Assembly (NCBI GenBank): GCA_001574975.1
Contig: KQ965733.1
Span: 978,992-1,042,991, forward strand
Direction of reading: 5' to 3'
DNA: 64,000 nucleotides
Origin: Gonapodya prolifera JEL478
Taxonomy: Eukaryota > Monoblepharomycota > Monoblepharidomycetes > Monoblepharidales > Gonapodyaceae
The position numbers and the translations under genes were made by a program. The notes beneath the pieces were generated by a model. The model worked only from the letters and a program-made list of their open reading frames with translations, was not told where the DNA came from and made no database searches. Shown one piece after another: positions 1 through 64,000 of the stretch; position 1 is the first letter of the stretch, and each line of letters begins with the position of its first letter.

Positions 1-2288
1 AGTGGACCGCGCGAAGGCTACGACTTACCAGTTTCCTATTTGGTGGAACCCACCGCGACGAGGAGTCTGATATTGAAGATGATGGGGACGTGGATGATGA
101 AGAGGAAGTTGATGAGCAAGAGGAGAGGGGAGTTCAGGAAGGGAACGCAGAGCCGAATGCTCATGGAGGTCCATCTGAAACCGACACAAGAGACTCTAGT
201 GTCGCCGCAGGAAGCGGGTCGACAGCTGATTCTTCTATCGCTGTAACTCCTAGTCGCGTTCCTAATCGGCGGGAATTCCGGTATATGCGAGTACCTAATC
301 GAGACTACGTCGAGGTTGTGCGCGGTGAAAGAATGCTCGTACCGTGGAGAGAAGGTGACCCTTTACGGGGAAGGGATACAGAGACCCCTGAAGACGTGGA
401 GGCAAACTGGCGATTAGTTTACGTCCCCGCAATGTTCAAATTTCGAGTGAGTTATCGCCAACTTTTTTTTTCCTGTGCAACTTCACAAAGAGAAATCCAT
501 TTACAAGATCTACATACTGTTGATCTGGCAATGGCTCTCCGCCGTCTCATTCTTGTTCTTCGCCGTCAATCTTCCTCGTAAGTTTATTTTAGTTTGTGCG
601 CTACAGCGTCTCTTACCCCCTCTCAATCATCAGTGACCGTTGGTCGAGCCATTTTTATCCGCTTGGATGATGTCGTGGACTTCGCTTCACATCGGAACGC
701 TTTTACAACCCTGATACTAGCACGCGGCTCCACGAGTATCTCGAGTGAAAATCTGGGACAACTTCAGCAGGAACCTGTTCCCGTACTCCCTGCTCACGGC
801 GGTGTTCGACCCGACCTTCCTGTTCACGATGTCTATTCTCTTGCAGTAGGGCTCTGCTGCTTGGGCATGGTTCTTGGAACAATTCGTGTTATCTATTCCC
901 GAAATAGTAAATGGCTTGATCGACTGGGGCGACTTTTGGCGAAGCCTTTGAAGAAGCTCATAAAAGTTTGGGGGTCGTTGACAAAGGGTCGGCGACGTCG
1001 GATGACCACTGGCGCGACATCTTTAGGACGGACATGGTACCAACCTTTTCTACATGCCGGTCAGCGCTTACGGCGGCAGCGTAAGGCGCGTTCGCTCGCG
1101 AGTGCCGATGGGATGACTGAAGACACCGCGTCCTTGCACGGAACGATCGAATCTCATTCTTCTCGTAAGCGACGCACGTGGATGGGGCGACTTGCACCCA
1201 TCAGTCCGCGAGCATATCTTGGATGGCTCTCGCGTCAGACTTTGGCGCTAGGGATGGGTGCGGGTCGCATGAGAAGACGTGTTATTTGGTTCCGACTGAG
1301 AGAAGATGAACGTGGGTTGTGGAGAGAGCGATTAGCCGTGATGTTCCAACTCGTGAGTTTTAGAATGTCGTGATTTTTTGACGGCGTGGCCATTCACAAA
1401 TGCGCATTATAGATTGCGAAGATGATTGTTCTGACAGCCTTTGTCGGTGTTATTATTCCATTGATGGTAGGAACAATTTTTGAGTTATGTGAGTGTATCA
1501 ATCCCCATCTTTCTCGGTTTCGCAATCTTGGACATATTGCTGATGCATTTGCGCATTTGCTTTTTCTTCCAATTGAAGACATCATCATGCCGTTGAGATC
1601 GCCACGAGATCAAACACCTATCAACTTTCTCGTCCAAGATTACGCGTTGGGAGTTGTCTACCTCAAAATTTTCTACTCGCTTTTGTTGATCGGACCGGAA
1701 ACACCCCTCGCCCGTGCGGTCATTGAAGCTCGCGATTCTGGGTTCCACGCGTTCAACCTATCTCGCTTCACCAATAACGTGCTCTTCCCTGTTACCGCGA
1801 CCTGCTTAGTGTTGATATGTGCACCTACGGTGATTGGATGGCTTGTAACATGGCTTGCCGTCTGGGCGTTCAGAACTTTTGTGAAGCGGGACGAGGAACC
1901 CGCAAATCATGACATGGATGTTTTGATACTGGAACAACTCGTTTTGAGGTACATCTTTCCAGGTGTATTGGTCCTCGGTCTCTCTGCAGAGGCTGCTGAC
2001 GGTCTTTTCAAGTTGGGTAGGACTTGGGTTGAGAAAGTCCGAGATGAACAATTTTTAGTCGGGCGAAGACTGCACAACCTGGAATCAGAGCCTCGTGGCT
2101 CACAACCGCCAGGAGGGAAGCAGGAGGTGGGACGAACCCACGAACCCTCAAACTCGGTGGATACCGATCATGGGGAACACGGTGAATCTTCCTCAGCGGG
2201 AATACCTCTGAACGTACCCGAAGAGGAAAGAGATAATTTCGCCAGTGTAGCTAATGGCGAGAATGGGGAATGGATTGATGAACCATAG
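1..2288 (+). CDS. Doa10/MARCH6-type ER-membrane ubiquitin ligase, C-terminal part
   Basis: The gene is cut by the left window edge, so the N-terminal RING-CH domain is not seen. What remains is an acidic linker, then multiple hydrophobic segments. Supported exons are 3-446, 493-577, 634-1352 and 1413-2288. The introns are 447-492, 578-633 and 1353-1412, all with GT...AG ends and phases that keep the frame. The first junctions join VYVPAMFKFR to KSIYKIYILLIWQWL and then to TVGRAIF, the pattern of the last transmembrane block of Doa10/SSM4/MARCH6. Near the end the stretch DEQFLVGRRLHNLE matches the family's conserved C-terminal R-D-x-x-x-L-V-G-x-x-L-H-N motif. In the family this protein degrades misfolded ER membrane proteins and sterol-pathway enzymes by ERAD. 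A polar acidic tail of about 80 residues follows the motif. Assignment rests on motifs recalled from the family. Confidence 0.8.
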
Positions 2289-2401
2289 AAAATATATGCA
2301 TTAAATCGTTGAATGGGTGGGGTCAGGCTTCGGCCACAGTCACAGGCGAAGACAAGTGAGCGACCAAGTGGGCGACCGGTGTTTCCCAGCGGCTGGAGTT
2401 G

Positions 2402-5400
2402 ATGGCGGCATTTGTGAATGCGCACAATGGAAACAACCTAGAAAATTGGGCTGGGACTGGGGGGAATGGAATCGCGCACCAGGGAAAGCGGGATCAGCTC
2501 GCACAAATATTCCCAGGAGTTCGTCAAGATACCATTGAAAGGCTGCTTATGATGGTGAGTTTTGACGAACCCCGGAAAGCGTTCGGCCGATCATCGGCGG
2601 AGTAATCTAGTACCCAGATTACAAACTGTTGCCGCCGTGTTTCTTGTGGTGATTAATACGGGGGAGCGTCTGCTGTCTTTTCTACTAACAGACATAATTT
2701 CTGCAATGGTACGACGAAGACGAACGGCGACATGGACCAATGTATCGACCTACTATGTGTGGACCCAGATGCAGATGTGGTACTTGGCGTGGATGTGGCT
2801 GTTCGAGACCGTTTAGTGGGTCCAGACTTGCAAAAGAAAGAGGGAATTGACGAAAAAGGCAAAGAGCAACCCAGGTTGGACGGAAACAGGGACACCAATT
2901 TGAATGGTCGAAATCCCGAACCCCAGGCATTGGGTGTTCAACTGCGTCATCCTGCTCCAAATGAGTTGCAACATTTGCCTCAAGGAGGTGCAGTCGCTTC
3001 CGGCATTAAACCCCTCTTACCCGCTTTGCCGGCATCGCATACACCTCTCACACGAAAGAGGAGCGGCGCTATCTTTCTTGACTCTGACGAGGACGAGATG
3101 CCTGCCCCCAAAAAACGCCGCTTCGGGGCCCGCGAGCCTCCACGCAGAGTTCAAAATGCAAGAGTTGTCAACTTGGATCCCAATAGCGATGAGGAAGACC
3201 ACTGGCTGCGTGGTCGAGCCCCAACAGCGCCTGTCTTTAGAGTCGAGGATGTCATGGTCAAAAGAGCCACCCTTCCCCCTGTTGTTTCACGATCAGTGAA
3301 TACTACAGCTCCCTCTGTTGCTGGTGCCGCCTCTGGTGCTGGTCCCGCCTCAATCGATGGTACCAGAGCTGCTCAACGAATTGATAATCCCATCCATATC
3401 GAACTTCAAGTGCAACGTGAACCGTCTCGAAGCCCAGATCCAATTGCATTAAGCCTTGCCAGTATGACAGGCATGTTTCCCGACGCTCATCCTACCTATC
3501 TTGCATCGGTTCTTTCGCGACTGAATGACGACTGTGAGGCTGCCACTGATGAGGTTTTGCAGAAGAAGGGGAAGTATCCAAAGAGAGGTGACGACTTTTT
3601 GGAGGCTGGTGGCGCCGAGTCAAACAAAACATCAGAGGATTTGTCGGTCGTTGCCGACAAGGATTTCGACAATGCGGACCCGACGTTCAAGCCAAGCAAA
3701 GCATATAAGCGTGATAGGTAACTTAGCAGATTTTCGCTCCAGGCGCAAGTACAAGCTAATGATTCTGCAACCAAGTCTTGCTCTCCTCCACTCCGACTTC
3801 CCTCATGTTTCTCGAGATATAATATCCTCGCGACTCTCAGCATCCTCAAATCAGTACGGGCCTGCATTTGTGGTACTGTGGCGACTCTGTGGTGGATTAG
3901 GTCCTGTCAATGGGGAGCCTTCTATGACGAGACGACTACCGCGGTTGCAAGGTCGACTGAAGTCAGAATATGAATGGGCGCAAAAGTGGAAGCGTGAGAG
4001 ATTTTTCTTCAAGTAATGAGTTTCACGTTTCTCAAAAGCATTTGAACTCATTCCAAGTCTTGCAAATGGCGGGATCTAGCGCCGATGCACGCTCCAATGG
4101 CGATAGGAGTCCACAAACGAAATCCGCGGATCCAGGTGCCACAATCGAGTGCGAATGCTGCTGTGGTGACTCACCGCTAGCCAATGCGGCTTGGTGTGAG
4201 GGTGGTCACTCCTTCTGTGATGAATGTGTGAAGCGATCCGCTGGAGAGCGAATATCACTGCGTGAGTTTTTTTGTCCCCGAAGAATGACGAGTGCCATAC
4301 ATATTGAGACGGTGATTTCCAGAACAACCCCGAATCCAATGTCTCGCGATGGGAGGTGATTGCAAGGAGGTGATCTCCCACCAGGAGCTGCGTGAGTGAG
4401 ACACCTATTTTTTCCAGCTCGAAGCTTACAATACCATGAAAAACGGACAGGAAGAGTTCTAGGGGAAAAAATGTGGGAGTCATATGAAAGACTCTGTGAG
4501 TACGAAGTTCATCATGGTGTAACCGTATCTTTCTCTCTTTTCTTAACGTTCTCTGTTTACCCAAAAAGGTCAGAAGAAAGAGATTGAGAATGCATTTGAA
4601 GATATGGTTTGTATTTGTCACTTTTTGTTTTCTTTTGCGATTGCGCTGATGAGAGTTCAACCAAATTTTCAGCAAGAAACGCTTGAGAAGTGTCCCATTT
4701 GTACCGAGTATGCTGAGCTAGGTAAGAGGGCGAATAACACAAGAGCCACCAAGATGTGATGATCATGTCCCTATCAGTTTCCGCACCGCCGGAAGTGGTG
4801 AAGTTGTTCCATTGCAAGAACACAAACTGCATGGCAGTCACATGTCGTTTGTGCCAGAAGGTCAATCATCTTCCTCAGACTTGTGAAGGTGAGCGTTTTT
4901 ATCCATCGCGTTTGTCAACATCAAGTAGTGTCAGACATATCGGCATTCACAGAGGCCCGCAAAGATGTCGTACTTGACGTGCAACACCGCGTAGAGGAAG
5001 TAGCCACAGAGGCTCTTTTGCGCTCATGCCCGAAATGCAAAAATGGTCGAAAGTTCATGAAGGAAGATGGCTGCAACAAAATGACATGTCCTGACTGTGG
5101 ATCACGTGCGTTGTCAAAACGTTCTATTTCGCTCTGGGTATGCACTCTTTGATGCATTTTTTACTTCCCAGTAATATGCTATGTTTGTCGTAAGCTTATT
5201 CCGGAGAGCTACAAGCATTTCAACGTAAGTCTTACGTGTACAATCGCAAGTGATTTTGGGACGCTGAATCTATCTGCCACAATGCTCTGCTTTAGCAACA
5301 ACCTGGTCAGCAAATTAATCCCAACGACAAACAAGCTGCTCAGAAATGTCCCCTTTGGGACGACACTAATCATCGGCATGCAAAAGAGGTAACGGATGCT

Positions 5401-5865
5401 ATAAAGCGCGAGCGAAATATTCTTCGCGATGCCGCCCTTGCAGATGGAGTTGACGTGGACAAAGTCAAAGTGGACGTGCCTGTGGTACCTAAACAGCTAC
5501 CACACCGGAATGCAGTTATCGGGCGACAACCTCAACCACAGCCTCCTCCCGTAAACCGCCTTTTCGGAGGTTTTGGAGGTCTCAATCGTATTGCGCCTCT
5601 CTTTGGTCAATTACAGCAAGTCGGGGTGCAGGGGTACGAGCCTGCAATGGTTTTTGGATTGCAACCACCTGTGCAAGCCCCGTTTGCCTTCCGTGCCCCT
5701 CCTGTGGCTCCAGTTGCTCCACCTGCGCCGCCTCCCCCAGCACGGGCGCCGGAACCGGCAGGACCTCCTCAACCGAGGAGAGGTGCTCGTCGCGCAGTGC
5801 GGTTCAGACAAGAGGAGGATGGTTTTGAGGGTCCAGCGCGGGATGTTAAGAGGAGACGGAGATGA
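2402..5865 (+). CDS. RNF216/TRIAD3-like RBR (RING-IBR-RING) E3 ubiquitin ligase
   Basis: This is a multi-exon gene read across all three frames. It starts at ATG 2402 and the first exon ends at 2554. A CUE-like ubiquitin-binding segment (LAQIFPGVRQDTIERLLMM, then TNGDMDQCIDLL) is rebuilt if the intron is 2555-2719. A second FP-type segment lies near 3790 (LLHSDFPHVSRDIISSRL). A long disordered acidic/basic part (2732-3720) carries KKRR-type nuclear signals. RING1 is at about 4145-4250 (CECCCGDSPLANAAWC...HSFCDEC), followed by LPRSLQYHEKR. The IBR and RING2 Cys/His pairs are CPICTEY, CRLCQKVNHLPQTCE, CPKCKNGRKFMKEDGC, CPDCG and CYVCRK. This order and spacing are those of RNF216/TRIAD3, a K48/K63 chain-forming ligase. 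A Pro/Gln-rich tail ends in basic RDVKRRRR. Exact borders of the small middle exons are inferred. Confidence 0.82.
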
Positions 5866-6007
5866 ACTCTTTACCGTTTAAAAGCATTGATTGAAATTCA
5901 TGTGAATTTTCTTTAGTAAATTTTTTCATTTGTTAATCTTGCTTTGGCCATACGCCCGGACATTCCTATCTCTTCATCAGTTTTACGCCTAATTCATCTG
6001 GATAGCG

Positions 6008-8727
6008 ATGGCAGACACACATTTCTCCCCGTTCCTGATGGTGAGCAGCAAACCGTCCCTCTGTGACTCCTGTTACCGCAACGGCGTTCGAGGAAGAGGT
6101 CGAGGTGTATTGGACACCGCTCACCCACTACTTCAAGGAAGTCGCCTTAAGCCTCCACTCTCTAATCCATCACTTCTTTTGCACGCACAGTATCCGGACG
6201 TCCTTGTTCGCGAAAGGCACGCAATCGCGTCGCCTCGAATAACAACACTTCAGGTGGCTGCAAGTCGGGTGCCAGCTTTTTGCAAGCATCGGTTTATCTA
6301 CGGAGGCTCCGGAATGAATGTTGCTGTCATCGGAGACTGGCTTAAATGGGACGCCAAGAGGCAGATCAAGCTTGACCCAATACCTGGGCAACCGTTCTTC
6401 TTCGGAGACGCAAATCTTCCCCTCGGAATCAAACTAAGATACAAATTTATCGTCAATGGACAGTGGAGGATTGATCCTGCTCTTCCACACGAGCCAGATG
6501 GTGCGTTTTCAAAAGTTCCCCATTAGCGACTGCGCTTGTGAACTGAATCTATCTCTTCACATCAAGAATTTGGAAACACAAACAACTATCTGTTCACACC
6601 GCAAGCCCAAGGCGTTAAAGTCGAAGCGATGTATCGGCACCACGTTGACACGCCAGGCGCTGCCGATTCTGAGATGCTGGCGGTTGGTTCAGGTTCCGAC
6701 AGTCCAAATTTTGTTTCCATCCGAAATAATTTTTTTCTTGCTTTAAAGAGTCCACCTGGTGGCGATGGCTCGGACGGTACTGCCGTGGAATACATAGATG
6801 GGCGAATGGAAGATCCAGCCCCCTACATAGACGAGAAAGTGGTTTTCTTGTTCCAAGCTGTCAAGCAGAACTTTGCGAGCCGTATCCAATCACTTATAGA
6901 AAATGAAGTAAGTCGGAGAAGAGCAATACAGACCGAAGATCGTGCACGAATAAATCGGGCATTATCACAGGGAGTGGACGTCAACACGACACATCCGGCT
7001 CTAAGAAAGACTGCGCTTCACCAAGCCGTCGAAAGCGCATATGCGGAAACCAACATCCCAGATTCAATCATTATGCTACTGAGTTTGGGCTGTGATCCAG
7101 AGGTCAAGGATGGGGATGGTGGGTCTCACAAGTGTTGTTGGAGCAGGAGTTTTTTTTTACTGATAACCGCAAATCCTCTCCCGGCGGAACAACATCCAGG
7201 CCGAACAGTTCGGGAGCTAGCGAATCGGCTCGCACCAAGCAGCCCTATGACTTGGTTCTTCAACCACCCACTCATCAAAGCACTCGCGAAAACGGTATGC
7301 ATCAACGATCTAATTGTGACTTCAAAGTTCCTAACTCACTCACGAAAACAAGTCCACGAACACGGATAGCGTGACTTTTCGGCGGAGGTCTTTATTGGTC
7401 CTTTCGGAACTCGCAGTGAAGCGCAGCATGAAAGAGTGGGCAATCAAAGAACCCGCCGAAGGTAGAGTGCCCTGTCCTCAGCTTCAATGTTCACGACTTA
7501 CGCACCGCAGCAACTTCTAGTCTCAAACCGCATTTCTCTCAAGCGCCTTATGGGCTTCTCTTCCACCATTGGTCGCTACCTTCTTCAAGTGGTGTCGACA
7601 CATGCCAGCCTTGTAACTCTGTACCGTGAAGTCCAGCACCTCCGAACGGACATTGCAGCCCGTGCGTATTTGTCGTTATAAATTTTCTCGTCGGTGGAGA
7701 ATGCCAACCGTTCATTTTTGTTTCCAGGCTTGGACTGGGTCCGAGGTCTCCGTGATGTTGACCGCCAAGTCGAACTCGAAACGAAAGCCCGAGACAAGGC
7801 CATTGTCGAGCTTCAAGGGTGCAAAGTCAAGATCGTGAACGGGTTCTCAGACGGTGTCCAGCAAAGCGTGAAAGATTTGATCGAAGAGGTTGAGCTGAAG
7901 CTCGCGGAAATCGTCACCAGCAGGATTGAAGAATTGAGAGACGGAGTCGGTGAGTGCGCGCGCAACTGACCTCTGTTCGAATTACATCGCAGTGAATTGG
8001 ATGTTGGATATCAAGGAACCTGGCAAGAGAGAGAACAGTCGTTGGTTACTACCGCGAAATCCATTCAAGCCTTGGAAACCGAGGTTGCTGCAGAGCGAGA
8101 CGTAAGTAACATATTTCGTTCTCTCCACTCTCGTTATTTGTGATTGAGCGTGTACTTGTACTTGTACTTGTAGCACGCAGCGGTGACACTCAAGGCAGCA
8201 GAAGAGGAAGCAGCGTCATGGACTGCATCTGCCGCAACAGCGATTGAAGGAATGCTTACCAAAGCGCGCGCTGCTGAAACGTATCTCCGCAAGCGCTTGA
8301 CTCAAATCGACCAAGAAATGAAGATTGCCGAGGAGGCTGTGATCGGTGAGAGAGCGTTTTTGTTATCCTATTTCGATGTGCGGTAACATTCCTCCTCTCG
8401 ACTTTTCGAACAGACAATTGGAAAGGCGACCTTCTTCAAGAAAAAATCAAAACCGAACGTAACCTCAAAGAAGCCACCGACTGGTGCATCGAGCTCGAGA
8501 CGGAGCTGCACGCGATCCGCCTTCCCCACAATTCCACCTCGACCGACGAGCAGGTCCTGGCGGAAACCAACGCGGTCCAGGCCCGTGTGCGTAGCGGTAT
8601 GGGTATGGGGATGCAGAGGGCGCGGTCCAAAAGCTCGCAGCTCAGCCTGGTGCCCGAAGCGGTGATGACGGTGACGGCAATCCCGGTTCAGGACGGTACC
8701 AAGCAAGGCGCTCTTCGTGGCATGTGA
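6008..8727 (+). CDS. CBM48 (AMPK-type glycogen-binding) + ankyrin + coiled-coil protein
   Basis: The core at 6290-6640 is a glycogen-binding CBM48/AMPK1-CBM fold: HRFIYGGSGMNVAVIGDWLKW, a YKFIVNGQWRID strand, then GNTNNYLF after an intron. This is the usual end of the module and the known carbohydrate contact site (W, K, W, N). It is followed by an ankyrin-like repeat (about 6960-7120, KTALHQAVESA...IIMLLSLGCDPEVKDGDG) and a long helical region (7380-8560) rich in Glu/Lys/Arg heptads, consistent with a coiled coil. The tail is basic and Ser-rich and ends at TGA 8725-8727. Start ATG 6008 is the best available but the first 200 bp are ambiguous: two frames look coding between 6010 and 6180. Likely role: a scaffold tethered to glycogen or starch-like glucan. 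No kinase-complex domain (AMPK beta C-terminus) is seen, so it is not a standard AMPK beta subunit. Confidence 0.62.
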
Positions 8728-8979
8728 CGGGACCCGAAAGAAAATCAAGCATGATCCAAAGGAAAAGCATGACAACATCATCTGTGTTACCCATCACATC
8801 CCAAGTTCTGTCCTTTATTTAAAACACAAAAAAATCACCAGTAGCAGAAGTTTCGTTTTTTTATCACACCTCACCCCTTCATCAGACACAAAACATACGA
8901 ATAAAGTAGTTGTTGCAAGTTTTCTTATATCGTTTCTCTTAACAAGAAGAAGAGTGAGCCCACACCGACGCGCAACGCC

Positions 8980-10723
8980 CTACGCCCATTCCTTGAGCTG
9001 ATAGATCCTCGCCGAATTCCGCCAACATATCAACTCGGCAAACTCCACCGCCTCACTCTCGTCCAGATCCCCCTGCGCGATCGATTCGCCCAGCACGGTC
9101 GCAAGCGCGTCACGGAAATAAAGGGCGCCAAAGTAGTACGTTTCTGGGTACAGGTGCGCGTCGGACGAGTAGAGGACTTTGCTCGCGGGAGCCAGGTGCA
9201 GCAGCTGTGGGGTAGGGGTTGAGGGACCGGACAGGGTGATGAGCTCAACAGTCAACACGCACCAACAAGCGAGACCGCGAAAGTAACGTACCTCCCGCAG
9301 GGCCACCGCGAGCGCATCCCTGCTCGCAAACGGCTGTAGCTCCCCAAAGTCAGCAAAAACATTCAAAAACATCCCGGCCATCCATCCACTTTCCTACACG
9401 TACACGGAACCCGTCCCGTCCTTGTCAGTACACTTGAAATCAATCGGTTGACGAGTGCATTGGACCCAACTCACTCTACAAAACGGATACGACGTATGCA
9501 GCAGCACGATTTTCAAGTCGGGGTACGCCTTGGCGAGAGGTTGTAGGTGCAGGGGGTTACCAAGGCGCAAGTCCATATCCGTGTCACCGTGGCCAGTGTG
9601 GAATTGGAGGGGGAGGCCTTGGAGGTCAGTTGGGTCAGTTGGGGTAAGACGTCCAGTGCATGAATTGTACCGTGCGAGTCAAAACGTTTCGTTGTATGGT
9701 ATGCAAAAATATCAATCGAGTCAAGACGTTGTACGACAGACATGCGAAAGGTACCATTGAAGACTCACCGTGCTTGACACAATTCCGGATACCCAAATTG
9801 ACGATCCAATCGACAAACTTCTTTTCCGCGACCCGCACTCTGGGCGGTTGCGCTTTGCCACTCGCTTTCCCACTTGCGATCTGCGCCGAAAGCGTCCCGA
9901 GATACGATGCCAGAATACCCGGAATGGCACCGACGACAGCGTTGTTGGTGAGCGCATTGGGGTCGACCTCGAGTCCCGAACGGTACGCCGCGACGGACTT
10001 GTACCCCACGACGGACGCGTCCGGTTCGAGTGCCGCCATGAAGGCCTGTTCGAACGTCGAGACGAGGTTGCCCGTGGTGGCGGTCACATCTTTGAGTGCG
10101 AGAACGCGCAAGCAATCCTCAGCGACGCGTTCGAGGCGCAAGATACGTTTGTGCGGCTTGGCGAGAAAGTCGTGCCAAGATGAGGGGTAGAAGTCGCCGT
10201 AGAGGCCCTCGCTTGGGAGAGGAGTGGAGAGGAGTGTGGCTGGTGGTAAGGAACACGAGGAACAACACACGCGATGACGACGCGGGAAATTCGCCTCGCT
10301 CCACAATGTGATGAGAACTCCGCTCCGCGGAGAATTCGCCTCCGGCGTACGCCTCGCTCCACGATCGGTATTCCGCTTCGCGGCGCATTCGCCACTGGCG
10401 GACAGCCTCGGTCAGCACCTCGCGGCGCTTAGGCCTCGGGTTCGGTCCGCGAAGGCGTCTTCGGTCAGCGCCTAGCGGCGCTTAGGCCTCAGAGTCCTCG
10501 CTCTGCTCGACCCCCCCACCACCCCTACTCACTCAAAGAGCAGCTGCGAGACCCCCGACGCCTTGATCATGTCTCTCGCAAACGCTTGTTCGTCCTGCTT
10601 CGCCCTCTCGATGCACTTTGCGGCTGCTTCTGTCACGGGCACGTTCTGCCTCGGGCGGTGGGTGTCGGGTGGTGGGCAATGTGAGATACCGTCAACCCGA
10701 CTCCAGACTGCCATTCAACATCG

Positions 10724-10767
<44 letters not shown>

Positions 10768-11117
10768 ACCTAACCCCGCAATCATCTCACCAGGTACGTG
10801 GCCAAGTCCTTGACGGCTCTCCTGTACGCCAGCGCGCGCTTCACGTCGTCTCTGGCATCGCCCTCGGCCTCTGAAAACGACGCGTGCAGATTCTCGCGGT
10901 CGCTGTACCCTTTCATGATCACTGTGTGGCGCAGTTCGTAGTCAGTGTGTGTCGTGTCGCCACAAAAAAGCATCCATCCGATGCGGGAACCGAACTCACT
11001 ATGCGTGTGGTTGTCGATCAGCGGCATCTGCGCGATCGCCGAGTAGAATGCATCCGAGGGCGTGTGCAGCGTGGAGTGCGCAGACGACGTGCCACGCAGA
11101 TGGTTCAGAACGGGCAT
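8980..11117 (-). CDS. FluG-type amidohydrolase (TIM-barrel metal-dependent hydrolase)
   Basis: Reading on the minus strand from ATG 11117, the N-terminus gives PLIDNHTHSE, the HxH metal ligand of amidohydrolase-2 enzymes. Later exons give GLPLQFHTGHGDTD (His), IVLLHTSYPFCR (His) and KVLYSSDAHLYPE (catalytic Asp). All metal ligands are therefore present. The overall order matches the N-terminal amidohydrolase half of fungal FluG; no glutamine-synthetase-like half follows, so this is a stand-alone form. Two introns are unusual. One (10790 down to 10708 or 10646) contains a 44-base G run on the coding strand. The other (10532-10212, 321 bp) is filled with GC-rich palindromes. With phase 2 the latter joins QLLF-D-EGLYGDFY exactly as family members read. 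The substrate is unknown. Stop TAG is at 8980-8982, convergent with the preceding gene. Confidence 0.78.
10212..10532 (-). repeat. Intron filled with GC-rich palindromic repeat (family copy B)
   Basis: This 321-bp intron has a phase-2 junction rebuilt by LLF-D-EGLYGDF. Its interior is dense with short inverted repeats such as TCCGCGGAG, CCGCTTCGCGG and GGCGCTTAGGCC. It shares long matches, in opposite orientation, with the intron at 14035-14454: the reverse complement of 10371-10393 matches 14149-14171 at 22 of 23 positions, and 10450-10490 matches 14056-14090 in the same inverted sense. It is about five times longer than typical introns here. This looks like a mobile or amplifying hairpin repeat. 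No coding capacity is seen. Confidence 0.75.
10708..10790 (-). other. Intron with a 44-nt poly(G) core (poly(C) on + strand)
   Basis: The plus strand has 44 consecutive C from 10724 to 10767, inside an intron of the amidohydrolase gene. The donor is GTGAGA at 10790 reading left. The acceptor is CAG at 10708, or at 10646 if the in-frame NVPVTEAAAK exon start is used; the latter keeps phase 0. On the pre-mRNA this is a G44 run, able to form stacked G-quadruplexes. Homopolymers this long are prone to assembly error, so the true length is uncertain. Confidence 0.85.
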
Positions 11118-11282
11118 CGGTGGTGGGAGGTGGTCGGTGTCGGTCGCGGATTTGCACCCGATCGTCGATCGTGCGGAGTGGAGGTGAAGAACTGGAGTTT
11201 GCACTCCTGTAAACTCTCTTCTGCCATTCAAAACTTTAAATTCGCAACTACATATGTACCCGGATCGTCCCATCTCCACCTC

Positions 11283-13275
11283 TCAAAATCGCTGCTGCGC
11301 TCCCCACCCGCCCTGCCCCTGCCCCTGCGCCGTCCCAGCACCCCCCATCGTACCGCCACCTATGTGCGAATACTGCGCAATGTGCAGTCCCGACGGAAGC
11401 ATCGGCGCCGGTCCTCCCATCCCGCCTTGCACTTGTTGGGGGAAAGGGGCAGCCGGCATCGGTGGGCTCTGTGACGGCATCGACGGGCTTGTGGAGCCGT
11501 ATGGTAGAGGGTTTGGTGATGCGCCGCTGTTGGGGTAGAGGTTGGAAACACATCAATAAGGGGGAGGACAGGACCACGGAGGGCATAGACCAGAACTCAC
11601 AAGGGATTGGCAAGTCCGCTCGACTGCTGCTGGAACCCAACGACGCCGCTCTGCACTTGTGCTTGTGGCGGATACGAGCCGACAGGTCCGAACGACGGAC
11701 TCGTTTGCTGCGGGAACTGTTGTCCCATCCTGCCGATTCCGCCCATCTGTCCCATCTGTCCCATTTGTTCCGTGGGACCCATTGCGCCCATTTGTCCTGC
11801 TGAGCCCATTTGATTCATTTGCCCCATTTGTCCCATTGGATTTGTTTGTCCCATCTGACCATACTGACCGCCTCCCATCTGTCCCATCTGTCCACCCCCC
11901 ATCTGAGCCATGCCCATTTGTCCCTGACCCATCGGCCCCATCGGCCCTACTGGCCCCATCTGACCCGTTGGACCCAACGAACCCATCGAGCCCATCTGCC
12001 CCATCCCACCCATCTGCCCCACCTGCCCCAGACCCATTTGTCCACCCATCGCACCCATCTGTCCCATTTGCCCTTGCCCGTACCCGCCCATCTGGCCCAT
12101 CTGACCGCCTGTCATGAACCCCTGCTGCTGGACGTTGCCGTTGTATGCTGGTGGCGGGGAGGGTGTTGTGAACAGGTCTTTGGAGGTGGGGCGGTGGGAG
12201 GAGGGTGGTGGGTGGGTGGGTGGGTGGAAAAAAGTGGTGCCGATGTAGGGGAGTCGGAGAATGAAGAAAAGTGGTGCAGGTGTTGGGAGCCAGGGAGTGA
12301 ACAAACGTGGTGGCAGTGAAGGGGAGTGAACAAAGTGGGCAACAACGTCAGTCACGTCGAACAAACAAAGGAAGGTTTCCACCGTCAGTCAAACATCTCC
12401 CCATCTCCCCGTTTCCAACCATTTCCCCCGTTCCCCGCGTTCCCCCCATTTCCCCTTCTCTCCCCCAGCCAACCCCAACAGTCCGCAACCCCAACGTACC
12501 CAACAAATCGTCCACATCCCGCCTCGGCCTCGGCGGCGGCTCTGTCGGTGGCGGCGGTGGTCTCTGTCCCTGTGACGTTTGCTGTTGACGACCGCGATTC
12601 GAAGACGTCGACGGTGCGTTCGCCGACTGGTCCCGCAAGAGCACCTCGAGCGCGTCGTCCACCTTCCCGTTGGCATCCGTCAGAGCTCGGAGTACGCGTG
12701 CCGTGTCGGTGAAGCCCATGTCTTGGAGTTGTGCGACTTGGGATCGTAAGTGTGGCGGGATTGAGACGGCCGGTGCTTGAGGTAAGCGGCCGGCTGTGTT
12801 TTGGCGAGAGGGGAGTTTGGGTGCCGGTGTTGAGGAAGAGGTGGAGTGGAGGTTGAGGTTGGGCATGGGCCGTTCGCCGGACAGAACGGCGAGGGCTTCG
12901 ATTGGGTCTCCCCCGACGGATTCGAGGCTTTTGGGGGTTGGAAGAACAGTGGGTCGTAGAACGTGGTGACAGGGCCGTGGTATGGAAAAGTGGGGGCCAA
13001 GGTACGTGAAGAGCTCGCATGAACTCAGGCACCACGACGTCGCAACGCGGGCGATCCTCACGCTTTCAGGTTCAAGACGTCGTCCCTGTATCCCATTCTG
13101 CACGATTCAACGAAAGAGCGGCGGGGACGCGGGCGGGGCGTGCGTGAATGGAAGTGGTTCAGCCGATGTTATGGTGTGGACGGTAACCAACAGGGCAGTC
13201 TCACCTGTGCAGCGTTGCCAGCTGCGTCCCGTACTTTCTCGGATCGATGCCCAAGTCATTTCCGCCGTAGCTCAT
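11283..13275 (-). CDS. UBA-domain protein with Met-Gly-Gln low-complexity tail
   Basis: The proposed start at ATG 13275 gives MSYGGNDLGIDPRKYG, then small exons (DDVLNLKA near 13060). A UBA domain lies at about 12620-12760 (VAQLQDMGFTDTARVLRALT, then GKVDDALEVLL), with the classic M-G-F loop that binds ubiquitin. After it come Arg/Pro-rich sequence and RRDVDDLLG. The C-terminal 270 residues (12150-11283) are built from repeats of MGQ, GQMGQMG and MGGQM, ending GWGAQQRF. Such Met/Gln-rich tails are typical of prion-like or condensate-forming regions. Gts1-type ArfGAPs pair a UBA with a Gln-rich tail, but no ArfGAP zinc finger (CxxC-x16-CxxC) is found upstream before the next gene, so I do not call it one. 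Middle exon borders are uncertain, because two frames are open between 12680 and 13000. Confidence 0.55.
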
Positions 13276-13442
13276 TGGATTCCCTCGTGTGTGCGTTGGT
13301 ACGATTCGCTAAGTCGAGCCGAAATCGTAACTTGCCTGCCCCCGGGTGAACAGGGGCCCAACAATTCACCCAGGTGGAAGTGAAGTGAAATCAGTTTCGC
13401 TCGCCCGTCGTGTCCCGCAATGGCCTCGCATCAAAAGGCAAG

Positions 13443-15332
13443 ATGAATTTCCCTAATTCGCGCCACTCGCTCGACACCGCAGTCTCGCTCACCACCGCTC
13501 TGGCGCGTGTGGCCCGCCCATCCGATTTTCCTCACACCCCCAATCCACGCCAACCACCTCATTAGCTGCTGTTTCGGCCCGGTGCCCGATCGCTAGGACT
13601 TGTACTTGGAGTGTCGGCGTCGCTGCTGGGATCGGGAATCGTGTTTGCGGACCAGAGGGTCAGGAAGGTGTGTCGGTGTCCGCGTCTTGTGGCATGGCAT
13701 TCCATCGCATAGACACATTCTTTTACACCAACGACGACATTTGGATACGGCTGATTTCCGTGATATGCTAATCACTGCGGCACTCGTGGCTCGCGGCACT
13801 CTTTTCGAAATCCACCCACCCACCGCCCAAACTGCAAACTCGAAAAGTCGATATACGATCCTAAGGAGCCAGAGTACGACACAGTCGAGGCAGCGACGGT
13901 GCTCGAGGTTCAAATACGCAATGTGAGAGACTCTCTCTTTGCGGTCCGACCCGGCGTGCGTGCACGTTCTCGATTTCTCCAAACTCTCTCCCCAGTCTCG
14001 CCACTCGTTGGCAAAGTACTTCGAGTCTACAAATGTACGTCTCTGTTTCGACAGCTAAGCGAGGCCTCGGCGCCACTAGGCGCTCACCGAGGCGAATGAT
14101 CCACTCTGGAGGTATGACCAAGGACTGCGGAATGAGAAGTCCGCCGGAGGCGAATGAGCCGCGAAGCGGAAATTCGGAATACACTTACGGGGTTTATATC
14201 AGCGAGACGCGAGCTTAGCGAGCCCGAGGCCTAGGCGCGACAACCGAGGAGTCCACCGGAGGCGAATAACTTACTGCGGAGCTCAATACACTCACGGAGG
14301 AGCGAGACGTCCGCCAGAGGCGAATGATCCACGCAGAATACTCTTTTCACTGTGGAGCGGAATGCTGGTGCGGAGCTTACATCGAGTTGCGACTTGCATT
14401 TTCATCGAGGAGACCAGACCCTTAACGGTGGCCTCTCTTTTCACCATTTGTTAGGCCCTCATCAAATCGTCCGTCGAACAAGTGGTCAAATTCGAACAGG
14501 ACACGATGGGTGAGACTAATCTTTTTCTTACTTTGTCTAATTTGAAGCACCAGTACTAAATGCTCCAAATGCTACACTTGTTGCAGCTGCATTCCGATCC
14601 GTCGTTTCCGAGGGGGAAGACTTTACTCCCGGATCCCTCTACGTCGCCACGGCAACGTTTGGAACAATGGTGTGGATTCGGAAATGTGCGTTCCACCGTT
14701 CATGTTCTTTCAACCTTCGTTCGCCAATTTTCCGTGTTTGATGCTCCTTGTTCCCCCAATACACTTTCCAGCCAACGTCGTCGTCCGTCTCCTAACCCCG
14801 CTCCTGGCATTCGACGCCGCAATGCTCTACTTTTATCCCAAGGTGTGTAACCCTGTAAATGGTGTTCGAAGTTGCGGTTGCTCATGCCAAGTGCCGTTCT
14901 TTGCACCCTCACCTTGTAGACCTCGGACAAAGTCGTCCGCAAAGTCCTCGCGGGAACGCCGTACGTGGAGTCGTGGGACCAGGCGCAAAAAGCCACATCC
15001 GAGGTAAGTTAGCTTGCACCCCCGCACGCCATCTGGCCGCTCTGCTCGTGCTCGCTTTTATTCACCCCCACTCACTCGCTCGTCACTCGCCTTTTCCTCC
15101 TCACCAGTCCATCAACTCTATCGTCTCGACCACGCGCGACTCTGTGAACTCGACACGGGAAAGCGTCACCGTCTTCATGAGCGACGCCGTGGACATCATT
15201 GGCAACGGGGTGAGCAAGGCTGTGGAGACGGTCGAGGGCGCGCGCAAGAGCGTGACGCAGTTTACCCGAGGGGCACCAGTAGCGGGCGCGGGTGGGGAGA
15301 ACAAGGATGAGAAGGAAAAGCAGTCGGCTTGA
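13443..15332 (+). CDS. MICOS subunit MIC26/MIC27-like (apolipoprotein O family)
   Basis: Exons joined in phase give a short leader, a first membrane segment (LGLVLGVSASLLGSGIVFADQR, about 13595-13660), SIYDPKEPEYDTVEAATVLEV (the family's S-I-Y-D-x-P motif), a 13-codon micro-exon at 13996-14034 (SRHSLAKYFESTN), then ALIKSSVEQVVKFEQDTM, a second hydrophobic segment (VVVRLLTPLLAFDAAMLYFYP) and an amphipathic Ser/Thr/Val tail ending KEKQSA at 15332. Two membrane spans and these motifs fit the inner-mitochondrial-membrane MICOS subunits that shape crista junctions. The intron 14035-14454 (420 bp) hosts the GC palindromic repeat. Introns 13923-13995 and 14035-14454 are both phase 0. The start codon is uncertain (13443, or a Met at 13420), since the first exon has no conserved sequence. 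The gene ends 57 bp from the convergent CoA-transferase gene. Confidence 0.75.
14035..14454 (+). repeat. Intron filled with GC-rich palindromic repeat (family copy A)
   Basis: This 420-bp phase-0 intron in the MIC26/27-like gene has GTACGT...TTAG borders confirmed by the flanking coding sense. Inside, variants of the 12-mer CCGGAGGCGAAT recur at about 14086, 14143, 14256 and 14312, with palindromes such as GCCGCGAAGCGG and GGCGCCACTAGGCGC. It matches copy B (10212-10532) in inverse orientation. The remaining introns of the same gene are 70-170 bp and lack this sequence. Confidence 0.78.
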
Positions 15333-15389
15333 TTGTCGTGTCATACAGCTATTTGAACATAGATATTTGCCCATTTTCCCGTCGCCGTT

Positions 15390-17191
15390 TCACCACCAGT
15401 CTGGTGGGTGGGTTCCGTTTGGAACTGGCGGTGATCGTGATCGTCCGTCCCAGACCTGCTGATGCCCGTCTTCTGCAAACTCCACCGCATGCTTCACGGC
15501 CACCATATTGGCCTTTACCCCCGGCCCCCATTGCGGCACCTCCCACCCGCTCGGGATTTCCTCGAGGTATCCTCGTTCCCACGCTTGTTCGAAGCTCGGC
15601 AGCTTCAACGCGTCTTCACCGCCTTCCAGCCCCTCACCACCAAACGACACCATCGGATCGCCCTGCCCCAAATCTCTCAAAAATTTCGCCGTTTCCGCAA
15701 GCGACACGTCAACGGTATACGCGCCACCCTCGACCGCGCGCCTCAACAGCGCTACTTGAACGCCAAACGCCAAAAGGTACCCCGCGGCGTGGTCCAGGGC
15801 TTGAACAGGGAACGGGCGCGGCGCGAGATCCGCGTCCGCAACCTTCAAGGACCGGCCGTTCAGGCACGGCGACGTCAGGCTCCCGTACTTGGCGTACTCG
15901 CGCGCCTCGTCTAGGTTGAACCCCGTCGCCGTTTGCACGAGCGAGTCGAACCCCCTCTTCCCGCGCCACGGACCCGCGCGGCCGTACGCGCTCAACGAGG
16001 CGTGCACCAGGCCCGGTCTCAGCGCGAGGCATGCGTCACTCCCGAACCCGTGCTTTTCAAGACCCCCGGGGCGGTAGGATTGCACGAAGACGTCGCAGTC
16101 GCGGATCAAGTTGGCGAGAGATGATTTTCCGTTAGAGGAGGTCAGGTCGACGTGGGCGGATCGTTTGCCCCTGCCGCAGTCCTTGACCAAGATGTCGATG
16201 TCGGGGAGGTTGGGAGAGGACAGGCGCAGGACGTCTGCGCCGTAGCTTTGAGGGACATAAGGTCGCGGGGGCGCCCACCAACGAGAAGCGACACACAGTC
16301 TGAACGCTTACGTTGCAAGAGTTCTCGTGCCGACTGGTGCGGCGATGATCCGGGTTAGATCCAGGACTCGCACGCCCTGGAGTGGCCGCCGAACGCCCCC
16401 GCCGTCGTCCTTGTCCTTGTAGGCAGTAAAGGGCTTTGGAGGGCTTCCGTCGTCGATTCGGCGTACAGTCACGGGGCAGCCGCCATTAGCGTCCAGAAGC
16501 TCTGTGATGGCACGGCCCTGTTCGTGGTTCTGCCAAAATTGCGGTGCGGAGCGCATCATGGAAACCACCATTCCTGCCTTGGTCGCTTCCTCTTCGAAGT
16601 CGGCGGCGGCCCACATTGTTAGCAGAGCGTGCGCGACTGTGTCACTAGAGTTCACCACTGGTTCGGTAGGCGGCGCGCCGTCACGCGGGCCGCGGTTCAG
16701 CAGCGCAAGCACGCCGTCGCGGTGGTGAGGGAAATTGGTGTGAAGTCGGAGCCACCTGTTGTCCCGAGTCCTATACTATGTAAAAGGGTTCCGACAGTGG
16801 CTGAGTCAACGGGGAGATATCACCAACATTTCCAATGGGAAGCGCTCACCACGCCTGCGATCTTATCCCAAAGCTCGTCCGTGGGCGCTATGGCTCCCGT
16901 TTGTGGGTGCTTCAACTTGCAGTACACCTCGGAATGAAACTCGACGGCCGCTCTCTGCGAATCGACGGCGAACGTGACTGCCCGTCCGCCCCTTTTACGG
17001 TGGATCGCGGCGGCAGAGAGACCCGCAGCGGCAATGACTGCCTGCGCGAGCTGCGTCAGGTGGAAAGACGAGGCCAGCGCTCTGTCGGGTCCTGTGAACG
17101 TGACCGCGCGCATCAGCTCTGGGTGCAGGACATCGGAGCTCGCGGCTTTCCACAGGAGATTCAGAACAGTTGTTGGAGAGATCGAAGCCAT
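15390..17191 (-). CDS. Class III (CaiB/BaiF family) CoA-transferase-like protein
   Basis: The start is ATG 17191 (MASISPTTVLNLLWKAAS). Exons at 17191-16820, 16712-16308 and 16250-15390 give PLQGVRVLDLTRIIAAPVGTR, the family's opening G-x-x-V-L-D-x-x-x-x-x-A-x-P motif, then DIDILVKDCGRGKRS, DVFVQSYRPGGLEKHGFG, RGFDSLVQTATG and PVQALDHAAGYLLAFG. The Asp in the last motif aligns with the catalytic Asp of formyl-CoA transferase and CaiB. About 150 residues precede the first motif, so this belongs to the longer fungal form with a split or duplicated N-terminal part. Family members move CoA between carboxylic acids; the substrate here is unknown. A possible alpha-methylacyl-CoA racemase activity uses the same fold. 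The gene is convergent with the MIC26/27 gene. Confidence 0.8.
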
Positions 17192-18110
17192 GAAAGGTCT
17201 CGGAAGTCTGCCAACGTTTTATCAGAGGTTGGCAAGGTTGCATGTGCAACTGTTGTTCCTGGTTCGGGTAAACGGCAGAATGAAGCCACCTGCTTTGTAC
17301 AACATGCAACAGAACACAGCAAGCTCAAGGAGTTGATTCTCGCTGCGTGTCGTAGGGAACATTCCCGTCAGTATATCTGATTCGTTACTTCCTGGCCAGT
17401 GATTGCTGACGCACCTGGCTTTGGCATCAAACGAGATCTTGCCCGACGGAGGATGCCAATCGCGCGGCGCGCTTCAGCTACCTGCTGGCCTGAAAGGGAA
17501 TGTGGGTTAGCGGCTGGAAAGCATGGGTCGGACCGTGTCCGCGCCCTCCTTGGGAGGGGACATGTGACACGGGACGAAACGGCCAAGGGGTCCGGAGCAG
17601 GACAGGTGACCCACGCGAGAGGTTGAGCCCACTCGCACTTGAATTGGGAAGGATTTCCAGCCGACGATTGAGGTGGTTGACGTGAGTTGGTTGATCCGTT
17701 GTCGAGCGAACGAAAGATAACCGTATGCTTTCCACCGTCCGATTTCTTGTCTTCCATTTCTCTGTGTAGAGTGGAGGGCTGAAATACTGTCTCTGGTGAG
17801 CACTGCTGCTGTCCCGCAAGGTCTTCAAACTGAACTGATGCATTTGCTGCTCTCCCTGGCTGGTAGCCGCTTCAATAAGTTCAGGTGAACTTTATTTATT
17901 TCTTTTATGGGTTTGTCCGCACGTTTTTATTTGGGGGAGAAGGGTGGCTGGTGGCTCACTCCGTAATTATCAATCGGATGTTGCACTCGTGTTGCCAAGG
18001 CAAGGGACGGATGTACAACCCAAATAAACTCATATCTATCCACATTTTTACATCTCCTGCATATGTTTTCCCGATACAAATTTGGATTCTGATATCCACG
18101 ATCAAACCGA
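17192..18110. other. Intergenic, divergent promoter region
   Basis: About 0.9 kb lies between the divergent CoA-transferase and CBM1 genes. No reading frame here shows domain-like sequence; short overlapping frames at 17370-17850 are Pro/Arg-rich on both strands and look like chance. The part after 17880 is AT-rich and probably holds the CBM1 gene promoter and 5' UTR. No tRNA was seen. Confidence 0.5.
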
Positions 18111-20434
18111 AGATGCGCGCAATGGTCGGTCTCGTGCTACCGGCCCTCGCGATTCTCAACCTCCTACTCGCACCAGTGGCAACTGCTGCCGTGGGCAACG
18201 ATTGCAGTGCCCCCTTCGCAACAACGTCACCTTCGTGTCCATCGAATGCCACCTTTGGTCCATCATATTGTAAGCAGCGGGCATTCAGATCACTGAGAAT
18301 GGTCAGTCATCAGCTGAACTCCCAATTAGGCCAGGATATTGGGGTCTGGCTCCCGGTCTTCAATCAAACATTGGACCCCAGCCTCTCGGGTATTGGTGTT
18401 TGCGACTGCCAACCATACAACATTAGTTGCAACACGCCGTTTTGTGGTGGGCAGTTCTTGAACAGCCACTTGTCACGCGCTGATATCGCCACGATTTTCA
18501 TTATTACTTTTTTTTTTTTTGGACCAGGACGTCTCAGTTGCATTTCCAACACTATCACTGTTATATGCAGTTACGGGCAGTTTCCGACCTCACACGTCCC
18601 ACGTGAGTTATGAACACACCAACACGCTAACTGACGCGAAAATGGTTGAACGCCGCGTGATTCAAATCACAGCAAATCAATAACTACGACGACCAGTAGA
18701 ACTACCACAAAAACACTTAATTCGACGCAAACGACCACGTGAGAGCTTTTGAGCTGTTTTGCTTGAAATATTTGCTCCGCCTTTACATGACCCTTCTTTG
18801 CTCGATGTTCGGCAGACAAAGTACCACGACAACAAAAACGACCACAAAAACGCTTACATCAACGCAAACGACGACGTAAGAGCTTTTTGAACTGCTTCAT
18901 ATCCATTATTTTTGGTTCGCCTTTGCATGAGCCTGTTCCTGTGATATTTGGTAGTGCGACTCCTACCACGACGATTACCACCTCGGAAACGCCGACGACG
19001 ACTCAAACGACCACAGAGACTCAAACTACAGTGGAGACAACATCGTGCGCTTGGGCATGCGGTTTCTTTCTGCGCGCCAAAGCCCCAAAAGCGAATCATC
19101 GCTCCAACGTTTAAATCTTTCTGCAGAGAAACTCCCACCACAACTGAAACGACGTCGGAGACTCAGACGACAACGTGAGTGATTGAGCAAATCGATGGTT
19201 CTTGGTTCCGTCCCAGTTTCGTCATCACGTCATCTTGTCTCCACACTCCCCACATTCCTCTTTCCCAGTGAAACGCCAACGACCACGCTGACCATTTCGT
19301 GAGTTGTATTTGAGCCATGCAAATGCAATGTTTGCAGTGTGTAGTGTGGGCAAACAGTTGATCTGAGCAAAACTTTGTATCGTGATCGTGTGTCGTGAAA
19401 CCCAGACCACGACGGAAACCACATCGTGAGAATCGGCCTCAAAGCCTTGTTCTGCGTTCCGTCCAGTTGCGTAATCGAGTCTGGTCTTGCTTTTGACGGC
19501 GAAACCGCAACCACAACTTTGACAACCTCGTGAGTAGAGCCACGTACTCCGTGTTTTTGCTGTCCTGTCAACAGTTGAACATCTTTATGCAACGCGCCCG
19601 TGTGTAGAGAAACTCAGACGACAACGGCAACGACAATGTGCGTTGCGCCGAGTGATTTTCTGCGTGTGCGCGCCAACACCGCACAACTTTTTCGCATTTC
19701 CTAGGACAGCCACGACTTCGGCAACTACATCAGAGACTGTAACTTCCACCGAAATAACGTCAGATACCGTAACTTCCGCCAAAACGACTTCGGAGACCCC
19801 TAGGTAGGGTTTCTTGGCGCGATTGGATCACTGCATTGCCGTTTTTGTTCACATTGACTGGTCTTATCCGCTGCAAAAGTCCCACGACCACCAAATCCAC
19901 CATACAAAATCTTAGAACCACCACTGAAACTAGAACGCTCACCACCAAGATTGCACCAACAACGTCCTCCAATACACCATTGTCCTCCACTTCCAACACC
20001 AAGACAACCACCAAAAGCATCACCGTCACTCCAAGTGCTTGTGCTCTGCTGTACTACCAATGCGGCGGTATTAATTGGAGTGGACCAACATGCTGCAAGA
20101 CCGGCTCGCACTGCGTTGTCCAGAACCCCTACTACAGTCAGTGCATTCAGGACCAAAATAATGTGAGTCGTCACTTCACAAATTTTGCTTCAATGTGTCA
20201 CGTCCGGTAGGATTGTTTCTGAATTTGTTTGATTGTTATTCTCCCCCCTTGGCTGCGATTGATGGGCCATAGGCTCTCCCTTCCTTTTTTTTTTGGTTCC
20301 TGAACGGACAGCCCAATTGTGCAGGAGCTTACGCCCAATGCGGGGGTATTGGGTACAGAGGTCCAACATGCTGCCAAGGTGGTTATGCGTGTGTCGAGGC
20401 AAACCCCTACTTTAGTGGATGCACACCTGTTTGA
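18111..20434 (+). CDS. Secreted Thr-rich protein with two C-terminal CBM1 cellulose-binding modules
   Basis: ATG 18111 starts a clear signal peptide ([21 protein letters not shown]) followed by a Cys-rich N-terminal region with no recognised catalytic domain. A Thr/Ser linker is then assembled from mini-exons 18673-18738, 18816-18875, 18955-19044, 19127-19174, 19269-19298, 19608-19637 and 19705-19803. Every one is a multiple of three and is bounded by phase-2 introns. Exon 19880-20162 carries the first CBM1 ([20 protein letters not shown], ending NPYYSQC). After an intron, exon 20312-20434 carries the second ([21 protein letters not shown], ending NPYFSGC). The aromatic residues of the flat cellulose-binding face are present. 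Likely role: an adhesin or scaffold at plant debris, heavily O-mannosylated on the linker. Exons between 18500 and 18660 are uncertain. Confidence 0.82.
18673..19803 (+). repeat. Tandem array of phase-2 mini-exon + intron units encoding Thr linker
   Basis: Units of about 95-170 bp each hold one mini-exon (66, 60, 90, 48, 30, 30 and 99 bp) and one intron. Neighbouring introns are still alike: 18739-18815 and 18876-18954 share AGAGCTTTT, then CGCCTTTRCATGA, and end alike. Encoded repeats [13 protein letters not shown] and [13 protein letters not shown] match. Two further Thr-coding islands (19406-19425 and about 19489-19529) lie in the same spacing. However, the first breaks phase and the second has no AG acceptor (GACGG where CAG is expected), so they look like exons being lost. 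Confidence 0.8.
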
Positions 20435-21165
20435 GGAGGGAAAGTCAACAGGGATCTTATCACAATTTGGCACGGAACTTATTCATTACATAACAGTAGA
20501 AAGTGGAATGTGAATTTTGATAGACCAGACGAAGTTACAATCCATCTACTTTAGTTTTTCCTCTTTCTTGCTTACGCTTCTTCCTAAAATAATGACCACC
20601 ACCCTCTTCAGGGGGTGTCTCACATGTGGCAGGAGATTCCGTCTGACGCCACGGGAGGTTGTTACGGAAACTAACTTGCTTGCCTTGTTTCGTTTTTTTC
20701 TTTGTCGGTTCAAGTTTATCCTGTCCAAACTGCACTCTGGTACAAATCTCTTATCACGTTACGGTCTCTTTCATCTTGTAGCCGCATTTGCACAAAAACG
20801 GTTCGAGTTTTTACCACTCAGCTTGTGCGTAAATATTTGAATCGTGGAGTTCCGGGAAATTAAGCGAGGCAGACTTATGTAATAAATTCAGAGGATGTAG
20901 GAACGTGTCGTGGAGAGAAGGAGGGGGGGCCCAAATGATGTCCTCTCCAGGATTTACGTCATACCTTTTGTTGTCATTATCGAAACCTTTTGCACTGCGA
21001 TTTGCACTACGGCCTTTGCCACTTGTCCTCTTAACAACACGACCAGGTAAAGCATTCCAATTTAATTTCACACAATCTCTTCATTTTCCTTCTGTTGCAA
21101 GTATTTCATCGCTAATTTGATTGATTCTGTGTATCAATCATGGTCATCCCTGTAATATCTATGTT
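20435..21165. other. Intergenic between convergent genes
   Basis: About 730 bp separates the convergent CBM1 and HAD genes. It is AT-rich with no supported coding sequence. Poly(T) tracts near 20545 and 20690 may belong to the 3' UTRs. I see no repeat or RNA gene. Confidence 0.45.
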
Positions 21166-22167
21166 CTATCTGGTTTCAATCTCCGCCGCTAATGTTTTCT
21201 TAATCTCACTGAAATTGTCAAATACCCACCATTTCTTATTACCTTCCGCCTCTCTTTCCGTTTCGCCGACAGTATTTAAAGGCAAGCCGACGTTACTTTC
21301 CCACCAGCGTGACAGACGTGTGTTACGTCGTGCAAATACATAATCGGATATCTGAGATGGATTCACGTCGTTGAGCCTAAAAAGAGGGGACGCTTATTCA
21401 CCTCGCTCACTTTTCGACGAGAATAACAACTCACCCATCTCCTGCAAAAGCCACCAGTACATCCTTGCCTTTCTGTTCCTTGACTGTCGCCACCACCTCT
21501 CCTATCGTCTTGGACTTATCATATCCGATAGGGGAGCTGTCTCGATGGGTGATGGTCCACTTTGCACGACGAGAGTCACCAGTATCGGATGTTCCGCTTG
21601 GTATCACTTCAATTGCGCATGCCTCGATTCTCATGTAGTCGACCAAATCACTTGAGAGGTTTCGCCTGAGTGGAGACAGTTGGTGACTTGCGCACATAAC
21701 GAATGATTATTGATCCAGCTCCCCACCGGAGAATGTGATCGATTAGTTTCGTGAAGCCACTGCGAGAGATTGAGCCTGTGCAGCAACGCCATCAGGATCC
21801 AGATTTCTGCACCCACCCGCTGACAACGGTGACCCCAAACCCGTTCTCCTTGCACCATGAGATAAACTCTGGCATCCCTGAATCGAGCAGGCAAGTTTCT
21901 TCCAGAATGTGCATTGCTTCGTCCCACGTCATATTCAAGGCCTCTACGATTCTGTCGTAGCCCTCCCTGTAGCGATCATTCCAGCGTTTCAGTAAAATTC
22001 ACGTAGACAAGTTAAAGACATACGAACCGGAACAAAATTTCCCCTCTCGTCACGGCAACATAAATTTCCTCTAAACGTTTTCCTTCCATGTCCCCGATTG
22101 CAAGATTGTGCAGATGGTCGATAGTATCTGTAAGACAGATAGTGCCATCGAAGTCTTTGGGTTTCAT
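21166..22167 (-). CDS. HAD-superfamily phosphatase (phosphoserine phosphatase-like, HAD-IB)
   Basis: From ATG 22167 the first exon gives KPKDFDGTICLTDTIDHL, the HAD motif I nucleophile (D-x-D-x-T). Next come LDSGMPEFISWCKENGFGVTVVSG (motif II Ser), GYDKSKTIGEVVATVKEQ (motif III Lys) and VLVAFAGDG joined by splicing to LNDVNPSQISDYVFA (motif IV G-D-G-x-x-D). All four motifs are therefore intact. The last exon (21366-21166) gives a C-terminal helix ending AAEIETR. The layout resembles eukaryotic phosphoserine-phosphatase-like and methylthiopentenyl-phosphate phosphatases. The substrate cannot be told. The start may lie further upstream, because the motif usually follows a longer beta strand. 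The gene diverges from the unknown gene at 22481. Confidence 0.75.
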
Positions 22168-22480
22168 TGCATCGTTTCGGGGAGGTGGGAGGGGGACGCA
22201 GGCACGGTTTTGACGAACAATATCAACTGACTGAAAGCGATGATTCACAAGCATGCCTCGGAATAAGAAGCTATTGCAGTCTGGCACATCAATGGTACCA
22301 ATCGCGCATTCGGCGATTCACGAATCGCCCCACTAATAATGCTTGGGCAGACTTTTGCTTCCGCGACCTCCCTCCCCATCACTGATTGCCGTCGGTGGTC
22401 GTTCGCCCACAGAGAGCGCTCACCAAGGAAAACTTCCAAATGCTTCTCGGACATTGGGATGGGCGGATTGGGATTGTACA

Positions 22481-23017
22481 GCAATGTTTTTGTTGATTGA
22501 ATTGACGACGGCCAAAGCAAATGAATATACGGATGATTTTCGTCGCCATCAAGCAATGGACTTATTGCTGGCTACGAATCCATTCGAACCGTCTCTGTGT
22601 CACAGGATTTTCCCACGGACGAGCGCACTTACCACGACGATCAAACGATTCCCCCCGAATGTCGTGTACCACAACTTTGACGAGATTGGACTTTCCCTTG
22701 CTCTCAGCTCCAGTAAAACGGATGATACATTAACTCTCGATGAAATTCATCTTATGTTGAGGCCAGAGGGGACCAAGCCAGGCTTCAAATCGCAGTACAG
22801 CAGTGCCCCATTGCCCCATCTCGGTGAGAGGGCGGATGAAGCTACAGGAAAGGACATTGTCGAATTACTCGGGGAGCCGGAGAGGAAAGGAGGAGGGAGA
22901 ATCACAGAGGTGTGGTTTGAGTACCAGAAATTGGGACTGCAGATTGTGTTGGCTACCAAGGTTTGGGATGACGGTGCAAACGCGAAGATTCGAGAGCTTA
23001 TTTACTTCAAGCCCTAA
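22481..23017 (+). CDS. Conserved-looking protein of unknown function
   Basis: The frame is open from 22343 to the stop at 23017; the first sensible ATG is 22481 (MFLLIELTTAKANEYTD). The C-terminal 110 residues look like a folded domain: VVYHNFDEIGLSLALSSS, TLDEIHLMLRPEG, DIVELLGEPERKGGGRI, VWFEYQKLGLQIVLATKVWD. The alternation of G-E-P-x-R-K-G-G and E-Y-x-x-L-G-x-Q with a W-D-D near the end resembles small proteins known in several fungi, but I cannot name the family. An upstream exon is likely. The gene is divergent from the HAD phosphatase. Confidence 0.45.
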   Translation, partial: AMFLLIELTTAKANEYTDDFRRHQAMDLLLATNPFEPSLCHRIFPRTSALTTTIKRFPPNVVYHNFDEIGLSLALSSSKTDDTLTLDEIHLMLRPEGTKPGFKSQYSSAPLPHLGERADEATGKDIVELLGEPERKGGGRITEVWFEYQKLGLQIVLATKVWDDGANAKIRELIYFKP

Positions 23018-23391
23018 CCATAACGCGGAACGGAACGGAGATGGCGAGTGAAGCAAATCATGTTTTGTGATCGTTTCGAGCCTTTGAAGCGATCCACAAG
23101 CTTGCACCAATGTTGTCAATAATGCAAATAATTAATTTTTTGTCGGTGGCTGATGAATGTGTTAGCCGCATCTTCGCCCAGCTCGTTTCCATCGTCGGAG
23201 TTAGGGGTTTTCGAAGAAAGCAGAGGCATACATCCATATCCAATGCCCATTCACACTAATTGAAAATCTTCATTTCTCATATTTTACGGAGTGGAAGGGA
23301 GAAATAAAATTGTGGAATGCAGTAGCCGGTTGGGAGTTTGGTCGTGTTCCTGTTTCACCGTGTGAGAACAATCACCCCACTGAACGACCTC
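23018..23391. other. Intergenic
   Basis: About 370 bp lies between two genes on the plus strand. The sequence is AT-rich toward 23280 and no coding sequence or RNA gene is seen. Confidence 0.45.
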
Positions 23392-26144
23392 ATGGCGCTC
23401 CGGAACGGCGCCGGGTGTCTCATACCTGCCATCAACAGTCTGAAAGAAGCGGCGGCCGCCTTGCTCTGGTCCTTTCCAGACCAGTCACTCCACCCCGAGC
23501 AGTTCTCACAGACCGTTCCGGAGACACACGACACAGACGGGCTGATCGGGGATGCCGAGCACTTTTACGAATCAGATGCGCTCGATGACGATCAGAAGGA
23601 TGAAGTTCCCGGCTCCCGATTTCCTCCCCTGGTGGGTTCGGAACAGGAGGACGTGGAGACAGTTTTCCGGCGACTTCAGGCTGTTGCTGCTCAGATGGTC
23701 GGGAAAACGGAGCGACTGACGCGGGAGCGTAGGATTTTTGACAGCAACTTGAGGGATTTTGACTCTGAGGAGACGCGTCTGCAGAGGGAAGTCCAGGTGG
23801 TAACGTTCCCCAACATCCAAATCACGAAAACCCTCGGAGAAGGTACATACGGGACAGTCTCAGAAGGTTTTGTTCCTTACAGTGGAATTCTGTGAGTTTT
23901 CTGGCGAGGACTCGGTTTTGAGTGGCGTGCGAACCGAATCGGACACCTCATTGTCTCCCTCTGTCTGGCTTCTCTCTCAAGGCTACCTGGGGTGCCATCT
24001 TCTAATGTACAGCACTTTCTTCGGGTTGCTGTCAAAACGCAGAAGAAAGATTGGATTCACGAAGACAACACACGACTCTTGCCGGCAACAAGATGTATCG
24101 GGGTCAGACAAGCGGTGATACGGGAGATTTCCGTAAGTTCACATCACTCCCTGTCCGGAGCTAAACGCAAGGCAAATTACCCCGTGGCAAACCGGCATAT
24201 TTTGAATTTCTTCACAGGTCCTGCGACACCTCAACCACCCAAATGTCGTTAACCTCCTCGCGATACATCAGCAAAATGCTCTCAAGCATGAAGAACAGCT
24301 CAAGGGCACACTTCGAAGGTTGCGGATGGGAAAGCGTCTCAAGCAAAGCGCGAAGCAGCCCTGTATCGATCCCGGTCTCGATATTGTGGAGGTGTACGAG
24401 TTCGTGGAGTGGGATCTCGAAGTATGTAGCCGTCGGTTGCTGACGATCCCGACACCATAGTCAACGAGAATGTGTGACTTTTGGAATGACTCTCAGCGGC
24501 TTCTCCGCCTTCACGCCGCTAAGGGGGTTCCTCTCCCGTTTTCAATTGTTCGCTCAATCGCGGTACAGCTTATGGATGGGCTGACGTTTCTACACAAGCA
24601 CAATGTTCTTCACAGGGTAATGTTTGCCTTTCTCTCTTGTGCTCTTTGGGAAATCTCTCATTTGTATATCCCTTTCTTTGAAGGACGTAAAGCCTGCCAA
24701 CATTCTTCTCACACCCGAGGGACGTCTCAAGCTCGGCGATTTTGGCCTCTCACGTTATGGACACCTCCTTGCCTGTCCCAAGGAGCGCGAGTCGCTGTGG
24801 GAAGACGGAGAAGTGGCAAGTCCGTGGTACCGCCCACCAGAAATGCTCATTGATGGCTGGGGGGGAGAGTACGGCGAGGGATGTGGTGGGTTGCGCGGCC
24901 TTTTCTTGGGACGCTAGTATCTCAAGACTGACGGTGTATCATCGTGTCACCATTAGATCTCTGGGCCGCTGGATGTGTTCTTGCCGAGCTCGCTTTTGGC
25001 TTCGCCCTCTTCAGTCGCCATCCTCCCGCTCATCGTGCTAAGGCGATCCGACTGTTTGATTCATCTCTTACCGTCGCGGATTCACCAACGGAAGCGACGG
25101 TCCCGCGTAGTGTTTCGGAGACCGCCGTGCCTGATTACTGCACTGATGAGAGCGAATTGGAAGATGAGCTCGCAAGCGCTTTGGGCTCCCAACCAGTGAC
25201 CGTCCCCTCGTCAACGCCGTGCGGAACACAGTCGTACCAAACCCCCACTCCAGTCGTCGGTCGCACTTCGTTGTGCTCTGAAGGATCAAGCTCAATCTCG
25301 ATCTCCAACGTCGAACTCCAGGGGCAATCCAGCGACTCTACATCTCCGAGTGAGGCGATTGCCGTGCTAGACAGTTTGGAAGATCCGTTTGGAAGGCCGG
25401 TAAGGACCACGCAAGTTCAACGGATGGTGGCGGTACTTGGAAAGCCCAATGGTGAGACGTCTCACTCGATAAAGCACAGGTGTCGCCGTTTTAACCTCTT
25501 TTTCTCACAATCGAGACCCCGTTCTTCCTCGCTGGCCAGGACTACCCTATCGACCACCTTCTTATCTCCATCCCCTTGTCAAGTCGTTACCTCTCGCTCA
25601 CCCGGATGCTACCTCGCTCCCTGCCCTCCTCTTCCAGCGATTCCGCACCGAGGCCCCTGTCGTACAGAGCGATCACCAGCACCCAATGGTAGAGGACTTA
25701 CTCTCTGCCATTGAGCTGAGACGAATGGCGAGGGACGTGGACACGGGCGACTTGGTGTTCCTAGAATCCCTCCTTGGGGGATTGCTCAGCTGGGACCCAA
25801 ACGGCAGGGGCAATGCAGAGATGTGGGCGGCTGAGATGCGCAGGATGGGCTGGGATAGAGAGTAAGTATTTGCGCTCTTTTTATTTCTCACGCCAGGTTT
25901 CGCGTGATTCATGCTCTCTGATCCCGTCATTCACAGATGCACTGCCATCCAGTCACCTGCTTCTCGCAACCTCGTCTCCGTTCCAATCATCCGCCCTGGT
26001 ACGGCGTCTGCCCCCCCAAGGCCGCTCAGGAATGGCAAAGCGTTGGAGACGGATCCATGGGAGTTACCGAGGGTGGGTGACAAGACGGGAAAGAGGAAGA
26101 GGGAAGCAGTCGAGGGAGACAAAGAGAAACGAAGGAAAGTCTGA
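23392..26144 (+). CDS. CDK-like serine/threonine kinase with long kinase-domain insert
   Basis: ATG 23392 (MALRNGAGCLIPAINSLKEA) opens an acidic N-terminal region. The kinase domain starts at about 23815 with ITKTLGEGTYGTVSEG (glycine loop). It continues with VLRHLNHPNVVNLL, then HKHNVLHR spliced to DVKPANILL (catalytic HRD), KLGDFGLSRYGH (DFG), PWYRPPEMLI (APE-like) and DLWAAGCVLAELAFG. These are CDK-family motifs (W-Y-R-x-P-E, G-C-x-x-x-E-L). Between that helix and PFGRPVRTTQVQRMVAVLGKP sits an acidic Ser-rich insert of about 110 residues (25035-25380), which normal CDKs lack. The tail ends KRKREAVEGDKEKRRKV, a nuclear signal. The closest relatives may be CDK8, CDK11 or CDK20, but no cyclin-binding PSTAIRE-type helix was recognised. 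At least six introns. Confidence 0.72.
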
Positions 26145-26602
26145 GGTGGGAGGCCGGCATGCGGGGCCAAAGTTTGGCTGAAGGGGCGGTACTTTGGTTG
26201 TTTGGAACAGTGTTAGAAAAGAACGGTGGAATACTGGACGATCTCGTCACGAACACAAGAGGCGAGAGCAAGGATAGAATAGGAAAGTAAAGTTCAAGTA
26301 GTTGAAAACAGACGTCGAAATGCATGTGTGATTTGTAAAGTCCGAAGCCTTATGATGAAGGTAGGATGAGGCAAAAGATAAAGATTGCTCAATGTTTATG
26401 GTGGGACGTAATGTTTTCCAGTAAAAAGAGAAAGATAAAAGGGAAAATTGTTCTTCTGGCTCTTTTCTATTCATTCTCGCATTGGAAGTCATGCGCCTTT
26501 CACGTGCTGGGGACCGGCTGATCAGGGTCCCAAAATGGCGTGACCGACTGCGCCTCGCCACCACTCGTTCTCCTTTGTTCCACTCTCATACTCAAGTCCA
26601 CG
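26145..26602. other. Intergenic
   Basis: About 460 bp lies between the kinase and MMADHC genes, both on the plus strand. It contains an AT-rich stretch (26300-26470) and a pyrimidine-rich region just before the next start. No coding sequence is seen. Confidence 0.45.
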
Positions 26603-27718
26603 ATGCCGCCCACGCAGCTTTCCCTGCACGCGTCCTCCATCGTCCAGTCCTCGTCCTCGCTCGACTCGCAGGACCGCTTCTGTCTCTACCCGAAGCGCGC
26701 AGCCCAGCGCACCGCTGACACGGACATCAAGCTCGCTGCGGGGAACAAGCCAGCCTCCCTCGCTGCCCTCATCGCCGGCGCACCCAGGAAGCCCATAACG
26801 GTGCTCGACCCGAGGGACGTGGACGTCGCCTTTGCCCGCACGCCAAAGAACCAAGGTGGCGCCGCAGGCACCCAGCAGGACGCCGCACCATGGAGACCCC
26901 CGCCCCGCCCGTCCGTGCCGACCCCGACGTTCCACTCGTACGTGGACTACGCCGCATGGGCCGCTGAGAGCTCCCCCCAGACACCGGAGGCCGCTCCCGT
27001 CGCTGTCCCCGTCGTGGAAGAGCCGACGTCCACCACGTCCCGGTTCCAGCTGTCGCTCCACAGACCGGCCAAGAACCTTCTTCGCGAGCTGGCGACCGTA
27101 TTCCCGCGCCTCGTGGCGGAGCCTGCCGCCGCCGCCGCCGATGGGTACGCTGGCAGCGAAGGCAGAACATTTTCAGACATGTTGGTCATTGCCACGTTCC
27201 AGAAGGCTGAGAATGACCTCACCGGCACTGGAAAAGAGGTCGACAGGGAGAGGGATGTGATGCTGAGGAACGTGAGTGCTTGGTTGGGGAGGTTTGGGTG
27301 AACACGGCCTTGGAGTATTTTGATCGACGAAATTCGATAACGTCAAATCACCGTCTCCCAACCCCCTTTTCCCCGCCAGTTCTACTCTCTCGCACGCCAC
27401 CTTCGCTCACTTGCGCAGCCCTCATACTTCTTCGACGCCGCGGACCCGTCCTCTGGGTTCCCCTTCTTCACGCCGCCCGTGTCCAACAACGGAGGTTCGC
27501 CGCCGCTCCCCTTCCCCGACGTGCACGTCCTGTCTCGCCTGCTCGGGTACGACACGGTGCAGGTCGGGTGCTGCGGGTGCCTCGTCCACCCACGCTGGGG
27601 TGCGCGCTGCTACCCGGCCACCATGTTCACCACGGCGCCGAGGGAGGTCGTCGAAGGGTGGCTCAAGCAGCTCGAAGGCGCTTCCCTGGAGTGGCTCGAG
27701 GTCGGCGAGGAGGTGTGA
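26603..27718 (+). CDS. MMADHC: MMADHC-like cobalamin (vitamin B12) trafficking protein
   Basis: Two exons (26603-27271 and 27380-27718; intron 108 bp, phase 0) give about 335 residues. The C-terminal domain matches MMADHC/cblD closely by eye: DMLVIATFQKAENDLTGTGK (human has T-V-T-Q-K-T-E-N-D-M-T), VDRERDVMLRN, YFFDAADPSSGFPFF (human D-F-I-D-P-S-S-G-L-A-F-F), VLSRLLGYDTVQVGCCGCLV (human D-D-L-G-C-C-K-V-I) and HPRWGARCYPATMFTTAP. The Cys pair CC that contacts cobalamin through the MMACHC partner is kept. The N-terminal 120 residues are Ala/Pro/Ser-rich and may include a mitochondrial presequence. The protein directs B12 to methionine synthase and methylmalonyl-CoA mutase. Neither partner gene is in the window. 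The GC-rich sequence leaves long antisense frames open, which I ignore. Confidence 0.88.
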
Positions 27719-28229
27719 GCTCCGGGAGGACATGAAGGCGAAAAGAAAAGAAAGGGAGAATGGAGATGCCGCACACGACGACGCACATGATGCGTGGAGA
27801 CGAGGTGCAGGCGCGGAAGTGGGGGAAACGAAGACGTGGAATGGAATGAATGGGGATGAAATCCTGTTTTGATGCAGGAGACTGGAGAATGTGGAATGTG
27901 GAGTTGGGAAAGGGTTGCGTGCGAAATGCGCATGCGGGCGCCATGGTGGGACAGAGAATGTCCCACGTGTCTTGGTGCTGCCCCTTTATCGAGAATGCAC
28001 TGGTGCATTGAAGACGACCTAGACATGATTGTATGAGTAGTAGGATGAGAATATAGTCGCGAAGGGCTTTCGGTTTCATATTGTTAAGAGTGGGTCCCAG
28101 AGTATGGCGAGAGATAAGAAAATACGTTCATATGTTTGACAAGTGGTGAGCTCTCCACCCTGCTCCACCTGTTCTTGCAACAGTGTAACTGGTGTCCGCA
28201 GGAGTGGGTCACGGGGTCACAACACCGCG
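27719..28229. other. Intergenic
   Basis: About 510 bp lies between MMADHC and the carboxypeptidase gene, both on the plus strand. There is no domain-like frame. It likely holds the MMADHC 3' UTR and the next promoter. Confidence 0.45.
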
Positions 28230-30349
28230 ATGGTCAACCGCATTGCACGCCTTCCCTTGGCCGTCCTCTTCCTCACACTGCTGCTCCTTTCCGGCGCCGA
28301 CGCCCGTCCCCGCGTGCACCACGCCGACAAACCGCATCCGCAACCCGACAACCCAGATGGCCCATTCCTCGCAGACTTTCCACCGGGCGACCCGCGCATC
28401 CCGTCGAGCCACGCGCGCGACTTTTCCGCAGGCAGGGTTCGCTTCGACGGCGAGAAGCTCGTCAGGTTGACGCTGCGCCCTCATGACGATGCAGAGGAGC
28501 TGCGGGACCTTCGCGACGGCCTCGTGTTTTACCTCGAATCGGCACTGGCCCTTGACGTGTGGGGCGTCCACCGCACCGACGAGGGCGGCTTCGCGGTCGA
28601 TTTCAGGTGCTCGGACGAGCAGCTCCGCACCGTCGCCGACACGCTTGGCGTCGAGGCGGACAAGCGCGTGGAGATGGAGGTCGTGAATCCGGATATCCAG
28701 GAGGCGATTGATAGGGAGAACGTAAGGCTTTTGAAGGCGCATGTGGAAAAGGTGAAAGGGATGGCAAAGAAGGTGGGTTTCGAATCGAAGGCACTTCTGA
28801 GCTTCTGCAACGTCTGATACCATCTTTCTTCGTCCAGCCCGGAAAGAAACCTCCCCCAGCCAACCCATCGAATCCGTCCGCTTGGTTTAAAGAGTACCGT
28901 GAGTACACCTTTCGCCCGTCCCCCCACCATTCTGCGACCGCTTTTAAAATCCCCTATTGTAACCCCGTCCTTCCACCTAGACCCGTACCCCGAAATTCTC
29001 TCCTTCTTTTCCAATCTCGCCGCTGAGCACCCGTCTTTGGCCACCTTCACGCCGTCCATCGGCAAAACCTACGAGGGCCGCGACATCGCCGCCATCACCA
29101 TATCCGCCGTGCCAGCGGAGGCCCGCGATGCTCTCAAGGTGAAGCAAATCTGGTGGCAGGGGATGATTCACGCCCGCGAGTGGATCTCTGGCGCCACCGT
29201 GCAGTTCCTGGCCCACAAGCTCCTCACTGCGCATGCGGACGAGTCCGACCCCGACCACACGTGGGCCGTCAAGGTGCTCAACGAATCAGAATTTACCATA
29301 ATCCCAACTGTGAACCCCGACGGATATGAGTACACCTGGAGCAGGGACCGGATGTGGAGGAAGAACAGGAGGCCAGTAACAGGGTCCTCCGCGTACGGAG
29401 TGGATCTGAACAGGAACTACCCGGACGGATGGGGAACGGTAAGTTGTGGACATCCTGCGTGATCTACAAGCCAGTGCCTGGATGGTAAACACACTCCAAA
29501 TTGTGCTCGTGCAGGGTGGCGCATCCAAGAACCCCTACTCTGAAGCGTACCAAGGCCCCTCCCCACTCTCCGAGCCAGAAGTCAAGGTCCTTACCTCATA
29601 CTTCCTTTCACACATGAAACGAGCCGTGTTGGCCATCGACTTCCACTCCTACTCTCAGTTGGTACTTCGCCCATTGGGTTACTCGAGCTACCCAGCGGTG
29701 AGTCAAGGGGGGTGGGGGAATGAGAGTCGTCGGTTGGAGAGCTAACGGGAAAATTTCACACCGTCCCCATGGCTCTATTCAGCCCCACGATGCCAAACTC
29801 AAAGCTGTCGGCGACGCCGCCCGGGACGCCATCCGGGCGACGTCGGGTAAGAAGTATGTCAGCGAGAGGGAGATCGAGTGAGTTCCACCACGGAAGACAT
29901 ACCCCTGGCGCGTGACTCATTGTTGTTTTCGCTTTCTGTCCTATGTTCCCGTGTGACAGCCTTTACGCCGCGTCCGGAACAGCCGAAGATTGGTTTTACA
30001 GCGTAGACGTCGGGAAGAAGACGACAGAGGACAGAGGTGGGAACGGGAGGGTATACGGGTAAGCAACATGTGTTGAATTGTGTGGGACTGGCAACAATAA
30101 ACATTTTCTGTACGCTCAGATTCACAATCGAGTTGAGACCAAGTGCCAATGAAGGTGGCTGGGGAGGGGACGTGAGTTCTTCGTCCACTCGTGAAGAAAG
30201 TACTTCTAAATTGATTATTAAAACATACTTGGGATTGTTAGGGATTCATTCTGCCACCCGAATCCATCATTCCAGTCGGCGAGGAGATTTGGGCCGCTAT
30301 GAAAGCCGTTGTCCCCAAAGTGCTCGATGATCCCCTTGTGAACAAATAA
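28230..30349 (+). CDS. Secreted M14A metallocarboxypeptidase (zymogen)
   Basis: ATG 28230 starts a signal peptide (IARLPLAVLFLTLLLLSGADA). A propeptide of about 150 residues (VRLTLRPHDDAEELRDL to DIQEAIDREN) matches the M14 activation domain. The mature enzyme has WQGMIHAREWISGATV (zinc ligands H and E), DGYEYTWSRDRMWRKNRR, YGVDLNRNYPDGW (substrate-carboxylate N-R), AIDFHSYSQLV (third zinc ligand H), SGTAEDWFYS and FTIELRPS (catalytic Glu). All catalytic residues are intact. Introns fall at about 28772, 28899, 29439, 29701, 29880, 30060 and 30170. It probably digests extracellular peptides from the C-terminus. A-type or B-type preference cannot be judged. Stop TAA at 30347-30349, convergent with the deacetylase gene 41 bp away. 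Confidence 0.9.
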
Positions 30350-30390
30350 CACGTTAATTAAGTCCATACGAAGATGTAGTACACTTTGTT

Positions 30391-31919
30391 TTATATAAGC
30401 CCATTCACATAACCCCGCATCACTTCCGATATATTCTCTCCCATGTCGTCCACTCCATACCCTCCTTCCAACACAAATAGCGTTGGAACCCTTCTCTTTG
30501 TGGCAGCTTCGACCAGCTTGACACCGGCGCGAATCGAGGCTCCAATTAGTCGAAACCCTGGTGTCGTCAGTCCCAATCCGCCGACGGGGTCAAGGTGGAA
30601 CGTGTCTACGCCGAGAGAGACGAGGAGGAAGGTTGGGTTGTAGGGCACGACGTGGGAGTGGATAAGAGTGTTGAGAGTGGCGTGGTAGTGCTGGAGGATC
30701 GGGACGATAAGTAAGTTGAAGGTCTCCAATGACATGAAACCATTGGGAAAACAAATCACCTCTTCTCCGTCCTTTCCGTGGCAATCTTCCCTTGCGAGTG
30801 GCCGATTTATTGTGAAACCCTCCCCCTCCCCCGTCCCCGTCTCATCCTCGTGACCAGTATAGTGCGGAAAGTCCCACTGAGCGTGCAGTGATACAAACAG
30901 TGGGTTACTTCGATCATAAAATATGGACTGTGTTCCATTTCCGTGGTGGAAATCGACGTCGAGGATGGCAACGCGGGCGCCGTGTCGGTCGATGAGGTGT
31001 TGAGCGGCGACGGCAATATTGTTAATGAAGCAGTACCCAGCTTTGGGAAAGTTTAGTAAGGGGCAGTGAATGTGAGGCCACGTTGTACCACACCTCCGAC
31101 GTCACGGAATGCATGATGCCCGGGTGGTCTGCAAAGCGCCAGTGATGTCACAGGATTATCATCCTTTGGAGGTGAGCTTGCACTGTTCAGCTTCACGAGA
31201 TACTCAGCGCCAGATAAGGCGCACTGCGCCGCTGAGTAGATGGCCTGCCATGACTTTTCCATGATGACTGTCTGACCATCGCTTATGCTTGAGAAAAGCG
31301 CTTCGCTCAAATATTCACCGCCGTAAGAGTTAGGCGTTGCAACTTACTACCAGCCCATCCGAGCTCTTGCGTATCCCTCTCTAACAGATCTGGGCAACGA
31401 TGTTTGGGCATCAGGAGAAGGTGGAGGCTTTGCTGAATGTCTCCATCAAAAAAAACACCCCATATTGAGACATAAGTTGACGTCCTTACCGCGTGGTCCC
31501 GAGATATGTCTGATTGCCCAAATATCCGGGGTCACACCTCGTGTCGGATCCCCACCAACGTAATTTGTCCATTCGGCGTGGGCGTGACGGAGGTACTCGA
31601 TATAGTCATCAGAGTGCACTGCTCGAATCGGTTCAAGCCCGAAATCTGTGGGACTGGTAAGATTGAACGACAGGGATCGAGAACGGACTAACGCGTCGAC
31701 GGCATTTGAGATGCGATCTGGGGTTTCGTGAAATGGGATAATCTTCCCATATTCGAGCTCCTCTTGTGGCTAGCACATAGATGGACGTAAGATTGCGAAA
31801 ACACCGGGCGAAGGGGGGTTGAGTTAGCCGGTTGCACCACAATGAACATTGCCATCCCCAACGATCGTGCCTACATTGTGAAGAAGATGGGACTCGGTGT
31901 AGAAAACATCAACAGACAT
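30391..31919 (-). CDS. HDAC-fold deacetylase (acetylpolyamine amidohydrolase / class II HDAC-like)
   Basis: ATG 31919 gives MSVDVFYTESHLLHN, then YGKIIPFHETPDRISNAVDAL, LEPIRAVHSDDYIEYLRHA, LCRPPGHHAFRDVGGG (active-site H-H), VAILDVDFHHGNGTQSIFYD (zinc D-x-H and second H-H), FVSLHAQWDFPHYTG, LLVSLGVDTFHLDPVGG (zinc Asp) and LFVLEGGYGV (transition-state Tyr). The order and the S-L-H-A-x-x-x-F-P-x-Y-T-G motif resemble acetylpolyamine amidohydrolases more than Rpd3-type HDACs. Catalytic residues are complete. Several short introns. Substrates could be acetylated polyamines or lysines. No nuclear or export signal was noticed. Confidence 0.85.
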
Positions 31920-32072
31920 CGCTCTCTCTCCGGTGTTGGCGGCCGAACGAATGGCCAGGTGAGTGATTGATGGGCACCCCTCAAGTCAGGCTACGTTGAA
32001 TGTAAATGCGATTAATGTTTTCTATCAAGTACGTCACACATATTTCGCATATGCACATGCAAAGTACATTCC

Positions 32073-34923
32073 TCATCTAAATTTAACACTCCGCGAGAGC
32101 CCAACTTTGATGCCAGTCTTTTCACCACCGTATCCCGACTCCCTCCTTTCTCCGACCACCCGCTTGAACGATGACAGCTTTTTCATCTTGCGCTCGAATT
32201 GCTTTCGCTTCTTCAAGCGAGGATTGCGCTGGATCTTGGGTCGATGCGGAGCGAGACCTCGGTTGGACAGAATTTTGGATGATGGCGCGCGTCGAGTTGG
32301 AACCCTGTAAATAAACATACGCTTAGTAACATGATTACAACCTGTGGGATTACAGATAACTCACCCGTCTTCATCGAATTCCATTTCGTCTCCTTCGCCA
32401 TCTTCGTCCAGCAAGGTAGATTTCTGTTCTTGCTTCCTCCTTTTCACACTTTCATAATATGCCAGCGGGTCCTCATCATCCTCAGTGGGAGATTTCGTCG
32501 CCTTTCGCTTTTTCTCCACCTTTCTTCGACCTTCACCAGTGTTAATGGTCCATTCTGCGTTGTCGTCCGAATTGTTGCCACCGTCGAAGATGTTGGTAAA
32601 GTCCAAAGCATCATCGTCAGCGTCATCTTGGCGTCCTTTCCGCTTGGACAAATTTGGCAACTCTCCATCACGATCTCCGTTCTGTGCAATACTAGTGGAG
32701 ATATCTCTTCCAGCTCCACGGTACGGCAGATCAGAATCCCCTTGGAGCTTCGGTCGCCTATTGTGGTGTTCAATCGACTGTGCGGGAAATTGGTGGCGCG
32801 ACTGTCAGAATCCCAAAGATCGAACTTTATGATTCTATCTCACCTGCGCAACCTTGCCCACGTGAAACCGCAGACTCCTGTGCTTTTCTCCCTTCTCAGC
32901 CTCAAGAGTCTCTCGTTCTAATCGCTGCGCATGGGTCTCTTTTGGACGTGAAGTGGAGAGGTGCGCAAACGGAATGTTTGTTGGGGGTGCTGAAGGTGGC
33001 AACGGATCCGGCAGAGGAGGCACGCTAGTGGTTTTTGATGGTTTCGCCGACTTCTCTTTGGATCTTCGTGGCTTGGAAATTGAAGTCTTTCCAGGTCTGA
33101 GTTCGCCACCTGTCTGCTTCGAGATTGCGCTGTCTTCCGCAGATTTGCCACTGACATTGAGATATTCTCCTCCTGTCTCGACTTCCGCTCCCGTATCATT
33201 CGATCCATTGGTACTATTGTTCAACTTCCCCTTCCGCTTCCTGTTTTTCACACCGGGAACCATGCTGTCCCTAATCAATTCCGATACTGCATCCGCCAGC
33301 ACAGGTTTCCGCATCTTTTGACGTTCTTTTTTCGCCCTCTTTCGGGCCTTTCGCACTTTCTTCGTTTCCTTCGTTCCAGGCTCTGGTTCAACTGCAGGCT
33401 CTCCGGCGACAGTCTCCAGACTCTCGACAAGAGTTTTCACTTTCGCCAAAATGGGAACGCAAGGATGACGAGTAATGTCCAACGCAGTTGATGACTCTGT
33501 GGAGAGGATCACGTACATGAGGACGTGAAGTAAGTAAGCAAGAGAAACGTCTGCAGTGGGAGGACGCAAGAGTCACTAGTAGCACCCGCGAAATGAAGTT
33601 GGTGAGAAAACCTACGGTATTTCGCTTCCATATATCGGACAGACCGAGCTACTGCTTTCACTCCAGCGTCTTCGAAGGCATCACTTCCCTTATCAACAGC
33701 TTCCTTCAACACAGCCGCGCCGTGTCTGACACCTCGAACAAGAGGGTGAACTTCCATTGCAACAGAACGGAAGTCGTCGAGCAATGCATCAAGGGTCGAA
33801 TGAAGTGCAGGGTCTAGACCCGCAGTAGCTGTTTTTTCCGAATCGTCGATGGCCATAGTGTCCTGCGTGCCCGCGTCGATATCGCTCTCCTCGCCGTCAT
33901 CTGCGTCAGCTTTACTGCCGAAAATTGCATCCGCATCCCAGAAGTTTCCTCCTTCCAACTTCCGCCACTGTTCCCGGCGAATTCTTTCGGCTTCCTCCTG
34001 TTCAAGTTTCCTGGGATCAAGTTCATCATCATCCAAGTCAGGTGCAGATATCCGGGATCCCTTCTTGCTCGGCCGAGCCCTCTGCTTTTCAGCTTTGCGG
34101 CGGGCTTCGAGTGCTTCATGAAGGTCATCGCCATAGTAATCGGAGCGACGTGTTCCCCACGATTCCACCACACCGGCTTTTGCGGATTTCGAATTACCCG
34201 TTTCAGCTTCGGAATCAGAATCATCGGAGGCCAATGCTGGGAGGCGAACTCCGCGAAGCCCCAGACGTGCCAGTTGTAGTGCCGAAAGGTTCGCTGAAGC
34301 AAGGTCATCATCGTCCTCTTCAGCAAATTCTCCTCCGCGGCTACTTTTGTCATCCTGGTCGTTATCCTTGTCATCGTCACCCTCGTCAGATTCTTCCGCG
34401 TCTTCCCCGTCCGAGCTATCATCCCCCCCCTCTACACCAAAAACTTCTTCAACAACATCATCTTCTCCGAGTACGTCATCATTGTCGCGATTCCGCGATG
34501 GTAATGTGTCGGACTCCAGAAGGACCAGATCGGCAGATGTGTGGACTTCGACAATCGAAATAAATTAAGACATTAAAAGAGCTAGGACACCATTGAACTA
34601 TGCCATTACTCACATTCATCCTCAGAATCGTCACCCACATCGTCCCAACGCTCTATTCTTTGTCGTGGTCCACTCCCGAATCGACCGGCCTTCGAGCGAG
34701 AGCTCGACTCGATCCCATTAACCTCATTAAAGTCATCCAATCGCGCCCTCTCTTCGTCCCCAAGAGCAGTTTGGTACTTGTCTTGCCTGATGGGAGGTGG
34801 TTTGTTCCTTGAGCTGCTCTTCACCTTGCCCTTATTTTTGTTTCCAATCTTCCCATCGTTTCCCAATCCAGCACCTGCCTTCCCTATGGCTTCTAATCGT
34901 TTGCCTTTGTTTCCTGGCGCCAT
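32073..34923 (-). CDS. UTP3: UTP3/SAS10-like small-subunit processome protein
   Basis: ATG 34923 gives MAPGNKGKRLEAIGKAG and a Lys-rich start; acidic Asp/Glu stretches follow (34000-34450). The exon near 34170 reads VVESWGTRRSDYYGDDLHEA, the family's W-G-x-x-x-x-x-Y-Y motif. The Sas10/Utp3 central domain follows (DALLDDFRSVAMEVHPLVRG, YMEAKYR). The last exon has SNRGLAPHRPKIQRNPRLKK and GEKTGIKVGLSRSVKFR, the conserved Sas10 C-terminal domain. The protein acts in the nucleolar U3 snoRNP complex for 18S rRNA maturation. Several introns, for example around 32800, 33500 and 34550. The C-terminal match makes the call firm. Confidence 0.88.
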
Positions 34924-35715
34924 GGGGGGGAACGGGGGGAGGGGAGGGAAGGACAAAAGTGCACGGCCAAAGCACTAGAATGTGCCATTTTCTTTGTTTC
35001 ATGTGACGGTACATTATGTCCCCTAACGCCGTGCTTGCGCACGGAACGAGCAGGAGAGTGTTGCTCAGGATATGGAAAAGAGAAAATAAGAAGTGATATT
35101 TTCATATGACATTCATAATTTACATTGATAACAACCTCGAGTCGTCGACTTGTCTTCAAGACGTTTTCATTTGTCCGTAAATCCGCAAGGAGTGTGCATC
35201 CAGGAGTGCTTGCACAATCGCTTTGCTCGGAGTTCCGCGAGGGGTCTGCAAGCAAGCAATGTGAATTAATTTTCTTCCTCTGGAAATTTTCTTTGAATTT
35301 TGATTTACCATTGCCTTTCTAGTTCGTCATTTCTGCATTCGACGGGCACAAATTAGTGGCACAATTTTGAATGAACGCGAAGAAGTTGCTACTCAACGAG
35401 AAAGAGACGCTCTAAAACCCTTCTACGGTCTACGCGCATTATCGTTTTGAGCTCTCTGCTCTTTCCGGGAAGCCGAAAAGTTGCGCGAAAAAGACTCGTT
35501 TTATTTCGTAGCATTTGCTCGAACTCTTTAACTGTACATGTTGAGCTGGAATGGGTGGGCGAAGTACAGCAATATGCAGATTATCTGTACGATTGCCAGC
35601 CTTTGAATTACACAGAATCTGGATTTCCGACGGGAGACCGTTCGAAAGTTTTACGGCTAAAGTGATTCATCCATTGTGCTGGCGAAATGCTCAGTATCAA
35701 CATACAAAATCACCA
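34924..35715. other. Intergenic between two minus-strand genes
   Basis: About 790 bp lies upstream of UTP3 and downstream of AROM. It has poly(G)/C-rich sequence next to the UTP3 start and AT-rich sequence at 35040-35330. Short frames on the plus strand (35447-35665) show no known motif. No RNA gene was recognised. Confidence 0.45.
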
Positions 35716-41901
<6,186 letters not shown>

Positions 41902-42808
41902 AAAGGCAACAACGTGTCAAGCAAAAAGCAAGAATAGAAATCTAATCACTGAGGGGGTGAGCGAGCTCCAGACAAGCTGCGATCCCTGCGTTTCTATGTT
42001 ACGCAAACTGAATGGCCAAGGGAGTTCCATTCCAACTTGATGAATTATCCAATCGTTTCTCTGTATTCCGCTTTCCACATATGTAAAGGATGAGTTCCGT
42101 TCCGAAAACAAGAATCGTACGACCCAGTCAGGGTTCGTCGCAATAACTTCAACGTAGCCATCAGACATTTCAAGGATCCCCAAAGTGATGCATCTTCCAT
42201 CAGCTAGCATCCTTCAACAGCGCGGTTTTCGCCGCACGTTTCTTGGAACCATACAAGGGAACCTGTGTTTCCAAGCTCAAACAAAACTCACCTATTCCTT
42301 TCCTCACGTCGCCTCTTGATTCAACAATGTTATCCAGCGTAACAGGGCTTCGCTCTTCCTCCTCAATCGCCGATGCTGTTCACCAGCCGGTCTCCAGAAG
42401 ATAGAGTTCAAACTGATACCACTTGGGAGTATGGCACGGCTCTTCACCTGACACAACATAAAAATTCTCGTCACTACTTCGTCATCAGAGAGCGCGCTGC
42501 TTTCTAGAAAGCCTATTGTTGATGATGAATTGCGATGATTCTAAAGTATTACAAGGATGCACGAAGAAGAATGCAAGAAGAGCGTAAAATAAAATTCCTT
42601 GATGCCCTTACTGAGGAACTCTACATGTGGCAATAAGAGTTACCTTCAGTTAGCGTAACGGAACTGGCTTGTGAGAACTGTTAGTTGAAACCGAGGCGAG
42701 AGCCAAGCCTGCCACATCCACCGAGCTTCTGCTCTCCTCTGGTCTGGAACGACCGATTTCTCCACCGCGCTTGTCGAGCCCTATTCCAGGTGCAAAAAGG
42801 CGCAGGCC
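41902..42808. other. Intergenic, divergent promoter region (AROM / TRP channel)
   Basis: About 900 bp lies between divergent genes. A minus-strand frame at 41917-42210 (MLADGRCITLGILEMSDGY, 97 residues) looks moderately protein-like, but no family, start context or splicing supports it, so it is not called. 42230-42680 is AT-rich without coding sense. Confidence 0.45.
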
Positions 42809-45644
42809 ATGTCGGCCCAGTCGCAATCGAACATCCGCAATATGTCCTCAGTCTCACGATCATCAAGACCGAGACCCCCGATTCTCCGGAGATTTGTGCA
42901 GAAATGGGACCAAAAGGAGAATCAAAACATGCTAAGGTTTCTGAAGCAGCAGGAACTTGAAGATGTTGACGTCCGTGACATTACCGACAAAGTCCGCTGG
43001 ATTATTGTCGAAAAGGTCAGTTGTTTGGTTGATGGTGGGAATGTATTGTCGCTGATGATTTCATGCACCGAATCAAGGTTCAATTTGCTCTTCCGCCTGA
43101 ACATATGTCTGGTCAAGGGTCACCAGAAGTAAACGAACGGATTATCAGGCCCATTCTTACGGAACTGAGGCAAAATTGGTGAGAATGCTTCGCTTTAATT
43201 GCTTTGTTCTCGAAATGGACAAGAGTCCATAAAATAGGAGCGATTCGGGGGCTATACCATTTTGTCTGCTCCTTCTCTCCACAAAGTTTTCTGCCGCATC
43301 CGACTTGGATCTTGGATACCGAAGTGTTTGGGGTGATTGATTGGAATACCTGATGGTTGTTTTGATTTTCTAACAACATAGCGTGCTACCAACCATAGCC
43401 ACACGTTCCACCATAGCGCTCCACCTTGCCGCTCGATGTCTTCGATACTTTGACGAGAACGACCTCACCAACGCATTGTTTTTCGAATTCGAGTTTGTTG
43501 ATGATGGTCGCTTTGATTCGCCGACGAGGCTTTCGGAGCGTCCAGACGAAGTTTTTACTCCTTCTCGGACGTTTTCACCATCTTCCCAACCACCTGATAA
43601 TCGAGATGACGAATACACACCGCTTCTGGAAGAAGAGACGGGACCTATTTATTCTGAATCGACAATGGGTCTGGCCGTTCAACTTCACGCGTTGGGGTTC
43701 ACTTCCCATCCCCTTGTGCAAGCGACGACTCATGCGATATGGAATGGTACAATATGTATCCTGTGGGAAGATCTCGGTGACGAAGAGGACAGGCCGAGAT
43801 ATCGTTTTCTACGGGAAACGGCTGCCCGGGATTTGCGGTATGGATCAACAACGGGGAGGTCGAAGGTTAGGCCATCTGGCCCCGAGGATAAGGATAAGGC
43901 TTTTTGGTGGGGCGAATACTCATCAACGTGGAGAGCTGATTTGGATCGCAACTCGTTCGAATATGTTGTAAGCCGACACAACCTTCTGGACATCGAGAAG
44001 CTACGCGTGCCAAGACTTCAATGTGAGATTGAATCCCGCAGTAGTGCTGATACGTTTTTATTTTATTTTTGTTTTCGGCAAGATTGGCTCTCGGTGTTGC
44101 TTCTCACTGTGTTTGTCGGTCTTTATATTCTGCTCACACTTGTGCCACCGTTCAGAGTCGATCCTGCGCAAGTCACTGTGATTGAGATAAATTTTCACGT
44201 TCTCGCTTGGAGCTTAGTTATTGACAAGCTGGAATCTCTTACGACAACTGGACTTGCATGGTTTTTGCAACTTTGGAACCTGGTGGATGTAGTGTGGGTT
44301 TTCGAATCTTTTAAGTCTCGCACAAACCTCAGTAACCTTACAAAAATAATAGGATGTACTCGCTATACATAACCTTTTTCACTCTGAGAATGCTGGGGTA
44401 TGTCTTCAAATGTTATCCCAGTTTACATGACATCATGTCAAAAGCTATCGCTCTCCAGGCTGCAGCCATCCTACGGTCCCGAGTACACAAAGGCAGCGCT
44501 TGAGGTTCTCGCCTTTTTATCTCTGCCACTCTGGCTTCGTTTTATTGGGGCGTTTGATCGAGTCAAATGGTTCGGAGTCGTCGCGATGGGTGCTTCCAAG
44601 ATGATTTCGGAGGCGTATCCTTTTGTCTTGCTCGTTATTGTCTTCCTCATTGGATTCTGCAATGCTCTGTATGCCTTGGCTGTTGCCGAGGGGACACACA
44701 AGGAATTAACATGGATAAGTATTTTCGGGGAACTATCAAAGGTAAAATATATGCACACCAAGCTCTGATTTTCTGGTATCTCAGTTTTCTCCCACAGATT
44801 TTTGTTGGTGGATTCTCATACGCTCGAGACGGAGCCGATTTCTCAAAACGAATCGATCCTTTCTGGGGCCAAATTTTGTTTCTCACCTTCAGCGGTACAC
44901 AATCGATTGTTCTCATGTACGAAAAAATTTTGGTGCTTTTTGTACTCTTTGTCAAGCTCTCTCTCTCCACAGGACAATTCTGGCTTCCTTTTTTTCGCAA
45001 GCGATTTCTTCCATCATTAGGAACGCGGAAGCAGAGTTCCACTTTCGCTTGGTGCAGTTGTAGGTACCTGAAGATATTTCCACGTTGTGGGTCGTGCTCA
45101 AGAATCGTTGACTGTCAAACAGGGTCGTAGATTACGCAAAGAATGGAGATGTTTATCCTTTCGCCCCTCCGTAAGTGGCTTTTTCTTTCTTGTGTTGGTT
45201 TTGATCAAACCATGATTGTCAAATCACAGGTTCAACGTGATCGAACTTTTGCTTGAGCTACTATCACCGTTCGTTCCGACCGTCCTGTACGCTCGCATAA
45301 ACCGGCGACTCCTCCGTTTCTTCATGTTCCCGGTTCTCCTCACTATCTACATATTTGAAATTATATCATGGATATTCCGGACGAGGTTTGGAATCGCACC
45401 TCCGAAACCTACGAACCTGACGTCTGGTGGTGCCCCTGCGACTCCACTAACCAGGCGATCCGCAGAGCCAATTGGAAAGAGGGGACCCATGCCGTCAGTT
45501 GGGTTGCCGCCAGTTCTTGTTTCCGAGGCCAATGGAGATGACTTGATGAAAGAAACGGAAAAGACAACAGAACTCGCTGAACTGAAAAGCATGCTTGCGC
45601 AAGTACTTAAGAGGCTGGACGACCTTGAACCTACAAGGGAGTGA
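42809..45644 (+). CDS. YVC1: YVC1-like vacuolar TRP cation channel
   Basis: ATG 42809 begins MSAQSQSNIRNMSSVSRSS. Exons give the fungal TRP N-terminal domain (LPTIATRSTIALHLAARCLR, ALFFEFEFVDDGRFDSPTRL, LAVQLHALGFTSHPLVQATT), then WLSVLLLTVFVGLYILLTLV and about six membrane segments. The pore region reads VAMGASKMISEAYPFVLLVI, GFCNALYALAV, then FWGQILFLTFSGTQSIVLM. After the last span come NRVVDYAKNGDVYPFAPPFN and LRRFFMFPVLL-like sequence. The tail has a short coiled coil (LAELKSMLAQVLKRLDDLE). Yeast Yvc1 releases calcium from the vacuole on stretch or osmotic shock. Many short introns, for example 43012-43076 and 44375-44457. Its last coding part and 3' UTR were copied in the downstream duplication (47928 on). 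Confidence 0.87.
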
Positions 45645-46670
45645 GGAGATATCTGGTTCAGAGATAACAAAAATACCAAAAGTGAGGTGAATTTCGTAAA
45701 TGTAATGACATAATCATGTAAAACGATAAGGAACAGCGATATTCGTAAATGAAGGGGACAGTGATAGAAGCAGCGGATCGCACTGAATCCAAAGAGTTTT
45801 ACAGTTTATTCATAATTTCAGTGTATGGTACAGGTCGATTCAAGCGCTTCCATTCCTTCTCAGCTTCTGTCCTTGGTAATGGTGGAGCGATTCCGTTTTC
45901 TCTCCACGTCTCGCGCGGCGTTTCCTCAATATGCAATTCCCATCCTACATCCTCTCCTTTTGCTTTGATAATGGGGGCGTAGCAACGCTCCAGATACTCG
46001 ATAAACTTGTCTCGCATCTTGGGCGAGTCGAAAGTTCGTGCTGTAAGAAATAGTACTGTTAATAACTCGTGTTCCAATATCAACAATGAAAATATGTCAT
46101 CTCACCAAGGTGCTGTGTGACGATGCGTACGAATCGCGTCATTGATTTTCCCCCAACAAAGAACGAGTTCTCGGGCACATCTGAAGGGAGCTTTCAGTGA
46201 AATTATCAACTCGAGAAAGAGGTTTTTCCAATTACCGATGAAGAGAACTACCACGTAGAATGCTGGGAGTCTGTAGCAAAGAATTCGATAGCGTCATGAT
46301 TGACCGACGACAAAGAGAATCACAGACTCACGCAGACGTGTACGCTTTAGTAATGTTCTGGGCTATCTTTGATTTCTCTTCCTCTGTGAAGAAGCCAGGT
46401 GCGGAATATATACGATGGAGTGGCATGTGCTATTCCCGGTCGCAGAGTTGCAGTGGAGGTCAAGCGGCAGGTTCGCTCAGGTGTTTGCTGGCTGTCGTTT
46501 CGAATGGGCTCGACTTCGCGTTGATAAACTCGACGAATCTTATAAGATTTCGGAGAGGAACAAGTGGTTTGATCCTTATCACAGATGGGCCGCAGCATAC
46601 CCGGTTTCAACACAGTCAGCACAAACATCAGTAAAAAGGCAGAAAATACACGGCACCAGCAGAGTGTAAC
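45527..46670. repeat. Segmental duplication, left unit
   Basis: This unit covers the end of the TRP channel coding sequence, its 3' UTR, the tautomerase gene and about 240 bp upstream of it. It matches 47928-49030 in order and orientation, for example GGYCAATGGAGATGA at 45527 and 47928. Upstream of the tautomerase starts, TGTTTGCTGGCTGTCGTTTC occurs at 46480 and 48879. The offset is about 2390-2400 bp. Confidence 0.8.
45799..46426 (-). CDS. Tautomerase_3-like protein (cis-CaaD/4-OT superfamily), intact copy
   Basis: Four small exons on the minus strand. Exon 1 (46426-46332) gives MPLHRIYSAPGFFTEEEKSK and NITKAYTSA. Exon 2 is near 46255 (LPAFYVVVLFI), exon 3 near 46180-46105 (ENSFFVGGKSMTRFVRIV) and exon 4 runs 46040-45799 (ARTFDSPKMRDKFIEYLERC to EIMNKL). 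Pro2 after the initiator Met is the catalytic base of the superfamily and is present. The layout matches the fungal tautomerase_3 family, often near catabolic or secondary-metabolite genes. The substrate is unknown. The whole gene plus flanks is duplicated about 2.39 kb to the right. Confidence 0.75.
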
Positions 46671-47927
46671 CTAATGAATAAAAAGTTATTGGGGCAAAGC
46701 CCGAGCTCGCCCGTGCCGAGCCAAAGATACAGTAATTCAGGCCTTATGGGCATGAATTAGTTGACAAAACGGAGCATCTGAAATTCGAATGTGGTCGAGA
46801 GGCGTCTTCATGCTACAACCTAGGAGTCCGCAGCTGAAGAAAAGCGTTCAGGAGTTTTTGAGGCTGGGCCGACTCGTGAAAACCTGTCATCTGCAGAGGC
46901 ATCGACACCTGGAACTCTGTTGACTCCGGTTATTTAGCAACCTCCAAGCCTTTTCAAAAGTCCGTCCCAGGCACTAAATCAGGCAGTTCTTGGACAGCCT
47001 CCGGCCAAAACGTCTCTAGAATCGCGAAAGCGCAGTATATCGGCGCTGTCGACTGCAACCTCTACTTCCCTTGCAAACTTGAGAAATTTTGGGGCAGCTG
47101 ACCGTAGCTGGATTCTCTGGCTCCCAAGTTATCGGTCTGTAACACAAATTCAGCTTCAGAGCCCTACGTGCCTGTGTGAATGTTCAGTAATGTTCCGAGT
47201 GCTCCATGTCTGCCTCGGGGATTCGACTCCAGGCCGCTCTTCTGATCTCAACGCGAGCCCTGACGCAGGAGAAGTCCGAGAGCATAGAAAATGGAGGGAT
47301 GTTCATTAGATCATATCGAAGCCGATTTAATAAGGCTCCAGCCGAAATGTGACAATTAGAAAAACTTCCATCTAAATCGGGGTCGAATCACCTCCCTGAA
47401 ATGTCTTTAGTGTGCATTCCGCCCTGTTTTTGCCCAACAGAGAGTCGGGAAGGTGAAGGGAGAGGGGTGGGACGGCAACGGTCACTCACGGATCCGCGAA
47501 CCGATAAGGTCTGTCTATTCCAACCACCTACCCAGCTTCAAATGATCTCAATACATCTATAATTTAACAGGAGTCCCGGGGGAGTTCGGGTTGGCGAGAA
47601 ATGGGTGGTGGTGAATAGACACTGACAGGCTGGCCCCCTGCCTGGTCCCGAAGCATTTTCGTGATCGCAAACTTTTACCTTCGCACCTCCGTTCACGATT
47701 CGCTTTGGCTCCTTGTGAACTACGGGCTCGCAAAAATAGACGGTGCCACGCCCAAGCTTCGCCTGTGTTGCGCTCGCAGCAACGGCGCTGCCCTGCAGAT
47801 CAAAAACTGGAGTCGCAGTTGAGGTTTGTGTTTGTGGAAATGTGGATGCGAGGGTGTTCTCTTCAAAACAGCAGGTAAATCAACTTCGTAATGGGGCCAG
47901 ATGGTGACAGACGAACACACAAAAGGA
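46671..47927. other. Spacer between duplicated tautomerase units
   Basis: About 1.25 kb with no supported gene. The part 47737-47890 resembles 49072-49215 (shared GATCAAAA-C-GGAGTC-CAGTTG and GTTTGTGTTTG). This suggests that the spacer end is itself part of a repeat bordering each unit. Confidence 0.45.
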
Positions 47928-49030
47928 GGTCAATGGAGATGAGCTATGAAAGAATCGGTAGAGGCTATAGAATTTGCTGCGCTAACAATCATGCTGGCGG
48001 AGACTGGAGGACGTTTACTTTCAAGGGGGTAATCTCGACATCGTGGGTAAGAGATAACAGAAATACCAAAGGGTGGTTAAATCTCGCAAATGTACCAAAG
48101 AATCGTCCAAAGAGGAACAGTGATAGAGAAAAGGGAGGAGAAGAAGTAGCGGGTTGTACTCAATCAAAAGAGTTTTCACAGTTTATTCATGCTTTCACTG
48201 CAGGTCGGTTCAAGCGTGCCCATTCCTTCTCCGCTTCCGTCCCTGACCATGGTGGAACGATTCCGTTTGTCCTCCACGTCTCGCGCGGCGTATCCTCGAT
48301 ATGCAGCTCCCATCCCACGTCCTCTCCCCTCGCTTTGATTATGGGGGCGTAGCAGCTCTCCAGATACTCGACTGACTTGTCTCGCATCTGGGGTGAGTCG
48401 AAACTTCGTGCTGCAAGAGCAAGTATTTTCAATGTCTCGTGGTCCAAACAACAAAGGAACGTGTGACGTCTTACCAATATGCTGTGAGACGATGCGTACA
48501 AATCGGGTCGTGGATTTCCAGCCACCGAAGAAGCAGTTCTCAGGCACATCTGAAGGGAACTTTTCGCGAAATTGGGAACTTTTCGCGAAATTGGCAACCG
48601 GACGAAGTGCGATTTTCATTTACCAATGAAGAGAACTAACACGTAGAATGCTGGGAGTTCTGTAGTGGTGAATTCTCTAGCATCATGATTGACTGACGAT
48701 GAAGAGAAGCGTGGACTCACCCGACAGCCGTGTAGAATTAAGTAATATTTTGGGATATATTCGACTTCTCTTCCTCTGTGAAGAAGCCAGGTGCAGCGTA
48801 TAAACGATGGAGAGGCATGTGCTACCCGGTCGCAGAGTTGCAGTGGAGGTCGAGTGGCAGGTTCGCTCAGGTGTTTGCTGGCTGTCGTTTCGAATGTGCT
48901 CGACCTTGCGTTGATATACTCGACGGATCTTATAAAATTTTGGTGGGGAACAAGTGATTTGATCCTGTTGACCAATCGGCCGCAGCACACTTTTTCCCAC
49001 AGGCAAAAAGGCAGAAAATACATATATTAG
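47928..49030. repeat. Segmental duplication, right unit
   Basis: This is the partner of 45527-46670. It starts with a decayed copy of the TRP channel tail, carries the tautomerase pseudogene, and includes a 19-bp local tandem repeat (GAACTTTTCGCGAAATTGG, twice, near 48558-48597) in an intron that the left unit lacks. Confidence 0.8.
48176..48818 (-). pseudogene. Tautomerase_3-like copy 2, nonsense in exon 1 and altered C-terminus
   Basis: It aligns exon by exon with the copy at 45799-46426. The start is at 48818 (MPLHRLYAAPGFFTEEEKSN). Codon 27 at 48740-48738 is TAA where the left copy has AAA (Lys), so the product would stop after 26 residues. At the 3' end a small deletion shifts the frame, replacing the last residues by AVKA before a stop at 48187. 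The middle (RSFDSPQMRDKSVEYLESCY, EDVGWELHIEDTPRETW) stays well conserved, so decay is recent. A sequencing error at codon 27 is the main alternative. Confidence 0.7.
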
Positions 49031-49372
49031 AGCACCAGAGTGCAAACTAGTGAATGAAGATAGACGCGGCCACGCTCCAAGTGGTGGGCTCGCAGTAATC
49101 TACGCAGTGCTCGGATCAAAACCGGAATCTCAGTTGCCGAGTTTGTGTTTGAGGACTAGAAAGTGTTTCTCTCCAAACCACGACTGCGTCAGAAACGGGC
49201 GGGTAAATCAGTTTTGCAGCGCGGACCAGACTAAGACAGACTAGCAGAGAAAACGGGTGGAAAATTTAATTGGTCCACTTTCTCTCATGCACGCAGTCTA
49301 CGCTTGCTACAGGCTCGCAATGATTACCCGCATTGCCTTCTCGACAACAAACAAAACGTGATTGCCGTGCAT
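48819..49372. other. Intergenic
   Basis: This stretch contains the upstream part of the duplicated unit to about 49030, then a partial repeat of the spacer (49072-49215). No gene is seen. The DNAI4 stop codon begins at 49373. Confidence 0.45.
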
Positions 49373-52300
49373 TCACTCGACGAATCCTTTGCGAGCTTTA
49401 CGAATAAAGGTTTCAAGGTTGGTGGCTTGGTTCTGGAAGTATGTGATTTGCACCGTCCCGTTGTTCTCATTCGGTAGTGTGGAAGGCTGTGAGCTTTCTT
49501 CCTTGTTGTTGGCAGTTTGAGGAGCTACCTCATTTTCAATGTCCGATGCTTTCTTCATTCGACCAGTTCCTTCAGTCCACCCCTTGACATTCTTGACCTT
49601 GTATACGTTCACAGAGCCACTGTCGTCACCGGTGAGGAGGGCCGGATATTCGGTGGCGAATTGCATGGCGGTTAACTTCCTGTCGAGAACGGTGTGTAGG
49701 ATGATAGGGTCGAGGCTGCCAAATAGATGTGGAATGTGAATCGTACATCGGCTAGAGGATGGGTACCACAAAACTCACCAAGACGATTCCAAATCCCAGA
49801 TCTCTATACGACCGTCCATTGTCACACAGCCAAAAACGGTCGATCGCAGGGGCGCCCAGCGGGCATCCATGACCGAGTCCTATAAACGTCACACTTGTCA
49901 ACAAAGCCGGCACGTACCGGCAGTATTCAGGAGTTGCACTACAAACCTTTCCATTTTGGAATCGAAGCACTTCCGCCTCTCCCTCCGCGTCCACATCCCA
50001 TAGACGGACAGTCCAATCATTCGAGCACGACAGAAACACCCGAGGGAGAAACGGATTCCATCGCACGCCATAAACAGCACCGGAGTGGCCGAAATACGTC
50101 GACAGGTATTGTTCATTGTAGGAAATGGAACATCGGTGAATTGTGCCATCTTCGGTGCCAACCAAGTAACTGTGCAACGCAGTGACACGAAAGATAAAGA
50201 GATATATATGGGCGCGCCATTTTCGAAATCTCGCCAAACTCACTAGTTTGAATCGAAGGGACTGAAATCAAACGTAAGCCCCCCGGTCTGTCTCGACATT
50301 GTTGAGCCTGATCCCGCGCTTGGCCCCTTGCCAGCGGCCGCACCGGATGCTCCACCCTGTGAGGGATCTCCCCCACCGGACGCTTGATCCGTTTGTTGAT
50401 ACACGCGCTTGAGCGACATTAAATCTACGACAGCGATAGAGCATCACCGAGTCAGGCTAGTAAGGCTTCACTCGCAATCGTAGACATACCTGTGCACTGA
50501 ACCCCTTTACGGACATCCCACTGCACGACCCTCCCGTCCGTCGACACCGACACAATCACCTCCTCGCCTTTATCCCCACTGTCACTTTCCGCCGTTGCGC
50601 TGCCACTTTTACTGACCATAACCCACCGCACCTCCCATATCGGATCGCGGTGTTTGCCGGAGCTGTTTCGAGTGTCCAGAACGGATCGGTCGTGTTGGTT
50701 GCGCACATCGTAAACTGCCAGGTGCCCATCCTGGTATCCAACGGCCAAGAGGTTCGGCGTCGCAGATGAGAAGTCCAGACAGGTGACCGGGGCAAGAGAG
50801 GTGTACAACCGCTCTGGATACTTTGTTCGGTAGATGAGACGTGAAGTTTTCCTTCGAACACGTTCAACAGGGATACCAAAAGCTCACCTCTGGGTTCCGG
50901 GGACTCCAGCATGCCAGCAACCCGGGTGACGCGCTGGTCTCGTGGTCGCAGGGCCCATATGCGACTGCGAGAATATCCTAAAAGAAGAAGATCTCCGATT
51001 TCACACCCGACCACCTCAGTCCACTTCAGAGAGACTGAGATTACCTCTGTCACTTTATTCCAGCACATGCTCTTCACCTGCCTTGCCCTCGTCGCCTCAC
51101 ACTTGTACGCCCACAAAAATTCCAGCGAGGGTATATGAGTCGCAAAGGATTCCAGGTCGGGTCCACTGACATTGGAAGCAGCAGCGTTGGCCGAGGACGG
51201 CACGGCACCGCTGGTGGATGTATCTGCCGTTTTTGCTGCAGTGCAGTTTCCAAGATGTCGTTAAGGCACACCAGAATGCCCCGACTACGAGCGCTAACTC
51301 ACGTCGCGCGTCAGCGCTGTCAAGTGCGCTCCCCGCAGAATCCTCTCGCGGAGCAATATCACCCTCCTCCCACGCGGCAGACTCGGGTAGGTTGCGGAAC
51401 CGCACAAACTTGTTCTCGAAAACGTTGCCCATGGCGGCGCGCTCTGCAACGAGAAGAGACTGCAGTAGACGGTTTTGGGGCAGCTGTGTTGGGTGTCACA
51501 CAACGATGAAAGAAATCACATGAAATGAGCCATTTTGTTAGCACAACTGAATCACGAGTCCCACATTAAACCATCTCGGAAACCTCACCCTGCTCACTCC
51601 ATCCCCACCACCCTGCCCCGCGGCTCCCATAAGCACACCCAGCCTCTCCGCCACACCCTCCGCCTCCCCGCCCGGTCCACCCCCGATTCCCAACCCCGGC
51701 AATGTGGCCACGCTGACGCTACTAAACTCGCTCCCACCCACCCCATTCGCCGCATACCCGGCTCCGCCCGTCGGCCACCCCCTAACCGCATCAAGTGCCA
51801 CCGACGACGCCGCAATCGAGCCCGACCGCGACATGGACCGCGAGTCAGCTCTCTGCCTTCCCAGTTTCCGCGTGGACGCCGATGCGCCCGAGTGCGCGGA
51901 CCCTGGCCCGACGTACGCTGCCGCGGCGTCGACGAACACGGGCACGACGCCCCCGGCCGCCGTTGCGGACGAAATCGAGCGGTGGGTCGGGTTCTCGCCT
52001 ACGCTGAGCGCTGTGGACGCGGAGAGGGACCCCATTGTGCCGGACTGGTCGAGGTGCGCGGTGGCGGTCGGAAGCGCAGGGAGTCCGAGGCCAGCGAGGG
52101 CGGGGTCGGTCGACGTGGCGGCGCTGTGAGGGTTCGGGGTGGGGTGGGGGACAGGGGGTTGTGTGGGACGAGCGGTGAGCGGACAGTCGCCCTAACCAGC
52201 CGCAACAAACAACTCACTCGCCCTCCTTCCTGTCCTTGCCATGCGCCACCCCTTGCCCCTCCGCCTGCGCCCCGACGGTCTCGTCCCACACGCTCCACCA

Positions 52301-53870
52301 ATTGACCTGCTCGCCGGTGTCCCGTGTGGGTGGGGCCGAGGCCTGCACGTCGCGGTGCTTGACGGGGAGGTTGAGCGTTTGGGTCGCCCTGTGGGCGAGT
52401 GTGTCGGTCGCTCCGGAGGCGCGAGAGGCGAGGAGCTGGAACGGACNGGGAGGGGCATGGGGTTCCGTCAGTTGTGATTGGGTACTGGTGGGTTAGGCTC
52501 ATCCCCACCCGCCTGCGGTATAACACGTCCGCTTCTCCGCCCAAGGGTCCGTCCGAACGCCGCGGTTGCTGAATACTACAGCCGTCTTGGTCCACGATCC
52601 ATCGCGTCCACTTCTCCCTCCGAGTTCCCCTTTCCCCACACCCTTCCTCACGCCCCCCACACACCCCACAAACCACACACACCTGCTTATACCGCTCATT
52701 CTCCCTCCTTACTGCATCGACCTCCTTATCCTCGGCCCCAACACTGAGACTTGGTAAGTCGAGCAACCACACGAGCGGGGTCTCTGTGAGGAAAATGTCA
52801 ACGTGCTTTTCGAGGTCGGGGGTTGTGGGGCGCGTCGACCGTGCGGCGGCCGTGGCGGTGGTTGTGGTGGGGGCGGGGTCTGGTGGGGGAGAGAGGTAGT
52901 GTGAGTGGCTGGGAGTGGTGTGCCCGGTTCCATCAGGTGGCGGCGTGTTGGAGAGCTGGTACTGCCGCCGTATCACAGCCCAACAGCATTTCCCTCACGT
53001 TTAAAACGGAGCATAGATTCCCTACCCTCTAACATCCCAACAAAGAATTTCCCAAATCCCACCCAACCCCATCCCGCCATCCTGAGTCACCCCTACCCAC
53101 GTCCCACGCACTTCCCACCCCTTCTCCGACAGATATAACGCACCTTCACCGGTATCACCGAGGCTGGTGGCACTGCCAGCCTCGCCCTGGTCACCTTCAC
53201 TGCCCATTGTGCTATCGTTGAGACTCAGGCTGGACGCCCTTGAGCGACCCTCCTGTCCGCCACCACCTTGCCCACGTCCACCAGCCAGCTGCGCGACGGA
53301 ACCCGACCTCACAAAGGACTGGGACGACCAGGCGTCGATTGCCGATATAGCGTCGTGGACCGACTCAAAGCTTCGCCCTCCAACATGTCCGTCCGACCCT
53401 CTGAGTGAGTCCCCCGCCGCCTGGTGCGCTCTCGCCACGGCACGTGAGACGGGCAGCAGCGGGAGGGGCGTGACGTCGTTTCCTTCCTGGTCGTAGCATT
53501 TCGCGTCCGGCGGCGGCAAGAGCGGTGCTGTAGCGGTGAGCTGCGATGTGCCCATGATACTTGCCGAGCGCAGGCCGTGTCCACGGTCGGATGCGAGTAC
53601 GCGTGGGTTTCCCATTGCAGAACGCATCCCGGAGCGCATGTAGGATGCAGAGGACAGGTTCTGCTGTTTGTGGGCGAGACGCGACGATTGCGGCGACTGG
53701 GATGACTGCGATTGCGTGGGCTGCTTTCTGGGCGGTGCGGGTGCGTTGCGGGTGGGGCGCGGAGGGGAAGCGCCGGATTGCTGCGAGGGGTATACGCCGG
53801 ATCCGATGGAGGGAAGCGGGTCACCATGGCGGCGCAGAGAGTCCGGCGACGATGGAATGTGCGTGTTCAT
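49373..53870 (-). CDS. DNAI4: Axonemal dynein intermediate chain, DNAI4/WDR78-like
   Basis: ATG 53870 gives a Ser/Pro/Gln-rich start (MNTHIPSSPDSLRRHGD), then CYDQEGNDVTPLPLLPVS, the D-x-x-G-x-D-V-T-P-x-P-L motif of WDR78. VDIFLTETPLVWLLDLPSLS follows (human: L-T-E-T-x-T-x-W-x-L-D-x-P). WD40 repeats follow: FSSATPNLLAVGYQDGHLAV, VSVSTDGRVVQWDVRKG, LVGTEDGTIHRCSISYNEQY, FLSCSNDWTVRLWDVD and LLTGDDSGSVNVYKVKN. The order matches human DNAI4 nearly motif for motif. DNAI4 is needed for assembly of inner-arm dynein f in cilia and flagella, so the organism should make flagellated cells. Many introns; GC-rich Ala/Gly/Pro stretches fill 51540-52140. One undetermined base (N) lies at 52447. Confidence 0.87.
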
Positions 53871-54061
53871 GGCGGAAACTGCGGGGGTGGTGGTGTCCGT
53901 TGGTGGATGTCGCCAAAGACGAACATCACTTTTTCAATGCCAAGTGCACAGTTCTTTGTTCCTTTCTTCCTTCACCTTCGACTACATAGTTTCACACACT
54001 TACAAAACAGGGTGCATAGCTTAAAATTAGCCTAGGCAGTTGCAGCAACTTCCTTAGAACT

Positions 54062-55915
54062 TTAATTCCATATCGCCTTCTTACGAATCTCGCAGCAAAT
54101 ATTGACATCTACGTCACCACTCCCATGTTCATTTTCGACTTTTGCACCCCAGCGATAACGGCACCCAGTTCCTTTGTTTCTGATGGAAAGTTGCTTTGGC
54201 GCTGACACATCGTCTTCTCTCACCACGGGATGGAGCACATCTGCCCATGTATCGCCCAGGCCTACAGCCAACTTATCCATGAATACAAACGAGCCACTGG
54301 GGTCTTCAACGTAAACATTGACAGACGTGATTCGACCAACCCCTGCCAGTGGAGTGACCCTCTCTGCAGCCGCGGCAACGGACTGGAGCAAAGCCTCTGG
54401 GCGTTCCGCAAAAGGTGCCGGTGAAAGCTGCAATGGATTGTTCGTACGGTCTACGCGCAAGGCACGAACAGGTGAAGAGTCACGAGATGGCTCAGATGGT
54501 ACACAGTCTTCAGCATCAAAGCGTTCGACCTCGCCAAATGCTTCGGCATAACTGCAATCTGTCCAACAAAAGACAACTGTAGCCAGACAAAACCTGCTCA
54601 AAGACAAAAGAATTTACCATCCTGATCATCCTTCCCAGGTGTTTGATCGCGTGTCTCGCCTTGAGCTGATAGAGGTGTTACTTCACGATCAGACGAAGTT
54701 CCGACCTTTTCACCGGATCCAGGTAGTTCAATCCGTGCTGTGAGTATGTTTTAGTACGTGTTCATTTCTGGCTCTTTCATTCAAGCAACTCACTACGCTT
54801 CCGACCCCTTTTCCTTCCCACACTGTTCAATTCTTCATTTTCTGATTGTTTATTGTTATCAACACTGCCCCCAGGCTGTTTGCGTTTCAAATTCCTCCCA
54901 GGCGCTATGAATTTAAAGGGGGAGCCAGAGCTGCAGGTTAAAACAAAATTCTGGTGACAAGTAGGTTGATTTGTGACTCACCCTGCAGAGCCCCAATGGC
55001 TATTCCAACCTTTTCTGCAGTTTGCAGGCCCTTCTCACGCCACAGTTTTTCAAAATGTGCAACCAACTTCTCCCTTTCCTCAAGCTCGTGCGTCGTCTCA
55101 ACAATCCTGGTGTTGCAGAAACCTTCAATTATGGTGCTGAAAACTTCCTGTCCAAACTTAGTTCGGAGCTGCTTGTCCAAAACATAGCGACACCATCCTA
55201 TGTATCGACTGGCTACACCCTTTTTCTTCTTCATTGGGCCATCTTTCTTGGTGTTACCTGGATGACAAAGGTCAGAAAGTGAAAGATCGTCTTTCAAATA
55301 TGGTTTGAAGATATCTTCGTGGCCATTTTTGTGCACATAATCGTAAAACGGTCGCCTCCCAGGAGCCATTAAGTCCTTCTCTGAATATACACCTTCCTTT
55401 TCAGCCAATTTGCACACAGCCTCACAGAGCACAGTTGAGAATAATTTGGTTCCAGGCACGGCATCTTTTGGGGTGCCCTCGCCAGGCTTTGTCTTATTCA
55501 TGAGCTCCGTTCCAGACGTGATTCCGTTAACTTCCCAGAATTTTTCCAGCATATCCACAACGTCATCCAAATGTTTCTCTAGTGGGTTGTGTTGCCAGGT
55601 CTCCTTGAATCGATCGATAATGCCAGACTCGCGCAGCTTCGTGGCAAGGTCCGTTTTCACATAACCTTGCAGAATCTTCGTCGCCCGCGAGCGTATATTA
55701 CTTAAGACCTTGTAGGGATCAGTTCCTGTTACGAGTATCTTTTCGATCGTTGAGCCCGGGCGAATCCGTTTGACGAAGAAGTTTGGGTATCTTCTCGCGA
55801 GTCGGTGAACATCCTCAATCTCTGTGAGCTCCTCAACCTGACACGCAGCAGCGAGAGCAATGTAAACGGAATGTTTGACGGTGTTGGCGGTCGTCGAATG
55901 CCCCGCAACTGCCAT
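54062..55915 (-). CDS. Unknown protein with nuclear-localisation signals
   Basis: The first exon (55915-54938) is 325 codons from MAVAGHSTTANTVKHSVYIA and is mostly helical and charged (VEELTEIEDVHRLARRYPNF, LVTGTDPYKVLSNIRSRATK, YIGWCRYVLDKQLRTKFGQE). It is followed by basic clusters NLKRKQPGG and VGRKRGRKRS (54800-54910). The last exon (about 54550-54062) carries an acidic/Ser part and a beta-rich C-terminal domain (ITSVNVYVEDPSGSFVFMDK, CRYRWGAKVENEHGSGDVDV). I recognise no family. The basic clusters suggest a nuclear location. Crinkler-type chytrid effectors were considered, but no LxLFLAK-like start or signal peptide is present. Confidence 0.6.
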
Positions 55916-56018
55916 GCTTTGATCCTGTATTTGGGACTTGTGGCCGCGGCCCTCACCATCATGACCCTGTCAGTCTCGATCTCAAACAATTACATTTAAA
56001 CAACTCGCGTTCTCTCTG

Positions 56019-57468
56019 TCAGACATGCCCAGGAGCATAAGAAACGCCTACTGGCCTATTGAAGTATTGTACTGATTCCATCGGGTCAATCAATCTTTGT
56101 GTCGACTCGATCCGCCGGCTTGGAGGACCGAGGACATCCATCCGGATTCCAGATATTGAAAGGGGACACACGGACATGGGGAAAAAGCCCCCAGTTTGTT
56201 GGGTGACGTTTAAGCCCTGAAAGTAAAGAATCAGCATTCTGATGGGTACCCATCGCTGGATATGTTGCCCAGAACACCTACAAAACCCCAATTGTCCGCA
56301 AAAGTTTTATAGCATTGAATATAATCTCCAACGAAAATAAGCATTTCGTCAGAATCATTGGGATGATGGTTCTGGACCGATTGGAAGTTGATATTCACGA
56401 TTTGTTGCCCTGATGACTGCTGTTGTCCACAGGTTAGCATTGTGTGACACATTACCAAAATTGTGTGAAACGCTTACATTAGGCACTGTGCCATTCCCCA
56501 GCAGCTGCTGAAGCTGCACCACCTGACCCTGGAGTTGTGTAACCTTTTGCTGAAGTGTTTGCTCCTTCTCCCGGGCTTCCTCAAGGCTCCTTTGCAAAAC
56601 GTTGCATCTAGCTGCTAACTCCAAATTCTGCTGCTGGATGCCCGCCACATTTGGTTCCGATGCGTTGAATGATTGATTGGTGGATGAACTTCCAAGTGAG
56701 GTCGTCTGGGAAGCGAAATATTAGGGTCACTCTTTAACAATATACACGTGCGCAGACCTGAAAACGTGGGGTGTTGATTTGAACTGGGCTGATGTTGCGG
56801 CTCCGTTCCAAAGTTATATGAAAGCGCTGATCTGGCAATGTGCTTGCAACACGCAATGCATCATCCGTGACTTCTGCTCCGTACATTAGGAGCAGATCGA
56901 TGATTTCAGGACATGCATTTATTGTCCGGGGGATCCAGTTGCTGCCTGACACAACACTTCCAATTTGGTTTTTCACAATCTCTCCTTTCATGTCGAGCCC
57001 TCTTTGCCACTTGACACTTTTGACCCCCGCGCTATTAAGAACTTCTCCGCCTCGCCCAAGCGCAAGGAGCAATGCAGACTTGAACTTCCACTGGACAAAT
57101 AAGGAAAGGCGATCTTGCCAATCTTTGATTGTCCAAACCATCGGTATCTGCATGCTAACTCGAATTTTCCATCCCATCTCGGCATTTGCATCAGCACCTG
57201 CTTTGAGTAGAGCTTCGACAATTGTGGGATCGTTTCGGATGATGGCGAGGGCAAGGACAGACTCGCACTCCAGAACATCCACGACCTGCATGACGGTACC
57301 ATCGCTCCGTCTGACCTTCCCTTCCACATAAATCCTTTTCCTCGTGTTTGGGTTTGCATTTTCCATGAGCAGGGCCGCAACACCCGTCGCATCGCCAACC
57401 TCTACCGAGTCGATCAGACGAGTGTCAACCAGTCGCAAAGGCTCGATTTCCGCCGATGCGTTGAGCAT
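56019..57468 (-). CDS. Ankyrin + coiled-coil + SH3-like protein
   Basis: ATG 57468 starts MLNASAEIEPLRLVDTRLID. Ankyrin repeats follow: GDATGVAALLMENANPNTRK, SVLALAIIRNDPTIVEALLK with AGADANAEMGWK, FKSALLLALGRGGEVLNSA, and PEIIDLLLMYGAEVTDDALR. After an intron near 56750 comes a coiled coil (VLQRSLEEAREKEQTLQQKV, then QLQGQVVQLQQLLG). The last exons give NDSDEMLIFVGDYIQCYKTF, DNWGFVGVL, then after splicing LNVTQQTGGFFPMSVC. This is the SH3 signature A-L-Y...D-E-L-x-x-x-x-G-D-x-I...W-x-x-G...G-x-F-P. Such fusions look like cytoskeletal or signalling adaptors. Splice sites near 56275 and 56480 are inferred. Confidence 0.65.
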
Positions 57469-57759
57469 GATGTTTTACGAAGGATATTAAGCGGGGTCCA
57501 GAATGGATTGTGTGTTTTGGCCGTGTTTGTGTCCATAATCTGAAGCAATAATAATGAATGCTTCAAATATTCGCTTCCGTCTCCGCCGCTTTGTGTATGC
57601 AATTGTTCCAGATGTTTCCGAATGGTTTGCTTGTGTTTCAATTATCTGGAGGTGATATATTGTCAACATATTGCGGATCGGTCGCCAGTGCACACAACAA
57701 ATCTGGCACACCGACCTCATAGCTTGTTGTAGTTTAGTTAGTGTGGAGGTTCATCCAAG

Positions 57760-59032
57760 TTGACCAAAGCTACCACACTTTCGAGCTTCCCCTGCGCTCC
57801 TCCCCTCTGCGTGCCGCCGCGTTGGCGATTCGGTCTCAAGGAGCTGGTATCTTCCTACAACGTTGCATCGAAAACGGTGGTTGGGACGATGCTTCGTTCG
57901 AAAGAAACCTCGATGAAGACCACACCGACTGTGATCAACAAATCACCCTCAAACAAGTACGCTGGTTCATCTCTCTTGTTCGGGATCCCCCATTGAAGTA
58001 CTTTCGTCGTCAAATGAAAGGAAATGACCAGTCGAAATGGTCATCTTGTCCAGTGGGAACAAGGCGAGGAACCCAACGATGCTCCGCCGCGGTCGGTCTC
58101 CGATATGGACAGCTCGATCACGGTTGCTGATGTGGTTCCTGGCTCTGGCCCTCTGTTGCTGGAGTTGAACGTGGATGATTTGGATCAGCTGGCACGATCA
58201 CAAAACGAAACGTCGCCGATCTGATTCCCAGGTATGATTTCATCAGTGAACGCTCATCTCGATGTGCCTAGTCATTATTTCGTTTTTCCAGTCCACATCT
58301 TCACAACTACCCTTCGAAGATACTAGAAATGATCTTTCTCCACATCTCACTGACCGTATTTTACTCCAGCCTGCAGTATGTGTGCACATCGTGGCGTCGT
58401 GTTGTCATAAACAGTGGTGTCCAATGTAACATCAACCTTCAAATCGTCAACGGGTTCGCAACGCCTCGACCAGCCGACCTCGACGAGATGAATCCGGGGT
58501 TGAACCTCGTCACCACCAAAGACCGCCCTTTTTAAGCCCACAAGAACTCGAGCGCCAGTGGATCCCAAACGACAGCGTGGACAAGCCCTTGTACCGCGTG
58601 CCGTACCACATCATCCACCTTGAGAACTAGGCGCTTGCGTCGCAGCGTTGGGATTGGGCGGATCCCAATTTCCTACTTTGGCCAGGAAAGTCCGTCGAGT
58701 GCGGGCTGGTCGCGCAGCTCGGGGTGTATTACAAGGACCCTGCACCTGGGGAATCAGCTGTGTGGACAGTTAGGGATCTGCAGGAGCTTCCCGTTCGCGC
58801 GGCCGAGAAAGAGTTTGGTCAGCGTGTTTGGGGTCGCTTGTGTGAGGTCAGCATGAATGGCTGGGGTAGACCGGAGATGGTGTTGGACGTTGTGCTTTTC
58901 TTGACGACTGCAGTTGCGATTGGGTGTATGTCCCGTTGTGATTATTATGGGTATTGTTACTGGTATGGTAATGAGGACAGGGTCACGGAAGAAGTAGTGC
59001 AGAAGGATCAGATACAGAAATACCGAAATTAA
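57760..59032 (+). pseudogene. F-box-like gene, apparently decayed
   Basis: An F-box-like motif lies at 58294-58420 (LHNYPSKILEMIFLHISL, then LQYVCTSWRRVVINSG). After it the frame is broken: TTKDRPF ends at a stop near 58533, while SPQELERQWIPNDSVDKPLY continues in another frame, as if one base had been lost. That frame meets TAG at about 58629 (HLEN-stop-ALASQRWDWADPN) and goes on to WGRPEMVLDVVLFLTTAV and a tail ending at 59032. Upstream pieces (57760-58224) also change frame. Introns could explain some shifts, but the TAG sits in conserved-looking sequence with no nearby donor. Lineage-specific F-box families often decay like this. Confidence 0.4.
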
Positions 59033-59216
59033 GGTTGTACGTTTGAGAAAAAGACAGAGAGAGGAATTTTGACGTGTTTCGCTGTTTCGAACCCAGCATT
59101 CGCAACAAAAAGGTCCTGGGAAAGGTAAGTTATCTTACTGGCAAGAAAACCAGACAGAGGACAGCACTATCAGCTTCTCTTGGCCATCAGGTACTGCTTG
59201 GAGCCTTTGAGCAAGT

Positions 59217-59335
59217 CCTCCACAGTGCTACCCAACCTAGGGGTGCTCCATGAGACCTGTGTGCTGCAGGACCATGATCATAAATGAGTGACACAAAGCA
59301 TACATAGTAGGTGTGACATAGTCTCACCTGCAGGA
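59217..59335 (+). repeat. 119-bp direct repeat, left copy
   Basis: It begins CCTCCACAGTGCTACCCAAC and ends CTCACCTGCAGGA. It matches 63882-64000 in the same orientation (CCTCCAGAGTGCTACACAAC ... CTCACCTGCAGGAA). The first about 55 and last about 13 bases align well; the middle is weaker. It marks the left limit of the accessory block. Confidence 0.65.
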
Positions 59336-59536
59336 CCACGACGCCAAACGTGGGCTGTGCCCTGCAGGGGAGAATATATATACTAGGGAACTGTTCCACG
59401 CTGTGCCACCTAAGGTGCCTCGCCTTAACAGCACTGTGGCACACACTCAGCCCCTATCCGTGCTGTGCGACACTCCACCCCTCACAGCGATGTAAGTGGC
59501 TGTCACCCAGCAGGCTGGGTGACACACAGTTGTTCA

Positions 59537-60030
59537 TGGTAGCTCTTGAGGGGGAATGTCAAGTCAAGGTCTTTCAGAACTTTTTGGCATTGGACCTGCA
59601 ACAGGGATTGGGCAAAGGAGCCATCAATCTTGTCCTTGACAACACCAGCATACACCATGCCACTAGCAAAAGGGCTTCCATAAAAGCTGAAACTGCCCAC
59701 TAAGCCAATGTGTCCCTGCACTAGATGGTCTACTGTCCCCAGCTGAACCTGTCCAAATACACCTTTGGCTACATCAAAGGATCCCACACTTGACCAGCAC
59801 GCCCTACCACCAAACAACAGCTCATTGCAGCTATCACATGTGGTCTTAACACTCTCACAAAGGAGCAGGTGAATGGAATGTTTAAACACTGTTTCCTGCA
59901 AGCCAAGCTCCCTGTCACCACTGTAGTAGCATTGGAACCATTGTTGCCCTTTGCCACACCAACGGAACCAAACAATGCAGCTGTTGCATCTGTTCCACAG
60001 CAGCCAGCAACACCGGTGGTCATTTGATAG
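59537..60030 (+). pseudogene. Remnant of a DDE (IS630/Tc1-like) transposase
   Basis: Translation gives LVLDNTSIHHATSKRASIKA, the L-V-x-D-N-x-x-x-H catalytic-Asp motif of DDE_3/IS630-Tc1 transposases. Later it gives YCPQLNLSKYTFGYIKGSHT, where active enzymes have P-x-L-N-P-x-E, so the third acidic residue is Lys here. Stop codons at 59701 and in the following sequence interrupt the frame. No N-terminal DNA-binding part is seen. It is inactive. Confidence 0.6.
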
Positions 60031-60408
60031 GACCACACATCAAAGCCTGCATCTGCTGCACAGCTAACAACCAGGGTCTGGTGAGCAGTTGGAGGCTACA
60101 CCTCTGCCAGGGCTTGTGCAAAAGCCTCTTACAAGGCCAGCAACCAGGCTGACATCGCACCCAACATTGCCAACCACGTCACGCACTTGAGGTATCCAGC
60201 AGCATGCCCAAAGCCACGCACCATGGCAAAGTTTGGCAAAGACTTGTCCTTGGACAAAGGATGCCGCGGCTGCGGCCTGCAATGAGGTTAAGGCACTGTT
60301 TGTCCAATGCAGGTTGACAGCTGTTGTCCCACCTTCACAAACATCTGGTGCAGACCGGTCTGCCAGGCAGTGCTATGAGGAGCTGATCTGAGAGCTGTCA
60401 CGTTTTTT

Positions 60409-61271
60409 ACATACCCCACCTAGACAATTACCCCCACCTTGTAGAGAGATACCCCCACTTTTGCAAATTTGATTTTTGGTTTACAGAGTAGACCATTTTT
60501 ATTTTTGCACAATTCAAAATGGTGACTTGAAATTTATAATCTGATATCCTCCATATCCAAAGTGATCACACTGTAGAAATATGGTGGCACACCTCCCCAA
60601 ACAGGAGTTTGTGTGGTAGAATGGTATGAACCACGTTGTGTCAGCCCTATGGCTATATAGGTTTTGGTGCTTAGACTACATTTGTATTACTTCCAGGGGG
60701 AGGTCCAGACAATTCAATCTTTGGGACATGACCTACCTGCAAAGTGGTCCCTGCTTGTACCAGACCACTACATTCAGACTGAACTCCCTTTTCTGAGCAC
60801 ACTTCTCAAAAATAGTAGTTTGGTCTGAACTCCCCATTTGGAGAAGGGTGCTCAGAACCAGGAGTTTGGTCTGAACTCCCGTTTTCAAGAAGGGTCAGGT
60901 GCTGTGAGTTTGGAAAAAGTTGCCACCCTTGGAATTGAACTTGGGAACAGTCTTTACATAGTGAACACATTACCAACTGCACCAGATTTAAAACTCCAGC
61001 AAACAATAGTTTAATTTGCATTTCAGTACTTACAAAATTAAATATTTTAAGAAATCAATACTCTATTTACCAATCCATGTTCAAGAAATTATTATTTTAC
61101 TTGCACATATATTTATTTCAATTGTTCTTTCAAATATATAAAATAAAATTTTGAATTTTCATTTTTCAATTTTCCATAAGCAGAAATCAATGTCACAATA
61201 ACAGAGTTCACAAGTTCTCAAACCTGGTTTGGATAAAGTGGGGGTACTTCCCTCCAAGGTGGGGGTATGTC
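60409..61271. mobile_element. Non-autonomous element with C-rich terminal inverted repeats
   Basis: The left end (60409-60463) has C-rich units TACCCCCACCTT and TACCCCCACTTT. The right end (61234-61271) is the inverse: AAAGTGGGGGTA, then AAGGTGGGGGTA. Over 37 bases about 31 agree after reverse complementing. Both outer edges read ACATACCCC. The interior is AT-rich, non-coding, contains a tRNA-like promoter and three copies of TCTGAACTCCC, and is probably a MITE-like or SINE-carrying element. Confidence 0.55.
60931..60984 (-). repeat. tRNA-like pol III promoter (box A and box B), SINE or tRNA relic
   Basis: On the minus strand, TGGTGCAGTTGGT (60984-60972) fits box A and AGTTCAATTCC (around 60940-60930) fits box B. 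The boxes are about 32 bases apart as in tRNAs. No pairable acceptor stem was found, so it is not a working tRNA. It could be the head of a SINE running left across the three TCTGAACTCCC repeats. Confidence 0.4.
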
Positions 61272-61293
61272 AGCCATGGGACAAGAGCTCAGC

Positions 61294-61655
61294 TGTTGGG
61301 CCAACAAGATCCAAAGGAGAGACAAGCAGGTGTGGATCAGGCACTTTGCAAAGAAGAGGAGGCAGGAGAGTTGAGCAACACTGTACATGCAAGCCAAGGA
61401 GGCTGCCATGCATCTCCTGCTGCCACCCTTTGCCCACCTGGTGCTGTTCCTGTTGGAGTCCAAGAGGAGGTACTACACAATCCAGGGAGCCAAGGAGGTT
61501 GTTTGGTCTGTGTGCAATGGAGCAGATGACTGGGCATCCCTGCCATCAATGGCATGGAGCTTGCACTCCTCACAGGACACAGTGGCATTCCACTCTCACT
61601 GCAGCTGTTGCCTGGCTGATGTGGATGGCATGCAGTGCCAAGGATGGCAGTGCTG
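61294..61655 (+). other. CpG-free transposon-like remnant
   Basis: The frame starting near 61300 gives pieces such as WANKIQRRDKQVWIRHFAKK and then AKEAAMHLLLPPFAHLVLFL and LESKRRYYTIQGAKEVVWSV with interrupting stops. It reads like a decayed element protein and may continue the sequence left of 60400 across the inserted element. No family is recognised. Confidence 0.3.
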
Positions 61656-61698
61656 ATGTCCAGATCCTGAAGGCGGGGATGGCACAGCACAACATCAT

Positions 61699-62259
61699 CA
61701 CCAAATGAAGTATGGCCTTCAGCAAGGGGACCATGATGGATGGATTCTTTTAAACAGCCGATCTATATCTCTCCTAACTCCAACGCAGCAAAATGTTGCA
61801 TTGGCGCTTGGATTTGTTTCCCATATTCCCAATCTTTCAAGTGCATACATTTTGCAAATCTCTTCAGCCACACTAGGTTCCCTGATTGGTAGCAATACAT
61901 GAACTCTTTTGCAAGTGCAGCTACCAAGCATAACAATGTGGTCTTCTACATCAGGGGGCCATGCTCACACAACTGGTGGAGCAGTTGTGAATGGAGCAAT
62001 AATGGGCACAACTGGCACTCCTTCGCAGGGACAGTACAGCCTCATGTACTTTTCAAGTGGCGGGAGTTATACATGTAATGGGCAAGATGTATCGCCAGGA
62101 AAGGTATCTGTCACTTCTGGCTCACAAAGAAACCATTATCACGTAACTGATACCCAGGGCTCTCACTCTCACAGTGTCCCGCTTGGGGGCCAGGGGGAAC
62201 CAATCGACATCAGACCGCTTACGTTTTGTGTAAATGTATTTCTGTTTCTGGGATACTGA
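61699..62259 (+). pseudogene. Virus-like tail-fibre/collar-like structural protein with one nonsense codon
   Basis: One continuous frame reads DHDGWILLNSRSISLLTPTQ, VSHIPNLSS, then TGA at 61900-61902, and resumes in the same frame with LQVQLPSITMW, SGGHAHTTGGAVVNG, SQRNHYHVTDTQGSHSHSV and IDIRPLTFCVNVFLFLGY. The H-x-G-W-x-x-x-x-G/S-R opening, L-P-N step, His-rich strands and the closing R-P-L-T-x-x-V-N-x-F-x-x-L-G are the pattern of phage tail-collar/fibre-like proteins also found in large DNA viruses and polinton-like viruses. The TGA is one transition away from CGA. This suggests an endogenous viral gene, recently broken. The source virus is not determined. Confidence 0.6.
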
Positions 62260-62271
62260 GTGAATTCTGCA

Positions 62272-63248
62272 TCACTTTTTGGGATGAAGCATTTTTGCAT
62301 GAGAGTGCAAACACTTTATCATGTAATACCCATTGCTCCCACACTCGTGAGCATTGAACTTGTCCTTGTTTCCCACATACTTTTTGCACATGTCTCCATC
62401 CACATTGTACCCCAATTTAGTGAGAAGAAACAGATACTCCATCATCTCATCCGTCTTGGTGCCCATTTTGCTGGCTCCCGTGATCCTGTTTTGAGCTGCT
62501 TCAATCTTGGCTCTATTGGCGCGCTCTTCTGCTGTTGTTGAGCGTGAGCAGACTTGTTTCATATGTTCGAAACCAAGACGTGGATAGTATGTAAGGGCGG
62601 ATGATAGGGCATCCAGCTCTATAAAATCTAGCCCAATACTCACACTGGTGCGTTCAATTATATCAAACAGTAGTACAGCGCCATGGCAGTCTCTTCCAGG
62701 AGACTTGGGCTTTGAGCAAATGACTTGAACATGCACTCCTGGTTTGGCCAAAACCAATAGGTGGGTTTTAAAGTTGCCTGCCCTACAAACTTGCATGCAG
62801 CAAAGGCAATGGGATCAACTACAAGGGCTGACGTCTTCTTTCTGGTCCCCAGATGAGATGCGAGGGACGCTTCCTTTGCTCAGTTGGCTACAACATAATA
62901 GAGCCCTACAAAGAAGTCGCTTTGAGTGCAAACATATTCAATGTATGATTTGGAAACCAACTGCTCTCCTTCAAGAGTTGTATTTCTGCAGACACTTGTA
63001 TCTATAAGTGTATTTACTAGATCGGCAAACTGTATTTGCCTGTGGAGAATTGGGTCAGTATTTGAACCTCCAATAGTGAGTTCGTATCCAAAGAGTGTTT
63101 CCTCATCTTCAAAGTGCCTATAATAGGCCATGATGAGTGCATCCTCTTGAAGCTGCTTTACTGCAGACGAGCGTGGTTTCTCAGACCTTTTGAGTTGTTT
63201 TGTTTTGCACTGTTGTTGCTGAGAGTGATGAGTCAACATCTGTGCCAT
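62272..63248 (-). pseudogene. GNAT-like acetyltransferase gene, broken by a stop and a frameshift
   Basis: The first part from 63248 (MAQMLTHHSQQQQCKTKQLK, ILHRQIQFADLVNTLIDTSV, YIEYVCTQSDFFVGLYYVVA) meets TGA at about 62880. The same frame then goes on (AKEASLASHLGTRKKTSALV) to a stop near 62660. A second frame (62796-62272) picks up with VQVICSKPKSPGRDCHGAVL, SIGLDFIELDALSSALTYYP and RLGFEHMKQV. The A-x-x-Y-Y-x-x-L-G-F end is the GNAT acetyl-CoA fold signature, as in GNAT-like genes of large DNA viruses. It lies head to tail with the tail-fibre-like gene, convergent with 12 bp between stops. Confidence 0.45.
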
Positions 63249-63304
63249 CTGGTGTCAGAAATAACAACTGAGACGGTCATAAGAACTGGAACAAATGACG
63301 AGAG

Positions 63305-63658
63305 ATGGGGCTCCCAAAACACATTCCCCACTCTACCAACCCATGTGAAATGTGCACAAATCTTTCTCTATGTTCACACACTTGCATCTACGTGTTTGGC
63401 TCTGCTGCATTGTTTGCTCTGGCAATTGTATTTTGCACGATTGCAGTTTCTCAAATGAACTCTACTCCAACCCCCACTTCCACCATGCCTCCAACCATTC
63501 CATCTCAGATCGATTCTGAACCAGTGCCTCTCGAAACGCCACTCTTGGGAACTGTACCGTTTGGAAGCCCAGAAACATGTCAAACAGAAGCAACAGAGTA
63601 CTCAAAAGTGCCCCTATCTCCATTGAATGGACTGGATGGAGTTAGCTCAAAGAATTGA
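63305..63658 (+). CDS. Small predicted membrane protein, unknown
   Basis: A 117-codon frame has one hydrophobic span (YVFGSAALFALAIVFCTIAV) followed by a Pro/Thr/Ser-rich tail (NSTPTPTSTMPPTIPSQIDS ... LNGLDGVSSKN). It is in the virus-like block and is the only frame there without a visible break. No family is recognised. The start is uncertain, as Met 63305 is not in a notable context. Confidence 0.35.
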   Translation: MGLPKHIPHSTNPCEMCTNLSLCSHTCIYVFGSAALFALAIVFCTIAVSQMNSTPTPTSTMPPTIPSQIDSEPVPLETPLLGTVPFGSPETCQTEATEYSKVPLSPLNGLDGVSSKN

Positions 63659-63881
63659 GACTTTGGCGTGGTGGTGGCTTGCTTGATTGGGGCATCTGTT
63701 TGCTTTTCATTTGGCGTTGGATTGACAATCGAGCTTTGGGCAAAGTCCAGAGAGCTGCATAGAGTGGGGACAATCATTCAAGTGTAGAAATACAAATATA
63801 TTTATTTGGAGCCAGCTTTTCAAACCTCTCATGTGCATTCCCAAAAATCCACACAGGACCCCACCCCAACAATCCACAAAA

Positions 63882-64000
63882 CCTCCAGAGTGCTACACAA
63901 CCTAGGTGAGCTGCACGAGCCTGTAAACTGCAGGAACGTGTATATATATGATCAAACATACATAATATCTTGTAGCGCACACAGAACTCACCTGCAGGAA
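63882..64000 (+). repeat. 119-bp direct repeat, right copy (reaches window edge)
   Basis: Partner of 59217-59335 in the same orientation, spaced 4665 bp. It ends at or beyond the window edge, so its full length is unknown. Confidence 0.65.

Follow-up and report, generated by a model that had tools for sequence, protein, structure and literature searches.

Reading frames at the contig end

The window (the whole stretch of DNA analysed here, 64,000 bases long) covers positions 978992 to 1042991 of contig C3 in a genome of 47.6 Mb and 207 contigs. Its last position, 64000, is also the last position of that contig. The locus described below therefore lies at the very end of C3, and the search for virus genes farther right that a preliminary description of this DNA had proposed is impossible. 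Near this end is a 2.2-kb stretch (61690 to 63890, hereafter the core) that is poor in CpG, apparently single copy, and occupied by broken reading frames. By DNA search, the sole candidate in the genome for 61699 to 63248 was the stretch itself, and the rest of the core had no other copy among the matches listed (best 40 of 130 candidates scored).

Three broken frames can be read in the core. On the plus strand, a tail-like frame (61705 to 62259) is divided by a single in-frame TGA (61900 to 61902) into a first part (61705 to 61902) and a second, His-rich part of 118 codons (61903 to 62259), and it is rich in H-x-H and ends in the closing motif that the preliminary description had given. The minus strand carries the two pieces of a frame that had been called GNAT-like, an upper piece closed by TGA (62880 to 63248) and a lower piece in another reading frame (62272 to 62796). 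One TGA and one frame change are needed to join them, as described, but we dropped the GNAT identity: Pfam and NCBIfam gave neither a family nor an acetyltransferase for either piece, nor did PDB sequences yield an acetyltransferase for the lower one. To these we add a third frame on the plus strand (63305 to 63787), with two hydrophobic stretches as judged by eye and one in-frame TGA (63656 to 63658) before its closing stop.

The first tail part had no match in Pfam or PHROGs and the third frame had none in Pfam, and the second tail part, like the lower minus-strand piece, found only itself when the genome was searched with it as a protein. Structure predictions reached mean pLDDT values of 34 and 42 (the latter for the lower minus-strand piece), which is too poor for a fold search. 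A frame of 118 codons is ordinary for DNA of this composition, as an open run of at least that length arose in 492 of 1,000 dinucleotide shuffles of 61690 to 63890; a minus-strand run of 180 codons is rarer, with runs of at least 180 codons in 24 of 1,000 such shuffles. TGA is the breaking stop in each of the three frames. Of the 152 stop triplets counted on the two strands of the core, however, 89 are TGA, so that three TGAs in three frames are not unusual; TGA is also the stop that loss of CpG produces directly. The possibility that TGA is read here as a sense codon was rejected, since TGA is the commonest stop triplet and CpG decay accounts for the stops.

Repeats and transposon debris around the core

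The transposon debris that had been placed next to the frames is indeed there, in the form of repeats and a transposase relic to their left. The CpG-poor stretch is bordered on the left by an interspersed repeat copy of about 299 bp (59226 to 59524, plus strand), most of whose listed full-length copies are 91 to 97% identical and a few 82 to 86% (best 40 of 130 candidates scored). The relic is the DDE_3 part (59482 to 59691, plus strand) of a frame at 59350 to 59703 and matches PF13358 with an E value of 2.4e-5 and 24.6 bits, below the Pfam cut-off of 28.6 bits.

Farther to the right, DNA search identified a segment common to the window and C7:217597-218397, split into a CpG-decayed left half (60029 to 60396, plus strand, 82% identical) and a right half (61285 to 61689, plus strand, 79% identical) that adjoins the core. 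Between the halves lies a MITE-like element of 888 bp (60396 to 61283, plus strand), with an inverted repeat at its ends (60429 to 60461 and 61235 to 61267; 88%) and with partial copies elsewhere, including C56 and C80, at 83 to 94%. The C7 copy is without this element and the two flanking matches meet there, from which it follows that the element was inserted in the window copy.

On the other side of the core, the contig breaks off inside a young interspersed repeat found by DNA search, of which the first 110 bp (63891 to 64000, plus strand) are present. This repeat had 369 first-look candidates, and among the best 40 scored the matches were mostly 97 to 99% identical, with one at 93% and one at 83%. 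One fetched copy lies, by eye, between matching 5-bp ends and the other fetched copies do not, and for that reason we do not confidently call it an LTR. The repeat at 59226 to 59524 is a diverged relative. Both of these related families have many near-identical copies, several of them near contig ends, and both have probably been active recently.

Elsewhere in the window, AROM-type shikimate domains occupy two adjoining frames (35716 to 40402). AROM is present in other eukaryotes too, and the domains are compatible with a fungal host without being proof of one. The earlier account of decayed genes in a fungal chromosome is thereby upheld in part, in that these domains fit a fungus and host repeats bound the region, and we regard 59226 to 64000 as probably a repeat-rich compartment, heterochromatic in appearance, in which a probably fungal contig ends.

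CpG depletion

In the 18 windows of 500 bp that start at or after 59226, CpG o/e has a mean of 0.25 and a maximum of 0.46, against a mean of 1.00 in the 235 windows that start left of 58700, where the lowest value is 0.38 at 11751; two windows between 58700 and 59226 belong to neither group. TpG and CpA are raised in the CpG-poor stretch, and the parts of the core up to 63780 have values of 0.37 to 0.39. Apart from the locus, a short-repeat region of the window (11751 to 12500) is also CpG-poor, with 0.38 to 0.47 in the two windows of 500 bp that begin at 11751 and 12001, and a run of 44 C residues is found at 10724 to 10767.

The C7 copy is embedded in DNA with a CpG o/e of 1.03 to 1.14, and measured against this undecayed copy the duplicated segment that adjoins the core has lost CpG and gained TpG and CpA. 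Among the 98 CpGs of the C7 copy, 81 read TG or CA in the window copy and 7 have stayed CG, while the other 10 are divided equally between gaps and other states (5 each); the converted sites are spread over the left half (40 of 50) and the right half (41 of 48). Transitions, both C>T and G>A, account for 83 of the 87 changes at CpG sites, and 30 of 573 aligned positions changed at non-CpG sites. The comparison covers the adjoining C7-related segment, as the core has no second copy among the matches listed, and the repeat at 59226 was unusable as an undecayed reference, two other copies that we looked at being CpG-poor as well (0.18). Cytosine-5 methylase family matches in the genome number two on C14, both with a stop inside the frame, and one on C12.

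These counts bear on the age of the insertion, which had been taken as young on account of its few breaks. With 91 of 98 CpGs gone from the neighbouring duplicated segment (5 of them as gaps), the stops at this locus measure time poorly, and a young age does not follow from there being few of them.

Comparison of the His-rich frame with phage proteins

A search of PHROGs with the 118-codon frame returned five families with E values of 0.07 to 0.62, four of them tail families: phrog_295 (tail fiber, 0.069), phrog_19618 (tail collar, 0.1), two more at 0.35 and 0.62, and one head family at 0.21. Controls consisting of nine shuffles and the reversed sequence gave one match, to a family of unknown function, and no tail family. 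The Pfam scan did not detect the PF07484 collar domain in this frame, and no match exceeded 12.1 bits; a fibre repeat of 14 residues scored best (E = 0.23). A six-frame genome search with phrog_295 gave one match, on C16, and did not list the tail-like frame.

Against phages, tblastn matched 6 of 50,697 records, the best (E = 1) being the protein QCW20496.1 of Flavobacterium phage FPSV-S8, which is annotated as hypothetical and whose relatives are annotated as tail or tail-collar. Pairwise, the two are 26% identical over the aligned stretch, with E = 8e-6 for that single comparison, and by eye they have in common the order L-P, G-x-H-x-H, G-x-H-x-H-S, a G-rich stretch, and I-D-I-x-P. Two H-x-H blocks are likewise shared, by eye, with a relative of the FPSV-S8 protein, XAI96525.1 of Microcystis phage Mae-JY35, which is annotated as tail collar domain-containing. 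A profile of three sequences, the FPSV-S8 protein and two relatives, gave the real frame 20.6 bits against 13.1 for the best of 2,000 shuffles, and it contains the protein that had been picked as best match of the 50,697-record search. In profiles without that protein, shuffles scored at least as high as the real frame in 1,152 of 2,000 cases with two sequences, in 64 of 2,000 with seven, and in 0 of 2,000 with eight (E = 8e-4), all profile sequences having been reached via the FPSV-S8 match. When the two relatives, the Microcystis and Serratia proteins, were searched singly, the real frame lay outside the best four of each.

Together these comparisons are suggestive of a weak sequence resemblance between the 118-codon frame and phage tail-collar proteins in their C-terminal region, with an outcome that depends on the profile. 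The frame differs from such proteins in that PF07484 is undetected in it and that its identity to the FPSV-S8 protein is 26%. The earlier label "tail-fibre/collar-like" survives as a weak likeness to tail families, while the collar domain itself remains uncalled.

No relative of the second tail part or of the lower minus-strand piece was confirmed among viral contigs. Two motif patterns found one and zero stretches, the single stretch being an unrelated protein by eye. Among the viral contigs a positive control failed, as an NCLDV-type capsid gave 1 pattern match when used alone and 96 as a two-row capsid alignment, none of them confirmed, and the silence of these contigs therefore says little on eukaryotic viruses. 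The same capsid had no match in phages. The bacterial and archaeal genome collection gave 74 pattern matches with none confirmed, no relative was confirmed in plasmids, and the lower minus-strand piece had one match in phages, at an E value of 7; single-sequence searches of prokaryotes, phages, and plasmids reach close relatives only. A motif match in Prochlorococcus was set aside as chance, its frame reading, in our own judgement, as a short-chain dehydrogenase.

Virus-type genes elsewhere in the genome

A whole-genome search with PF04451 gave two matches and none on C3. Both correspond to intact NCLDV-type capsid genes, one of 410 aa on C176 and one of 405 aa on C52, which match PF16903 and PF04451 (E down to 8e-51) and solved NCLDV capsids in the PDB, the PBCV-1 capsid among them. 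The A32-type ATPase (PF04665) had one match in the genome, at C13:10551-10895 (E = 6e-6 when searched as one protein and 0.003 by six-frame search), and none on C3. The protein-primed B-family polymerase (DNA_pol_B_2, PF03175) had no match in the whole genome at E <= 0.01, C3 included; many PLVs are without this polymerase.

Contig C176 (1 to 34303) is 34.3 kb long, has a GC content of 0.39 to 0.43, and carries intact virus-like genes. Matches on it include OTU, a ResIII helicase, lipase_3, and GH18 (two matches, one passing the cut-off and the other falling just short of it), along with Prim-Pol below the cut-off. There is also a frame of 1,557 codons, fibre-like by eye, and 69-bp tandem repeats at its 3' end. 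On C52, a contig of 307 kb, the capsid gene (154901 to 156121) encodes a protein 38% identical to the C176 capsid, and its neighbour gene and the neighbour of the C176 capsid seem, by eye, to have a C-terminal motif in common. At C18:426634-427307 the DNA is 78% identical to C176, with a possible HNH gene by eye, and the next frame is placed as the C176 capsid neighbour is. The sole PF07484 match in the genome is a bacterial-type collar-domain frame at C98:142984-143154 (E = 5.9e-26), which has a signal-peptide-like start by eye and is a possible case of horizontal gene transfer. We considered this gene as a parent of the tail-like frame and rejected it for lack of a match (tblastn lowest E, 7.6).

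Six window frames compared by tblastn with ten stretches of C176, C52, C98, C13, and C18 gave a lowest E value of 0.096, over 20 columns in the third frame. By tblastx, the region from 59000 to 64000 gave against eight of these stretches a lowest E value of 0.022, over 31 codons in the C7-related segment, outside the core. The other viral loci have a CpG o/e of 0.78 to 1.11, unlike the locus at 59226 to 64000. The capsid genes and the A32-type frame make infection of the host by large DNA viruses credible, but the locus at 61690 to 63890 is not tied to these viruses. The general idea of virus genes in the host genome is thus borne out by giant-virus-type genes on other contigs, with none shown at the locus.

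Discussion

The locus at the end of this contig is a real object but of an ordinary kind, a relic decayed at its CpGs and bounded by repeats, whose tail-like signature is weak. It is similar to CpG-decayed transposon relics in its CpG o/e (0.03 to 0.4), its raised TpG and CpA, and its nested insertions, and it is unlike them in having a 2.2-kb core without a second copy among the matches listed.

On balance, we lean toward the view that a CpG-decayed repeat compartment, its CpG loss most likely due to methylation, holds an apparently single-copy 2.2-kb relic of a foreign insertion, one gene of which was probably of the tail-collar type. The core (61690 to 63890) would then be what is left of two or three foreign genes, one of them probably for a protein with a His-rich domain of this type at its end. 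The pattern of substitutions suggests that methylation of the CpGs of 59226 to 64000, followed by deamination to TpG and CpA, is the most likely cause of their loss, and the core itself may have decayed in the same CpG-specific way, a process that would have left broken frames with TGA stops.

The strongest competitor, which we judge somewhat improbable yet worth taking seriously, is that the frames arose by chance or are anonymous leftovers of a transposon or of a lineage-specific fungal gene and that the tail motif is an effect of composition. About half of the shuffles contain a frame of at least the length of the tail-like frame, no Pfam or NCBIfam match rises above its cut-off, the outcome of the profile tests varies with the member sequences, and a transposase relic lies nearby. 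However, the shuffles and the reversed sequence yielded no tail family, the 180-codon run is longer than that in 976 of 1,000 shuffles, and the lack of a second listed copy of the core is unlike a transposon family. A chimeric assembly or contamination of the contig end could be imagined, since the contig stops within a repeat for which there are 369 candidate copies, but we regard either as very improbable in light of the absence of unresolved bases from 58500 to 64000, the low CpG that continues through repeats and core alike, and the host repeats on both flanks of the core.

Two further possibilities name a donor and are sub-cases of the foreign-insertion view that we prefer, and their probabilities overlap with it. 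We consider it unlikely that the core comes from an endogenous large DNA virus (Nucleocytoviricota), the origin proposed in the preliminary description, and is a fragment now decaying in methylated chromatin. The same genome does contain two intact NCLDV-type capsid genes, an A32-type ATPase frame, and a C18 stretch related to the virus-like contig C176, and tail-like domains and small membrane proteins are common as virus cargo. Yet the window frames match none of the ten virus-like stretches, the best tblastx match falls in the C7-related segment, C3 is without a capsid, A32, or DNA_pol_B_2 match, the other viral loci have a higher CpG o/e, and the likeness by profile is weak and varies with the profile set. 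A bacterial or phage-type gene, horizontally transferred and then broken, is a still more doubtful source; phage proteins give the best matches in sequence and the genome has one bacterial-type collar frame on C98, but none of the 74 pattern matches in bacterial and archaeal genomes was confirmed, nothing in phages was better than an E value of 1, and plasmids gave no confirmed relative.

Large DNA viruses have been described as little documented in the fungal kingdom (PMC5294986, PMC9894930). NCLDV genes have been reported in Gonapodya, Rhizophagus, and Allomyces (PMC5294986), and putative giant fungal viruses have been reported from crustal fluids (PMC9894930); we found no literature joining Nucleocytoviricota, Chytridiomycota, and endogenous viral elements. 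The locus resembles the endogenous Nucleocytoviricota fragments reported in early-diverging fungi (PMC5294986) in having possibly foreign genes amid the DNA of a probable fungus, and it is unlike them in that it has no hallmark gene, the hallmarks of this genome being on other contigs. In Amoebidium, methylation has been reported to enable giant-virus endogenization, with insertions lying in hypermethylated blocks (PMC11244446). CpG methylation is suspected at our locus as well, which, unlike those insertions, is known from its sequence alone and is only putatively viral.

Where CpGs vanish as fast as they do here, counts of stop codons are misleading as a clock for insertions. The locus also provides a clue to its surroundings, as the genome around it holds capsid genes of the large-DNA-virus type. 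We consider it quite unlikely, though worth stating, that this host combines retained virus fragments, with intact capsids and normal CpG, and an older viral relic in methylated, CpG-decaying repeats. If this were true, giant-virus DNA would meet two fates in one fungal genome, being either retained or erased by CpG deamination.
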